Shown here one piece after another: positions 1-64,000 of a stretch of DNA of 64,000 nucleotides; positions within the stretch are counted from its first letter, which is position 1; each line of letters begins with the position of its first letter. Under the pieces are notes generated by a model. That model saw nothing but the letters and a program-made list of their open reading frames with translations, did not search any database and was not told the origin of the DNA. The translations under genes and the position numbers were made by a program. This DNA comes from Pectobacterium fontis (GTDB lineage Bacteria; Pseudomonadota; Gammaproteobacteria; Enterobacterales; Enterobacteriaceae), in assembly GCF_000803215.1 (NCBI RefSeq), contig NZ_JSXC01000018.1, positions 1-64,000 of the forward strand. Reading direction: 5' to 3'.

Positions 1-444
1 CTGTCGCGTCAGAATCTGGCACAGCACCCTCGTACTGCTGAACAACTGGCGAACGTGGCGAAAGGCGGCTACGTGTTGAAAGACAGCGACGGTCAGCCGG
101 AACTGATTCTGATTGCCACGGGTTCAGAAGTGGAGCTGGCTGTCGGTGCGTATGACAAACTGACTGCGGCGGGTCGCAAGGTGCGCGTGGTGTCCATGCC
201 GTCCACGGATGCGTTCGACAAGCAGGATGCGGCGTACCGAGAAGCGGTGCTGCCGAAGGCGGTATCGGCGCGCGTGGCGATTGAAGCGGGGATTGCCGAC
301 TACTGGTTCAAATACGTTGGTCTGAACGGCGCGATTGTCGGCATGACGAGCTTTGGTGAATCTGCTCCGGCGGAGTTGCTGTTCGAAGCGTTTGGCTTCA
401 CCGTCGATAACGTGGTGGAAAAAGCGTTGGCGCTGTTGAAGTAA
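1..444 (+). CDS. tktA: Transketolase, C-terminal part (5' end outside window)
   Basis: The reading frame is open from the first base, so this is the last 147 residues of a longer gene. The sequence ([50 protein letters not shown]) is the C-terminal domain of thiamine-diphosphate-dependent transketolase, which moves two-carbon units between ketose and aldose phosphates in the non-oxidative pentose phosphate pathway. The ThDP-binding and pyrimidine domains would lie upstream of the window. The position next to epd-pgk-fbaA matches the tktA locus of E. coli rather than tktB. Seen: sequence and context; the catalytic residues themselves are not in view. Confidence 0.95.
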
Positions 445-461
445 TCACATCGCGTTAAACC

Positions 462-615
462 TAAGATAAGCCGTCAGCTAATACTGGTAATAGCTGTTCA
501 CTTAAGCGTGGATTTAGGGGGAAACACGGTGATGAGGTTCCCGCAGGGATACCTCGCACCGTGTTTCCCCCGGTCTTAAACGATCGGCATTATTAGCTAA
601 TACTGGCGGCTTTTT
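462..615. repeat. Large imperfect palindrome, copy 1 of a structured intergenic repeat
   Basis: A perfect 14-bp inverted repeat (gggggaaacacggt at 517-530 and its complement at 558-571) encloses a second hairpin, GAGGT-TCCC/GGGA-ACCTC, at 534-555. Outside this, weaker complementarity continues (aagccgtcag near 462 against ctggcggctt near 606), so the whole element could fold as one long arm. The core is repeated at 63214-63264 in this window. It may end tktA transcription, since the outer right arm runs into a short T tract (gcggcttttttg), but its recurrence suggests a dispersed repeat family. The sequence is unlike the ERIC consensus as I remember it. Confidence 0.75.
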
Positions 616-750
616 TGTCTTCCCTTTCCCCCACTTCCTGATGCGCGTTGTCTGCCCCCGCCAGCGCTTTTTCATTTTTATGACGCAGGTCACTCTTCTG
701 GTGTGTGCCAGACGAGAATATTTCTTTTATACATTAATTCGTTTATTCTA

Positions 751-766
751 GCTGAAGCGTTTCAGT
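751..766. promoter_or_regulatory. Candidate Cra (FruR) operator before epd
   Basis: The sequence GCTGAAGCGTTTCAGT is a near-perfect palindrome close to the Cra consensus (TGAAWCGNTTCA-like) and lies about 105 bp before the epd start. In E. coli the epd-pgk-fbaA cluster is known to be controlled by Cra and CRP. Operator assignment here is by motif and context only. Confidence 0.7.
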
Positions 767-870
767 TGTTGTGCTGACGGCGTTTTGTCAGGGGTTCTCT
801 GGTGTCTAAGAAGAGTATATTCTATGTGCTGGGTATACTTACCATGACATAAGGAACCACAAGGGACGCC

Positions 871-1887
871 ATGACGATCCGTATTGCGATAAACGGTTTT
901 GGCCGTATAGGCCGCAGTGTTTTACGTGCGTTGTATGAATCAGGCCGCCGCGCTGAGATTGCCGTTGTGGCGATTAACGAGCTGGCGAACGCGGAAGGTA
1001 TGGCGCATTTGCTCAAGTACGATTCCAGCCATGGACGTTTTGCGTGGGATGTGCGTCAGGAATGCGATCAGCTTTATGTTGGTGATGATAGTATTCGCTT
1101 GTTGCATCAGGCAGAAATACCGCACTTGCCCTGGCGAGAACTCGGTGTTGATATCGTACTGGATTGCAGCGGTGTCTACGGTAGCCGGGAAGATGGAGAA
1201 GCCCATCTGGCGGCAGGCGCGAAGAAAGTGTTGTTTTCTCATCCAGGCACGGCGGATCTGGATGCGACGGTGGTGTTTGGCGTCAATCACCAGCAGTTGG
1301 AAAGCGGGCATCGTATTGTTTCCAATGCATCCTGTACGACTAACTGCATTATTCCGGTGATCAAACTGTTGGATGATGCTTTCGGTATCGAGAATGGGAC
1401 GGTAACGACCATCCACTCATCGATGAACGATCAACCGGTGATCGATGCTTATCATCACGATCTGCGGCGTACCCGAGCCGCAAGTCAGTCGATCATCCCG
1501 GTCGATACCAAACTGTCGGCGGGGATCACCCGTATTTTTCCGCAGTTTGTCGATCGTTTTGAGGCGATATCGGTGCGGGTGCCGACGATTAACGTCACGG
1601 CAATTGACCTGAGCGTTAGCGTCAGGAAAGCCGTAAACGTGAATGAAATTAACGCACTATTGCAAAAATCAGCGCATGAGTCGTTTCGTGGTATAGTTGA
1701 TTATACTGAATTGCCATTGGTGTCGGCTGATTTTAACCACGATCCGCACAGTGCCATTGTTGACGGTACGCAGACACGGGTCAGTGGTCAGCATCTGATT
1801 AAAACATTGGTCTGGTGCGATAACGAATGGGGCTTTGCCAATCGGATGTTGGATACCACGCGTGCGATGGCAGCCTGCGGTTTCTAG
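871..1887 (+). CDS. epd: D-erythrose-4-phosphate dehydrogenase
   Basis: Protein of 338 aa of the GAPDH superfamily. The N-terminus carries the NAD-binding motif NGFGRIGR (8-15), and the active-site motif SNASCTTNC places the nucleophilic cysteine at residue 155. Similarity to Epd rather than GapA, and the pgk and fbaA genes directly downstream, indicate that it oxidises erythrose 4-phosphate to 4-phosphoerythronate, the first step of the DXP-dependent pyridoxal phosphate pathway (pdxA lies elsewhere in this window). The ATG at 871 starts right at the conserved [12 protein letters not shown] terminus. Probably transcribed with pgk (72-bp gap) from a promoter near the Cra-like box. Confidence 0.96.
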
Positions 1888-1959
1888 TACGACGGTGGCG
1901 ATCAGGGGTCGCTATCTCGCTCAAGCAACTTTAAAAGAGAATCAACAAGAGGATTCACC

Positions 1960-3123
1960 ATGTCTGTAATTAAGATGACCGATCTGGATCTGGCTGGTAA
2001 ACGTGTTCTTATTCGTGCGGATCTGAACGTTCCAGTAAAAGAAGGGAAAGTGACGTCTGATGCGCGCATCCGTGCCTCTCTGCCGACCATCGAAATCGCG
2101 TTGAAACAAGGCGCTCGCGTTATGGTCACTTCCCACCTGGGACGCCCGACCGAAGGCGAGTATAACGAAGAATTTTCTCTGCTGCCTGTTGTTAACTACC
2201 TGAAAGAGAAACTCTCTTCTCCTGTGCGTCTGGCGAAAGATTATCTGGACGGTGTTGATGTCGCTGAAGGCGAACTGGTTGTGCTGGAAAACGTTCGCTT
2301 TAACAAAGGCGAGAAGAAAGACGACGAAGTGCTATCCAAAAAATACGCGGCACTGTGTGATGTGTTCGTGATGGACGCTTTTGGTACGGCACACCGTGCG
2401 CAGGCGTCAACTCACGGTGTAGGTAAATTTGCGCCTATCGCTTGTGCGGGTCCGTTGCTGTCTGATGAGCTGGAAGCGCTGGGTAAAGCATTGAGCCAAC
2501 CAGCACGTCCGATGGTGGCGATTGTCGGCGGTTCTAAAGTCTCCACTAAGCTGACCGTACTGGATTCCCTGTCTAAAATTGCTGACCAACTGATTGTGGG
2601 CGGTGGTATTGCGAATACCTTCGTTGCCGCACAAGGCCACAACGTGGGTAAATCCCTGTACGAAGCCGATCTGATTCCTGAAGCGAAAAAACTGCTGGAA
2701 ACCTGCGATATTCCTGTACCAAGCGATGTGCGAGTAGCGTCAGAATTCTCTGAAACGGCAGCCGCAACGCTGAAGTCTGTTACGGCAATCAAAGACGAAG
2801 AGCAGATTCTGGATCTGGGTGATGTTTCCGCTGAGCGTCTGGCTGAGATTCTGAAGAATGCCAAGACTATCCTGTGGAATGGCCCGGTTGGCGTCTTCGA
2901 ATTCCCGAATTTCCGTAAAGGAACCGAGACGATTGCTCGTGCAATCGCAGATAGCGAAGCATTCTCTATCGCAGGCGGCGGCGATACGCTGGCGGCGATC
3001 GATCTATTTGGTATTGCAGATAAAATCTCCTACATTTCTACCGGTGGTGGTGCATTCCTCGAATTCGTCGAAGGGAAAAAACTGCCAGCAGTAGTGATGC
3101 TGGAAGAACGCGCCAAGCAGTAA
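1960..3123 (+). CDS. pgk: Phosphoglycerate kinase
   Basis: At 387 aa it has the same length as E. coli Pgk. It carries the signature [15 protein letters not shown] near the N-terminus, the substrate-contacting SHLGRP segment, and the C-terminal nucleotide-binding loop GGGDTLAAI. The cytosolic enzyme interconverts 1,3-bisphosphoglycerate plus ADP with 3-phosphoglycerate plus ATP in glycolysis. An AGAGGA-type ribosome-binding site precedes the ATG. It lies between epd and fbaA as in other Enterobacterales, so it is likely served by the epd promoter and its own signals. Confidence 0.98.
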
Positions 3124-3246
3124 TTTAAGGTAAGGGAATTTTTTCCCTTTCCTAATGGTTGCCTCGATATGTGGTGTTGGGGCAACCTGTCGATTCAATA
3201 TCGATTTCTCTAACCCCTCCACGGCCAACGAAACGGGACACGTAAC
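3124..3246. other. pgk-fbaA spacer with two inverted repeats
   Basis: The 123-bp gap holds a small hairpin (AAGGGAA/TTCCCTT around 3132-3148) and a second inverted repeat (GGTTGCC at 3157-3163 and GGCAACC at 3181-3187). There is no strong T tract after either one. They could modulate readthrough or mRNA processing between pgk and fbaA; this is inference. Confidence 0.5.
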
Positions 3247-4323
3247 ATGTCTAAAATTTTTGATTTCGTAAAACCCGGTGTCATCACTGGTGATGACGTT
3301 CAGAAAGTTTTCGCAGTAGCAAAAGAAAACCAATTCGCTTTGCCAGCAGTGAACTGTGTCGGTACCGACTCAATCAATGCTGTGTTGGAAGCCGCAGCCA
3401 AAGTACGCGCGCCGGTCATCGTTCAGTTCTCTAATGGTGGTGCAGCATTCACCGCCGGTAAAGGTCTGAAAGCAGAAGGCCAGCAGGCGGCAATTTTGGG
3501 TGCGATTTCTGGCGCTCATCATGTGCATCAAATGGCTGAGCACTACGGTATTCCAGTAATTTTGCACACTGACCACTGTGCTAAGAAACTGCTGCCGTGG
3601 ATCGATGGTCTGCTGGACGCCGGTGAAAAGCACTTCGCAGCGACGGGCAAACCTCTGTTCTCTTCTCACATGATTGACCTGTCTGAAGAGTCTCTGGAAG
3701 AGAACATTGAAATCTGCTCTAAGTATTTGGCACGTATGGCCAAAATCGACATGACGCTGGAAATCGAACTGGGTTGTACCGGTGGTGAAGAAGACGGTGT
3801 GGATAATAGCCACATGGACGCTTCTGCGCTGTACACCCAACCAGAAGACGTTGACTACGCGTACACCAAACTGAACGCGATCAGCCCACGTTTCACCATC
3901 GCCGCCTCTTTTGGTAACGTACATGGCGTCTACAAGCCAGGTAACGTGAAGCTGACCCCGACCATCCTGCGTGATTCTCAGGAATATGTTTCTAAGAAAC
4001 ATAACCTGCCACACAACAGCCTGGACTTCGTGTTCCACGGTGGTTCCGGCTCCAGCGCGCAGGAAATCAAAGATTCTGTCAGCTACGGTGTAGTGAAAAT
4101 GAACATCGATACCGACACCCAGTGGGCAACGTGGGAAGGTATCCTGAAATACTACAAAGATAACGAAGCCTATCTGCAAGGCCAGTTGGGTAACCCGAAA
4201 GGCGACGATCAGCCGAACAAGAAATACTATGACCCGCGTGTGTGGCTGCGTTCCGCTCAGGCGAGCATGGTGACCCGTCTGGAACAAGCCTTCAAAGAGC
4301 TTAATGCGGTTGATGTACTGTAA
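3247..4323 (+). CDS. fbaA: Class II fructose-1,6-bisphosphate aldolase
   Basis: Protein of 358 aa (E. coli 359) starting MSKIFDFVKPGVITGDDVQKVF. The motif HTDHCAKK puts the catalytic Asp at 109 and a zinc ligand at His110; further class II signatures are LEIELGCTGGEEDG and the glycine-rich FHGGSGSS phosphate-binding loop. The zinc-dependent cytosolic enzyme reversibly cleaves fructose 1,6-bisphosphate to DHAP and glyceraldehyde 3-phosphate. It closes the epd-pgk-fbaA cluster and is followed by a strong hairpin terminator. Confidence 0.98.
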   Translation: MSKIFDFVKPGVITGDDVQKVFAVAKENQFALPAVNCVGTDSINAVLEAAAKVRAPVIVQFSNGGAAFTAGKGLKAEGQQAAILGAISGAHHVHQMAEHYGIPVILHTDHCAKKLLPWIDGLLDAGEKHFAATGKPLFSSHMIDLSEESLEENIEICSKYLARMAKIDMTLEIELGCTGGEEDGVDNSHMDASALYTQPEDVDYAYTKLNAISPRFTIAASFGNVHGVYKPGNVKLTPTILRDSQEYVSKKHNLPHNSLDFVFHGGSGSSAQEIKDSVSYGVVKMNIDTDTQWATWEGILKYYKDNEAYLQGQLGNPKGDDQPNKKYYDPRVWLRSAQASMVTRLEQAFKELNAVDVL

Positions 4324-4350
4324 GTAAGACGATGTATATGGGTTTGATGC

Positions 4351-4378
4351 TAAGGCTCCTACGGGAGCCTTAATTTTT
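4351..4378 (+). terminator. Rho-independent terminator after fbaA
   Basis: A perfect stem TAAGGCTCC/GGAGCCTTA with a four-base loop, followed by ATTTTT, 27 bp after the fbaA stop. Confidence 0.85.
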
Positions 4379-4449
4379 GGGTAGTAGTGTTGCGGTTTAC
4401 GTTACTGACGTTATGCTTTGCCAGTGATTAAGAAAACAGGAGCTTTTAA

Positions 4450-5310
4450 ATGGAAGAACTTAATACGAGTTTGGATCAAGCAGGGGACTGGTTGGTGACG
4501 CACCAGGACTTGTTGTTGCAGTATGCCGTGAATGTGGTGGCAGCCGTTGTGATCCTCATCGTTGGTCTGGTGATCGCACGGATCGTTTCCGGCACCCTCA
4601 ACAAATTGATGATTGCCCGCGCTATCGATTCGACCGTGGCTGATTTCCTGTCTGCGCTGGTGCGCTATGGCATTATCGCCTTCACGTTGATTGCAGTATT
4701 GAGCCGGGTGGGCGTGCAGACGGCCTCGGTGATTGCCGTGATGGGTGCGGCAGGTTTGGCGGTTGGTCTGGCATTGCAGGGGTCGTTAGCGAACTTTGCC
4801 GCGGGCGTTTTGCTGGTGATTTTCCGGCCTTTCCGTACCGGTGAATGGGTCGATTTGGGTGGGGTGGCTGGTTCAGTCACGCAAGTGCAGATCTTCTCGA
4901 CGACGCTGCGCACGGCGGATGGAAAAATCATCGTGGTGCCAAATGGCAAGATCATCGCAGGCAACATCATCAACAGTTCGCGCGAACCGGATCGCCGTAC
5001 CGACATTACCGTTAGCGTGGCCTACGATGCCGATATCGATGTAGTGAAAAAACTGCTGGGCGATATCGTTGCTGCTGACGATCGTATCCAGCACGATAAA
5101 GGCGTCACCATTCGTCTGAATGAAATGGCCGCGTCATCGCTGAATTTTGTCGTATGGGTATGGACGACCAACGGCAACGCCCAGGCGGTGTACTGGGATC
5201 TGTTAGAAAGCTTTAAGCGCGTGCTGGATGAACACCGTATCGGCATTCCTTATCCGCAGATGGACGTACACCTGCATAGCGTACCATCCACAGCGAAACA
5301 GCCAGAATAA
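4450..5310 (+). CDS. mscS: Small-conductance mechanosensitive channel MscS
   Basis: The 286-aa length equals that of E. coli MscS. The N-terminal third contains three hydrophobic segments (about 24-50, 68-90 and 96-127). The third holds the pore-lining Gly/Ala helix [21 protein letters not shown], followed by the [10 protein letters not shown] stretch and a soluble beta/alpha cytoplasmic cage. The inner-membrane channel releases solutes during hypo-osmotic shock. It is transcribed alone, between fbaA and argO as in E. coli, with AGGAGC ahead of the ATG. Confidence 0.97.
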
Positions 5311-5333
5311 ACCCGCTGATATAATCCGCTTCA

Positions 5334-5367
5334 CATGCGCCATGTTCCGATATCGGCATGGTGCATG
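5334..5367. repeat. Inverted repeat after mscS
   Basis: Arms catgcgccatg (5334-5344) and catggtgcatg (5357-5367) pair with one G-T wobble. The loop contains a self-complementary ccgatatcgg. There is no U tract, so it is not a canonical terminator; it may stabilise the mscS mRNA end. Confidence 0.6.
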
Positions 5368-5414
5368 GTCAGACATCGCCCTTTCATCGTGTGTTTCCTT
5401 CCTTAAATTCAGCA

Positions 5415-5431
5415 CATTAGCGTAGCTAATG
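5415..5431. promoter_or_regulatory. Perfect dyad upstream of argO, LysR-type box candidate
   Basis: CATTAGC-gta-GCTAATG is a perfect 7-3-7 palindrome and contains a T-N11-A LysR-type motif (TTAGCGTAGCTAA). It lies 85-101 bp before argO. E. coli argO is activated by the LysR-type regulator ArgP, whose gene is nearby (7107-8000), so an ArgP site is possible but unproven. Confidence 0.4.
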
Positions 5432-5515
5432 CAGCGTTAGAATATTCAATTTCACTTCTTTAATCGGCTTTCATACACTCCCCCGCGGTAACAACCAACG
5501 GTACAGGAGAGCAGG

Positions 5516-6130
5516 ATGTGGGCGGTGTATTTACAGGGCGTTCTGTTAGGGGCAGCGATGATTTTGCCGCTGGGGCCACAGAATGCGTTTGTGATGAATC
5601 AGGGAATTCGTCGGCAGTATCACCTGATGGTGGCGTTGTTATGTTCCTTGAGCGATGTGGTGTTGATTACGGCAGGCATTTTTGGCGGTAGTGCGTTGCT
5701 CAGTCAGTCTTCTCTGCTCCTGGGGGCGGTGACTTGGGGCGGCGTTGCGTTTCTACTCTGGTTCGGCTGGGGAGCGATGAAAACGGTCTTTAGCAAAAAT
5801 ATCACGCTAGCCAGCGCCGAGGTGATGAAACAAAGCCGCTGGCGGATTATCGTGACCATGCTGGCGGTGACCTGGCTGAATCCACATGTCTATCTGGATA
5901 CCTTTGTGGTGCTAGGGAGTCTGGGAAGCCAGTTTGCGGATGATGAACGAAGTTGGTTTGCGTTGGGAACGGTGACGGCTTCCTTTACCTGGTTCTTTGC
6001 ACTGGCGCTTTTGGCCGCCTGGCTGGCACCGTGGCTGAATACGCCGAGGGTACAGCGGGGGATTAACGTTTTTGTCGGCGTGGTGATGTGGGGGATTGCC
6101 CTGCAACTGGTACACCACGGTTGGAAATAA
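5516..6130 (+). CDS. argO: L-arginine exporter, LysE family
   Basis: Protein of 204 aa (E. coli ArgO 211) made mostly of hydrophobic segments, with the LysE/ArgO signature [18 protein letters not shown] at about residues 18-35 and the conserved [17 protein letters not shown] motif. It is an inner-membrane permease that exports arginine and probably canavanine or lysine analogues. Its location beside mscS and close to argP matches the E. coli locus, where ArgP activates argO in response to arginine. The ATG lies 6 bp after a GGAGAGC-like ribosome-binding site. Confidence 0.93.
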
Positions 6131-6300
6131 ATGACACCGCCTTACGTTAAGTTTCAGAAATTCACCTATATTTTGTGGCGTTGGTAATGCGTTATGCTGG
6201 TGGATAAAGTGATCCGTCTTGCCTCTATTCTGGAGGATTCCGTGTTGGCACAGACAATCTGCCAGAGGCATGCGTGACGAAACATAAATAAGGAGAGAGC

Positions 6301-7041
6301 GTGAAACGAGGTTTGATGAAGCTAAATGCTTTGGCGCTGGCCGCCGCTGTTGGATTCGGCGGTGTGTCAATGGCAGTGCAGGCCGCGGAACTGCCAGATG
6401 GCCCGCATATCGTAACGTCTGGCACATCCAGCGTAGACGCGATCCCCGATATTGCGCGTCTGGCGATTGAAGTGAGTGTGTCATCGAAAGATGCAGCGGA
6501 AGCAAAAAAACAGGTCGATGCCCGCGTTGCACAATACTTTGATTTTTTAGGTAAAAATGGCATTGAGAAAAAAGATATTAATGCCGCCAATTTACGCACC
6601 CAGCCTGAATATGACTATCTGAAAACGGGTGGGTCGGTGCTGAAGGGCTATCGTGCCGTACGTCAGGTTGAAGTGACGTTGCGTCAATTAGATAAGCTGA
6701 ATGAACTGCTGGATGGTGCGCTGAAATCGGGGCTGAATGAGATCCGCACGGTGGAATTAGGCGTTGCTAACCCGGAAAGCTACCGTGATGAAGCGCGTAA
6801 GAAAGCGATAGAGCAGGCGACGAGTCAGGCTGCATCGCTGGCACAGGGCTTCAATGCTAAGCTGGGGCCGATTTACAGCGTGCGCTACCATGTTGCCAAC
6901 TACCAGCCGATGCCGATGGCGCGGATGTTTAAAACGGCAGATGCGGCGGTACAAACCGAAGCGGCGCAAACCTATGAGCAACAAACCATTCACTTTGACG
7001 ATCAGGTGGATGTGGTGTTTGAGCTGGTACGTACGCCGTAA
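6301..7041 (+). CDS. yggE: Periplasmic SIMPL-domain oxidative-stress protein YggE
   Basis: Protein of 246 aa, the length of E. coli YggE. An N-terminal signal peptide (basic MKRGLMK, a hydrophobic Ala/Gly-rich core, cleavage probably after VQA at about residue 29) is followed by a DUF541/SIMPL domain (VTSGTSSVDAIPDIARLAIEVSV, RAVRQVEVTLRQLDKLNELLDGAL). In E. coli it has been linked to protection against oxidative stress; the biochemical role is unclear. It is preceded by AAGGAGAG, lies between argO and argP, and converges on argP with a shared terminator. Confidence 0.9.
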   Translation: MKRGLMKLNALALAAAVGFGGVSMAVQAAELPDGPHIVTSGTSSVDAIPDIARLAIEVSVSSKDAAEAKKQVDARVAQYFDFLGKNGIEKKDINAANLRTQPEYDYLKTGGSVLKGYRAVRQVEVTLRQLDKLNELLDGALKSGLNEIRTVELGVANPESYRDEARKKAIEQATSQAASLAQGFNAKLGPIYSVRYHVANYQPMPMARMFKTADAAVQTEAAQTYEQQTIHFDDQVDVVFELVRTP

Positions 7042-7068
7042 CAGTCGAACTCACTCATTGATAACACC

Positions 7069-7100
7069 ATCAGGCCTGTGCAAACAGGCCTGATCATTTT
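7069..7100. terminator. Shared terminator between yggE and argP
   Basis: An 11-bp perfect stem ATCAGGCCTGT/ACAGGCCTGAT with GCAA loop, followed by CATTTT on the plus strand, placed between two converging genes. Confidence 0.8.
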
Positions 7101-7106
7101 AGGGAG

Positions 7107-8000
7107 TCATGATTGCCGCAGTACCTGATGACCGTGCGCGAGCAGGGCGTCGGTGACTTTCCTCATCATCCGGCTTTCCGGCGCGAAGCGGTGCCAGTAG
7201 AGCATCCGGCGCTGAAACAATCCCGGCGTCAGGTCGACTAATTCGTTGTTGGCCAGTTCCCTCTCGATTTGCAGATGGGGGATCATGCAGCAGGTCGTGC
7301 CTTGTCGTGCCAGTTGTACAAACGCTTCCGACGAATTGACGATATGGCAGGGAACGCTGCCCGGCGATAAATCAAAGTTCTGCTGTAAAAAAGCCTGATG
7401 CATATCATCCAGATGGTCGAAAGCGACGGCTGGCGCACGCAGCAAGGCCGAACGCGTCACGCCATTGGGAAAATAGCGGGCGGCAAAGCTCGGTGAGGCG
7501 ACGAACAGATAATCCAGCGCGCCCAGTTTATCCACCAGACAGCTTGGTAGCGGCTGAGACTGAATACTCACCGCACCCACCACTTCACCCCGGCGTAGCC
7601 TTTCCTGCGTGCGCGTTTCGTCTTCTACCTGCAAATTAAGGCGAATCGGTGAATCGACCAGAACCGGTTGTAGTGCGGGTAGCAGCCAAGTTGCCAGACT
7701 GTCGGCGTTCACCGCCAGTGACAGCAGCAGCGGGATATCGCTGTTGGTTTCATTGCCCAGCCACTCTTCTTCCAGCAATTCTACCTGATGCAGCAACGCC
7801 AGCAGTTTCTGCCCTTGTTCCGTCGGACGGGGGGGGATAGTTCTGACTAATAGCGGCTGGCCGAACAGATTTTCTAACTGCTTGATACGTTGCGATACGG
7901 CAGATTGAGTGATACACAACTTTTGGGCCGCGCGTTCAAAACCACGCTCGCGGATGACGGCATCCAGAGCCTGAAGCGTTCGATAGTCCGGGCGTTTCAT
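7107..8000 (-). CDS. argP: LysR-type regulator ArgP
   Basis: With the ATG at 8000 the product is 297 aa, as in E. coli; the frame stays open to 8099, but the conserved N-terminus [20 protein letters not shown] sets this start. An N-terminal winged helix-turn-helix ([23 protein letters not shown], about residues 17-39) is followed by a LysR effector-binding domain. ArgP (formerly IciA) activates argO in the presence of arginine and controls several lysine-repressed genes, including dapB, which is also in this window. The gene is divergent from rpiA. Confidence 0.94.
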
Positions 8001-8225
8001 GAAAATCAAAGTCCTCTGAATGAGCCTGTTTTTTTCACTATGCCACATTTTGCTGATTTGCCATGCAGAAATCTTATTTTGGTTATTGTGCGCCTTCACG
8101 ATTCAGCATGGCATACATGAAATAATACCTTGGCGGAGAGATGAATTTACACGCTTTCCCCAATCGGCATGTTCTATAATACGCACACGTTTTCGTATCT
8201 CGATTCTACAGGCCAGAAGCAGATT

Positions 8226-8885
8226 ATGACGCAAGATGAACTGAAAAAAGCAGTGGGGTGGGCCGCGCTCGACTACGTTCGCCCTGACACCATTGTGGGA
8301 GTAGGCACCGGATCGACGGCAGCACACTTTATTGATGCGCTAGGTTCGATAAAACATCAAATCAAAGGCGCCGTTTCCAGTTCGGATGCCTCAACAGAAA
8401 AGTTAAAAAGTCTGGGTATCCCTGTTTTTGACGCCAATGAGGTCGATTCATTGGATGTCTATGTAGACGGCGCGGATGAAATCAACGGGCACATGCAGAT
8501 GATCAAAGGCGGTGGCGCGGCGCTGACCCGTGAAAAAATCATTTCGGCCTTGTCACGCCAGTTCATTTGCATTGTGGATGCATCAAAGCAGGTTGATGTT
8601 CTGGGTACATTCCCGTTGCCGGTCGAAGTCATTCCGATGGCGCGGTCTTATGTTGCGCGTGAACTGGCGAAACTGGGCGGGCAGCCGGTATATCGTCAGG
8701 GCGTGGTGACGGATAATGGCAATGTCATTCTGGACGTGCATAATCTGAATATCATGAATGCGGTCGAGGTAGAAAACCACATTAATGGCATCCCTGGTGT
8801 CGTGACCGTGGGGTTGTTCGCCAATCGTGGCGCCGATGTGGCGTTAGTCGGCACCGCTGAGGGTGTAAAAACCATCGCTAAATGA
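8226..8885 (+). CDS. rpiA: Ribose-5-phosphate isomerase A
   Basis: The start at 8226 gives 219 aa (same as E. coli) beginning [18 protein letters not shown]; an upstream in-frame ATG at 8169 would add 19 unconserved residues. Family motifs are [31 protein letters not shown] (substrate and catalytic Asp cluster) and [12 protein letters not shown]. The enzyme interconverts ribose 5-phosphate and ribulose 5-phosphate in the pentose phosphate pathway, complementing tktA and talB in this window. It is divergent from argP and upstream of serA, the E. coli arrangement. Confidence 0.95.
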
Positions 8886-8896
8886 GTACGTGATGA

Positions 8897-8932
8897 TTCT
8901 GGCGTGGCGAACGTCCACGTCAGAAATTTTTT
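8897..8932 (+). terminator. Rho-independent terminator after rpiA
   Basis: The stem TTCTGGCGTGG/CCACGTCAGAA (one G-T pair) has a seven-base loop and is followed by ATTTTTTAG, 11 bp after the rpiA stop. Confidence 0.8.
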
Positions 8933-9179
8933 AGCTAAAAAAACCTATTGAGTTAATCGCTCATTTTTGGCACTTAATATCACATTTTCTTATTTTGTTT
9001 ATCGCCGATATGGCGATGCACATCTTTGGCAATATTTTTTGCCATAAATCAGGTGCGCTGTCCTGTCGTGCGATTCGGGCGAAGCAATCGTTTGTATTGC
9101 TGACTGCGTAATTTTTGTTATGTTGGCAGAGGCTGTTTGGCACTCTGTCACATTTGAAGTCTGAAAATAAGGTCGGGAA

Positions 9180-10412
9180 ATGGCAAAGGTATCACTGGAA
9201 AAAGACAAGATTAAGTTTCTGTTGGTGGAAGGCGTGCACCAGAGCGCGTTGGATAACCTGCGTGCAGCCGGTTACACCAACATTGAATTTCACAAGGGCG
9301 CACTGGATCCTGAGGCACTGAAAGCCTCCATCCGCGATGCGCATTTTGTGGGTATCCGCTCGCGTACCCATCTGACAGAAGAGATTTTTGCTGCGGCGGA
9401 AAAACTGATCGCGGTAGGGTGTTTCTGTATCGGGACTAATCAGGTTGAACTGTCGGCTGCGACTAAACGCGGTATCCCAGTGTTTAATGCGCCTTTTTCC
9501 AATACCCGATCTGTGGCAGAAATGGTGATCGGCGAAATGCTGCTGATGTTGCGCGGTATTCCGGCAGCGAACGCGAAAGCGCACCGTGGCATCTGGCACA
9601 AACTGGCGGTGGGTTCATTCGAAGCGCGCGGCAAAAAGCTGGGGATCATCGGTTACGGCCATATCGGTATGCAGTTAGGTATTCTGGCTGAAAGCCTGGG
9701 TATGCATGTTTACTTCTATGATATTGAAAGTAAATTGCCGCTGGGGAATGCTCAGCAGGTGCGCCATCTGTCCGACCTGCTGAATATGAGCGACGTGGTG
9801 AGTCTGCACGTACCGGAAAATGACAGCACGCAGAATATGATGGGGGCGGAAGAACTGGCGCTGATGAAGCCGGGTTCTATTCTGATTAACGCCGCTCGCG
9901 GTACAGTGGTTGATATTCCTGCACTGTGCGAAGCGTTGAGCAGTAAGCATCTGTCTGGCGCTGCGATTGACGTATTCCCACAAGAACCCGCAACCAACAG
10001 CGATCCGTTCCTGTCGCCGCTGTGTGAGTTTGACAACGTGCTGCTGACGCCGCATATCGGTGGCTCCACGCAGGAAGCGCAGGAGAATATCGGTGATGAA
10101 GTCGCCGGAAAACTGGCGAAATATTCAGACAACGGTTCTACGCTGTCTGCGGTGAATTTCCCTGAAGTATCGCTGCCTGTTCACGGGGCGCGTGCCAGCC
10201 GCTTGCTGCACATTCATGAAAACCGTCCTGGCATCATTACCAAAATTAACCAGATCTTTGCCGAGCAGGGCATTAACATTGCCGCACAGTATCTGCAAAC
10301 CACTCCAGAAATCGGTTATGTGGTTATTGATGTCGAAACCGACGGCGCGCAAACGGCACTGCAACTGATGAAGGCGATTCCTGGCACCATCCGTGCCCGT
10401 CTGCTGTTCTGA
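9180..10412 (+). CDS. serA: D-3-phosphoglycerate dehydrogenase
   Basis: Protein of 410 aa, the E. coli length. It has a 2-hydroxyacid dehydrogenase core with the NAD-binding motif GIIGYGHIGMQLG (about residues 158-170), the INAARGTVVDI strand and the PHIGGST catalytic His region. A C-terminal ACT domain (HENRPGIITKINQIFAEQGINIAA) gives serine feedback inhibition. It makes 3-phosphohydroxypyruvate from 3-phosphoglycerate, the first step of serine synthesis. The 294-bp upstream gap must hold its promoters; E. coli serA is Lrp-dependent, but no site was assigned here. Confidence 0.97.
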   Translation: MAKVSLEKDKIKFLLVEGVHQSALDNLRAAGYTNIEFHKGALDPEALKASIRDAHFVGIRSRTHLTEEIFAAAEKLIAVGCFCIGTNQVELSAATKRGIPVFNAPFSNTRSVAEMVIGEMLLMLRGIPAANAKAHRGIWHKLAVGSFEARGKKLGIIGYGHIGMQLGILAESLGMHVYFYDIESKLPLGNAQQVRHLSDLLNMSDVVSLHVPENDSTQNMMGAEELALMKPGSILINAARGTVVDIPALCEALSSKHLSGAAIDVFPQEPATNSDPFLSPLCEFDNVLLTPHIGGSTQEAQENIGDEVAGKLAKYSDNGSTLSAVNFPEVSLPVHGARASRLLHIHENRPGIITKINQIFAEQGINIAAQYLQTTPEIGYVVIDVETDGAQTALQLMKAIPGTIRARLLF

Positions 10413-10420
10413 TGTTGTGC

Positions 10421-10452
10421 TAACCAGCTCCGTAAGGAGCTGGTTACTTTGT
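10421..10452 (+). terminator. Rho-independent terminator after serA
   Basis: A perfect 11-bp stem TAACCAGCTCC/GGAGCTGGTTA with GTAA loop is followed by CTTTGTT, 8 bp after the serA stop. Confidence 0.8.
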
Positions 10453-10692
10453 TACAACGCGATAGCGATCTTGTCGCGCATAGTCCCTTCCAGCACCTTA
10501 TCGTGAGCCTGTTTCAGCGTATCTACCGTTAACCCTTGCCGCGTTTCGCTGACGGTTTCATGCCTCACCCCACTGCGTGACTTCGTGCACAAGGTTCCTT
10601 CCGCAATCTCCGTGGTGGTGAACATACTGCGGGTAAATATTAATGCCCAATGTAACACCGCGTTCTGAGTTTTAACGCCATCGGGTCAACCG
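10452..10692 (-). pseudogene. Decayed C-terminal remnant of a zinc-type alcohol dehydrogenase
   Basis: Reading the minus strand through frame changes gives pieces of one family in order: DPMALKLRT, then LHWALIFTRSMFTTTEIAE, then in another frame NLVHEVTQWGE, then ETVSETRQGLTVDTLKQAHDKVLEGTMRDKIAIAL up to a TAA. Together these resemble the last 75 or so residues of zinc-binding alcohol dehydrogenase/quinone oxidoreductase proteins, which have an FMFTRSMF segment and end with an LxxAHxxLESGxxxGKIVL pattern. At least two frameshifts break it, and nothing upstream restores an N-terminus. The family call comes from remembered motifs and would need a translated search. Confidence 0.6.
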
Positions 10693-10771
10693 TGTGGTGT
10701 ATACGTTGTTTCATTTTTATTATGTTTTTCAAAATTTTATTGAAACATGGTTTCTGTCAATTTATTTTAGT

Positions 10772-10798
10772 TACGCTTTAGGCTTAAAATGCCGATAA
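10772..10798 (+). promoter_or_regulatory. Candidate sigma-28 (FliA) promoter for the chemoreceptor gene
   Basis: GCCGATAA at 10791-10798 is a perfect match to the flagellar sigma factor -10 element. The -35 position (tacgcttt at 10772-10779) matches only part of TAAAGTTT. It lies about 110 bp before the MCP start, which fits late flagellar/chemotaxis gene control. Confidence 0.55.
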
Positions 10799-10908
10799 CA
10801 ATTTCGGTTCCTTTTGATTTTTTATGAAAGGCATGTCTTGCGTGGCGTGATTGTCACAGTGATCTCTGGGCTCTGCCGTATCGCTAATGGCAGAGATAAT
10901 GTATACCC

Positions 10909-12639
10909 GTGATGGTGAGAATGAGAATGCAATCGATGTCTATTAAAAAAGATAAGCTGAGTTATATTAATAACATACGTCTCGTTTCGTTATTTATTAC
11001 TCTTTTTTCAATTATCCTGATTTTGTTTGCGCTTTCTATTGGCACCGCGAGCTATTTCTTAAAGCAGAGCAATGATTCACTGGATAAGGCAAATGAGTTA
11101 TCTGATATCCGGGCCGGTATCAACAGTAGCCTCGATCAGCTACGTGTTGCCCGATTGCTGCTTATTCAGGCTGGCGCCGCAAACCGTATTAGCGATCATG
11201 AAGTATATAAAGCGGCGTTAGATCAGGCTATCGGTCGAGTCAAAGCCTCACAGAAGCGTTTAGATGATTATCTCGCGCGTCCAGATAAACTGGAGAGTGA
11301 AAAGGCGCTGGATGATGAAATTCTTAAGGAGTACACCAACTACCGTGATAACGCGATTTTGGCGATGCAGAAAGCCGCCAGTGACGGGGAGTTTGAAGAT
11401 CTTATTGCGTTAGAAGGGTCACTGGCTCGCCAACTGGATGAAGCGTTTAGCGTTCCCGTGCGTAAGAAAGTGACTGAACTGACAAAAAACGCGCAGGATA
11501 TTAATCTGCGGGCCGAACAGAACGCCACTCTCGGTTACTGGATGATGGCGGGTTCATTTGCTCTGTCTATCATTATGGCGATCATGGCGTACATGATAGT
11601 GCGTAATGTGATCCTGGCGCCCATCAACAGACTGGTTGAGCGTATCCAGAAGATCGCGGCAGGCGATTTGACGCAGCCGCCGATGGTGATGGGGCGTAAT
11701 GAAATCGGTACTTTGGGCGAGAATATCCAAAATATGCAGACGGAACTGATCGATACGGTGACGATCGTGCGTGAAGGTGCGGATTCTATCTATCAAGGAT
11801 CGTCAGAAATTACGGCGGGTAACGTCGATCTCTCTTCACGTACCGAGCAGCAGGCCTCGGCGTTGGAAGAAACTGCCGCGAGCATGGAACAACTGACTGC
11901 AACGGTGAAACAGAACTCAGACAATGCCCACCATGCCAGCCAGTTGGCGAAAAATGCTTCCGAAAAAGCGGAAAAGGGCGGGCAGATCGTGAAAAACGTG
12001 GTGGATACCATGCAGGATATTTCTACCAGTTCACGACGTATTTCCGAAATTACCTCTGTCATTAATAGTATTGCTTTCCAAACTAATATTTTGGCGCTGA
12101 ATGCGGCGGTAGAAGCTGCGCGAGCGGGTGAGCAAGGGCGTGGTTTTGCTGTAGTGGCGGGGGAAGTCCGTAATCTGGCACAGCGCAGCGCACAGGCCGC
12201 GAAAGAGATTGAAGGGCTGATTGGCGAATCGAGTCGACTGGTGGATACGGGGTCTGGGCTGGTGTCTCAGGCAGGAACAACCATGGGTGAGATTGTCCGT
12301 GCTGTTATCAGTGTGACTGACATCATGGGGGAAATTGCGTCTGCTTCTGATGAGCAAAGCCGTGGTATCGGACAGGTCAGTCAGGCCGTGTCTGAAATGG
12401 ATAGCGCGACGCAGCAAAATGCGGCGTTAGTACAGGAAGCCTCGGCAGCAGCCGTTTCACTGGAAGAGCAGGCTGCACGTTTGACGCAGGCTGTCGCGGT
12501 ATTCAAACTGGCGGGTGTGGCTCAGAAGCTGAAAGCGTCATTGCCGAAGGCGGTGGCGCAGCCGCAGCCGCGTTTATCGCCAGCGATGGCGGGAACCAGC
12601 AGTAAAGGCAGTGATAATCAAAACTGGGAAACGTTCTGA
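10909..12639 (+). CDS. Methyl-accepting chemotaxis protein with CheR-docking tail
   Basis: Up to 576 aa. The start is uncertain: GTG 10909 or ATGs at 10912, 10921, 10927 and 10936 are all in frame. TM1 (about 24-50) and TM2 (about 206-230) flank a helical periplasmic ligand domain of the Tar/Tsr four-helix-bundle type. Then come a HAMP domain ([26 protein letters not shown]) and a cytoplasmic coiled coil whose hairpin tip [20 protein letters not shown] begins at residue 402. The last five residues are NWETF, the CheR/CheB tether of high-abundance receptors. The ligand cannot be told from sequence. It lies at a junction between two conserved blocks. Confidence 0.92.
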
Positions 12640-12659
12640 TTCCCGTTAAATGAAGCATG

Positions 12660-12689
12660 ATGAGAAAATGGCCCGCGTTGCGGGCCATT
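12660..12689 (-). terminator. Terminator of ettA
   Basis: A perfect 10-bp stem AATGGCCCGC/GCGGGCCATT with GTT loop. Read on the minus strand it is followed by TTTTCTC, so it fits the end of ettA; it may also stop the converging chemoreceptor transcript. Confidence 0.7.
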
Positions 12690-12712
12690 CGTTGATGACG
12701 TCTGGTGACGGC

Positions 12713-14380
12713 TTATTTAGCGATCTTCTTGTATTTAATGCGGTGGGGTTCCAGAGCGTCAGCGCCCAGCGTGCGCTTCTTGTACTCTTCGTATTCGGTA
12801 AAGTTACCTTCGAAGAATTCCACTTTACCTTCATCCTGATAATCCAGAATGTGCGTCGCGATACGGTCGAGGAACCAACGGTCATGCGAGATCACCATGG
12901 CACAGCCAGGGAATTCCAGCAGGGCGTTTTCCAGCGCACGCAGGGTTTCGATATCCAGGTCGTTGGTGGGTTCATCGAGCAGCAGCACGTTGCCGCCGAC
13001 CTGCAACAGTTTCGCCAGATGCAGACGACCGCGCTCACCACCGGACAGTTCACCCACCCGTTTACCTTGATCAACCCCTTTGAAGTTGAAACGGCCAACG
13101 TAGGCACGGCTTGGCATTTCAGTGTTGCCGATACGCATGATGTCCTGCCCGCCGGACACTTCTTCCCAGACGGTTTTGCTGTTGTCCATCGCATCACGGA
13201 ACTGGTCAACTGACGCCAGTTTCACGGTTTCACCCAGCTCAATTGTGCCGCCATCGGGCTGTTCCTGACCGGACATCATGCGGAACAGGGTTGATTTACC
13301 GGCACCGTTCGGGCCGATAATGCCGACAATGGCCCCTTTCGGTACGGAGAAAGAAAGTCCGTCGATAAGCTGGCGTTCACCGTAAGATTTGCTCAGGTTG
13401 GTGACTTCCACCACTTTATCGCCAAGGCGGGCACCTGGTGGAATAAACAGTTCGTTGGTTTCGTTACGTTTCTGGTATTCCGTGCTGTTCAACTCTTCAA
13501 AGCGTGCCAGACGAGCCTTACCTTTGGACTGACGCCCTTTCGTACCCTGGCGCACCCACTCCAGCTCTTTCTCAATCGATTTACGGCGTGCCGCTTCCTG
13601 AGACGCTTCCTGTGCCAGACGCTGATCTTTCTGCTCCAGCCAGGACGAGTAGTTGCCTTCCCACGGGATACCTTCACCGCGGTCCAGTTCCAGAATCCAG
13701 CCCGCCACGTTATCGAGGAAGTAACGGTCGTGGGTAATGGCTACCACGGTGCCCTCGAAGTCGTGCAGGAAGCGTTCCAGCCAGGCGACCGACTCGGCAT
13801 CCAAGTGGTTAGTCGGTTCATCGAGCAGCAGCATGTCGGGTTTTTCCAGCAGCAGACGGCACAGCGCCACGCGGCGACGTTCTCCCCCGGACAGATTGGC
13901 GATCTTGGCATCCCACTCTGGCAGACGCAGCGCATCGGCGGCGCGCTCCAACTGGTTATTCAGGTTGTGACCGTCGTGTGCCTGAATGATTTCTTCCAGC
14001 TTGCCTTGTTCGGCGGCCAGTTTGTCGAAATCTGCATCCGGGTCGGCATACAGCGCATAGACTTCGTCCAGACGTTTTAACGCCGTCACGACTTCAGACA
14101 CCGCTTCTTCCACGGATTCACGTACGGTGTGCTCCGTGTTTAACTGCGGCTCCTGCGGCAAATAGCCGATTTTGATGCCAGGTTGTGGGCGAGCTTCACC
14201 CTCGATGTCCGTATCAATGCCAGCCATAATACGCAGCAGCGTTGATTTACCGGCTCCGTTCAGACCCAGTACGCCGATCTTGGCACCGGGGAAAAAACTG
14301 AGGGAGATGTTTTTCAGAATATGACGCTTCGGTGGTACGACCTTACCGACGCGATGCATGGTATAAACATATTGAGCCAC
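12713..14380 (-). CDS. ettA: Energy-dependent translational throttle ATPase, ABC-F family
   Basis: The 555-aa length equals E. coli EttA (YjjK). Two ABC domains lie in tandem: Walker A GLNGAGKST with signature LSGGERRRVALCRLL in the first, and GPNGAGKST with signature LSGGERGRLHLAKLL in the second, each with LLLDEPTNHLD or LLLDEPTNDLD Walker B. They are joined by a charged helical linker (KDQRLAQEASQEAARRKSIEKELEW) that contacts tRNA in the ribosomal E site. There are no membrane segments. The protein gates the first peptide bond according to ADP/ATP ratio. It is divergent from slt. Confidence 0.96.
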   Translation of the reverse strand: MAQYVYTMHRVGKVVPPKRHILKNISLSFFPGAKIGVLGLNGAGKSTLLRIMAGIDTDIEGEARPQPGIKIGYLPQEPQLNTEHTVRESVEEAVSEVVTALKRLDEVYALYADPDADFDKLAAEQGKLEEIIQAHDGHNLNNQLERAADALRLPEWDAKIANLSGGERRRVALCRLLLEKPDMLLLDEPTNHLDAESVAWLERFLHDFEGTVVAITHDRYFLDNVAGWILELDRGEGIPWEGNYSSWLEQKDQRLAQEASQEAARRKSIEKELEWVRQGTKGRQSKGKARLARFEELNSTEYQKRNETNELFIPPGARLGDKVVEVTNLSKSYGERQLIDGLSFSVPKGAIVGIIGPNGAGKSTLFRMMSGQEQPDGGTIELGETVKLASVDQFRDAMDNSKTVWEEVSGGQDIMRIGNTEMPSRAYVGRFNFKGVDQGKRVGELSGGERGRLHLAKLLQVGGNVLLLDEPTNDLDIETLRALENALLEFPGCAMVISHDRWFLDRIATHILDYQDEGKVEFFEGNFTEYEEYKKRTLGADALEPHRIKYKKIAK

Positions 14381-14709
14381 GTTGCGACTTCGCCTCTCTC
14401 TTATCTCTATAGTTCGTCACCCCAAGTGGGTGACCGTGTGTAGCACGGTTATACTTAATGCGGTCAGGGAAATGCTCTGGCCGCAGATCGATTATTCTAA
14501 GGATGGAGTGTAGCGGGTTTCAGCCTGCGATCCCAGCTATCCGGCGATTTGCCATCGCTAATCTGAGAGGTTGGCCCCGCCTGATGAATTTCAGAATCGG
14601 TTTGCGGATCGGCGTATCGTTGTCTGGCATGATGTGCCACACTGGATCTGCCCGCGATAGGATAGGGTATCGATACGATGAAGGATGCCGATAGCAAGTT
14701 CGATAACGG
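14381..14709. other. ettA-slt divergent intergenic region
   Basis: This 329-bp gap should hold both promoters. A perfect hairpin GTCACCC-caagt-GGGTGAC (14416-14434) lies near the ettA start and would be in the ettA leader if transcription starts beyond it. A plus-strand ORF at 14458-14694 has no recognisable product and no clear ribosome-binding site. Confidence 0.4.
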
Positions 14710-16653
14710 ATGAGGTTAATGCAGGTGATGAAAGCAGGTCATGGGTGGTACGCCGTTGCGGCGCTGTGTCTGGCTGGGATTTCCGGTCATGTGTTGGCGG
14801 ATTCTCTGGATGAACAACGTCAACGCTATCAACAGGTTAAGCAAGCATGGGACAGTAACCAAATGGACACCGTCGCGCAGTTGATGCCGACGCTGCGCAG
14901 TTACCCGCTTTATCCTTATCTTGAATACCGCTCGCTCACGCAGGATCTGAGTCAGGTTAGTGCGACGCAGGTGAGGCAGTTTATCGCGACGCACCCGACG
15001 TTGCCGCCCGCCCGTAACCTCACGACCAGCTTTGTGAATGAGCTGGCGCGCCGTCAGGACTGGATCGGGCTGCTGGCATTTAGCCCCCAGCCGCCGAAGC
15101 CAGTCAGCGCCCGTTGTAACTTTTATTACGCCCAGTGGGCAACCGGCCAGCGTCAGGGCGTGTGGGAAGCGACACGCGATATCTGGCTGACCGGACGCTC
15201 GCTTCCTACCGTGTGCGATAAACTCTTCTCCGTTTGGCAGCAGGCAGGCCAACAGACGCCGCTGACAACGCTGGAGCGCACGCGTCTGGCGATGGATGAA
15301 GGCAGCAGCAGTTTGGTGAACTATCTCGTCAAGCAGTTACCCGACGAGTATAAAACCATGGGTGATGCGCTGCTGAAACTGCAAAATGACCCCAATACGC
15401 TGGAAAGTTTTGCTCGTACCGTTGGGCCAACGGATTTCACCCGTAAAGTCACGCAGTCGGCCTTTACGCGCACGGCGCGTCAGGATGCCGATAATGCCCG
15501 TTCTATGCTGCCGGTCATTGTCCGTTTGCAAAAAATGAGCGCCGCAGATCGTCAGGAGATGGAAGAAACTATCGCCTGGCGTTTGATGGGCAACGATGCT
15601 ACGCCAGAGCAAGCACAGTGGCGAGATGATGTGGTGCGTAAAAGCGCATCGATCACCTTGCTGGAACGTCGCGTACGCATAGCGTTGGGCGCAGGCGATC
15701 GTCAGGGGCTGACAAGCTGGATGGCACGTTTACCGGCAGAGGCGTTACAGAAAGATGAATGGCGCTACTGGCGCGCAGTGGTGTTGTTGGAGCAGGGGAA
15801 ACGTCAGGACGGCGAGACACTGTTACGCAGTCTGATGCAGGAACGTGGCTTCTATCCTATGGCGGCTGCGCAGAAACTCAACGAGCGCTATCCGATTACG
15901 ATCATGACGGCAGTGAAGCCGGATCCCGCGTTGTCTCAGTTACCGGAAGTTGCCCGTGTGCGGGAATTGATGTTCTGGCAGATGGATAACCTGGCGCGTA
16001 ACGAATGGGTGGGGCTGGTGGCGAATCGTAGCAAGCCGCAGCAGGAAGCATTAGCTCGCTATGCGTTTGAGCAGCGCTGGGCTGATTTGAGCGTGCAGGC
16101 GACGATTGTCGCGAAGCTGTGGGATCATCTGGAAGAGCGTTTCCCGCTGGCCTGGAATGATGAATTCCGCCGTGAAACGCAGGGGAAAGAGATTAGCCAG
16201 AGCTATGCAATGGCGATCGCACGTCAGGAGAGCGCCTGGAACCCGAAAGCACGCTCCCCGGTTGGGGCATCGGGTTTGATGCAGTTGATGCCCGCGACGG
16301 CGCAGCATACGGCTAAAATGAGCAATATTACGTTTTACAATAATAGCAGCCAGTTGTTCGATCCCGAGACCAATATCCTGCTAGGAACGAACTATCTGGA
16401 GTACGTGTACCAGACATTTGGCCGTAACCGAATCCTGTCTTCTGCCGCTTATAATGCCGGGCCATCGCGAGTGAATACCTGGCTGAGGAACAGCGCAGGG
16501 CGTCTCGATCCTGTGGCGTTTATCGAAAGTATTCCGTTCTCGGAAACGCGGGGTTACGTGAAAAATGTGCTGGCCTATGACGTCTTCTACCGTTATTTCC
16601 TTAATCAGCCAGCCACGGTGCTGACGAATGCGGAATGGCAGCGGCGTTATTGA
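14710..16653 (+). CDS. slt: Soluble lytic murein transglycosylase Slt70
   Basis: Protein of 647 aa (E. coli 645). The N-terminus is a signal peptide ending near GHVLA/DSLDEQRQRY, so the enzyme is periplasmic; ATGs at 14719 and 14728 are alternative starts. A long alpha-helical superhelix (U and L domains) is followed by the lysozyme-like domain, with catalytic Glu507 in the motif AIARQESAWN, then SPVGASGLMQLMP and AAYNAGPSRV. It cleaves the MurNAc-GlcNAc bond of peptidoglycan to 1,6-anhydromuropeptides. It lies upstream of trpR as in E. coli. Confidence 0.96.
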   Translation: MRLMQVMKAGHGWYAVAALCLAGISGHVLADSLDEQRQRYQQVKQAWDSNQMDTVAQLMPTLRSYPLYPYLEYRSLTQDLSQVSATQVRQFIATHPTLPPARNLTTSFVNELARRQDWIGLLAFSPQPPKPVSARCNFYYAQWATGQRQGVWEATRDIWLTGRSLPTVCDKLFSVWQQAGQQTPLTTLERTRLAMDEGSSSLVNYLVKQLPDEYKTMGDALLKLQNDPNTLESFARTVGPTDFTRKVTQSAFTRTARQDADNARSMLPVIVRLQKMSAADRQEMEETIAWRLMGNDATPEQAQWRDDVVRKSASITLLERRVRIALGAGDRQGLTSWMARLPAEALQKDEWRYWRAVVLLEQGKRQDGETLLRSLMQERGFYPMAAAQKLNERYPITIMTAVKPDPALSQLPEVARVRELMFWQMDNLARNEWVGLVANRSKPQQEALARYAFEQRWADLSVQATIVAKLWDHLEERFPLAWNDEFRRETQGKEISQSYAMAIARQESAWNPKARSPVGASGLMQLMPATAQHTAKMSNITFYNNSSQLFDPETNILLGTNYLEYVYQTFGRNRILSSAAYNAGPSRVNTWLRNSAGRLDPVAFIESIPFSETRGYVKNVLAYDVFYRYFLNQPATVLTNAEWQRRY

Positions 16654-16690
16654 GGCGCGGTGTTGCGATAGTTGCCTGAAATTGTGTTAT

Positions 16691-16720
16691 GCTACCGTAC
16701 TAGTTAAATAGTATGGTAGC
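16691..16720. promoter_or_regulatory. trp operator controlling trpR
   Basis: A 30-bp near-perfect palindrome, GCTACCGTAC..GTATGGTAGC, centred on CTAGTTAAATAG and ending 5 bp before the trpR ATG. The core matches the TrpR operator consensus GTACTAGTTAACTAGTAC, which indicates autorepression by TrpR with tryptophan, as known in E. coli. Confidence 0.85.
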
Positions 16721-16725
16721 CCGTT

Positions 16726-17073
16726 ATGACTCCATTATCGCTGATCGATCCGGCACTTTCTGAACAAGACAATGAGCACTGGTTACGCTTTGTCACGCTA
16801 TTGCAGCAGTCTATTGCGGAGGATCTCCAACTGCCGCTGCTGCAATTGCTGCTCACACCGGATGAGCGTACCGCGTTGGGAACACGGATGCGCATTGTGC
16901 AGGAGTTAATGCGGGGTGAGATGAGCCAGCGTGAGCTGAAAAGCGAGCTAGGCGCGGGAATTGCCACGATTACGCGCGGTTCAAATAGTCTGAAAGCCGC
17001 GCCCCCTGCATTGAAAAGCTGGCTGGAAGCGCAGTTGCTGTCGGCAGATAAACCGTTGGATGATAATGCGTAA
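16726..17073 (+). CDS. trpR: Trp operon repressor
   Basis: 115 aa, slightly longer than E. coli TrpR (108) through a few C-terminal residues. The helix-turn-helix reads [23 protein letters not shown] at about residues 66-88, preceded by the [27 protein letters not shown] dimer core. The tryptophan-bound homodimer represses trp operon, aroH, mtr and its own gene; the operator palindrome directly upstream shows autoregulation. The stop codon lies only 3 bp from that of the converging yjjX. Confidence 0.95.
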
Positions 17074-17076
17074 CGG

Positions 17077-17616
17077 TTACGGTTTCGCTGTCTGAACGGG
17101 AATCTGATAGATCGGGTTATGAAATGGCACCAGCGCCAGCAGCAGCGCCTGATGATACACGCTGGTACGTGACAATTTGCCGTCGGTGAAGACGCCTATG
17201 GCACCCCCTTTATGTTTGATATTTTGAACGCCTGTTAAACGTTCCATTTCATCACCTAATTCCCGCCCTTCACGAATACCATGTAATATACTTTCTGGAA
17301 GGACCAGGCTTGCAGAGCGTGACTCGCCACGCAGGTGGGCATTTTCGATGACCATCCAGGCGAAAGTCATACTTTCTTCAATGCCGGCTTCGACACCGAC
17401 CCAGAAATCGGCTTCTGGTCGTACCTGGCGTGCCATCATGACGCGGTTTCTGGCACCCGTACGGGTTTCGATAGAGCCGAGAGGCTGGCGTGGGACGCCA
17501 CTATCGACGTCAACACCTTCGATGCGGCAGTTATCTGCACCAAAGACATCGGTGAATGCCAGCGTAATAGCCTTAATTTTTGCCGGGTTGGTAGTTGCAG
17601 CGACAACGTGATACAT
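17077..17616 (-). CDS. yjjX: Inosine/xanthosine triphosphatase
   Basis: 179-aa member of the YjjX NTPase family. Diagnostic segments are [18 protein letters not shown] at the N-terminus, [21 protein letters not shown] and the GVEAGIEE motif. The enzyme hydrolyses ITP and XTP to the diphosphates, cleaning non-canonical purine nucleotides from the cytosolic pool. It converges on trpR with no room for a terminator between them, and is divergent from gpmB with a 50-bp spacer, as in E. coli. Confidence 0.92.
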
Positions 17617-17666
17617 AACAGTTTCGTACCTTTAGTTAATTTGACGCAGTATAACGGAAAATAACC

Positions 17667-18317
17667 ATGTTACAGGTATATCTTGTTCGCCACGGCGAAA
17701 CAGAATGGAATGTGGCTCGACGTATTCAAGGTCAATCGGACAGTGCACTGACGCCAAGAGGTGAGCAACAGGCACAGCAGGCTGCTGAACGAATCAGGAC
17801 GCTAGGGATTACGCATATTTTTACCAGCGATCTCGGAAGAACGCGCCAGACGGCAGAGATCATCGCTAAATCCTGTAGGGATTGCCAGATAATCCTGGAT
17901 CCTGGACTACGTGAATTGAACATGGGCGTGCTGGAAGCTCGCGATTTGGATTCACTGACCGCCGAGGAAGAAGGGTGGCGTAAAAGGCTGGTGGATGGCA
18001 CGCCCGATGGTCGCATCCCGGAAGGCGAATCGATGGGGGATGCTGCACTACGTATGCACGGCGTTCTGGAGCGTTGTCTGACATTACCCGCGGGCAGCCG
18101 TCCACTGCTGGTGAGCCACGGGATGGCGCTGGGGTGTCTGCTGAGTACGGTGCTGGGGTTACCCGCATCGGCTGAGCGGCGTCTGCGGCTGCGTAACTGT
18201 TCCTTATCACGCATTGACTATCAACACAGCCCGTGGCTGGCGCCGGGGTGGGTGGTGGAAACGGCCGGAGATATCTCTCATCTGGATATTCCGGCACTCG
18301 ACGAGCTACAGCGCTGA
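17667..18317 (+). CDS. gpmB: Phosphoglycerate mutase-like histidine phosphatase
   Basis: 216 aa (E. coli GpmB/YtjC 215). The phosphohistidine motif LVRHGETEWN places the nucleophile at His9; the second half of the active site is the LLVSHG motif. Other conserved segments are TSDLGRTRQTAEII and ELNMGVLEARD. The family is cofactor-dependent phosphoglycerate mutase-like, but several members act as general phosphatases, so the physiological substrate is uncertain. The 3' end overlaps the converging rob gene by 12 bp. Confidence 0.9.
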   Translation: MLQVYLVRHGETEWNVARRIQGQSDSALTPRGEQQAQQAAERIRTLGITHIFTSDLGRTRQTAEIIAKSCRDCQIILDPGLRELNMGVLEARDLDSLTAEEEGWRKRLVDGTPDGRIPEGESMGDAALRMHGVLERCLTLPAGSRPLLVSHGMALGCLLSTVLGLPASAERRLRLRNCSLSRIDYQHSPWLAPGWVVETAGDISHLDIPALDELQR

Positions 18318-19193
18318 CAGCGGCTCAGCATACTGGATGGGGATAAAATACTCGCAGCGGATAGTCGTGGGTATTTCCTCGTCGCGATCGCGATCGTGAT
18401 GGAAACGCTCGGCGTCGAACCCTTTGCGGCGCGTGAGCTGGAAGGTCGGCAAACAGGTGTCATACAGCGTGATAATAAAATCCTGCAACTCGTCTGTCGG
18501 CCCTTCAAACACAAACATGGCGTAATCGCCGCCCGGTAGCGTGATGGGTTCGCCGGTGTGGACATTATCCGGCAGATACTGTGGTTCCAGCGCGGTGGTG
18601 TAGAGCACCTCGTGTTCGTCGTCTTTCTCTTTGCTGGGACGTGAATGATGTAATCCGTAAAGCACGGGAGGGACGCTGCGGGTTTCTCCCAGAAACTGAC
18701 GCCAGTAGTGGAGGCGAATTTCGGTACGGAAGTTAGAAATTTGCTCCAGGCGACAATTATAGGTTTGCGTTAGCCCAATTAACTGCGTTCCTGGTAAGAC
18801 AACAAACTGCGGCTGTGGCAAGGAAAACTCACCGAGCCGGATCGGTGGATGAAGGCCAAAAGTATTCCAATTATCGGAACGACGGTAAGACGCTGGTGTT
18901 TTGGCAAACTGTTTTTTGAACGCGCGGGTAAAGGTTTGTTGTGAATCAAAGCGGTATTGCAAGGCAATATCAAGAATAGGGCGGCTAGTCAGACAAAGTG
19001 CAACGGCGGATTTGGTCAATCTCCGCGCTCGGATATATGAACCAATGGCATGGCCTGTGACATCTTTGAACATTCTTTGCAGATGCCACTTGGAATAGCC
19101 TGCTTTCGCCGCCACATTATCCAGTGATAACGGTTGATCGAGATGGCTTTCTAGCCAGTTAAGCAAGTCACGTATGATACTGGCTTGATCCAT
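18306..19193 (-). CDS. rob: AraC/XylS-type regulator Rob
   Basis: 295 aa from the ATG at 19193, which begins the conserved MDQASIIRDLLNWLESHLDQPLS; a start at 19214 would add seven unconserved residues. Two helix-turn-helix units of the AraC type occupy the first 110 residues (LDNVAAKAGYSKWHLQRMFKD; ILDIALQYRFDSQQTFTRAFKKQF), and the rest is a GyrI-like ligand domain. Rob activates the mar/sox/rob regulon (efflux, organic solvent and bile salt tolerance) and binds the right arm of oriC in E. coli. Confidence 0.95.
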   Translation of the reverse strand: MDQASIIRDLLNWLESHLDQPLSLDNVAAKAGYSKWHLQRMFKDVTGHAIGSYIRARRLTKSAVALCLTSRPILDIALQYRFDSQQTFTRAFKKQFAKTPASYRRSDNWNTFGLHPPIRLGEFSLPQPQFVVLPGTQLIGLTQTYNCRLEQISNFRTEIRLHYWRQFLGETRSVPPVLYGLHHSRPSKEKDDEHEVLYTTALEPQYLPDNVHTGEPITLPGGDYAMFVFEGPTDELQDFIITLYDTCLPTFQLTRRKGFDAERFHHDRDRDEEIPTTIRCEYFIPIQYAEPLSAL

Positions 19194-19398
19194 AATCTTC
19201 CCCATTAAACACATTGAGCGCGAACGTATTGAACTTCTGCATCATAGCAATATTTTCACTTTGGTACTGCCGAAGATTTTTGAAAATATTCCGCAGGTAA
19301 TTTGGATAAGGAGGATTATCAAAGCTATTTATGTTGTACATCCTCTTTTCGATTAGGGTTATTAATTGTTTGTCATGAATTATCACAGAGCCTGAAAT

Positions 19399-19881
19399 AT
19401 GAACATAAAGCGAATCATGAGTGTGGGGCTGCTAATGCTGTCCTCTGTTGGCGTTGCTAATGCGGAAGAAGTTGGGTCGGTCGATACGGTCTTTAAACTG
19501 CTGGGGCCGGATCATAAGATCGTGGTGGAAGCGTTTGACGATCCTGATGTATCAAATGTGACCTGCTACATTAGCCGAGCCAAAACCGGTGGCATTAAAG
19601 GCGGGCTAGGGTTAGCGGAAGACACGTCGGATGCGGCGATTTCCTGCCAGCAGGTTGGGCCGATTACGCTGTCTGATAAAATTAAAAACGGCGGTACTCG
19701 TGGCTCTGTGGTCTTCCAGAAAAGAACATCGCTGGTCTTTAAGAAGTTACAGGTGGTGCGGTTTTACGATCAAAAGCGTAATTCGCTGATCTATCTTGCT
19801 TACTCTGATCGATTAGTCGATGGTTCGCCAAAAAATGCGCTAAGCGCGGTGCCAGTAATGCCGTGGGGAAAGAGTGAATAA
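19399..19881 (+). CDS. creA: CreA family periplasmic protein
   Basis: 160 aa (E. coli 157) with a signal peptide, [22 protein letters not shown], cleaved before EEVGSVDT. The rest matches the CreA family (DUF1131): [37 protein letters not shown]. Its molecular function is unknown. In E. coli it heads creABCD; here creB, creC and creD are absent and arcA follows directly on the opposite strand. Preceding bases show no strong Shine-Dalgarno sequence. Confidence 0.92.
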
Positions 19882-19900
19882 CATGCGCTAAGAAGGGAAA

Positions 19901-19932
19901 AACAGCCGGAACAGAAGCCTGTTCCGGCTGAG
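19901..19932 (-). terminator. Terminator of arcA
   Basis: The 11-bp perfect stem CAGCCGGAACA/TGTTCCGGCTG has a six-base loop; on the minus strand it is followed by TTTTTCCC, just past the arcA stop. It lies between converging creA and arcA and may serve both. Confidence 0.8.
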
Positions 19933-19937
19933 GGGCA

Positions 19938-20654
19938 TTAATTTTCCAGATCGCCGCAGAAGCGGTAACCTTCGCCGTGGATTGTCGCGATGATTTCCGG
20001 CGTATCGGCGGTTGATTCAAAATGCTTACGGATACGACGGATAGTCACGTCAACAGTACGGTCGTGCGGCTTAAGTTCGCGGCCCGTCATTTTCTTCAAC
20101 AACTCGGCACGAGACTGAATCTTGCCTGGGTTCTCGCAGAAGTGCAGCATCGCGCGGAATTCACTGCGCGGCAGCTTATATTGTTCGCCTGCTGGGCTAA
20201 TCAGAGAGCGGCTGTTGATATCCAGTTCCCAGCCGTTGAAGCGATAGCTTTCTACCAGACGACGCTCTTCTGTTCCGCTGACCAGATTCATGGTACGTGA
20301 CAGCAGGTTGCGTGCACGGATCGTCAATTCACGCGGATTGAATGGTTTGGTGATGTAGTCATCCGCACCGATTTCCAGACCGAGGATCTTATCGACTTCA
20401 TTGTCGCGACCGGTGAGGAACATCAAGGCAACGGTGGCTTGTTCGCGCAGTTCGCGCGCCAGTAATAGACCATTTTTCCCAGGCAGGTTGATGTCCATAA
20501 TCACCAAATTGATGTCATTTTCTGACAAAATGTGGTGCATTTCTGCGCCATCGGTGGCTTCGTGAACAACGTACCCTTCTGCCTCAAAAATACTTTTGAG
20601 GGTGTTACGGGTTACCAACTCGTCTTCAACAATAAGAATGTGCGGCGTCTGCAT
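19938..20654 (-). CDS. arcA: Response regulator ArcA (aerobic respiration control)
   Basis: The 238-aa length equals E. coli ArcA. The receiver domain has the acidic pair ED at 10-11, the phospho-acceptor Asp54 in VIMDINLPG and Lys in [23 protein letters not shown]. The C-terminal OmpR-type winged helix includes [25 protein letters not shown] and [17 protein letters not shown]. Phosphorylated by ArcB under low oxygen, it represses respiratory and TCA genes. An FNR-like box lies 315 bp upstream of the start. Confidence 0.98.
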
Positions 20655-21393
20655 GTTTGCTACCTAAAATTGCCAACTTAAATTATAGAAATCGGAAGTA
20701 CAGAAGTCGCTGTCATACCCTGCTGACTACAATGCCATTATCTGGGTATTCCTTGGAGCTTATCGAGGTAAACATACGCTCTCGCTCAACGTCAGACTCA
20801 AGTACATAAATGCGTTACTGGTGTTCATGCTCTACCCGCTTAGGGGTACTGCTAGTGGGTGAGCGTGGCGCTAATTTAACTGCGCTCAAAGTGGCGCACA
20901 GTTTAACCTTATTAACAGCAACATAACAGTAAGCACTGATTTTGCCTGCTGATAAATCTACGGTTCTGTTGACATATATCAAATTTCATTTTAGCACGTT
21001 AACTATTTTGTGATAAACACTTATAGGATTGCTAGTTTACGTCACAATTTAGCATTTTTTATGAACGATTTAGCATAGTAAATGCCAATAATCATAATTG
21101 ACACTATACAGACACCAATGTTTTTATAACCTTCTGAAATTAAATGATTTACCTTGTTTTTTACGGTTTTTCTCCTCGTGCATTTTTTGGATTTACGGAT
21201 GTTTCCTACCGAAGGTCGAGTTGATGCCAGAAGATTTGTTGGCTTATTGTTAATTTTTTCACTGTCGTTATCAACAAATGATGGTTATCAATAAATCGTA
21301 GCCAGCAATAAATCGTTATCGATTATAGGGTTGTGCTGTTTGGTGGCGAAATGCAGTAGCGTCAACACCTATGTAACCCATACTGAGGAGTTT
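20655..21393. other. Long arcA upstream region
   Basis: 739 bp without a supportable gene between divergent arcA and yjtD. It is AT-rich between about 20920 and 21330 and contains an FNR-like site at 20969-20982. The distance suggests multiple promoters and a long arcA leader, as known in E. coli. No convincing small ORF or structured RNA was identified. Confidence 0.5.
20969..20982. promoter_or_regulatory. FNR-like box upstream of arcA
   Basis: TTGACATATATCAA matches the FNR consensus TTGAT-N4-ATCAA at nine of ten positions. FNR activates arcA anaerobically in E. coli, so the site fits the context. Confidence 0.65.
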
Positions 21394-22080
21394 ATGTCGT
21401 TCCACATTATTTTGGTTGAGCCCGCTAGGGCAGAGAACGTAGGGGCGGCAGCCCGTGCGATGAAAACGATGGGATTCACCAGCTTACGTATTGTCGGTAG
21501 CACTGTGCATCAGGCACCTGAGGCCCGTTGGGTGGCACACGGTTCGGGGGATATTCTGGATAACGTACAAAGGTTTTCCACGTTGGCTGAAGCACTGGCG
21601 GATGTTGATTTTACCGTCGCGACGACCGCGCGCAGCCGCGCTAAATTTCGCTATTATTGCACGCCAGCCGAACTGACCGACGTGTTGCAGGAAAAGGTGC
21701 AATGGATGGCGTCTGCGGCGTTGGTGTTTGGTCGGGAAGATACTGGCCTGACGAATGAAGAACTTGAACTGGCCGATGTGTTGACTGGCGTGCCGATGAA
21801 AGCGGATTACCCTTCGCTGAATCTTGGTCAGGCGGTGATGGTGTACTGCTATCAACTGGCTGAACTCATGCAGGTCAAACCAGAAACCGCGCCGCCTGCG
21901 GCGGTAGGGCAACTGTCGGCGTTGCATGATCGGTTAGATCGGCTGTTGATCAACCTGGCCGTTGAGGATGATGAAAAGCTGCGCGACTGGCTGCATCAGC
22001 GTCTGGGACGTTTAGAGCAGCGCGACACGGCGATGCTCCATCGGTTGCTACACGATATCGAAAAAAAATTGTCGAAATAA
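21394..22080 (+). CDS. yjtD: SPOUT-family RNA methyltransferase YjtD/LasT
   Basis: Starting at ATG 21394, which has GAGGAG six bases upstream, the product is 228 aa as in E. coli. The track from 21331 adds 21 unconserved residues. It shows SPOUT (TrmH/TrmJ-like) motifs: VEPARAENVGAAARAMKTMGF, VFGREDTGLTNEEL and PSLNLGQAVMVYCYQL, which form the knotted SAM-binding site. It is related to TrmJ, but its RNA target has not been established to my knowledge. It lies immediately before the thr operon, as in E. coli. Confidence 0.9.
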   Translation: MSFHIILVEPARAENVGAAARAMKTMGFTSLRIVGSTVHQAPEARWVAHGSGDILDNVQRFSTLAEALADVDFTVATTARSRAKFRYYCTPAELTDVLQEKVQWMASAALVFGREDTGLTNEELELADVLTGVPMKADYPSLNLGQAVMVYCYQLAELMQVKPETAPPAAVGQLSALHDRLDRLLINLAVEDDEKLRDWLHQRLGRLEQRDTAMLHRLLHDIEKKLSK

Positions 22081-22220
22081 GATAGCAGAGATGGCTTCTT
22101 TGCCAGTCGAACATTTTGATACGTGTATTTTGGCAATGCTTCATCCCGCTTATGACGATTTAGGCAGTGGGTTTAACGGGCAGTGTTTTTTGTTCGGCGA
22201 GAAGAAAAAAAAGAAATCCG

Positions 22221-22250
22221 TTGACTTCACAGGGCGATTGGCCTAACTAA
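22221..22250 (+). promoter_or_regulatory. thr operon promoter
   Basis: A consensus-like -35 TTGACT (22221-22226) and, 17 bp on, a weaker -10 TAACTA (22244-22249), about 40 bp before thrL. The arrangement resembles the E. coli thr promoter. Confidence 0.65.
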
Positions 22251-22291
22251 TAGGGCAGATAACTCTACTTCTAATGAGATTCGATTTTACC

Positions 22292-22360
22292 ATGCGTACT
22301 ATCAGCCTAATCACCACGATTATTACCATCACCGATACAACCAGTAACGGTGCGGGCTGA
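22292..22360 (+). CDS. thrL: thr operon leader peptide
   Basis: A 22-codon ORF starting [14 protein letters not shown] and ending SNGAG then TGA. Seven codons are Thr and five are Ile, so 12 of 22 read the two regulatory amino acids. Ribosome stalling at these codons when threonyl- or isoleucyl-tRNA is short prevents formation of the terminator downstream. It is too short for ordinary gene finders. Confidence 0.93.
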
Positions 22361-22414
22361 CGCATATAAAGATTCCAGAAAAAGCCCGCACCGAACAGTG
22401 CGGGCTTTTTTTTT
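22350..22414 (+). terminator. thr attenuator (terminator and competing antiterminator)
   Basis: The terminator stem AGCCCGCAC (22383-22391) pairs with GTGCGGGCT (22398-22406) and is followed by eight T. The same GTGCGGGCT also occurs at 22350-22358, inside the end of thrL, and can pair with 22383-22391 instead. That gives two exclusive structures, the hallmark of translation-coupled attenuation. Confidence 0.92.
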
Positions 22415-22505
22415 ACGGCAGGTTATCCTTCAGCGCCGCCTGCAAGCGGCATACAAAAAACGCTTCCGGCGTTTGGTTGGCAGAAATTCAGGAGAACAGA
22501 TAAAA

Positions 22506-24965
22506 ATGCGAGTGTTGAAATTTGGCGGGACTTCAGTAGCGAATGCGGAGCGTTTTACACGCGTTGCCGACATTATCGAAAACAACGCGCGTCAGGGACA
22601 GGTGGCCGCTGTATTGTCTGCACCAGCGAAGATTACCAACCATCTGGTTGCTATGATCGAGAAAACCGTCGCCGGACAAGATATTCTGCCGAATTTGAAC
22701 GATGCCGAAACTATTTTCTCCTCTCTCTTACAAGGGCTGGCCGAGTCTCAACCCGGTTTTGATCATGCTCGCCTGAAAGCGTTTGTGGATCAAGAATTCG
22801 CCCAACTGAAACATGTTCTGCATGGCATCGCGCTGCTGGGACAATGCCCGGATAGCGTGAACGCCGCAATCATTTGCCGAGGAGAAAAGCTGTCTATCGC
22901 CATCATGGAAGCCGTTTTTCAGGCGCGTGGTTATGGTGTATCGGTCATCAATCCGGTCGAGAAATTGCTGGCGCAAGGGCATTATCTCGAATCCACCGTG
23001 GATATCACGGAATCGACTCGCCGCATTGCGGAAAGCGCCATCCCGAAAGCCCATGTGATCCTGATGGCGGGCTTCACGGCGGGTAACGACAAAGGCGAAC
23101 TGGTGGTACTGGGGCGCAACGGTTCCGACTATTCCGCCGCGGTACTGGCTGCCTGTTTACGTGCGGATTGTTGTGAAATCTGGACTGACGTTGACGGCGT
23201 GTATACCTGCGATCCGCGTCAGGTGCCCGATGCCCGATTATTGAAATCAATGTCCTATCAGGAGGCGATGGAACTGTCCTATTTCGGTGCCAAAGTCCTC
23301 CACCCTCGTACCATCGCTCCCATCGCCCAGTTCCAGATTCCCTGCCTTATCAAAAACACCGAAAATCCTCAGGCTCCCGGCACGCTCATCGGCATGGATA
23401 GCTCTGATACGCAGTATCCGGTGAAAGGCATCACCAACCTGAACAATATGGCGATGATCAACGTCTCCGGCCCCGGTATGAAAGGCATGGTCGGCATGGC
23501 GGCGCGCGTGTTTGCGGCGATGTCGCGTGCAGGTATCTCGGTGGTGCTGATCACGCAATCCTCTTCTGAATACAGCATCAGCTTCTGCGTCTCGCAAAAT
23601 GAGCTGGCGCGTGCGAGAAAAACGCTGGAAGACGAATTCTATCTGGAACTGAAAGAAGGCGTGCTGGAGCCGCTGGATGTGATGGAACGTCTGGCGATTC
23701 TCTCTGTGGTGGGTGACGGTATGCGCACGCTGCGCGGCCTGTCTGCGCGTCTGTTCTCGGCGTTGGCGACGGCCAATATCAATATCGTGGCGATTGCGCA
23801 AGGCTCATCCGAGCGTTCCATTTCCGTCGTGGTGAACAACGATGTCGCGACGACCGGGGTGCGCGTCGCGCACCAGATGTTGTTTAATACCGATCAGGTG
23901 ATCGACGTGTTTGTGATCGGTGTCGGTGGGGTGGGCGGCGCGTTACTGGAGCAGATCCACCGTCAACAGCCGTGGCTGAAAGACAAGCATATCGATCTGC
24001 GCGTGTGTGGGATTGCCAACTCTAAAGCCATGCTGACCAATATTAACGGCGTTTCGATGGACAACTGGCGCGAAGAACTGGCGAAAGCCCGCGAGCCGTT
24101 CAATCTGGGCCGTTTGATTCGTCTGGTTAAAGAGTACCACCTGCTGAATCCGGTCATCGTTGACTGTACCTCGAACCAGGCGGTGGCCGATCAGTATGTG
24201 GATTTCCTCGCCGACGGTTTCCATGTCGTGACGCCAAACAAGAAAGCCAACACCGGGTCGATGAACTACTATCACCAACTGCGTAGCGCCGCAGCGAAGT
24301 CCCGCCGTCGTTTCCTGTATGACACCAACGTCGGCGCAGGCCTGCCGGTGATTGAAAACCTGCAAAACTTGCTGAATGCGGGTGATGAACTGATTCGTTT
24401 TACCGGTATTCTTTCTGGCTCGCTGTCCTTTATTTTCGGTAAACTCGATGAAGGCATGTCGCTGTCGGAAGCGACCACGCAGGCGAAAGAGAAAGGCTAC
24501 ACCGAACCCGATCCGCGTGACGATCTGTCCGGTATGGATGTGGCGCGTAAGCTGCTGATTCTGGCGCGTGAAGCGGGTTATCAGTTGGAGTTGGGTGATA
24601 TTGAGGTGGAATCCGTTCTGCCTGCCAGCTTTGATGCTTCCGGCGATGTCGCCAGCTTCATGCAACGCCTGCCGACGGTAGACGATGAGTTTGCCAGCCG
24701 TGTTGCACAAGCGCGCGATGAAGGTAAAGTGTTGCGCTATGTCGGCGTGATTGAAGACGGTCGCTGTAAGGTCAAGATCAGTGCCGTTGGCGGCAACGAT
24801 CCGTTGTTTAAAGTCAAAGATGGCGAGAATGCGCTGGCATTCTACAGCCGTTATTATCAGCCACTGCCGCTGGTGTTGCGCGGTTATGGTGCGGGTAACG
24901 ATGTTACCGCTGCTGGTGTGTTCGCAGATCTGCTGCGCACCTTGTCATGGAAGTTGGGAGCATAA
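22506..24965 (+). CDS. thrA: Bifunctional aspartokinase I / homoserine dehydrogenase I
   Basis: 819 aa from the ATG at 22506 ([17 protein letters not shown]), behind CAGGAG; the open frame upstream overlaps the attenuator and is not translated. The N-terminal aspartokinase has KFGGTSVA and the [23 protein letters not shown] motifs. Central ACT repeats give threonine inhibition. The C-terminal homoserine dehydrogenase starts at about residue 467 ([16 protein letters not shown]) with the NKKANTGSM and GILSGSLSF segments. It catalyses the first and third steps from aspartate to threonine. Confidence 0.98.
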
Positions 24966-24967
24966 TT

Positions 24968-25897
24968 ATGGTTAAGGTGTATGCACCTGCATCAATCGGT
25001 AACGTCAGCGTCGGGTTTGATGTGCTGGGTGCGGCCGTTTCGCCGGTAGACGGTTCACTGCTGGGAGATTGCGTTTCTGTTGAGGCCGCCGATCTGTTCA
25101 GCCTGCGTAATGAAGGGCGTTTTGTCAGCAAGCTGCCGGACAACCCGAAAGAAAACATTGTGTATCAATGTTGGGAACGCTTCTGTCAGGAAATTGGCAA
25201 AACCGTCCCCGTGGCGATGACGCTTGAAAAGAATATGCCGATTGGTTCAGGGCTAGGTTCCAGCGCCTGTTCTGTCGTCGCCGGGTTAATGGCGATGAAC
25301 GAATTTTGCGGCAAACCGTTGGATGATACCCGTCTGCTTACGCTAATGGGTGAACTGGAAGGACGCATTTCCGGCAGCGTTCACTACGATAACGTGGCCC
25401 CTTGCTTCCTCGGTGGCGTCCAACTGATGCTGGAAGAAAACGGTATTATCAGCCAGCCTGTGCCGTCGTTTGATGACTGGCTGTGGGTCATGGCGTATCC
25501 GGGGATTAAAGTCTCCACCGCCGAAGCGCGTGCGATTCTGCCTGCCCAGTATCGTCGTCAGGATTGCATTAGCCACGGTCGCTATCTGGCTGGTTTTATC
25601 CACGCTTGCCATACCGGGCAAGCCGCGCTGGCGGCGAAACTGATGAAAGATGTCATCGCGGAGCCTTATCGTACTAAACTGCTGCCTGGCTTTGCCGCTG
25701 CGCGTCAGGCGGCGGAAGATATTGGGGCGCTAGCCTGCGGTATTTCCGGCTCCGGTCCAACGTTATTCTCTGTCTGTAACGACATGGCGAGCGCACAGCG
25801 TATGGCTGACTGGCTACGGGATAACTATTTACAGAATGATGAAGGTTTTGTTCATATTTGCCGTCTTGATACGACTGGCGCACGACAACTGGGATAA
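24968..25897 (+). CDS. thrB: Homoserine kinase
   Basis: 309 aa (E. coli 310) from the ATG at 24968, two bases after the thrA stop; in-frame codons upstream lie within thrA. A GHMP kinase with the N-terminal [18 protein letters not shown] strand, the phosphate loop [16 protein letters not shown] near residue 91 and the C-terminal [11 protein letters not shown] motif. It phosphorylates L-homoserine to O-phosphohomoserine with ATP. It is translationally coupled to thrA and followed by thrC after three bases. Confidence 0.98.
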
Positions 25898-25900
25898 TGC

Positions 25901-27190
25901 ATGAAACTGTACAACCTTAAAGATCATAACGAGCAGGTCAGTTTTGCTCAGGCTATCAAGCAAGGGCTGGGTAGCCAGCAAGGGCTATTCTTCCCGCTGG
26001 AGCTGCCAGAATTTGAGCGCACTGAAATTGATGCGCTATTGGATCTGGATTTTGTCACCCGTAGCAGCCGCATTCTGTCTGCGTATATCGGCGATGAGAT
26101 CGCGGCCGAAACCGTGTTCGAGCGTGTAAAAGCCGCGTTCGCGTTCCCGGCGCCGGTTGCACCTGTCGCAGAAGATATCGCTGCGCTGGAATTGTTCCAC
26201 GGCCCGACGCTGGCCTTTAAAGACTTCGGCGGCCGCTTTATGGCGCAAATGCTGACGGAAGTCTCCGGCGACGAAAAAATTACCATTCTGACGGCGACGT
26301 CTGGCGACACGGGTGCGGCGGTAGCGCATGCGTTCTACGGTCTGGAAAATGTCCGTGTCGTGATCCTGTATCCGCAAGGCAAGATCAGCCCGTTGCAGGA
26401 AAAACTGTTCTGTACGCTGGGTGGTAACATTCATACCATCGCCATTGACAGTGATTTTGATGCCTGTCAGGCGTTGGTGAAAAAGGCATTCGATGATGAG
26501 GAACTGAAAAAGGCGATTGGCCTGAACTCAGCGAACTCCATCAATATCAGCCGTCTGCTGGCGCAAATTTGCTATTATTTTGAAGCGGTTGCACAGCTTC
26601 CGCAGGAAGCGCGCAACCAACTGGTAGTGTCTGTGCCGAGCGGTAACTTCGGCGATCTGACCGCAGGTTTGTTGGCTAAATCGCTGGGACTGCCGATTAA
26701 ACGTTTCATTGCGGCGACCAACGCCAATGACACCGTGCCGCGTTTCCTGAGCAGCGGAAATTGGGAACCGAATAGAACGGTGGCAACGTTATCTAACGCG
26801 ATGGACGTCAGCCAGCCGAACAACTGGCCGCGTGTGGAAGAGCTGTTCCGTCGTAAAAACTGGCAGTTGAAAACGCTGGGGTTCGGCGCGGTGAGCGATG
26901 AGACCACGAAAGCGACCATGCATGAGCTGGATGCCTTAGGCTATGTCTCTGAGCCGCATGCGGCGATTGCCTATCGTCTGCTGCGCGATCAGTTGCAAGC
27001 GGGTGAGTTCGGCCTGTTCCTGGGTACGGCGCATCCGGCGAAATTCAAAGAAAGCGTAGAAGCTATTCTGGGCAAAGAATTGGATCTGCCAGAAGCCTTG
27101 GCCGAGCGTGCCGATCTGGATCTGCTGTCGCACAACTTCCCGGATGATTTCGCGAAGCTGCGTGAGTTCCTGATGGCTCTGCCGAAATAA
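25901..27190 (+). CDS. thrC: Threonine synthase
   Basis: 429 aa (E. coli 428). The PLP-binding lysine is Lys107 in HGPTLAFKDFGGRF, with TATSGDTGAAVAHAF and SVPSGNFGDLTAG as the phosphate-binding segments. It converts O-phosphohomoserine to L-threonine and phosphate and completes the operon started by thrL. The N-terminal extension MKLYNLKDHNEQVSFAQA is typical of the enterobacterial long form. No simple terminator follows; a GC-rich inverted-repeat region does. Confidence 0.98.
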   Translation: MKLYNLKDHNEQVSFAQAIKQGLGSQQGLFFPLELPEFERTEIDALLDLDFVTRSSRILSAYIGDEIAAETVFERVKAAFAFPAPVAPVAEDIAALELFHGPTLAFKDFGGRFMAQMLTEVSGDEKITILTATSGDTGAAVAHAFYGLENVRVVILYPQGKISPLQEKLFCTLGGNIHTIAIDSDFDACQALVKKAFDDEELKKAIGLNSANSINISRLLAQICYYFEAVAQLPQEARNQLVVSVPSGNFGDLTAGLLAKSLGLPIKRFIAATNANDTVPRFLSSGNWEPNRTVATLSNAMDVSQPNNWPRVEELFRRKNWQLKTLGFGAVSDETTKATMHELDALGYVSEPHAAIAYRLLRDQLQAGEFGLFLGTAHPAKFKESVEAILGKELDLPEALAERADLDLLSHNFPDDFAKLREFLMALPK

Positions 27191-27574
27191 GGTTGCTGTA
27201 GGGCTTTTTAGTCGTAGTGTGTATGCGGATTGAGGGGGCGTTTCGTGCGCGATAGCGCTGCTATTTTCATGCTATTTCATAGCACGCGCCCGACACGAGG
27301 CGGCTCAAACGCCGCTCGCCCCGTGACCCCAGGCTTTCGGCGCAAATTATGCCGCTGACGCGGTGCCATCGGCGGTCATGACCACTATTCGAGCCGCCAG
27401 TGACGCGTTCCCGACGCGACACTGGCTTTCGCGGCCTCCATGCCGCTCACTCGGTGTTCATTCCCACCTCTGCATAATTCTTTACGCCGGATAACGGCAA
27501 AATCCGCGATACCTTTCTTTACTTGTGTATAAGCAATCGCCTTGAAAAGGGGCTCGGATATTCGTAAAAATAAA
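27191..27574. repeat. GC-rich inverted-repeat region between thrC and yaaA
   Basis: A 384-bp non-coding stretch with several hairpins: GCGGC-tcaaac-GCCGC (27300-27315) and GCCAGTG-a-CGCGT-tcccg-ACGCG-a-CACTGGC (27396-27426). Two diverged direct copies of a unit of about 39 bp start at 27332 and 27424 (ggctttcg..atgccgct..cggtg). Short ORFs cross it, none convincing. It resembles a decayed dispersed repeat and may also end thr transcription. Confidence 0.5.
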
Positions 27575-28348
27575 TTACTGCTCGTGGCGCTTGAACACCA
27601 GTTCATCGGCCGAAGAGTCTGTCGCTTCGAAGAAGTAACCGTCCAGATTAAATGCTTTCAACTGTTCCGGTTGCGTCAGGCGGTTTTGAATAATGAAACG
27701 ACTCATCAGGCCACGCGCTTTCTTGGCGTAGAAGCTGATCACTTTGAATTTACCGTTTTTCTCATCCAAAAAGACGGGCTTGATCAGGCGGGCATTGAGC
27801 TTTTTCGGTTTAACGGCTTTGAAATACTCGTCCGATGCCAGATTAATCAGTACCTCATCCCCTTGATCGCGCAGCGCCTGATTCAGTTTTTCAGTGATGG
27901 TGTCGCCCCAGAAATGGTAGAGGTCTTTACCGGCTTTATTTTCCAGTTTGGTGCCCATCTCCAGCCGATAGGGCCGCATCAAATCCAGTGGGCGCAACAC
28001 GCCATACAAACCTGACAGCATACGCAAGTGCTGCTGTGCGAAATCGAAATCCTCCTCGCTGAAATCTTCTGCCGCTAATCCGGTATAAACGTCGCCCTTA
28101 AACGCCAGCAGCGCCTGACGCGCATTTTCTGGCGTGAAGTCTGGGTGCCATTCGCTAAACCGACCCGCGTTTAGATCTGCCAGTTTATCGCTGATGCTCA
28201 TCAGAGAGGCGATCTGCGCTGGCGTCAGTTTTTTACATACGTCAATCAACTGGCTGGAATAGTCCAGAAGTTCTGGCTGGGTATAACGCGTCGTTGCCAA
28301 AGGACTGGTGTAGTCGAGCGTTTTTGCAGGTGAAATCGTAATAAGCAT
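27575..28348 (-). CDS. yaaA: Peroxide stress resistance protein YaaA
   Basis: 257 aa (E. coli 258), DUF328/UPF0246 family. Conserved segments are [13 protein letters not shown] at the start, [11 protein letters not shown], the [14 protein letters not shown] motif and [25 protein letters not shown]. In E. coli YaaA limits intracellular iron and so DNA damage during hydrogen peroxide stress, and it is induced by OxyR. The cavity-lining residues suggest a DNA-binding fold in the family. It lies between thr and talB as in E. coli, divergent from talB; the E. coli neighbours yaaX and yaaJ are missing. Confidence 0.94.
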
Positions 28349-28649
28349 ATGCCATGTCCTGTCGGTCTGATTTCAGATGGCCCTACTATAGCAAGAACAC
28401 CGTAAGAAAACGGCGATAGCTATAATACGTCCCGTCTTTTAGGTTTGAGGACGCTGGAAAAGCATAATGTTAATCTGCAATCGTTGTTGCAGACACGAGT
28501 AGGAAAAGGCTGGCTTGCGCGGGAAAACGCGCGTGTTATTATCAGATTTCGGCGCAAAACAGATAGCCACCCGATTAGATAACCAGTCGATTCATATACG
28601 AGCTATTTTCATTCACAAGCACCACGTATAAACAACGAGACATGCCAAC
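28349..28649. other. yaaA-talB divergent promoter region
   Basis: 301 bp that must carry both promoters. Short inverted repeats occur (for example CGCGGGAAAACGCGCG near 28518), but I cannot assign a specific operator, and no gene is evident. Confidence 0.35.
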
Positions 28650-29603
28650 ATGACGGATAAATTGACTTCCCTACGCCAACTGACCACGGTTGTAGCTGAT
28701 ACCGGCGATATTGCGGCAATGAAACTGTACCAACCGCAAGATGCGACCACCAACCCTTCACTGATTCTGAACGCGGCGCAAATTCCTGAATACCGCAAGC
28801 TGATCGACGAGGCGATTGCCTGGGCGCGTGAGCAGAGCAGCGATCGCAAACAGCAGGTCGTGGATGCCACGGATAAACTGGCGGTTAATATCGGTCTCGA
28901 AATTTTAAAATTGATCCCAGGCCGCATCTCCACAGAAGTGGATGCGCGTTTGTCTTATGACACTGAAGCGAGTGTGGCGAAGGCCAAACATCTGATCAAA
29001 TTGTACAACGACGCAGGCATCAGCAACGAGCGTATCCTGATTAAACTGGCTTCAACCTGGCAGGGCATCCGCGCGGCGGAGCAACTGGAAAAAGAAGGCA
29101 TCAACTGTAACCTGACGCTGCTGTTCTCCTTTGCGCAGGCGCGTGCCTGTGCGGAAGCGGGCGTGTTCCTGATTTCCCCGTTCGTTGGCCGTATCCTTGA
29201 CTGGTACAAAGCCAATGGCGATAAGAAAGAATTCGCACCGCATGAAGATCCAGGCGTGGTTTCCGTTAGCGAAATCTACGACTACTACAAAGAGCACGGC
29301 TATGAAACCGTCGTGATGGGTGCGAGCTTCCGTAACGTCGGTGAGATTCTGGAACTGGCTGGCTGTGACCGTCTGACGATCGCGCCAGCCCTGCTGAAAG
29401 AGCTGTCAGAAAGCGAAGGTGAAGTGGTTCGCAAGCTGTCTTACGTCGGTGACGTGAAAGTTCGTCCGGCGAAAATGACGGAAGCCGAGTTCTACTGGCA
29501 GCACAATCAGGACCCCATGGCGATTGACAAACTTGCCGACGGGATCCGTAAGTTTGCTATCGACCAGGAAAAACTGGAAAAGATGATCGCAGATTTACTG
29601 TAA
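28650..29603 (+). CDS. talB: Transaldolase B
   Basis: The 317-aa length equals E. coli TalB. The Schiff-base lysine is Lys132 in [13 protein letters not shown]; other signatures are DATTNPSL with the catalytic Asp near the N-terminus and the [11 protein letters not shown] segment. The enzyme transfers a dihydroxyacetone unit from sedoheptulose 7-phosphate to glyceraldehyde 3-phosphate in the pentose phosphate pathway, alongside tktA and rpiA. A terminator follows. Confidence 0.97.
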
Positions 29604-29617
29604 ACATTCTGTCGATA

Positions 29618-29651
29618 CCATAGCCGGATCGTTTTCCGGCTATGGTTATCT
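29618..29651 (+). terminator. Terminator after talB
   Basis: Perfect 11-bp stem CCATAGCCGGA/TCCGGCTATGG with a six-base loop, 14 bp after the talB stop; the tail is only TTATC, so efficiency is uncertain. It lies between converging genes. Confidence 0.65.
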
Positions 29652-29670
29652 GTGTCTGGGGGAAGGATGC

Positions 29671-30759
29671 CTATTTCGCTGTCGCGTTACGGGTTTTCTT
29701 TGCGACATAAAGATTATCATCGGCCCGCTTCATGACCTCGCTGAGATCTTCCCCTGAGATGTGATATTCCACCAGTCCGATACTCACCGTTAGCCTGATT
29801 TTCCCCGCAGCGGTTTCACAAGGGGTGTCGCTCAAGCGCTCTCTTGCTTTATCCACGATGGTGTATGCATCGCCGATTCCGGTATTCGGGAATACGATGG
29901 CAAATTCATCACCGCCAATACGGCCAAACAAATCTTCGCGGCGAAATGATTTTTTGAAGATGTCGGCAACAAATTTCAGTGCCTCATCACCGACGCTGTG
30001 ACCAAAGCTATCATTCACCTGTTTAAAGTGGTCGATATCGATGAGAATGACGCTGACAGGCCGCCTGGTCAGGTTAGCTATACTAAAGGCTTTATTCGCG
30101 GCCAGAAAGAACGCATCTCGCCGTAAATAACCGGTGAGGTCGTCGAAGCGCGCGATGATGGGTAATTCCACCAAATATTTTTTCGTCAGCAGCGAGAGTA
30201 AAATACCTGAGATGGCACACAGTAGCACAATGCTCAGGATGGAGATGGCATCGCTGAATGATGACAAACTATCAAAGAGTGAAGGATGGGTTGTCTCGGA
30301 AGTCGTTCTAATACGAATTCCTAATAAGTCATCAGTAGGAGAGAGAATAGGGAAAATGATCGTGATAGTGCCTTTTCCTGCAAATTCTCCAATAGAGGGG
30401 AGTTTATTCTGGCAAAGGCGAATGATATTCATATCATTAAATGTGAGATCGGATGAGGATAATCGATTAATACATTCATGATGGGTATCGCGTGTATTAA
30501 ATACCCATGTCCTCACGCGAGTTGATACATAGCTGCCCGTTTCTCGTGTGATATCGTTCTCTGTGACTTCTCCCCCTGCACCATAAGATTCATACGTCTT
30601 AATGGTGGTATCGAGGTTATGTCGTTCTGCTTGCCAGATGTTCTTATCTGACTCGTGCATAGTGGTGATGGTAGCAATAAAGGAAACAGCCCCGAACAGA
30701 AAAAAGACGTATGTCGGGTGAGCAAAAAATTTTAGAATAGTGTATTTAAGGTCGTTCAT
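29671..30759 (-). CDS. Membrane-bound GGDEF diguanylate cyclase with periplasmic sensor
   Basis: 362 aa. TM1 (about residues 15-35) and TM2 (about 175-200) enclose a periplasmic sensor domain of about 140 residues that I cannot name. The C-terminal GGDEF domain has an intact catalytic motif, GGDEF at 282-286, and an RxxD product-inhibition site (RRED, 273-276) five residues before it, so cyclic di-GMP synthesis with feedback control is expected. No EAL domain. It sits between talB and mog, where E. coli has no such gene, and is transcribed opposite to both. Confidence 0.93.
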   Translation of the reverse strand: MNDLKYTILKFFAHPTYVFFLFGAVSFIATITTMHESDKNIWQAERHNLDTTIKTYESYGAGGEVTENDITRETGSYVSTRVRTWVFNTRDTHHECINRLSSSDLTFNDMNIIRLCQNKLPSIGEFAGKGTITIIFPILSPTDDLLGIRIRTTSETTHPSLFDSLSSFSDAISILSIVLLCAISGILLSLLTKKYLVELPIIARFDDLTGYLRRDAFFLAANKAFSIANLTRRPVSVILIDIDHFKQVNDSFGHSVGDEALKFVADIFKKSFRREDLFGRIGGDEFAIVFPNTGIGDAYTIVDKARERLSDTPCETAAGKIRLTVSIGLVEYHISGEDLSEVMKRADDNLYVAKKTRNATAK

Positions 30760-31126
30760 GGTGACTTCCTTTATAGGGCTTTTTTACTTATTCTGATGCT
30801 AAAGAAGTGCTTTGATTTTATCATATTATTCGATTTAACGTGTGCTCTGTCGCGACAGATATCCTTTAATCTATCAACTTATTTCGTACGTTCTTAATGG
30901 GTAAGCGATCTTTTTTATGAGTCGACTAGCCTTAAATTTTAATTGCGTAGCGGTGTTGGTGATTTTTTGGCTTTTTTGAGACGATATTTAATAATTATTA
31001 TCAAAATCAATACCCCTATGGCGTTAAATAACGGATGCAGTGTGAATCTCCTCATACGAGCTAATTGTTTGTTAAACGCGTTCAATGTCCTGATAAAATT
31101 AGTGTTTTATGTAGACTGAGGTGCTT
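30760..31126. other. Divergent region between the diguanylate cyclase gene and mog
   Basis: 367 bp, AT-rich compared with the flanking genes. It must hold both promoters. No operator, RNA or small gene stood out. Confidence 0.35.
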
Positions 31127-31714
31127 ATGAACGTATTGCGTATTGGATTGGTCTCCGTATCTGACCGCGCGTCTAACGGAGTTTATCAGGATAAAGGCAT
31201 CCCAGAGCTGGAATCCTGGCTCCTTACCGCATTGACCACGCCTTTTGAAGTGGAAACTCGACTGGTGCCGGATGAACAGCCAATGATTGAACAAACCCTG
31301 TGTGAGCTGGTGGATGAACGCGGTTGTCATCTGGTGCTGACAACCGGGGGAACGGGGCCGGCACGTCGTGATGTTACGCCGGATGCTACGCTGGCCGTTG
31401 CCGATCGAGAAATGCCGGGGTTTGGCGAGCAAATGCGGCAGATCAGCCTGCGCTTTGTTCCTACCGCAATCCTCTCTCGTCAGGTCGGCGTGCTGCGTAA
31501 ACAGGCGCTGATTCTCAACTTACCTGGGCAGCCCAAGTCGATTAAGGAAACGCTAGAGGGTTTAAAAGATGCCGATGGTAAGGTGATTGTGGCCGGTATT
31601 TTTGCCAGCGTACCGTATTGTATCCAACTGCTGGAAGGCCCTTACATCGAAACCAATGCGGCGGTGGTAGCAGCTTTTCGCCCTAAAAATGCCGTACGCA
31701 AAATAAAAGACTGA
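31127..31714 (+). CDS. mog: Molybdopterin adenylyltransferase
   Basis: 195 aa from the ATG at 31127, which has GAGGT six bases upstream and begins the conserved MNVLRIGLVSVSDRAS; a GTG two codons earlier is less likely. MoaB/Mog fold with the MPT-binding TTGGTGPARRDVTPDAT loop and ADREMPGFGEQMR. It adenylylates molybdopterin with ATP to prepare it for molybdate insertion by MoeA. Same length as E. coli Mog, but flanked here by non-E. coli neighbours. Confidence 0.95.
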   Translation: MNVLRIGLVSVSDRASNGVYQDKGIPELESWLLTALTTPFEVETRLVPDEQPMIEQTLCELVDERGCHLVLTTGGTGPARRDVTPDATLAVADREMPGFGEQMRQISLRFVPTAILSRQVGVLRKQALILNLPGQPKSIKETLEGLKDADGKVIVAGIFASVPYCIQLLEGPYIETNAAVVAAFRPKNAVRKIKD

Positions 31715-31837
31715 AGTTAGCCGATTTGAAACATAAGATTCAGCTTTGCTGGTGTATAAAAATTTTGCCGATATAGTAATTTATACTTTACACACTGCGG
31801 TGAGGTTTTTTCTCACTCTGGCAATGCACGGTAACTT

Positions 31838-33175
31838 ATGACTCAGAATCAACAGGCCCAGCCGCGTCGGTTAAATCGGCAGGACTACAAAACGCTGTCT
31901 CTGGCGGCGCTGGGCGGCGCGTTAGAGTTTTACGATTTTATTATTTTTGTCTTCTTTGCCGCCGTGATTGGCGATCTCTTCTTCCCACCGGATATTCCCG
32001 AATGGCTGCGGCAGGTGCAGACGTTCGGCATTTTCGCCGCAGGCTATCTGGCTCGCCCGCTTGGCGGCATCATCATGGCGCACTTTGGTGATAAAAGCGG
32101 GCGTAAGAAAATGTTCAGCCTGAGCATATTGCTGATGGCGTTGCCGACGCTGGCAATGGGCTTGCTACCGACCTATGAAACTATTGGTATTGCCGCACCG
32201 CTTTTACTGCTGTTAATGCGTGTGCTGCAAGGTGCCGCAATCGGTGGGGAAGTCCCCGGTGCGTGGGTCTTTGTTGCTGAACATGTGCCTCGTGCACGTA
32301 TTGGCTTTGCCTGCGGTACGCTGACGGCTGGATTAACGATGGGGATTCTGCTGGGGTCATTGATTGCAACATTGTTGAATACGGTGCTGACGCCAGAACA
32401 GATGTCGGGCGGCGGCTGGCGTCTGCCATTCTTCATTGGTGGGGTATTCGGCCTTGTCGCCATGTATTTACGCCGCTGGTTGCAGGAAACGCCGATTTTT
32501 ATGGAAATGCAGGCACAGAAAAAGCTGGCGGCAGAGCTACCGCTAAAATCGGTTGTTCTGAATCATAAACGTGCGGTGGTTGTATCAATGCTGCTGACCT
32601 GGCTGCTGTCTGCGTGCATCGTCGTTGTTATCCTGATGGCCCCGACCTACCTGCAAAAAGTCCACGGTATTCCCGCCGCGCTGGCATTACAGGCGAACTG
32701 TCTGGCAACGATTGCGTTGATGGTGGGATGTGTCGGTGCCGGGTTGTTGGTGGATCGCTTTGGTGCCAGCAAGTTGTTTATTATCGGCAGCCTGTTGTTG
32801 GCCGCATGCAGTGGGTTCTTTTACAGCTCAGCAGCAAGCAGTACGACGCTACTGTTTGTCAGCTATGCGATTGCCGGACTCAGCGTGGGCGTGGTGGGAT
32901 GCGTGCCTTATGTTATGGTGCGGGCGTTTCCGGCGGCAGTGCGGTTCTCGGGGATTTCGTTTTCCTACAACGTTTCCTATGCCATTTTCGGCGGGCTGAC
33001 GCCTGTCTTTGTCACATTAATCATGAAAGCAACGCCGCTGGCGCCAGCATTCTATGTGCTGACACTGGCCGCTGTAGGGTTGCTGTTAGGTGTTTATTTG
33101 CAACGCGATCTGGATGCTGATTCGCGTACTGCAATCGATAGCGACGCTCATCATCGTTCGACCGTAGAAGTTTAA
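31838..33175 (+). CDS. MFS transporter, metabolite:H+ symporter (MHS) family
   Basis: 445 aa with about 12 predicted transmembrane segments. The N-terminal ALGGALEFYDFIIFVFFAAVIG and the loop FGDKSGRKKMF match the MHS branch of sugar-porter-like MFS carriers, which includes KgtP, ProP and ShiA. The G-x-x-x-D/E-R-x-G-R-R-type loop 2-3 motif reads GIIMAHFGDKSGRKK. Substrates in this family are usually organic acids, betaines or shikimate; which one applies cannot be read from sequence. It converges on satP, a carboxylate carrier. Confidence 0.9.
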   Translation: MTQNQQAQPRRLNRQDYKTLSLAALGGALEFYDFIIFVFFAAVIGDLFFPPDIPEWLRQVQTFGIFAAGYLARPLGGIIMAHFGDKSGRKKMFSLSILLMALPTLAMGLLPTYETIGIAAPLLLLLMRVLQGAAIGGEVPGAWVFVAEHVPRARIGFACGTLTAGLTMGILLGSLIATLLNTVLTPEQMSGGGWRLPFFIGGVFGLVAMYLRRWLQETPIFMEMQAQKKLAAELPLKSVVLNHKRAVVVSMLLTWLLSACIVVVILMAPTYLQKVHGIPAALALQANCLATIALMVGCVGAGLLVDRFGASKLFIIGSLLLAACSGFFYSSAASSTTLLFVSYAIAGLSVGVVGCVPYVMVRAFPAAVRFSGISFSYNVSYAIFGGLTPVFVTLIMKATPLAPAFYVLTLAAVGLLLGVYLQRDLDADSRTAIDSDAHHRSTVEV

Positions 33176-33183
33176 GTCCCGCC

Positions 33184-33220
33184 ATAAAAAAACGCGCCCT
33201 GCCAAATTGACAGGGCGCGC
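33184..33220 (-). terminator. Terminator of satP
   Basis: Stem CGCGCCCTG/CAGGGCGCG with a nine-base loop; read on the minus strand it is followed by seven T. It lies between the convergent MFS gene and satP. Confidence 0.8.
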
Positions 33221-33270
33221 TAGCCTGTAACGTCACGATTGCTGACAGATCGCGCCTATCGCATCAGAAC

Positions 33271-33846
33271 TTAGTGGGACGCGCCACATGAACCGATTGG
33301 CAGGACGCTGCGGCCAAACTTCTCGTTCAGCACTTCAGCCATTGCCAGATAAATGGCGCTTGCACCACAGATGATGCCTTCGTAACCCGCAAAGGTCAGC
33401 AGCGCGTGGTTGCCGGTAAAGTTACCCACAGCCAGCAGAGCAAACAGCACGGTCAGGCTGCCAAACACAAATTGCAGGGCGCGGTTGGTGCCGAAGGTGC
33501 CGAAGAACATAAACAGCGTGAAGATGCCCCACAGGCCAAGGAAAACGCCAAGGAACTGGGCATCGCTGGCTTCCGCCAGACCCATTTTCGGCAGCATCAG
33601 AATAGCAACCAGCGTCAGCCAGAAAGCGCCATAAGACGTAAACGCGGTCACGCCAAACGTATTGCCTTTTTTATATTCCAGCAGGCCAGCCAGAATCTGG
33701 GCAATACCGCCGTAGAAAATACCCATGCTAAGAATGATGGAAGACAGCGGGAAAAAGCCTGCGTTGTGCAGGTTCAACAGAATAGTGGTCATCCCGAAGC
33801 CCATCAGTCCTAATGGACCAGGATTTGCCAACGTGTTCGTGCTCAT
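33271..33846 (-). CDS. satP: Succinate/acetate:proton symporter
   Basis: 191 aa (E. coli SatP/YaaH 188) from the ATG at 33846, which has AGAGG upstream; a longer frame to 33924 is not conserved. Six hydrophobic segments, with the AceTr family signature NPGPLGLMGFGMTTILLNLHNAG at the N-terminus and GLLEYKKGNTFGVTAFTSYGAFWL. It imports acetate and succinate with protons across the inner membrane. Divergent from dnaK. Confidence 0.94.
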   Translation of the reverse strand: MSTNTLANPGPLGLMGFGMTTILLNLHNAGFFPLSSIILSMGIFYGGIAQILAGLLEYKKGNTFGVTAFTSYGAFWLTLVAILMLPKMGLAEASDAQFLGVFLGLWGIFTLFMFFGTFGTNRALQFVFGSLTVLFALLAVGNFTGNHALLTFAGYEGIICGASAIYLAMAEVLNEKFGRSVLPIGSCGASH

Positions 33847-34327
33847 AAATCCTCTGCAATAACAGATTATTAATAGTCCCTTCGCGTCGGCTGCGGCATT
33901 CAGGTTAGTGAATGCGCCAATCACGTTGGGATAGGTGTCGTTTGGGTGTTATTGCCCGCCATTGTGTAGGGAAATGTTCCCATTTCTGCGGCGAGCGCGG
34001 CATCATATCGGGCGTTTGGAGTCGACACAACATGGACAAGGCAGAATAGTTTGATCGTAAGAGGGATAAAGGCCATTTTTTTTCATCTTCCCCCCTTGAT
34101 GAAAGAAATGTTGGCCCCATCTTATTTGCAACCGAAACCGTTTGACCTGCCGCAAAGGCGTGTGTCGGGCCGTGACATCGGTGGTGAGCATGAAAATAAA
34201 TGTGTGCTGCTGATGAAAACGAGGGGGTGTCGTTGTAAGACGAGAAATCTTGTTGAAAAACGACATTTCGCCCGCACAGTAGGTTTAACCACCATACCGA
34301 ATATGACTTTTTAGTGGAGATGTTTAG
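33847..34327. other. satP-dnaK divergent region
   Basis: 481 bp. The dnaK side carries a clear sigma-32 promoter at 34091-34126, so the dnaK leader is about 200 bases long. An ORF at 34051-34314 spans that promoter and has no recognisable product. Nothing else was identified. Confidence 0.5.
34091..34126 (+). promoter_or_regulatory. Sigma-32 heat-shock promoter of dnaK
   Basis: The -35 CCCCCTTGATG (34091-34101) and -10 CCCCATCTTA (34115-34124) are separated by 13 bp and match the RpoH consensus CTTGAAA / CCCCATNT. The elements are nearly the same as those I recall for the E. coli dnaK P1 promoter. Confidence 0.85.
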
Positions 34328-36235
34328 ATGGGTAAGATTATTGGTATCGACCTGGGTACAACCAACTCTTGTGTCGCGATTATTGACGGTACTCAGGTAA
34401 AAGTACTGGAAAATAGCGAAGGCGATCGCACCACGCCTTCAATCATTGCTTATACGCAAGATGGTGAAACTCTGGTTGGCCAACCGGCTAAACGTCAGGC
34501 AGTGACCAACCCGAAAAATACCCTGTTTGCTATTAAGCGTCTGATTGGCCGTCGTTTTAAAGACGAAGAAGTGCAGCGCGATGCCAACATCATGCCGTAC
34601 AAAATTATCGCGGCAGATAATGGTGATGCCTGGCTGGAAGTGAAAGATCAGAAAATGGCTCCGCCGCAGATTTCAGCCGAAGTGCTGAAAAAAATGAAGA
34701 AAACGGCAGAAGACTATTTGGGTGAGACGATCTCCGAAGCGGTTATCACTGTACCGGCTTACTTCAACGATGCGCAGCGTCAGGCAACCAAAGATGCTGG
34801 TCGTATCGCGGGTCTGGAAGTTAAACGTATCATCAACGAACCAACCGCGGCAGCGCTGGCATACGGTCTGGACAAAGAAGTGGGCAACCGCACTATCGCG
34901 GTCTACGATCTGGGCGGCGGTACGTTCGATATTTCCATCATCGAAATCGATGAAGTGGATGGCGAAAAAACCTTTGAAGTTCTGGCGACCAACGGTGACA
35001 CCCACCTGGGTGGCGAAGACTTCGATAGCCGCATGATCAACTATCTGGTTGATGAATTTAAGAAAGAGCAAGGTTTCGACCTGCGCAACGATCCGCTGGC
35101 TATGCAGCGTCTGAAAGAAGCCGCAGAAAAAGCCAAGATCGAGCTGTCTTCTGCACAGCAGACCGACGTTAACCTGCCATACATCACGGCAGATGCGACC
35201 GGTCCTAAGCACCTGAACATCAAAGTGACCCGTGCGAAACTGGAATCACTGGTAGAAGAGCTGGTTAACCGTTCTCTGGAACCGCTGAAAGTGGCTCTAC
35301 AGGATGCTGGCCTGTCCGTTTCTGAAATTCAGGACGTGATTCTGGTGGGTGGTCAGACGCGTATGCCTCTGGTGCAGAAGAAAGTTGCTGACTTCTTCGG
35401 TAAAGAGCCACGTAAAGACGTGAACCCGGACGAAGCGGTTGCTATCGGTGCGGCAGTGCAGGGTGGTGTGTTGTCTGGTGACGTGAAAGACGTTCTGCTG
35501 CTGGACGTCACTCCGCTGTCTCTGGGTATCGAAACCATGGGCGGTGTGATGACGGCGCTGATCGCTAAAAACACCACGATCCCGACGAAACACAGTCAGG
35601 TGTTCTCAACGGCGGAAGATAACCAGTCTGCGGTAACGATTCACGTTCTACAGGGTGAGCGTAAGCGTTCGCACGACAACAAATCGCTGGGTCAGTTTAA
35701 TCTGGATGGGATTCAGGCTGCACCGCGCGGTATGCCGCAGATCGAAGTCACTTTCGATATCGATGCCGACGGTATCCTGCACGTTTCCGCGAAAGACAAA
35801 AACAGCGGTCGCGAGCAGAAAATCACCATTAAGGCATCTTCTGGTCTGAACGAAGAAGAAATTCAGAAAATGGTACGTGATGCAGAAGCGAACGCTGAAT
35901 CTGACCGTAAATTTGAAGAGCTGGTTCAGGCTCGTAACCAGGGCGATCACCTGCTGCACAGCACGCGTAAGCAACTGGAAGAAGTGGGCGATAAGCTGGC
36001 TGCTGATGATAAAACTGCCATTGAAGACGCACTGAAAGCGCTGGAAAGCGCGCTGAAAGGCGAAGACAAAGCAGAAATCGAAGCGAAAATTCAGGCGCTG
36101 GTTCAGGTGTCCGGCAAGCTGCTGGAAGCGTCTCAGCCACAGCCAGGTGCTGAAGGTGCCGCAGATGATGCCTCTGCTCGTCGCGATGACGATGTCGTTG
36201 ATGCTGAGTTTGAAGAAGTAAAAGATAAAAAGTAA
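34328..36235 (+). CDS. dnaK: Hsp70 chaperone DnaK
   Basis: 635 aa (E. coli 638). The actin-like ATPase begins [18 protein letters not shown] and has the Hsp70 signatures [15 protein letters not shown] and [14 protein letters not shown]. The linker [19 protein letters not shown] leads into the beta-sandwich substrate domain and a helical lid, ending with an acidic [16 protein letters not shown] tail that binds clients and GrpE/DnaJ partners. It folds nascent and stressed proteins with DnaJ and restrains sigma-32. A GGAGAT ribosome-binding site precedes the ATG. Confidence 0.99.
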
Positions 36236-36285
36236 TCGCCCTTGAGCGGGCGCAGTAGCAGCCACAAGGCTATTGCTGGCAATCA

Positions 36286-36317
36286 GCACGGGCGTCGAGG
36301 AAACTCTGCGCCCGTGC
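36286..36317 (+). other. Conserved-looking hairpin in the dnaK-dnaJ spacer
   Basis: Perfect 9-bp stem GCACGGGCG/CGCCCGTGC with an inner GAG/CTC extension, in the 108-bp gap. There is no T tract, so it should not stop transcription; it may tune dnaJ expression or protect the dnaK mRNA end. In E. coli a candidate small RNA (tpke11) has been proposed in the same spacer; no homology was tested. Confidence 0.5.
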
Positions 36318-36343
36318 ACGCATGTTGAGGGGCAGGAAAAGAA

Positions 36344-37477
36344 ATGGCGAAGCAAGATTATTACGAAACTCTGGGCGTTGCTAAAAGTGCAGATGAGCGC
36401 GAAATAAAGAAAGCGTACAAGCGTCTGGCGATGAAGTACCACCCGGATCGTAATCAGGGTGATAGCGAGGCAGAAGCCAAGTTCAAAGAGATCAAAGAAG
36501 CCTACGAGATCCTTACCGACGCGCAAAAACGTGCCGCTTACGACCAGTACGGTCACGCGGCGTTTGAGCAAGGTGGTATGGGCGGAGGCGGCGGCTTTGG
36601 CGGCGGCGGTGCCGATTTTGGTGATATTTTTGGCGACGTGTTCGGTGACATTTTTGGCGGCGGTCGCCGTCAGCGCGCGAGCCGTGGATCCGATTTACGC
36701 TACAACATGGAGTTGACGCTAGAAGAAGCAGTACGTGGCGTCACCAAAGAGATCCGTATTCCCGCACTGGAAGAGTGTGATGTGTGCCACGGCAACGGCG
36801 CGAAGCCGGGGAGTTCGCCAGTCACTTGTCCAACCTGTCATGGTAACGGTCAGGTGCAGATGCGTCAGGGCTTCTTTACCGTACAGCAGGCATGTCCACA
36901 CTGTCATGGTCGCGGCAAGATCATTAAAGATCCGTGCGTCAAATGTCACGGTCATGGGCGCGTAGAGAAGAGCAAAACGCTGTCGGTGAAAATTCCGGCG
37001 GGCGTGGACTCGGGTGACCGTATCCGCTTGTCTGGTGAAGGTGAAGCGGGTGAGCACGGCGCACCGTCAGGTGATTTGTACGTTCAGGTGCAGGTTAAAG
37101 CGCACCCAATCTTCCAGCGTGAAGAGAATAATCTGTACTGCGAAGTACCGATCAACTTTGCGATGGCAGCATTAGGCGGCGAGATTGAAGTTCCGACGCT
37201 GGATGGCCGCGTGAAGCTGAAAGTGCCTGCGGAAACGCAAACCGGGAAACTGTTCCGTATGCGTGGCAAAGGTGTGAAATCAGTACGCGGCGGGGCGCAG
37301 GGCGACCTGCTGTGCCGTGTAGTGGTTGAAACGCCGGTGAATCTGAACGAGCGTCAAAGACAGCTACTGCAAGAACTCGACGAGAGCTTCGGTGGCCCGT
37401 CTGGTGAAAGAAACAGCCCGCGTTCGAAAAGCTTCTTCGATGGTGTGAAGAAATTTTTTGACGATTTGACCCGTTAA
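36344..37477 (+). CDS. dnaJ: Hsp40 co-chaperone DnaJ
   Basis: 377 aa (E. coli 376). The J domain (1-70) contains the HPD motif in KYHPDRNQ, followed by a Gly/Phe-rich region (about 75-110) and a zinc-binding region with four CxxCxGxG repeats: [24 protein letters not shown] and CVKCHGHG. The C-terminal substrate-binding domains follow. It delivers clients to DnaK and stimulates its ATPase. Cotranscribed with dnaK. Confidence 0.98.
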
Positions 37478-37501
37478 TGGCTTACCGTTAACGCGTAATA
37501 A

Positions 37502-37535
37502 AAGACCGGCGGGGTCAAACCTGCCGGTTTTTTTA
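37502..37535 (+). terminator. Terminator of dnaKJ
   Basis: Stem ACCGGCGGG/CCTGCCGGT with one G-T pair and loop GTCAAA, followed by TTTTTTTATG, 28 bp after the dnaJ stop. Confidence 0.85.
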
Positions 37536-37680
37536 TGCGTTCTCAATGCAATAGATCGATGTTTTCGCGCATTAAGCCAATTTTAATCTGCTTTTAACGA
37601 GTGATTAGATTGCGTAATCTTGCCAGCAAGAAAAGCAAGCGAACGGTATTGTCGTTCGTGTCTGATGAGAGATTAAGTCA

Positions 37681-38865
37681 ATGATAACAATGATTCGCCG
37701 TTTTATCGGACTGGATGCGGCTGCGGGTGTCGTGTTAATGCTGGCAACGGTGTTGGCACTCGCACTTGCCAATTGTTCGGTTACTGCTGTGGGCTATCAG
37801 CAGTTCCTGATGATGCCCGTGGAAATGCGGTTTGGCGCACTGGAAATTAATAAGAACCTGCTGTTGTGGATTAACGATGGTCTGATGGCGATTTTCTTCC
37901 TGCTGATTGGCCTGGAAGTGAAACGCGAATTAGTGCAAGGCACGCTGGCCAGCCGTCAGCAGGCGATGCTGCCACTGGCGGCGGCGGTAGGAGGAATGAT
38001 TTTTCCTGCCTTGCTGTTTTTGCTTTTCAACGCGAATGATGAGGTGACGCGTGTTGGTTGGGCTATTCCCACTGCGACAGATATCGCGTTTGCTGTTGGG
38101 GTGTTGACGTTACTGGGCAAGCGCGTTCCCGCAGGGCTGAAAGTCTTCCTGCTGGCGTTGGCGATTATCGACGATCTGGGAGCCATTCTGATTATTGCCC
38201 TGTTTTATACACAACAGATTTTTTGGCCTGCGCTGGGCGGCGCGGCGCTGGCGATTGCCGTGTTGGCCTATATGAATAGACAGCAGGTCAGGAAAACCTC
38301 GGCCTATTTGCTGGTGGGGATCGTCCTGTGGGTTTGCATCCTGAAATGTGGCGTTCATGCGACGCTGGCTGGGGTGATCGTCGGATTTTTTATTCCTTTG
38401 CGGGCAGCCGATAGGGAACCTTCTCCGGCAACCACGCTGGAGCATGGTTTGCAAACGTGGGTTACGTTTCTGATTATCCCGCTATTTGCCTTCGCTAACG
38501 CGGGGATTGTGCTACAGGGAGTTGTGTTGGAAAAACTGCTTTCACCTCTGACCCTTGGTATTGCCACTGGGCTAGTGATAGGTAAGCCGCTGGGCGTGAC
38601 CTTATTCAGTTGGCTAACCATACGGTTAGGCTACGCGCGTCTGCCCGCTGGCGTGCGCTTTAACCAGATCGCGGCGGTGTCGGTGTTGTGCGGTATCGGC
38701 TTTACTATGTCGATATTTATTACGTTACTGGCATTTTCTGGTGGCGATGTAGAATTGATTACCTATGCCAAGCTGGGGATCTTGCTGGCGTCAGGGCTGT
38801 CTGCGCTACTTGGCTATCTGGCACTACGCGGAGTGTTGTCGTCGCAGAACAAATCGGCTCGGTAG
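37681..38865 (+). CDS. nhaA: Na+/H+ antiporter NhaA
   Basis: 394 aa (E. coli 388) with about 12 hydrophobic segments. The ion-binding pair is Asp164-Asp165 in [14 protein letters not shown] (Asp163/164 in E. coli). Other conserved parts are [24 protein letters not shown], the [17 protein letters not shown] helix and the C-terminal [11 protein letters not shown]. It exchanges two protons for one Na+ or Li+ and maintains cytoplasmic pH under salt/alkaline stress. MITM allows a second start at codon 4. Unlike E. coli, no nhaR regulator gene follows. Confidence 0.96.
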
Positions 38866-38976
38866 TTGGCTTATGCGGCGTACAGGGTGTATGCCATGCC
38901 GATTTCTCAGTACGTTTCTGTGAGAACGTGGTTGGGGAACGGGGGAAGTTGAGCATTTTTGGTGATATGACGAACG

Positions 38977-39005
38977 TAAAAAAACCGGCCTGAGCCGGTT
39001 TTTCT
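38977..39005. terminator. Bidirectional terminator between nhaA and rpsT
   Basis: Perfect stem AAACCGGC/GCCGGTTT with CTGA loop, flanked by A7 on one side and T5 on the other, between converging nhaA and rpsT. Confidence 0.85.
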
Positions 39006-39029
39006 TAGCAACAACACGCAGACGCGCGA

Positions 39030-39293
39030 TTATTGCATGGCGTTGATGCGCGCAACCAGATTGGATTTATGACGTGCAGCTTTGTTTTTGTGGATCAAGC
39101 CTTTACCAGCTTGACGATCCACGATTGGTTGCATGTCGCTAAATGCTTTCTGTGCCGCTTCTTTATCGCCAGTCGCGATCGCCGCGTATACTTTCTTGAT
39201 GAAAGTACGCATCATTGAGCGACGGCTTGCGTTATGCTTACGGCGCTTCTCAGATTGTACGGCGCGTTTCTTAGCTGATTTGATATTAGCCAA
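39030..39293 (-). CDS. rpsT: 30S ribosomal protein S20 (TTG start)
   Basis: 87 aa, the E. coli length: [29 protein letters not shown]. The conserved N-terminus begins with a TTG codon at 39293 preceded by GGGAGTTGGACC; no ATG exists at the right place, and the open frame to 39383 adds non-conserved residues. E. coli rpsT also starts with UUG, which takes part in autogenous translational control. S20 binds 16S rRNA early in 30S assembly. Confidence 0.96.
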
Positions 39294-39719
39294 GGTCCAA
39301 CTCCCAAATATATTCAATCGAGGACAATTCAAAGGCCGTGGAATATGCCCGTTTGGCCTTCGTTTGTCAATGGATTTGTGCAAATAAGCGTCGTTTGTAC
39401 GTCGACACTTGTTACGTTGTGATGGCGCAGGATTTTAGCAGCTTCACGCAGTGGAATACAGCCTTTCGCATCATAAATTCATTCTGAATTTGATAAAACC
39501 TTGTCTGCTCTCTGTAAAGTCAGGTTGTATAAGGTGAGCCACTATCCAGATATTCTGTGGATGGGCAGAATTCGTCGATGATTCAGCTAAAAAATGTGCA
39601 AATATTGGTACGATTTACAAGGTGGCGGTAAAAGGAGCGAATCGCGGGTTAACCTTACTCGCTGTACAAGGTATAATCCGCCGATTTCCATAATATTAAC
39701 CCTTTGTTCTGGGCCAGCC
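39294..39719. other. rpsT-ribF divergent region
   Basis: 426 bp holding the rpsT promoters and the promoter of the ribF-ileS cluster. Two short ORFs cross it with no recognisable product. No E. coli yaaY-like gene is evident. Confidence 0.4.
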
Positions 39720-40661
39720 ATGCAGCTAATTCGCGGTATACACAATCTTCGGGCACACCATTATGGCTGTGTGCTCACTATTGGTAATTTTGATGGCGTG
39801 CACCTTGGACACCAAATGCTGCTTGAACGACTGAAGCAGGAAGGGCGCGATCGTGGTCTGCCAGTGATGGTGATGATTTTTGAACCACAGCCGCTGGAAT
39901 TGTTCGCGGCGGAAAAAGCGCCCGCACGTCTGACGCGTCTGCGTGACAAAGTAAAATATCTGGCGCAGGCTGGCGTGGACTACCTACTGTGCGTCCGGTT
40001 CGATGCGTGTTTTGCTGCGAATGATGCCGAGACATTTGTTTCTTCCCTGTTGGTGAAGAAACTGGGCGTGAAGTTTCTGGTGGTGGGGGATGACTTCCGT
40101 TTCGGGGCTGGTCGTCAGGGGGATTTCCTGTTATTACAGAAAGCTGGGCGTGAAGCGGGGTTTGATGTCATCAGCACTGATTCGTTCTGTGATGGCGGCA
40201 AACGGGTCAGCAGCACGGCGGTGCGTGAAGCGCTCCGCCGTGATGAACTCGAACGAGCGGAAAGTCTGCTGGGTCATCCTTACTGCATTTCTGGTCGTGT
40301 AGAGCATGGCAAAGAATTGGGGCGAACCATTGGGTTCCCTACCGCCAACCTGCCGCTGAAACGTCAGGTTTCCCCCGTAAGCGGCGTCTATGCCGTTAGC
40401 GTTTATGGGCTGGGACAAGAGCCGCTGCCAGGCGTTGCCAATATTGGCACGCGTCCGACGGTAAATGGCGATAAACGCCAGCAGCTTGAAGTGCATTTAC
40501 TGGATGTGGCGATGAATATCTATGGTCGTCATATTGAAGTCGTACTGCGTAAAAAGATCCGTAATGAACAGCGTTTTGCTTCGCTCGATGCGTTAAAACA
40601 GCAAATCGCCGATGATGTGGTGGCAGCCCGGACGTTCTTCGGGTTAAAGACACCGGTTTAA
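39720..40661 (+). CDS. ribF: Bifunctional riboflavin kinase / FAD synthetase
   Basis: 313 aa from ATG 39720, same as E. coli; the frame upstream of it is unconserved. The N-terminal nucleotidyltransferase domain carries [14 protein letters not shown] and [14 protein letters not shown]. The C-terminal riboflavin kinase domain carries [13 protein letters not shown] and [18 protein letters not shown]. It makes FMN and then FAD from riboflavin and ATP. First gene of the ribF-ileS-lspA-fkpB-ispH cluster. Confidence 0.97.
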
Positions 40662-40692
40662 TTTTTCTAGCCGAAACGAAATCGAGAATCTA

Positions 40693-43505
<2,813 letters not shown>

Positions 43506-43506
<1 letters not shown>

Positions 43507-44018
43507 TGAATAAGATCTGTTCGAGTGGACTGCGCTGGCTTTGGCTGGCGCTACTGGTTTTAGTTGTCGATCTTGGCAGCAAGCAGTGGATTCTTACCCA
43601 CTTTGCGCTGGGGGACACGGTGCCTGTGATGCCTTCTCTGAATCTGCATTATGCCCGTAACTACGGCGCAGCATTCAGCTTTTTGGCGGATAAAGGTGGC
43701 TGGCAACGTTGGTTCTTTGCCGGTATCGCGATTGCGATTGTGGTTGCGCTGCTGGTGATGATGTACCGTGGCAGCGGCAAACACAGGCTCAATAACATTG
43801 CGTATTCGCTGATTATCGGTGGCGCATTGGGCAACCTGTTTGACCGGACATGGCACGGATTTGTCGTCGATTTTATCGATTTCTATGTCGGTGACTGGCA
43901 TTTCGCTACCTTTAACCTCGCCGACACCGCCATCTGCATTGGTGCGGCGCTCATCGTACTGGAAGGGTTTTTCAGCACGCATGATGATACTGATACCGTT
44001 AAGCAAAAGGGTCACTGA
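43506..44018 (+). CDS. lspA: Lipoprotein signal peptidase (SPase II)
   Basis: 170 aa (E. coli 164) with four hydrophobic segments. The catalytic aspartates are Asp122 ([13 protein letters not shown]) and Asp140 ([14 protein letters not shown]). It cleaves the signal peptide of diacylglyceryl-modified prolipoproteins in the inner membrane. The ATG overlaps the ileS stop (TGATG) and its own stop overlaps the fkpB ATG, so translation is coupled. Confidence 0.98.
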
Positions 44019-44491
44019 TGTCCGAGAGTGTTCAGCATAACAGCGCGCTGTTGGTGCATTTTATCCTGACGCTGGAGGATGGTTCTACGGCCGAATCCAC
44101 GCGTGAGCGCGGTAAGCCAGCGCTGTTTCGTCTTGGCGACGGCAGCTTGTCTGACGGGCTGGAACAACATCTGTTGGGGTTGAAGCGGGGTGATAAACGC
44201 AAATTTACGCTGTCGCCGGAGTCGGCCTTTGGGCCGACCAACCCGAACCTGATCCAGTTCTTCTTGCGTCGTGATTTCGCCCAGACCGGTGTGCCGGATG
44301 TAGGCACTATCATGTTGTTCAGCGGTGTTGCTGGAAACGATATGCCGGGCATTATCCGTGATGTGACCGAAGAGTCCGTGACGGTCGATTTTAATCATCC
44401 TTTGTCCGGTCAGGCGATTACCTTCGATCTCGAGGTGCTGGATATCGATCCCGTACAACAGGAGGTGACACATGCAGATCCTGCTGGCTAA
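44018..44491 (+). CDS. fkpB: FKBP-type peptidyl-prolyl isomerase, SlyD-like
   Basis: 157 aa (E. coli FkpB/SlpA 149). An FKBP domain interrupted by an IF chaperone insert: [51 protein letters not shown], then [27 protein letters not shown]. No metal-binding His-rich tail of SlyD. It probably speeds proline isomerisation and folding in the cytosol. The 3' end overlaps ispH by 20 bp. Confidence 0.94.
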
Positions 44492-45422
44492 TCCACGCGG
44501 CTTTTGTGCCGGTGTCGATCGTGCTATCAGCATTGTGGAACGTGCACTGGAGCTGTTTGGCACGCCGATCTACGTTCGTCATGAAGTGGTACATAATCGC
44601 TATGTCGTCAATGGATTACGTGAACGTGGCGCGATTTTTATTGAGCAGATCGAAGACGTGCCGGATGGGGCGATTTTGATTTTCTCGGCGCATGGTGTTT
44701 CGCAAGCGGTACGTAATGAAGCCAAAAGCCGTGACCTGACGGTCTTCGATGCGACCTGTCCGTTGGTCACTAAAGTGCATATGGAAGTGGCCAGAGCCAG
44801 TAAGAAAGGCGTGGAAGCGATTCTTATCGGACATGCCGGACACCCTGAAGTGGAAGGGACGATGGGGCAATACAGCAATGCGGATGGCGGCATGTATCTG
44901 GTCGAGTCACCGGAAGATGTCTGGCAGCTACAGGTAAAAGACGAAAGTAATTTGTGTTTTATGACACAGACTACGCTTTCTGTTGATGATACCTATGCGG
45001 TGATTGATGCGTTGCGCGAGCGTTTTCCCCAAATCGTTGGCCCGCGTAAAGATGATATCTGTTATGCCACGACCAATCGTCAGGAAGCGGTGCGTCATTT
45101 GTCGGATAAGGCAGATGTCGTGTTTGTCGTGGGTTCTAAAAACTCCTCAAACTCCAACCGCCTTGCTGAATTGGCGCAGCGAGCGGGGAAATCAGCTTAT
45201 CTGATTGATTCTGCGGAAGATATACAGGAGTCATGGGTCAATGGTGCTTCGCATGTTGGGGTAACCGCAGGCGCATCTGCACCGGATATTCTGGTACAAC
45301 AGGTGATTCAGCGCCTGAAAGAATTGGGCGGCAAGGTTGCGGTTGAAATGCAGGGACGTGAAGAAAACATCGTCTTTGAAGTGCCGAAAGAGCTGCGTGT
45401 TGACGTCAAACAGGTCGATTAG
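44472..45422 (+). CDS. ispH: 4-hydroxy-3-methylbut-2-enyl diphosphate reductase
   Basis: 316 aa, the E. coli length. The three cysteines that hold the iron-sulfur cluster are Cys12 ([12 protein letters not shown]), Cys96 ([11 protein letters not shown]) and Cys197 ([11 protein letters not shown]); [14 protein letters not shown] and the [10 protein letters not shown] motif follow. Last step of the methylerythritol phosphate pathway, giving IPP and DMAPP. End of the ileS cluster; the E. coli neighbour rihC is absent. Confidence 0.98.
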
Positions 45423-45431
45423 TTGATTCAT

Positions 45432-45462
45432 GCGGTAGGGTTTCGGCCTTACCGCTGTTATT
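45432..45462 (+). terminator. Weak hairpin after ispH
   Basis: Stem GCGGTAGGG/CCTTACCGC (one G-T pair) with loop TTTCGG, 10 bp after the stop; it is followed by TGTTATTCC rather than a T tract, so termination is uncertain. Confidence 0.5.
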
Positions 45463-46581
<1,119 letters not shown>

Positions 46582-46787
46582 TTTTTTAATTCTTTTATAA
46601 AAAATTATCTTACTGATAAAGGTGGTTATTTTAATGATCACCTTTTCTTTTTCTACCTACATGTCATTTTTATTTCATTGTTCTCATTTATCTATCTTTC
46701 ATTCGCTTTTATCCGGGTGGTTATCCTTCTTTACTCTTAAAATGCCCTCTGCTGGTGATTTGTTATCCTTATTTTAACGATGTTGTC

Positions 46788-46803
46788 TCGCAACCGTTTA
46801 CTT
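46788..46803 (+). promoter_or_regulatory. PurR-like box upstream of carAB
   Basis: TCGCAACCGTTTACTT matches the PurR consensus (ACGCAAACGTTTNCNT) at 12 of the 14 specified positions. E. coli carAB promoter P1 is repressed by PurR among others, so the placement about 225 bp before carA is sensible. Confidence 0.6.
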
Positions 46804-46977
46804 GCCTAAGTTGATGTGGTTTTTTACGTCAGTGGGCGGCTATTTATTTCGTAAAGCATAAAAATAAGAGAAAAAAAGCAGTTTGGGTAGACAATCAGGA
46901 AGACCATCATTAAAATGCGCCCAATTTGCCAAAAATTGGCCTTACAGGTAGTTTTTGCATTGATTTAGTGGCTCGAA

Positions 46978-47016
46978 TCTGAATTAATATGCAAATAACG
47001 TGATTGTTTATTCCTT
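46978..47016. promoter_or_regulatory. Two tandem ARG boxes before carA
   Basis: Cores TGAAT-taat-ATGCA (46980-46993, nine of ten matches to TGAAT-N4-ATTCA) and TGATT-gttt-ATTCC (47001-47014, eight of ten) are spaced 21 bp, which gives two 18-bp boxes with a 3-bp gap, the classical ArgR operator. E. coli carAB P2 is repressed by arginine through the same layout. The second box ends at the Shine-Dalgarno region. Confidence 0.75.
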
Positions 47017-47026
47017 GGAGGGTGTT

Positions 47027-48175
47027 TTGATTAAGTCAGCGCTATTGGTTCTGGAAGACGGAACCCAATTCCACGGTCGGGCCATTGGGGCAGAAGGGTC
47101 GGCAGTGGGGGAAGTGGTCTTCAATACGTCGATGACCGGTTATCAAGAAATCCTTACTGATCCTTCCTATTCTCGCCAGATTGTCACCCTCACTTATCCC
47201 CATATCGGTAATGTTGGCGCTAATGCCAACGATGAAGAATCTCCCTCTGTACAGGCTCAAGGTCTGGTTATTCGCGATTTACCTCTGATTGCCAGCAACT
47301 ACCGTAGTGAAGAAAGCCTGTCTGAATATCTCAAACGCAACAACATCGTTGCCATTGCCGACATTGATACCCGTAAACTGACCCGTCTGCTGCGTGAAAA
47401 AGGCGCACAGAATGGCTGCATTATCGCGGGCGATGCGCCGGATGCTGCCGTCGCGCTGGAGAAAGCGAAAGCCTTCCCCGGCCTGAAAGGGATGGATCTG
47501 GCCAAAGAAGTGACAACGGCGGAAAGCTACAGTTGGTTACAGGGAAGCTGGACGCTGGAAGGCGAATTGCCTGCGGCGAAAAACGAAAGCGAGCTGCCTT
47601 ACCACGTTGTGGCTTATGACTACGGGGTGAAACGCAACATTTTGCGTATGCTGGTAGATCGCGGTTGCCGCCTGACGGTGGTTCCGGCACAGACACCGGC
47701 AGAAGACGTGCTGAAGCTGAATCCAGACGGTATTTTCCTCTCTAACGGCCCGGGCGACCCGGAACCGTGCGACTACGCGATTCGGGCGATTAAAACTTTC
47801 CTGGAAACCGATATTCCGGTATTCGGCATCTGTCTGGGACACCAACTGCTGGCGCTGGCGAGCGGTGCGAAGACGATCAAGATGAAGCTGGGCCACCACG
47901 GTGGCAACCATCCGGTCAAAGATCTGGATAACAACTGCGTGATGATCACCGCACAGAACCACGGCTTTGCGGTGGATGAAGATAACTTGCCTAACACGCT
48001 GCGCGTCACGCATAAATCCCTGTTTGACCACACGGTTCAGGGAATTCACCGCACGGATAAGCCTGCGTTCAGCTTTCAGGGGCACCCAGAGGCAAGCCCT
48101 GGCCCGCATGATGCCGCGCCGCTGTTCGACCACTTTATTGATTTGATTCAGACTTACCGTTCTTCGGCTAAATAA
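47027..48175 (+). CDS. carA: Carbamoyl-phosphate synthase small subunit (TTG start)
   Basis: 382 aa as in E. coli, starting at TTG 47027 ([16 protein letters not shown] follows) behind GGAGGG; E. coli carA also starts with UUG. An earlier start at 47000 would be inside the ARG boxes. The class I glutaminase has the nucleophile Cys269 in [15 protein letters not shown] and the His353/Glu355 pair in GHPEASPGP. It hydrolyses glutamine and channels ammonia to CarB for arginine and pyrimidine synthesis. Confidence 0.97.
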
Positions 48176-48189
48176 TCAGGAGCGAAACC

Positions 48190-51100
48190 ATGCCAAAACG
48201 TACAGATATTAAAAGCATCCTGATTCTGGGCGCCGGTCCGATTGTTATCGGTCAGGCGTGTGAGTTTGACTACTCGGGTGCACAGGCGTGTAAAGCGCTG
48301 CGTGAAGAGGGTTACCGCGTTATTCTGGTGAACTCCAACCCGGCTACTATTATGACCGACCCGGAAATGGCTGATGCGACCTACATCGAGCCGATTCACT
48401 GGGAAGTGGTACGCAAAATCATTGAAAAAGAGCGTCCAGATGCAGTGCTGCCAACGATGGGCGGCCAGACGGCGCTGAACTGTGCGCTGGAACTGGAACG
48501 TCAGGGCGTGCTGGCCGAATTCGGCGTCACCATGATTGGCGCAACGGCAGATGCCATTGATAAAGCGGAAGATCGTCGCCGTTTCGACGTGGCAATGAAA
48601 AAGATTGGTCTGGATACCGCGCGTTCCGGTATTGCCCACACGATGGAAGAAGCGCTGGCCGTCGCGGCTGACGTCGGTTTCCCGTGCATCATTCGTCCTT
48701 CCTTCACGATGGGCGGAACGGGTGGCGGTATCGCTTACAACCGTGAAGAGTTTGAAGAGATCTGCGAACGCGGGCTGGATCTTTCGCCAACCAAAGAGCT
48801 GCTGATTGATGAATCGCTGATTGGTTGGAAAGAGTATGAGATGGAAGTGGTGCGTGATAAGAACGACAACTGCATCATCGTCTGCTCCATCGAAAACTTC
48901 GATGCCATGGGGATCCACACCGGAGACTCGATTACCGTCGCGCCTGCGCAAACGCTGACCGATAAAGAATATCAAATCATGCGTAACGCCTCGATGGCGG
49001 TACTGCGTGAAATCGGCGTAGAAACCGGTGGTTCTAACGTCCAGTTCTCGGTGAACCCGAAAACCGGTCGCCTGATTGTTATCGAAATGAACCCGCGCGT
49101 ATCGCGTTCTTCCGCGCTGGCGTCTAAAGCGACCGGCTTCCCGATTGCGAAAATCGCGGCCAAACTGGCGGTAGGCTACACGCTTGATGAGCTGATGAAC
49201 GACATCACTGGTGGCCGTACGCCAGCGTCCTTCGAGCCGGCTATCGACTATGTTGTCACCAAGATCCCACGTTTCAACTTCGAAAAATTCGCTGGTGCCA
49301 ATGATCGTCTGACCACGCAGATGAAATCGGTGGGTGAAGTGATGGCAATTGGCCGTACGCAGCAGGAATCTTTGCAGAAAGCGCTGCGCGGTCTGGAAGT
49401 GGGCGCAACCGGCTTCGATCCGAAAGTGGATTTGGATGACCCAGAAGCGCTGACCAAAATCCGCCGCGAGCTGAAAGATGCCGGTGCCGAGCGTATTTGG
49501 TACATCGCCGATGCCTTCCGTGCAGGGATGTCTGTCGATGGCGTCTTTAACCTGACCAACGTCGATCGCTGGTTCCTGGTGCAGATTGAAGAGCTGGTGC
49601 GTCTGGAAGAGCAGGTCGCAGAGAAAGGTGCCACCGCACTGGATGCTGATTTCCTGCGTACGCTGAAGCGTAAAGGCTTTGCTGATGCGCGTCTGGCGAA
49701 ACTGGCTGGCGTGGCGGAAAGCGAAATTCGCAAACTGCGCGATAAATACGACCTGCACCCGGTGTATAAGCGTGTCGATACCTGTGCGGCAGAATTTGCG
49801 ACCGATACCGCTTACATGTACTCCACGTACGAAGAAGAGTGTGAAGCCAACCCGACTCAGGATCGTGACAAGATCATGGTACTGGGCGGTGGGCCAAACC
49901 GTATCGGTCAGGGGATCGAGTTTGACTACTGCTGCGTCCACGCTTCATTGGCGCTGCGTGAAGATGGTTATGAAACCATCATGGTTAACTGCAACCCGGA
50001 AACCGTTTCAACCGATTATGATACGTCTGACCGTCTGTACTTTGAGCCGGTAACCTTTGAAGACGTGCTGGAAATCGTCCGTATCGAGAAGCCAAAAGGC
50101 GTCATCGTACAGTACGGTGGGCAGACGCCGCTGAAACTGGCGCGTGCGCTGGAAGCGGCGGGTGTGCCGGTTATCGGCACCAGCCCGGATGCGATTGACC
50201 GCGCAGAAGACCGTGAACGTTTCCAGCAGGCGGTTAATCGTCTGGGGCTGAAACAGCCTGCAAACGCCACGGTAGCAACGATTGAGCAGGCGGTAGAAAA
50301 AGCGCGTGGCATCGGCTATCCGCTGGTCGTCCGTCCTTCTTATGTTCTGGGCGGTCGTGCGATGGAAATCGTGTACGACGAAATTGACCTGCGTCGCTAC
50401 TTCCAAAACGCCGTTAGCGTATCTAACGATGCGCCGGTACTGTTAGACCGCTTCCTTGACGATGCTATCGAAGTGGACGTTGATGCGATCTGTGACGGTG
50501 AGCGCGTGCTGATTGGCGGCATTATGGAGCACATTGAACAGGCGGGGGTTCACTCCGGTGACTCCGCTTGCTCACTGCCAGCTTACACGCTGAGCAAAGA
50601 GATTCAGGATGTGATGCGCCAGCAGGTTGAAAAACTGGCGTTTGAACTTTGCGTTCGCGGCCTGATGAACGTGCAGTTCGCGGTGAAAGATAACGAAGTC
50701 TACCTGATTGAAGTGAACCCGCGTGCGGCGCGTACCGTACCGTTTGTCTCGAAAGCCACCGGCGTTCCACTGGCGAAAGTCGCGGCACGCGTGATGGCAG
50801 GTAAAACGCTGGCTGAACAGGGCGTGACGAAAGAAATTATCCCGCCGTACTATTCTGTGAAAGAAGTGGTGCTGCCGTTCAACAAATTCCCTGGTGTTGA
50901 CCCGATTCTGGGGCCAGAAATGCGTTCGACCGGGGAAGTGATGGGCGTTGGTCGTACGTTTGCTGAAGCGTTTGCCAAGGCGATGCTGGGCAGCAATTCG
51001 CACATGAAGAAAAACGGACGTGCGCTGTTGTCCGTGCGTGAAGGTGATAAAGCGCGTGTGGTGGATCTGGCAGCCAAACTGCTGAAGTACGGTTTTGAAC

Positions 51101-51414
51101 TGGATGCGACGCACGGCACCGCGATTGAACTGGGTGAAGCCGGTATTAACCCGCGTCTGGTCAACAAGGTGCATGAAGGTCGCCCGCACATTCAGGATCG
51201 TATCAAGAATGGCGAGTACACTTACATCGTCAACACTACCGCAGGTCGTCAGGCGATTGAAGACTCCAAGCTGATTCGCCGCAGTGCGCTGCAATACAAA
51301 GTACACTACGACACTACGATGAATGGCGGTTTTGCCACGGCGATGTCATTAACAGCAGATCCGACGGAGAAGGTGACGTCCGTACAGGAAATGCATGCGA
51401 TGATTCAAGGCTGA
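48190..51414 (+). CDS. carB: Carbamoyl-phosphate synthase large subunit
   Basis: 1074 aa (E. coli 1073) in two homologous halves, each with ATP-grasp signatures: [15 protein letters not shown] and [19 protein letters not shown] in the first, [15 protein letters not shown] and [18 protein letters not shown] in the second. An MGS-like C-terminal allosteric domain responds to ornithine and UMP. It makes carbamoyl phosphate from bicarbonate, ATP and ammonia delivered by CarA. A 14-bp gap separates it from carA. Confidence 0.99.
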
Positions 51415-51446
51415 TTGACCGACTTCGGTAGGCAATAAGCGGATAA

Positions 51447-51482
51447 GAAAAGCCAGCGTTGGTCACCGCGCTGGCTTTTTTC
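51447..51482 (+). terminator. Terminator of carAB
   Basis: Stem AGCCAGCG/CGCTGGCT (51451-51476) followed by five T, 33 bp after the carB stop. Confidence 0.85.
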
Positions 51483-51500
51483 ATGGTGAGCGTTTTGGGT

Positions 51501-52115
51501 TTAACCCAGCGCGACTTTGATACCCAGTGCGATCAGTACCGTACCCAGCAGTTTATCCACCAGTTTCTGCGCTTTAGCCAGCCCACGTCGTACGGGTTCG
51601 CTTTGGAAAAGCAGCACCAACAGCGGCCACCACACGACAGAGAGCAGCCAGATAATCATGGCATACCACAGTTTTTCACCGATGCCAGAATCAATATTCA
51701 GAACCTGTGTGAACATCGCTAAAAAGAACAGCGTGGCTTTTGGATTAAGCAAATTGCAGAGGTAACCTTGCAGGAACGCTTTTTTCAGGCTGACGCTTTG
51801 CTGACCTTGAGGGGAAATCTCCAGTTTGCTGCCACCGCGTGCAAATAATGCCTGAATACCGATCCAGATCAGGTAGGCGGCACCCGCATATTTCAGTACA
51901 TTAAATAGCCACGGTGTCGTCGTGATGACGACGGCCAAGCCAGCGACGCAGTACGCCATGTGAGTAGCCACGCCGCAGATGACACCGAAAGCGGTCATCA
52001 GCGCCGTAACGCGTGGATAGCGTGCGGCATTCTTGATGACGAGAAAAAAGTCAGGGCCAGGGGAGAGCATGCCTAGTGTAGAAATGGTGGCGACAAACAG
52101 CGATGTTTCTAACAT
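51501..52115 (-). CDS. LysE/RhtB-family amino acid exporter
   Basis: Taking the ATG at 52115 (LETSLFVATISTLGMLSPGPDFFLVIK), which has CTGGA six bases ahead, gives 204 aa; 52121 and TTG 52142 are alternatives. Six hydrophobic segments and the family signature SPGPDFFLVIKNAARYPR, plus the NLLNPKATLFFLAMF motif, identify a LysE-type efflux permease, near RhtC or LeuE. The substrate is not known. It is in the carB-folA gap with the YjjP-YjjB exporter. Confidence 0.85.
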   Translation of the reverse strand: MLETSLFVATISTLGMLSPGPDFFLVIKNAARYPRVTALMTAFGVICGVATHMAYCVAGLAVVITTTPWLFNVLKYAGAAYLIWIGIQALFARGGSKLEISPQGQQSVSLKKAFLQGYLCNLLNPKATLFFLAMFTQVLNIDSGIGEKLWYAMIIWLLSVVWWPLLVLLFQSEPVRRGLAKAQKLVDKLLGTVLIALGIKVALG

Positions 52116-52270
52116 GGTCATTCCAGAGAGTGAAGATATCAAGAGCGTTTAAAATGATAGCGCCAGAATAATGAATTCGCATCACACTTATTGGTTATTC
52201 GGCGATGATATGTTAACAATTATCCTTTCATTTTTTATGGTTAATTTCAGGGGCGGGTTGAGATAACAAC

Positions 52271-53110
52271 ATGGTCAGTGAACGCGAGAGCGGTGAATCA
52301 TTAAGTGGTGCAAAACACTTAAGTGGCGACAAACAGGCGGGGGAAGCGCTACACCAGCGGGAAATAACCCGGCTGTGTATCCAGTGTGCGCTGCTGCTGT
52401 TGCAGCATGGCGCAGAAAGTATGGTGGTGGAGCAGTTGTCGTCGCGGCTGGGTATAGCGCTCGGTGCCGATAGCGTTGAGAGTTCGATTTCTGCAAATTC
52501 GATTGTCCTGACGACTATTATGCAGGGGCATTGTCTGACGTCGACACGAAAGAATGCGGATCGCGGGATTAATATGCACGTCGTTATTGAGGTTCAGCAT
52601 GCCGTCATCATGGCCGAGCATAAACTGCTGGATGTGGCTGGCGTGGAGAAGCGTCTGGGGAATATTAAGCCACTGCGTTATCCGCGCTGGTTGATGGTTT
52701 CCGTTGTGGCGCTTTCCTGCGGTTGTTTCAGCCGCTTGAACGGCGGCGGGTGGGATGCCTTTATCGTCACACTGATCGCCAGTGGTCTGGCAATGTACGT
52801 CCGTCAGGTCTTTACGGCACGGCACCTGAATCCGTTAATCAATTTCTGTATTACGGCGTTTGTCGCGACGTCGGCATCCGGGCTGTTGATGCGTTTACCC
52901 ACTTTTTCTCAAACCTCGACGGTGGCGATGGCGGCAAGCGTGCTGCTGTTGGTTCCCGGCTTTCCGTTGATTAATGCCGTAGCGGATATGTTTAAAGGGC
53001 ATGTGAATACCGGTTTGGCTCGCTGGACGGTTGCGAGTTTGCTGACGTTGGCAACCTGTATTGGTGTGGTGATGGCGATGTCGCTGTGGGGGTTACGCGG
53101 ATGGGCTTAA
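52271..53110 (+). CDS. yjjP: YjjP subunit of YjjP-YjjB succinate exporter
   Basis: 279 aa (E. coli 256); the extra residues are at the N-terminus. A ThrE/DUF1212 domain ([45 protein letters not shown]) is followed by about five membrane segments, including [22 protein letters not shown]. Together with YjjB it forms a two-part exporter; in E. coli the pair exports succinate. Overlaps yjjB by 10 bp. In E. coli the pair is next to dnaT, which is not the case here. Confidence 0.9.
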
Positions 53111-53571
53111 GTTTACTGTGGGCGTTCTTACAGGATATGGTGCTGGCGGCGGTTCCGGCACTGGGCTTCGCCATGGTCTTTAACGTACCGCTGAAAGCAC
53201 TGCCGTATTGTGCGCTGTTGGGCGGTGTTGGGCATGGCGTACGGTTTGTGGCAATACATTTCGGAATGAATATTGAGTGGGCGTCGTTTCTGGCGGCGAT
53301 TCTGATCGGTATTATCGGCATTCGCTGGTCACGCTGGCTGCTGGCGCATCCAAAGGTTTTCACCGTCGCGGCCGTGATCCCGATGTTTCCCGGCATTTCT
53401 GCCTATACGGCGATGATTTCGGTGGTGGAAATTTCGCATCTTGGCTATAGCGAAGCGCTGATGAGCGTCATGGTAACCAATTTCCTGAAGGCCAGTTTTA
53501 TCGTCGGCGCGCTGTCTATCGGCCTGTCTTTGCCGGGGATCTGGCTCTACCGTAAACGACCCGGTGTATAA
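53101..53571 (+). CDS. yjjB: YjjB subunit of YjjP-YjjB succinate exporter
   Basis: 156 aa (E. coli 157) from ATG 53101, inside the last codons of yjjP. It is the second half of the ThrE-type exporter fold, with about four membrane segments: [60 protein letters not shown] and the C-terminal helix. In some bacteria both halves are fused as one ThrE protein; here they remain separate but translationally coupled. Confidence 0.9.
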
Positions 53572-53669
53572 AACTCTTATATTACATTTCCGCTGGGTCT
53601 TGATATCGACGAGTGGAGGGGCTTTCCGTATAGTGTCAGCAATTTTCTGACCTACAGGGTTTTTTCACC

Positions 53670-54152
53670 ATGGTTATTAGTTTGATTGCTGCACTGGCAG
53701 TGGATCGCGTGATTGGCATGGAAAACGCGATGCCGTGGCATTTGCCTGCCGATCTGGCATGGTTTAAACGTAATACACTTAAAAAGCCCATTATTATGGG
53801 GCGTAATACTTTCCGCTCTATCGGTCAGCCGTTGCCCGGTCGGCTGAACATTGTCGTCAGTAATCATCCTGGTGATGACGATCGTGTGACCTGGGTTTCA
53901 TCGCTGGAGGCTGCGTTAGCGGCCGCAGGTGACGTTGAGGAAGTGATGGTGATTGGCGGCGGCAGCATTTATCAGCAGATGCTGTCACAGGCTAACCGCC
54001 TCTACCTGACGCATATTGATGCCGAGGTGGAAGGCGATACGCATTTCCCTGATTATGAGCCGGATGAATGGCAGTCTGTTTTCAGCGAATTCCATGACGC
54101 CGACGAGCGTAATTCACACAGTTACTGTTTCGAAATACTGGAACGCCGCTAA
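53670..54152 (+). CDS. folA: Dihydrofolate reductase
   Basis: 160 aa (E. coli 159, one residue inserted at position 2). Substrate-binding Asp28 lies in [16 protein letters not shown], with [22 protein letters not shown] and the [13 protein letters not shown] nucleotide motif. It reduces dihydrofolate to tetrahydrofolate with NADPH. The protein is close to the chromosomal, trimethoprim-sensitive class. The E. coli neighbours kefF and kefC are missing upstream. Confidence 0.98.
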
Positions 54153-54199
54153 GCACATCTTTCCGCGCCAGAGTGGTGCGGAGAAGACGACATCTCCCC

Positions 54200-54226
54200 A
54201 AGCCCGCCTTGTTGCGGGTTTTTTCG
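54200..54226 (+). terminator. Terminator of folA
   Basis: Short stem CCCGC-cttgtt-GCGGG followed by TTTTTTCG, about 50 bp after the stop. The 5-bp stem makes it a weak but plausible terminator. Confidence 0.6.
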
Positions 54227-54351
54227 TTTCATATTTCTGTCATCGGCCATCGTTAGTATAAAAACAGGTCGTCTTTGTGTTGTTCAATTGAGGCGTAGTT
54301 CAATCGAAAGACACTTAAGCCGCTGTGTTTACTATCAAGGAAACCGTACGT

Positions 54352-54546
54352 ATGACGAATAGAAACAGCAATCTGAATTCTGACCGCCTGAGCGATCCTC
54401 GCCGCCGTGAATTACCGTCAGGCGGTGTAGATGCCGTGGGGCTGGCTGGGTTTCTTGGCGGTGGCATCTGGTCGATTCCCGCCGAGGAGCTAGCCGTTCC
54501 GCCATCCCAAAAAGTGCAGTCTGGGACGACTGTCCCCTTTCTTTGA
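54352..54546 (+). CDS. Small hypothetical protein between folA and apaH
   Basis: A 64-aa ORF from ATG 54352; AAGGAAA is 9-15 bases upstream. The sequence runs from a polar, charged N-terminus (TNRNSNLNSDRLSDPRRREL) to a Gly-rich, weakly hydrophobic middle (GVDAVGLAGFLGGGIWSIP) and a short C-terminus. I recognise no family. It has no signal peptide or clear membrane helix. It is the best ORF in the 425-bp folA-apaH gap and is convergent with apaH, but could be a chance ORF. Confidence 0.4.
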   Translation: MTNRNSNLNSDRLSDPRRRELPSGGVDAVGLAGFLGGGIWSIPAEELAVPPSQKVQSGTTVPFL

Positions 54547-54577
54547 CAGTGGCTCGGCTTGCCTTGGCGTGAATACA

Positions 54578-55435
54578 TCACGCATTCGGTGAGGGCGCGA
54601 TATTACCAGAGAGTTCGGTATTTGGTGACAGTGACGGTTGCGTAAAATAGCGTTTATCGTCCCAACGCAGCATCGTCAGATCCCCCCCCCAACAGCACCC
54701 GGTATCCAATGCATAAATGTTCTCCGGTGTGCCTTTCCCTTCCAGTGACGCCCAATGGCCGAACACAATCGCATATTCTCCGGTGATTTGGCTTGGCAAA
54801 TCAAACCATGGTTTTAGCAGGGAAGGCGCCTGACCTGGCGGCTCTTTGCAGAGCATATCCAACTGTCCTCCAGAGAAGCAGTAGCGCATACGGGTAAAGA
54901 CATTGGTGCTAAAGCGCAGGCGTGCCAGTCCACTCAGTTCTGGGCTCCAGTGGTTCGGCATATCGCCATACATGGCATCGAGGAAAAGCGGGTAGCTGTC
55001 GCTGCTCAGGATCGATTCAACTTCGCGTGCACACATCAGTGCTGTCGGCAGATCCCACTGTGGCGTGATGCCAGCATGCGCCATGACCAGCTTCAGATCG
55101 TCATCAGCCTGTAGGATCGGCTGGCGGCGTAGCCAGTTGATGAGTTCATCTGCATCCGGCGCGGTGAGGAGATCGTTGAGACGATCTTTCGGCTTATTGC
55201 GGCTGATACCGGCATAAACGGCCAGCAGGTGTAGATCGTGATTGCCAAGCACCATCCGAACAGAGGAACCGAGGGAACGCACGAAGCGCAGAACCTGAAG
55301 CGAATCCGGCCCGCGTGCGACTAAATCGCCGGTTAACCAAAGCGTATCTTGCTCAGGATTAAAGGAAACTTGCGCCAATAGCGCTTTGAGTTCCACTAAA
55401 CAGCCGTGGACATCGCCAACTAAATAGGTAGACAT
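54578..55435 (-). CDS. apaH: Symmetric diadenosine tetraphosphate hydrolase
   Basis: 285 aa (E. coli 280). A calcineurin-like metallophosphatase with GDVHG at 7-11, the [14 protein letters not shown] and GNHDLHLLA motifs and a C-terminal [10 protein letters not shown] segment. It splits Ap4A to two ADP and keeps dinucleoside polyphosphates (and RNA caps) low. Last gene of the lptD-surA-pdxA-rsmA-apaG-apaH operon, two bases after apaG. A run of nine G (54682-54690 as C on plus) codes within WGGD and is a possible slippage site. Confidence 0.96.
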
Positions 55436-55437
55436 AA

Positions 55438-55815
55438 TTAATGTATCAGTGAGGAGATAGCCAGACGGAATACGGGGATTGAAACCTGAAACGCTTTGCC
55501 CTGATGGTCAACCATGTGGTAGTGGCCCTCCATCGTGCCGAGAGGCGTTTCTATAACGGCACCGCTGGTATATTGGAACTCGCCGCCGGGCTGGATAATC
55601 GGCTGTTCGCCGACGACGCCTTCACCCTGAACTTCAGTCTGGCGACCGTTACCGTTGGTGATCAGCCAATAACGCCCCAAAAGCTGGATTTCATGACGCC
55701 CCAGATTGCGAACGGTAATCGTGTAAGCAAACACGAAACGTTCTTCATCAGGTTCCGATTGTGATTCCACGTAAACGCTCTGAACCTGTACACAAACACG
55801 GGGCGCATTAATCAT
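55438..55815 (-). CDS. apaG: ApaG domain protein
   Basis: 125 aa as in E. coli. A small beta-sandwich with [42 protein letters not shown] and the [20 protein letters not shown] motif. Its biochemical role is not settled; Mg/Co efflux phenotypes are described for Salmonella corD mutants. It is cotranscribed with rsmA and apaH. Confidence 0.94.
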
Positions 55816-55827
55816 GATGAACTCCAG

Positions 55828-56646
55828 TTATTCCTGTTTTGCAGGATGCTCGCTTAACCAGTTCGCCAAGCGGCAATATTGTTCAACGGTCACATTCTCT
55901 GCGCGGCTGGTGGCATCAATACCCAGCTCGGCGAGAACGTCTGGCGTGAACAGATTACCCAGACTGTTACGCAATGTTTTACGGCGCTGATTGAACGCTT
56001 CCGTCGTGATGCGGCTCAATACGCGAATATCACTAACCGGGTAGGGGATCTCGGCACGAGGCACGAGTCGCACGACGGCAGAATCCACTTTAGGTGCGGG
56101 CTTGAATGCTTCTGGTGGTACTTCAAGCACCGGAATTATCTGGCAATAATACTGTGCCATGACGCTTAGGCGTCCAAAGGCTTTGCTGTTCGGCCCCGCT
56201 ACCAAACGGTTAACCACTTCTTTCTGCAACATAAAGTGCATGTCGCGGATAGATTGAGTATAGGTGAACAAGTGGAACATCAGCGGGGTAGAAATATTAT
56301 ACGGCAAGTTGCCAAAAACGCGCAGCGGTTGTCCGGCTTGTTCAGCGAGCGCAGCGAAATCGATCGTCATGGCATCTTGCTGAATAATCGTCAGCTTATC
56401 TTTCAGCGTCGGATGCGTTTCCAACCGCGCGGCCAGATCCCTGTCCAGCTCAATCACGGTAAAACGATCCATCCGTTCGCCGACGGGGGCGGTAAGCGCG
56501 CCGAGTCCGGGGCCTATCTCGACAACCGCTTGTCCCGGCTGAGGATGAATGGCGGAAACGATGCTATCGATCACGAAGTGATCGTTTAAAAAGTTTTGCC
56601 CAAAACGTTTACGGGCGAAGTGACCTTGGTGTACGCGATTATTCAT
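55828..56646 (-). CDS. rsmA: 16S rRNA dimethyladenosine transferase
   Basis: 272 aa (E. coli KsgA 273). SAM-binding [15 protein letters not shown] (motif I), catalytic NLPYN (motif IV) and an FGQNFLND N-terminal motif mark the KsgA/Dim1 family. It dimethylates A1518 and A1519 of 16S rRNA in late 30S assembly. Loss of function gives kasugamycin resistance in E. coli. Its start overlaps the end of pdxA by 8 bp. Confidence 0.97.
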
Positions 56647-57640
56647 TACTGTATTTTATCATTTTAATGGCAAGATTTAATGCCGTGATGAAGCTGCCGG
56701 AGTCGGCGTTGCCCGTTGCGGCCAGCTCAAGCGCTGTGCCGTGATCAACGGATGTGCGGGTAAACGGTAACCCCAGCGTGATATTAACGGCGCGCCCGAA
56801 GCCCTGATATTTCAGAACCGGTAGCCCTTGATCGTGGTACATCGCCAAAACGGCGTCAGCGTGTTGCAGGTACTTGGGTTGGAAAAGCGTGTCGGCAGGC
56901 AATGGCCCCACCAGCGTAATGCCCTGCTGGCGTAGTTCGTCCAGCGCAGGATTAATGACATCCAGCTCTTCACGCCCCATATGGCCACCTTCACCAGCAT
57001 GAGGATTTAACCCACAGACGTAAATTTGGGGTTGAGCAATGCCGAATTTTGTCTGCAAATCATGGTGCAAGATCGTGATGACTTCATGCAGGCTCTGGCG
57101 GGTAATGGCCGCAGAAACGGCCGCCAGCGGCAGATGCGTGGTTGCTAAAGCAACACGCAATTCTTCCGTCGCCAGCATCATGACGACACGGTCACAGTGG
57201 CTGCGATCGGCGAAAAATTCAGTATGTCCACTGAAAGGGACACCAGCATCGTTGATGATGCCTTTATGTACTGGGCCGGTAATCAGCGCGGCGAATTCGC
57301 CGTTCAGGCAGCCGTCACAGGCGCGCGCCAGAGTTTCAACAACATAAGTGCTGTTAGCGACATTCAATTGACCCGCAATAATGGTTGCGGGTGCGGCAAC
57401 TGGCAGGATGGTGAGGCTACCTGCCTGCTGTGGCTGTGCCGGATGACCGGGGTGATACTCACGCAGCGTCAGCGGCAGAGACAGTTGCAATGCGCGACTG
57501 AATAACAGGTCAGGATCCGCACAGCAAACCAGCTCCACTGGCCAGTCTTGCTGTGCGAGAGCAATCACCAGATCGGGGCCAATCCCGGCGGGTTCGCCGG
57601 GGGTGATCACAACGCGTGGTGTCTTGCTCTTAGTCTGCAT
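56639..57640 (-). CDS. pdxA: 4-hydroxythreonine-4-phosphate dehydrogenase
   Basis: 333 aa (E. coli 329). Conserved [12 protein letters not shown] at the N-terminus, [10 protein letters not shown] (metal-binding His), [13 protein letters not shown] and [38 protein letters not shown] motifs. It acts in the DXP-dependent pyridoxal 5-phosphate pathway, downstream of the step begun by Epd (also in this window). The ATG overlaps the surA stop by one base. Confidence 0.97.
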
Positions 57641-58935
57641 TAGTGAGTTGCGCCATTAATCACTTTGACATAGGCCGACGCACGCTGCTCCTGCATCCAG
57701 GTTTGCGCTTCTTCAGCGAACTTACGATTAAAGATCATACGGTATGCCTGCTCTTTTTGTGCCGCGTCGGTTTTATCTACCTGACGGGTGTCCAGCAATT
57801 GAATCAGGTGCCAGCCAAAAGAGGAGTGAACAGGCTGACTGATTTCGCCTTTCTTCAGTTTCAACAGCGCATCGCGGAAGGCCGGATCGTACATATCTGG
57901 AGAGGCCCAACCCAGATCACCGCCCTGATTTGCAGAGCCAGGATCCTGGGAGAGCAGTTTGGCTTGTGCGGCGAAATCGGTACTGCCGTTTTTGATCTGC
58001 TGTGCCACTTCGGCGAGCTTGGCTTGCGCCTGACTATCCGTCATGACGACAGAAGGTTTGATCAGAATATGACGAGCGTGCGTTTCGGTGACCGATACGC
58101 TTTTGTTACCACCGCGAATATCGTTCACTTTCAGAATGTGGAAGCCCACACCAGAACGGATTGGGCCGACGATCTGGCCTTTTTGCGCCTGCGTTAAGCG
58201 TTCGGCAAACAGGGTTGGGATTTCTTGTAACTTGCCCCAGCCCATCTGGCCACCTTTCAGCGCCTGAGCGTCAGACGAATAGGTGATAGCCAGTTTACCG
58301 AAATCCGCCCCTTCATTGATTTGCTTCACCAGTGAGGTTGCCAGATTTTCCGCTTCATCCACCTGCTGCTGAGTGGGGTTTTCCGACAATGGGATTAGGA
58401 TATGGCTCAGGTTTAGTTCATCGTTTTCGCCGGTCTGGTTAGCGATCTGCTTAGCCAGCGTATCGACTTCCTGCGGGAGTACGGTAACACGACGACGGAC
58501 TTCGTTATTACGTACTTCCGAAATCAACATCTCTTTGCGAATCTGATTACGATAGGTGTTGTAGTTCAGACCTTCGTAAGCCAACTGGCTTTTTAGCTGA
58601 TCCAGTGACATCCGGTTTTGAGCGGCAATATTGCCAATCGCCTGTTCCAGTTGCTCATCGGTCACCTGGATACCCATTTTCTGCGCCATTTGCAGGATGA
58701 TGTTATCCATGATCAGACGATCGGTAATCTGATGGCGTAGCGTCGCATCATCCGGTAGTTGTTGTCCGGCCTGCTGAGCATTCAGTTTCACTGACTGCAA
58801 AAGGCCGTTGACATCACTTTCCAATACGACGCTGTTATCGACCACTGCTGCGACTTTATCAACCACCTGTGGTGCTGCGAACGCGGTAGAGGCACTCAGT
58901 GCCAATCCGAGAATAAGCGTTCTCCAGTTCTTCAT
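57640..58935 (-). CDS. surA: Periplasmic chaperone / peptidyl-prolyl isomerase SurA
   Basis: 431 aa (E. coli 428). A signal peptide ([21 protein letters not shown]) precedes an N-terminal chaperone region and two parvulin domains (about 175-276 and 286-385; [14 protein letters not shown] and [17 protein letters not shown]). It escorts outer-membrane proteins, LptD among them, to the BAM complex. The gene lies 74 bp downstream of lptD in the same operon. Confidence 0.97.
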
Positions 58936-59009
58936 ACCTTTCCCATTATTTCATCCGCAAGGCGGGTTAAAAGTTCCAACGTTTCAGTGAGACAGCCTGT
59001 TATGACACA

Positions 59010-61382
59010 TCAGAATGCGCGCTGGTAAGGTAAAATACCTGAGCGCAGCATTTTTTCGGAACCCAGACTGTAATCGCTGCTTAAACCGCGTAATTCGATA
59101 TTGAATGACACTTTGTTGTCGTATTCGCTGCTGCGGCTGGCACTGTTCCAGTCGGTAATTTTACGTTCATAACCGACGTTAACGGCCCAACAACAGGTAT
59201 TGTACTGTAAACCAATAAGCTGGTTTGCCGGCTGATTGGCCTTGGTGTCGTAGTAATACGCCCCGACAACAGCCCAACGTTCGACGATCGGCCAGCTCGC
59301 GGTGATACCCACCTGTGAGATGCCCTGCTGGAAGCCTGGGTTCCTGACATTGGGAATCATATCCTGAATATATTCAGGGCTGGCATAACGATAGTTTAGC
59401 TGCACCAAACGTTCCGCATCGCGGCGGTATTCTAACACGGCGTCACCCAGCGCGACTTCGTTCAGACGATTGTCATATTGCAGACCACCGCGAACACCCC
59501 ACCTGTCATCGATTCTCAGGAAGGAGTCACCTGCCCACACCTGGCTACCGTTGTTATCACTTTTATCGAGTGACGTATTGAGGTCACCGGTGCGTGGACG
59601 ATCGAAGTAATAGATTTGACCAATAGAAGCGTTAAAACGTTCAACCAATGTATCATCATAAATCCGCGTGGTGACACCCGTTACCAGTTGATTGGCGGAG
59701 GCGATACGGTCCAGACCGCTGTAGCTGCGATCGCGGAACAGGCCAGAATAGTCGGTCTGCATCAGCGTTGAGTCATAAATATGGATACTGCTTTGATCGC
59801 GATAGGGCACGTACAGGTATTGTGCGCGAGGCTCCAGCGTTTGGGTATAGGCCTGCGACCAGTCCATTTCGCGTTCAAAAACCATTTTGCCGTCGACTTT
59901 ATACTGTGGAATGACTCGATTCACCGAATCTTTCAGTGCATTTTTCGAGTCTTGTATCTCTTGCGTATCGCTTGGTGTTGCACGGTAACGGTCCAGGTTA
60001 TCCTGTTGGTAGTGCGTTGCTAAGAGTTTGGCTTCGGTATTCAGGCTGGCCCAGCGGTTTGCCAGCGGGAGGTTCAGCGTTGGCTCAACATGCAGGCGCG
60101 TTGTTTCTGGCCTATTGTCGTTAACGTTAGTAAATTTTACCGCCTGACCATAAAGGTGCATATCAACCGGGCCGATATCATTCTGATAATAATTAATATC
60201 AAGCTGTGGTTCTGCGCGGTAGACATCACGACTGGTCGCATTGGAGAAGACCTGGAACTGTTTGGTGGACAGTGTGGTGTTCCAGTTTTGGTTCGCATAG
60301 CCCGCACTGAGTTTTTGGGTGACGTAACCGTCGGTGGTTGAACCGTAATGTGAGTCCAGATCGGTGAAGTAGCGGTCATCGCTGACTTTGGTGTAGTCTG
60401 CGCTAAAACGCCATACCTGATCCATCACGCCGTTGTGGCCCCAATGGAATAGCCAACGGGTGTCGTTGCTATCCTGCGGTGCGACTTTGGCGTATTCATT
60501 GTCGCTGGGCAACCAGTCGAATTGAATCACACCGAGACCCGGAGTGGTCAGGTAACGGAATTCGTTCTGCCACTGAACACCGCGTCGCGTTTGCAGATGC
60601 GGAGTGAGGGTAGCGTCAAAATTAGGGGCGATATTCCAGTAATACGGCGTCAGCAATTCAAAGCCATTGCTGCTACCATATTTCGCATTGGGGATGAGGA
60701 AGCCTGAGCGTCGTTTATCGCCGATAGGAAGCTGCAAATACGGGCTATAGAACACAGGTACGCCACCAATCTTGAAACGCGCGTTCCAGATTTCGGCAAC
60801 CTGCTCTTCTCTGTCTTGAATCACTTCCGAACCGACGACACTCCAGCTATTATCTCCCGGCAGACAGGACGTGAAGGAGCCGTTTTCCAAAATGGTGTAG
60901 CGATTGCTGTCACGCATTTTCATTTTGTCGGCGGAACCACGCCCTTGACGTCCCACCATCTGATAGTCGCCTTCATAGACGTCGGTATCTTTGGTGTTCA
61001 GATTGGCCCAGGCTTTCGGGCCTTTAAGGGTGACCTGATTGTCGTCGTAGTGGACATTTCCCGTTGCGGTAATGCTACGTGTGGGTGTGCTACCCTGTGT
61101 GGCTGGGGTTAACTGGTTCAGTTCCACCTGTTCGGCGGTCATGACGCTGTTGCCCTGCTGAATGTGAACATTGCCGGTGAATTTGGCGTTGTCTGGGTAG
61201 CTGGCTTCGGTTTTGTCGGCCTGAATATTGACCGGCAACTGATTAGGATCGCCAGTTACCAGCGGTCTGTTGTACGTAGGTACACCCAGCATGCACTGTT
61301 CAGCGAGATCGGCCAGCGCGTGCTGGCTGTAAAGCGCCGACCAAACCAGAGTGGCCAGCAGAGTTGGGAAACTTTTTTTCAT
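59010..61382 (-). CDS. lptD: LPS-assembly outer-membrane protein LptD
   Basis: 790 aa (E. coli 784) from the ATG at 61382 ([20 protein letters not shown]), which starts a signal peptide ending near ALA; the frame to 61418 is an unlikely extension. An N-terminal OstA/beta-jellyroll domain ([24 protein letters not shown]) leads into a C-terminal beta-barrel ending in YQRAF with the aromatic terminal residue. Disulfide cysteines are seen at Cys30, SFTSCLPGD and the NTCCWAV pair. With LptE it inserts LPS in the outer leaflet. Confidence 0.96.
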
Positions 61383-61567
61383 ACGTGGTATCAGGTGTTC
61401 CGTCATCAGGGGCATCATGCCGGCAAACGGTCAGAGACTATATCACTCGTTAGCGTTGCGCCAGTGTTAAATCCCCACCGCTTATACGCACCGCCGTTAG
61501 GTGCAAAGATAAATGACGGGTATGATAAAGCAATTTTGGGCTGACGGCATGAGGATTTGAGGAGTAT
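61383..61567. other. lptD-djlA divergent promoter region
   Basis: 185 bp with both promoters. On the minus strand TCTGA near 61433 is preceded 17 bp upstream by GCAACGC, which is only a weak fit to a sigma-E promoter; E. coli lptD-surA is sigma-E dependent. Confidence 0.3.
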
Positions 61568-62443
61568 ATGCGGTATTGGGGAAAGTTGCTGGGGTTAGCG
61601 CTGGGGATCGTCTCAAGTGCTGGCATCTGGGGAATGATCATGGGCTTACTGATGGGGCATTGGATTGACAAAGCCCGGGCATCACGTCGCCGTGATTATT
61701 TCTCCGCGCAGTCTACCCGTCAGTCATTGTTCTTTCTCACGACCTTTCAGGCTATGGGACATCTGACCAAATCCAAAGGTCGGGTGACGGAAGCCGATAT
61801 CAAGATCGCCACCAAAATGATGGATCGTCTTGAGCTGTTTGGTGAGGCGAGAACTGCCGCTCAGCGGGCTTTTCGCGAGGGAAAAGCCGGTCATTTCCCT
61901 TTGCGGATAAAATTGCGCAAGCTACGCGATGCCTGTCTGGGACGTTTTGATTTAATTAAGATGTTTCTGGAAATTCAGCTTCAGGTCGCGTTTGTGGATG
62001 GCGTCTTGCATCCGAACGAACGACGCGTGTTATACGTGATTGCCGATGAGCTGGGCGTGACGCGTGAGCAGTTTGAGTTCTTTCTGCGGAATATGGAAAG
62101 TACCACGGGGCAGCAATCGCGGCAGAACCAGTCACGCCAAAACGGTAAATCGCATCAACGCCGCAGTAATGGCTATTCCAACGGACACTCTTATGGTGGT
62201 CAGCGTCCCGCTTCGCCCCCGCGTGGGCCAACCGTTGAAAGTGCCTGCCGAACGTTAGGCGTGCGCAGCAGTGATGACGCGGCGACGATTAAACGGGCTT
62301 ATCGCAAACTCATGAGTGAACATCATCCCGATAAGCTGGTCGCCAAGAAGCTTTCGCCGAGGATGATGGAGATGGCCAAACGCAAAGCGCAGGATATCCA
62401 GGCCGCTTACGAACTGTTGAAAAGCGCGAATCAGGCAAAATAA
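61568..62443 (+). CDS. djlA: Membrane-anchored DnaJ-like co-chaperone DjlA
   Basis: 291 aa (E. coli 271). A single N-terminal membrane segment ([24 protein letters not shown]) is followed by a TerB-like domain ([35 protein letters not shown]), a Gln/Ser/Asn-rich linker (about 183-222) and a C-terminal J domain with HPD in SEHHPDKLV. It stimulates DnaK and links to Rcs/colanic acid signalling in E. coli. Divergent from lptD. Confidence 0.95.
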
Positions 62444-62524
62444 TCCGCATTTTTCCTCTCTTTTTACTTCTCTGTTTTACCGTTCTACCAACCCAGATGT
62501 ACAAATCCTGTCAACGCGTTTATC

Positions 62525-63178
62525 TCAGAAATCCGCTTCGCAGCGAAAGTGCATTGGCGTATTGAAAGCCGGATGCGTGATAGCCAGTTCTTGCGCGTGT
62601 AGTAACAGGCGAGGGGCCAACGCTTTGGCGTCGGGATGGGCATAGAAGCCATCGCCGAGGATAGGGTGGCCGAGTGCCAGCAGATGGACGCGCAGTTGAT
62701 GGGAGCGACCGGTAATCGGCATCAGTTTGACGCGCGTCGTACCGTCCTCATCCCGTGAGATCACCTGATATTCAGTCTGTGCCGCTTTGCCTTCTTCAAA
62801 GCAGACCTTCTGTTTCGGGCGATTTGGCCAGTCGCAGATCAGCGGCAGATCGATAACGCCTTCATCCTGTTCCATATGTCCCCAGACGCGGGCAAGGTAG
62901 GATTTCTTTGGTTCACGCTCGCGAAACTGACGCTTTAATTCGCGTTCGGCGGCTTTCGTCAGTGCGACAGCGATCACACCGCTGGTCGCCATATCCAGAC
63001 GATGCACCGATTCGGCTGTTGGGTAATCCGCCTGAATACGGCTCATCACGCTGTCTTTGTGTTCAGGCGCACGGCCTGGAACCGACAGCAGACCGCTGGG
63101 TTTATTCACCACCATGATGTGCTGATCCTGATACAGAATGTGCAGCCAGGGATCGGTAGGCGGGTTATAGGGTTCCAT
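62525..63178 (-). CDS. rluA: Dual 23S rRNA/tRNA pseudouridine synthase RluA
   Basis: 217 aa (E. coli 219) from ATG 63178 (MEPYNPPTDPWLHILYQDQHI) with AAGGTG upstream; the open frame to 63328 crosses an intergenic repeat and is not conserved. The catalytic Asp is in SVHRLDMATSG; RPKQKVCFEEGK and GRSHQLRVHLLALGHPILGD follow. It makes pseudouridine 746 in 23S rRNA and 32 in some tRNAs. Confidence 0.96.
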   Translation of the reverse strand: MEPYNPPTDPWLHILYQDQHIMVVNKPSGLLSVPGRAPEHKDSVMSRIQADYPTAESVHRLDMATSGVIAVALTKAAERELKRQFREREPKKSYLARVWGHMEQDEGVIDLPLICDWPNRPKQKVCFEEGKAAQTEYQVISRDEDGTTRVKLMPITGRSHQLRVHLLALGHPILGDGFYAHPDAKALAPRLLLHAQELAITHPAFNTPMHFRCEADF

Positions 63179-63213
63179 CGGGGCACCTTTCAGGCAACAT
63201 ATAATGTGTGATA

Positions 63214-63264
63214 TTAGGGAGAACACGGGGATGAGGTTCCCGCAGGGAGGCCTCGCCCCGTGGT
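63214..63264. repeat. Structured intergenic repeat, copy 2
   Basis: CACGGGG (63224-63230) and CCCCGTG (63256-63262) enclose gatgaggttcccgcaggga, a core identical over 19 bases to copy 1 at 530-549. The hairpin has the same nested layout, GAGG-tt-CCC-gca-GGG-agg-CCTC. It lies in the 168-bp gap between rapA and rluA. Outer arms of copy 1 are not well conserved here. Confidence 0.75.
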
Positions 63265-63346
63265 ATGCCCGTGTATCTCGATTTTGCAAACAACATGCCG
63301 TTTTAGCAGCGGTATGGCGTGATGCCAATACCGCTGTCAGAAACGC

Positions 63347-64000
63347 TTACTGGTGCGTCACCACCACCAGACGGATCGCATCCAGACGCCAGTTGGCTTC
63401 ATGGAGATTGCTTAGTACCTGTTCACGCTGGTTTTCCAGCGCTGTCAGTTCATCTTCACGAATGTTGGGGTTAACGGCTTTTAGCGCTTCCAGACGTTCC
63501 AGTTCGCGGCGCAATTGCAGGTCGGCCTGCTCCTGAGCCTCGGCGATAAGCTGGCGTGCCTGCGTTTCTACCAGCGCTTCCGCCTGTTGCAACATGGCAT
63601 GAACATCGGCCTGTACCGCATTCACCAGCTTGCTGGACGTATGACGGTTTACCGCATTAAGCTGGCGGTTGAAGCTTTCAAACTCAACCTGTGCCGCCAG
63701 ATTGGTGCCTTTACGGTCCATCAGCAGGCGAACCGGCGTTGGCGGCAGGAAACGGGTCAGTTGCAGGTGTTTCGGCGCCTGCGCTTCCACAACGTACACC
63801 AGTTCCGCCAGCAGCGTGCCGACCGGTAACGCTTTATTTTTCAATAATGACACCGCGCAGCTTCCAGTATCACCGGATAGCACCAGATCCAGCCCGTTAC
63901 GGATCAGCGGGTGTTCCCAACTGATAAACTGGGCGTCTTCACGCGAGAGCGCCTGATCGCGATCGAACGTGATCGTGCAGCCGTCCTGTGGCAAACCGGG
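63347..64000 (-). CDS. rapA: RNA polymerase-associated ATPase RapA, C-terminal part
   Basis: Open from the window edge to the stop at 63347, so only the last 217 residues are present. The sequence ([79 protein letters not shown]) is the C-terminal region of the Swi2/Snf2-type protein RapA (HepA), which recycles RNA polymerase. The helicase domains lie outside the window. Order djlA-rluA-rapA as in E. coli. Confidence 0.95.

Follow-up and report, generated by a model that had tools for sequence, protein, structure and literature searches.

Two copies of a palindrome lie near opposite ends of a 64,000 nucleotide stretch of Pectobacterium fontis contig NZ_JSXC01000018.1 (the window), and at one stem position they carry different base pairs. 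The initial annotation of the window suggested that this difference reflects either selection for the folded form or spread of a structured element, and the question raised by the locus is what kind of element this is and why its fold is kept.

Direct reading of the window confirmed both copies, their shared bases and the pair swap: the stem position is T530-A558 in copy 1 and G63229-C63257 in copy 2, and the 19 nucleotides GATGAGGTTCCCGCAGGGA are identical at 531–549 and 63230–63248. Over 62 nt the copies are 79% identical (repeat family D3). The span first given for copy 2, 63214–63264, clips the conserved unit, which was placed with covariance model R1 at the limits listed in Table 1. In a wider, model-guided alignment (A3, below), the swapped pair was U-A in 30 of 73 distinct rows, G-C in 29, U-G in three and A-U in one, and was unpaired in five and gapped in five.

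Table 1. Features of the window that bear on the two hairpin copies
Feature	Position	Strand	Remarks
Transketolase gene, 3′ end	1..444	+	NCBIfam TIGR00232, 184.3 bits, below the 682.25 cut-off; last 147 aa in the window
Left target duplication	476..487	+	12 bp, AGCTAATACTGG
Copy 1 miniature transposon	488..594	+	107 bp; IS4-type ends around the same hairpin as copy 2
Hairpin within copy 1	512..579	+	R1 E 6.4e-15; GTATCTCG tail partly deleted
Right target duplication	595..606	+	12 bp; followed by terminator arm and T tract
Erythrose-4-phosphate dehydrogenase gene	871..1887	+	NF010058 over cut-off; downstream of copy 1
rluA	62525..63178	-	NF007543 over cut-off; beside copy 2
Copy 2 hairpin	63211..63281	+	R1 E 1.5e-19; between rapA and rluA, antisense to both
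Copy 2 inner part	63229..63257	+	Bounded by the pair G63229-C63257
rapA, 3′ end	63347..64000	-	NF003426, 296.4 bits, below the 576 cut-off; cut by the window end

The conserved unit is about 70 nt long and consists of an outer stem of four pairs, a GAAAC/GGTCG internal loop, further stems of seven and five pairs, a TCCC-GNA-GGGA tip, and two conserved unpaired tails, TTTTA and GTATCTCG. A wider alignment was analysed with shuffle and slide controls for uncorrelated stem changes, which would speak against a selected fold, and such changes did not occur. This alignment (A2, MAFFT) held 47 sequences, obtained by reducing 138 distinct copies to 89 by thinning and then by exclusions and a second thinning; eight unusually gapped loci and three tandem entries from a single locus were left out. 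In A2, 95.6% of cells were paired, versus 88.2% in shuffles, and double changes were seen at nine pairs and in 56 cells, versus 4.2 pairs and 14.8 cells in shuffles; one pair in this count was one column off and nearly empty, and was corrected in a later model. Sliding the stem reduced the paired cells to 46.6–55.5%. The model-guided alignments A3 and A4, which lean towards the covariance model that guided them, gave 96.0% and 96.7% paired cells, with 129 double-change cells versus 34 in shuffles for A3 and 116 versus 29 for A4. RNAalifold recovered nearly the same fold from A2, in which U29 was additionally paired with G or A in 46 of the 47 rows. Pairing is thus maintained while the letters change, and the fold is conserved through compensatory changes across the wide alignment, as the initial annotation had proposed from two copies. 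The unpaired AAA and GGT are as conserved as the stems. Most named copies come from a search in which parts of the tip, of stem 3 and of the tail were prescribed, so that conservation is overstated in those parts; stems 1 and 2 lay outside the search pattern. An extra outer pairing of the tails (GAT with ATC) was not supported, as its three innermost positions were paired no more often than in shuffles; two positions farther out were somewhat above shuffles. A likeness to the hammerhead ribozyme, considered by comparing letters without computation, was dropped because the strand order misfits.

The non-Watson-Crick cells bear on which strand folds. Among 156 distinct sequences read on the + strand, G.U was found in 145 such cells and A.C in 31; without the commonest wobble pair the counts were 63 and 31 (p 0.0013), and after thinning to 75 sequences 36 and 20 (p 0.044), p-values that serve as guides only since the sequences are related. 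The G.U excess favours the + strand, whether in RNA or in single-stranded DNA. The + strand of copy 2 was predicted to fold at -39.8 kcal/mol (z -4.05) and the opposite strand at -29.9 kcal/mol (z -3.65); that the minus strand folds too counts against a reading as RNA of a single strand.

The hairpin is present in about 50 copies in its own genome (4.15 Mb, 105 contigs), where R1 gave 54 rows at E ≤0.01, with copy 1 matched on both strands. Copy 1 as a BLAST query gave 44 rows there, part of which come from the palindrome matching on the reverse strand. The 18-nt core occurred 40 times at ≤2 mismatches and the reversed pattern not once, and therefore the repeat is not due to chance. In draws that used stricter filters, by which weak matches were lost, R1 matched 51 of the 392 genomes sampled from the GTDB family of P. 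fontis (23 of 154 genera), seven of 295 genomes order-wide, all within the same family, and in the class-wide draw only the genome of origin among 369. The carriers among the matches listed, from a scan that fixed part of the motif, included Pectobacterium, Samsonia, Serratia, Citrobacter, Dryocola, Cedecea, Prodigiosinella and Edaphovirga. The consensus had no BLAST match among 20,395 E. coli genome records or 72,556 plasmid records, and a query including the flanks matched just the rluA gene or unannotated DNA in the E. coli and plasmid collections.

Neither window copy matched an Rfam 15 family at the gathering score, and at E ≤1 eight loci yielded one weak match, outside the hairpin (L070, 1113–1178). 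Elsewhere in the window the gathering scores were exceeded by the threonine operon leader (22299–22414) and the tpke11 sRNA (36271–36344). In several genera the hairpin or its 3′ half is tandemly repeated (L147, L217, L222, L224, L237 and L350). A longer hairpin replaces the tip in three copies of one genus (L351–L353, genus g127), where the remaining fold is kept, and that genome has at least 11 R1 rows. One congener (G403) has 18 framed copies among the matches listed, with 80–89% identity to copy 1, which perhaps reflect a lineage-specific expansion.

Spread of the element, the other possibility raised at the outset, was borne out by target duplications and by an empty site for copy 1. The transketolase terminator is uninterrupted in all 24 congeners, and in P. 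fontis 107 bp stand between two copies of AGCTAATACTGG. The gene preceding copy 1 was also considered as talB, which was ruled out as the NCBIfam match is transketolase. In the predicted fold (-77.9 kcal/mol, z -9.15) the arms of the terminator remain paired around the insert and adjoin the T tract, so that the insertion would enlarge rather than destroy the terminator, which may still terminate.

Scoring of the flanks of 176 thinned copies, in which shuffled flanks reach at most 0.6% per end, assigned both IS4-type ends to 65 copies, one such end to 35, both YPAL-like ends to 11, a mixed pair to one and neither frame to 64; copy 2 of the window, without clear ends, is in the last class. Target duplications were found in 36 of the 73 copies with both IS4-type ends drawn from 178 screened, versus 0.28% for exchanged flanks, and 29 of the 36 were 10–12 bp long. 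On the left of these 73 copies A-runs numbered 38 and T-runs seven, and on the right T-runs numbered 27 and A-runs nine. This arrangement resembles bidirectional terminators, and the target sites are terminator-like hairpins. The framed copies have terminal inverted repeats, which the 64 of 176 copies without either frame lack, and the element is small (copy 1, 107 bp), multicopy and without a transposase of its own, as is a MITE. An IS4 transposase (PF13006) was searched for in the draft genome of P. fontis with no match; this domain was found in 28 of 198 genomes of the family, including a congener whose transposase is 423 aa long. Matching ends occur as a pair, spaced about 1.4 kb apart, at 13 of the 30 IS4-transposase loci inspected; the left end of the miniature element resembles the right end of these loci, and its right end resembles their left end.

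YPAL-framed copies, L336 and L348 among them, have an entire hairpin duplicated on their flanks. In the better pairing of the ends, four copies with YPAL-like ends scored 12–14 per end versus a maximum of 10 in 2000 shuffles. In the rapA-rluA region of congeners a YPAL-like insert was also seen near an inverted hairpin; it is 166 bp in three of them (L285, L289 and L290) and longer in another (L286), as if interrupted.

Among 25 genomes of the genus, P. fontis included, 16 have copy 2 at this site and in this orientation. In eight others the hairpin lies inverted beside rluA with different flanks, and one of these (G368) carries, about 7 kb from there, a remnant of the first kind as well (L293). 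In the remaining genome (G410) the locus is split, and the stretches covered, which exclude its middle, contain no hairpin match. Across the 16 genomes, differences per site are 0.026 in the core, 0.040 in the left spacer, 0.146 in the right spacer, and 0.069 and 0.091 in the coding ends, with the fastest codon phase at 0.18 in rluA and 0.23 in rapA; as the left spacer is also slow, part of the constraint may belong to rluA. Changes in stem 2 within this locus were single and not compensatory, three sequences gaining a G.U (L276, L282 and L283) and one an A.C.

The hairpin also occupies a second locus, for which the query contained flanking DNA: all 25 genomes of the genus have it there, 12 in one orientation and 13 in the other, within shared outer flanks; for two of these copies (L369 and L377) the loose pattern matched both strands and orientation was set from the alignment. 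Its core differs at 0.041 and 0.011 per site in the two forms versus 0.18–0.24 in the adjacent 60 bp; farther out the values are 0.08–0.11, slower than in the DNA adjoining the core. Hence the hairpin changes more slowly than adjoining DNA at two loci. The core rate was also below both neighbours in 25 of 34 ortholog groups. Since these groups contain tandem copies from a single locus as well as copies that a core pattern had picked out, the case for constraint rests on the copy 2 locus and the second locus instead. In one form of the second locus inverted repeats, TCAGGCYAC and GTRGCCTGA, stand beside the core. The simplest reading of this locus is an in-place inversion; for the copy 2 locus, inversion and separate insertions are equally likely.

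With a simple ORF caller, 24 of the 33 own copies with both neighbours called had the upstream gene on the same strand, which becomes 23 of 33 since the caller misread copy 2; before that correction 13 of the 33 were at convergent sites and four at divergent sites. Among all copies with neighbours within 400 bp the upstream gene was on the same strand in 89 of 138, and among 17 bare copies chosen, some of them orthologous, in 14 (exceptions L084, L086 and L132). The neighbours, among them kup, lysS, cysM, iolD and apbE, are so varied that no pathway theme was seen. A weak leading-strand bias (41 of 62 copies among the matches listed for three genomes, p 0.015, with orthologues included more than once) decides nothing.

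On balance, we lean slightly towards a structured module, probably working at the RNA level, which has been spread by terminator-seeking MITEs and is locally retained, with a putative function. Miniature transposons with IS4-type ends, YPAL-like in some genera, have carried the hairpin into terminator-like hairpins, where it may act in cis as folded RNA, mostly downstream of a gene on the same strand. It could then be an intercistronic or 3′-end mRNA element that stabilises the message, directs its processing or binds a protein. The strongest evidence against an RNA role is that orientation to the genes is not fixed (16 versus 8 genomes at the copy 2 locus, 12 versus 13 at the second): a cis-acting RNA that works on one strand only should be sensitive to orientation, and copy 2 is antisense to both its neighbours. 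More tentatively, we suggest one conserved folded module common to two unrelated terminator-seeking frames, retained at fixed chromosomal sites as a portable regulatory hairpin whose orientation flips between species. In an alternative reading the element matters as DNA, a folded single strand or cruciform serving for instance as a protein or recombinase site, with the in-place inversions as a by-product. The hairpin is constrained in both orientations relative to genes, the two forms of the second locus differ in orientation inside the same outer flanks with inverted repeats beside the core, and the tip is a GNA triloop, which is unusually stable in DNA. G.T is the mildest DNA mismatch, and thus the G.U excess is compatible with DNA as well. 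We regard this reading as unlikely, given that the leading-strand bias is weak and that the strand of the upstream gene is favoured, for which a DNA site offers no clear reason beyond insertion preference.

It is still less probable that the element is an ordinary MITE with a neutral palindrome, in which covariation stems from subfamily ancestry or from correction of one arm by template switching and not from selection. Many copies are recent and related, the shuffles leave that relatedness in place, and correction in quasi-palindromes is a known mutational route. Yet G.U states occur at a fixed locus, in the three copy 2 sequences named above, and several unpaired positions are no less conserved than the stems; the slower change of the core than of adjoining DNA at two loci weakens this reading further. 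That the hairpin is a REP-like element moved by a RAYT transposase seems very improbable: it is palindromic, intergenic and multicopy as REPs are, but its target duplications are mostly 10–12 bp and its ends IS4-type, and the core of about 70 nt and the 107 bp of copy 1 exceed the 20–40 bp given for REPs in an excerpt of PMC3733652.

The kinds involved, MITE, IS4 ends and YPAL ends, are already known. YPAL (RU-2) is likewise enterobacterial, palindromic and intergenic, and candidate YPAL-like ends occur in 11 of the 176 hairpin copies; an excerpt of PMC2229807 describes targets at dyad symmetry and duplications of 3–26 bp. The published YPAL unit, however, is about 168 bp with another interior, and the hairpin copies have IS4-type ends far more often. 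When the core consensus was compared by blastn-short with one YPAL-like copy, from the same intergenic region of a congener, no match to its interior was found. With the IS4 subgroup the element shares its ends and the size of the direct repeats (10–13 bp in Table 1 of PMC2266710, the part consulted), and differs in that the hairpin unit has no transposase gene and none was detected in the draft genome of P. fontis. ERIC (RU-1) is also an enterobacterial MITE-like repeat that folds, but differs in length, termini and target duplication (127 bp, TA termini and TA duplications in an excerpt of PMC2759123), and by eye in sequence. Correia/NEMIS of Neisseria, by description, is also a short repeat; the excerpt of PMC2229807 gives the proposal that RNase III cleaves its hairpin within transcripts of adjacent genes. 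Among the titles and abstract openings listed in a literature search there was no description of this hairpin, or of a covarying interior common to two end types and held in place.

The interior fold is kept across many genera, is apparently common to two end types and is nearly unchanged at loci where mobility seems to be over. Bacterial MITEs are often treated as decaying repeats. The hairpin enables a concrete test of how mobile hairpins become regulatory parts, and of why terminators tolerate insertions.
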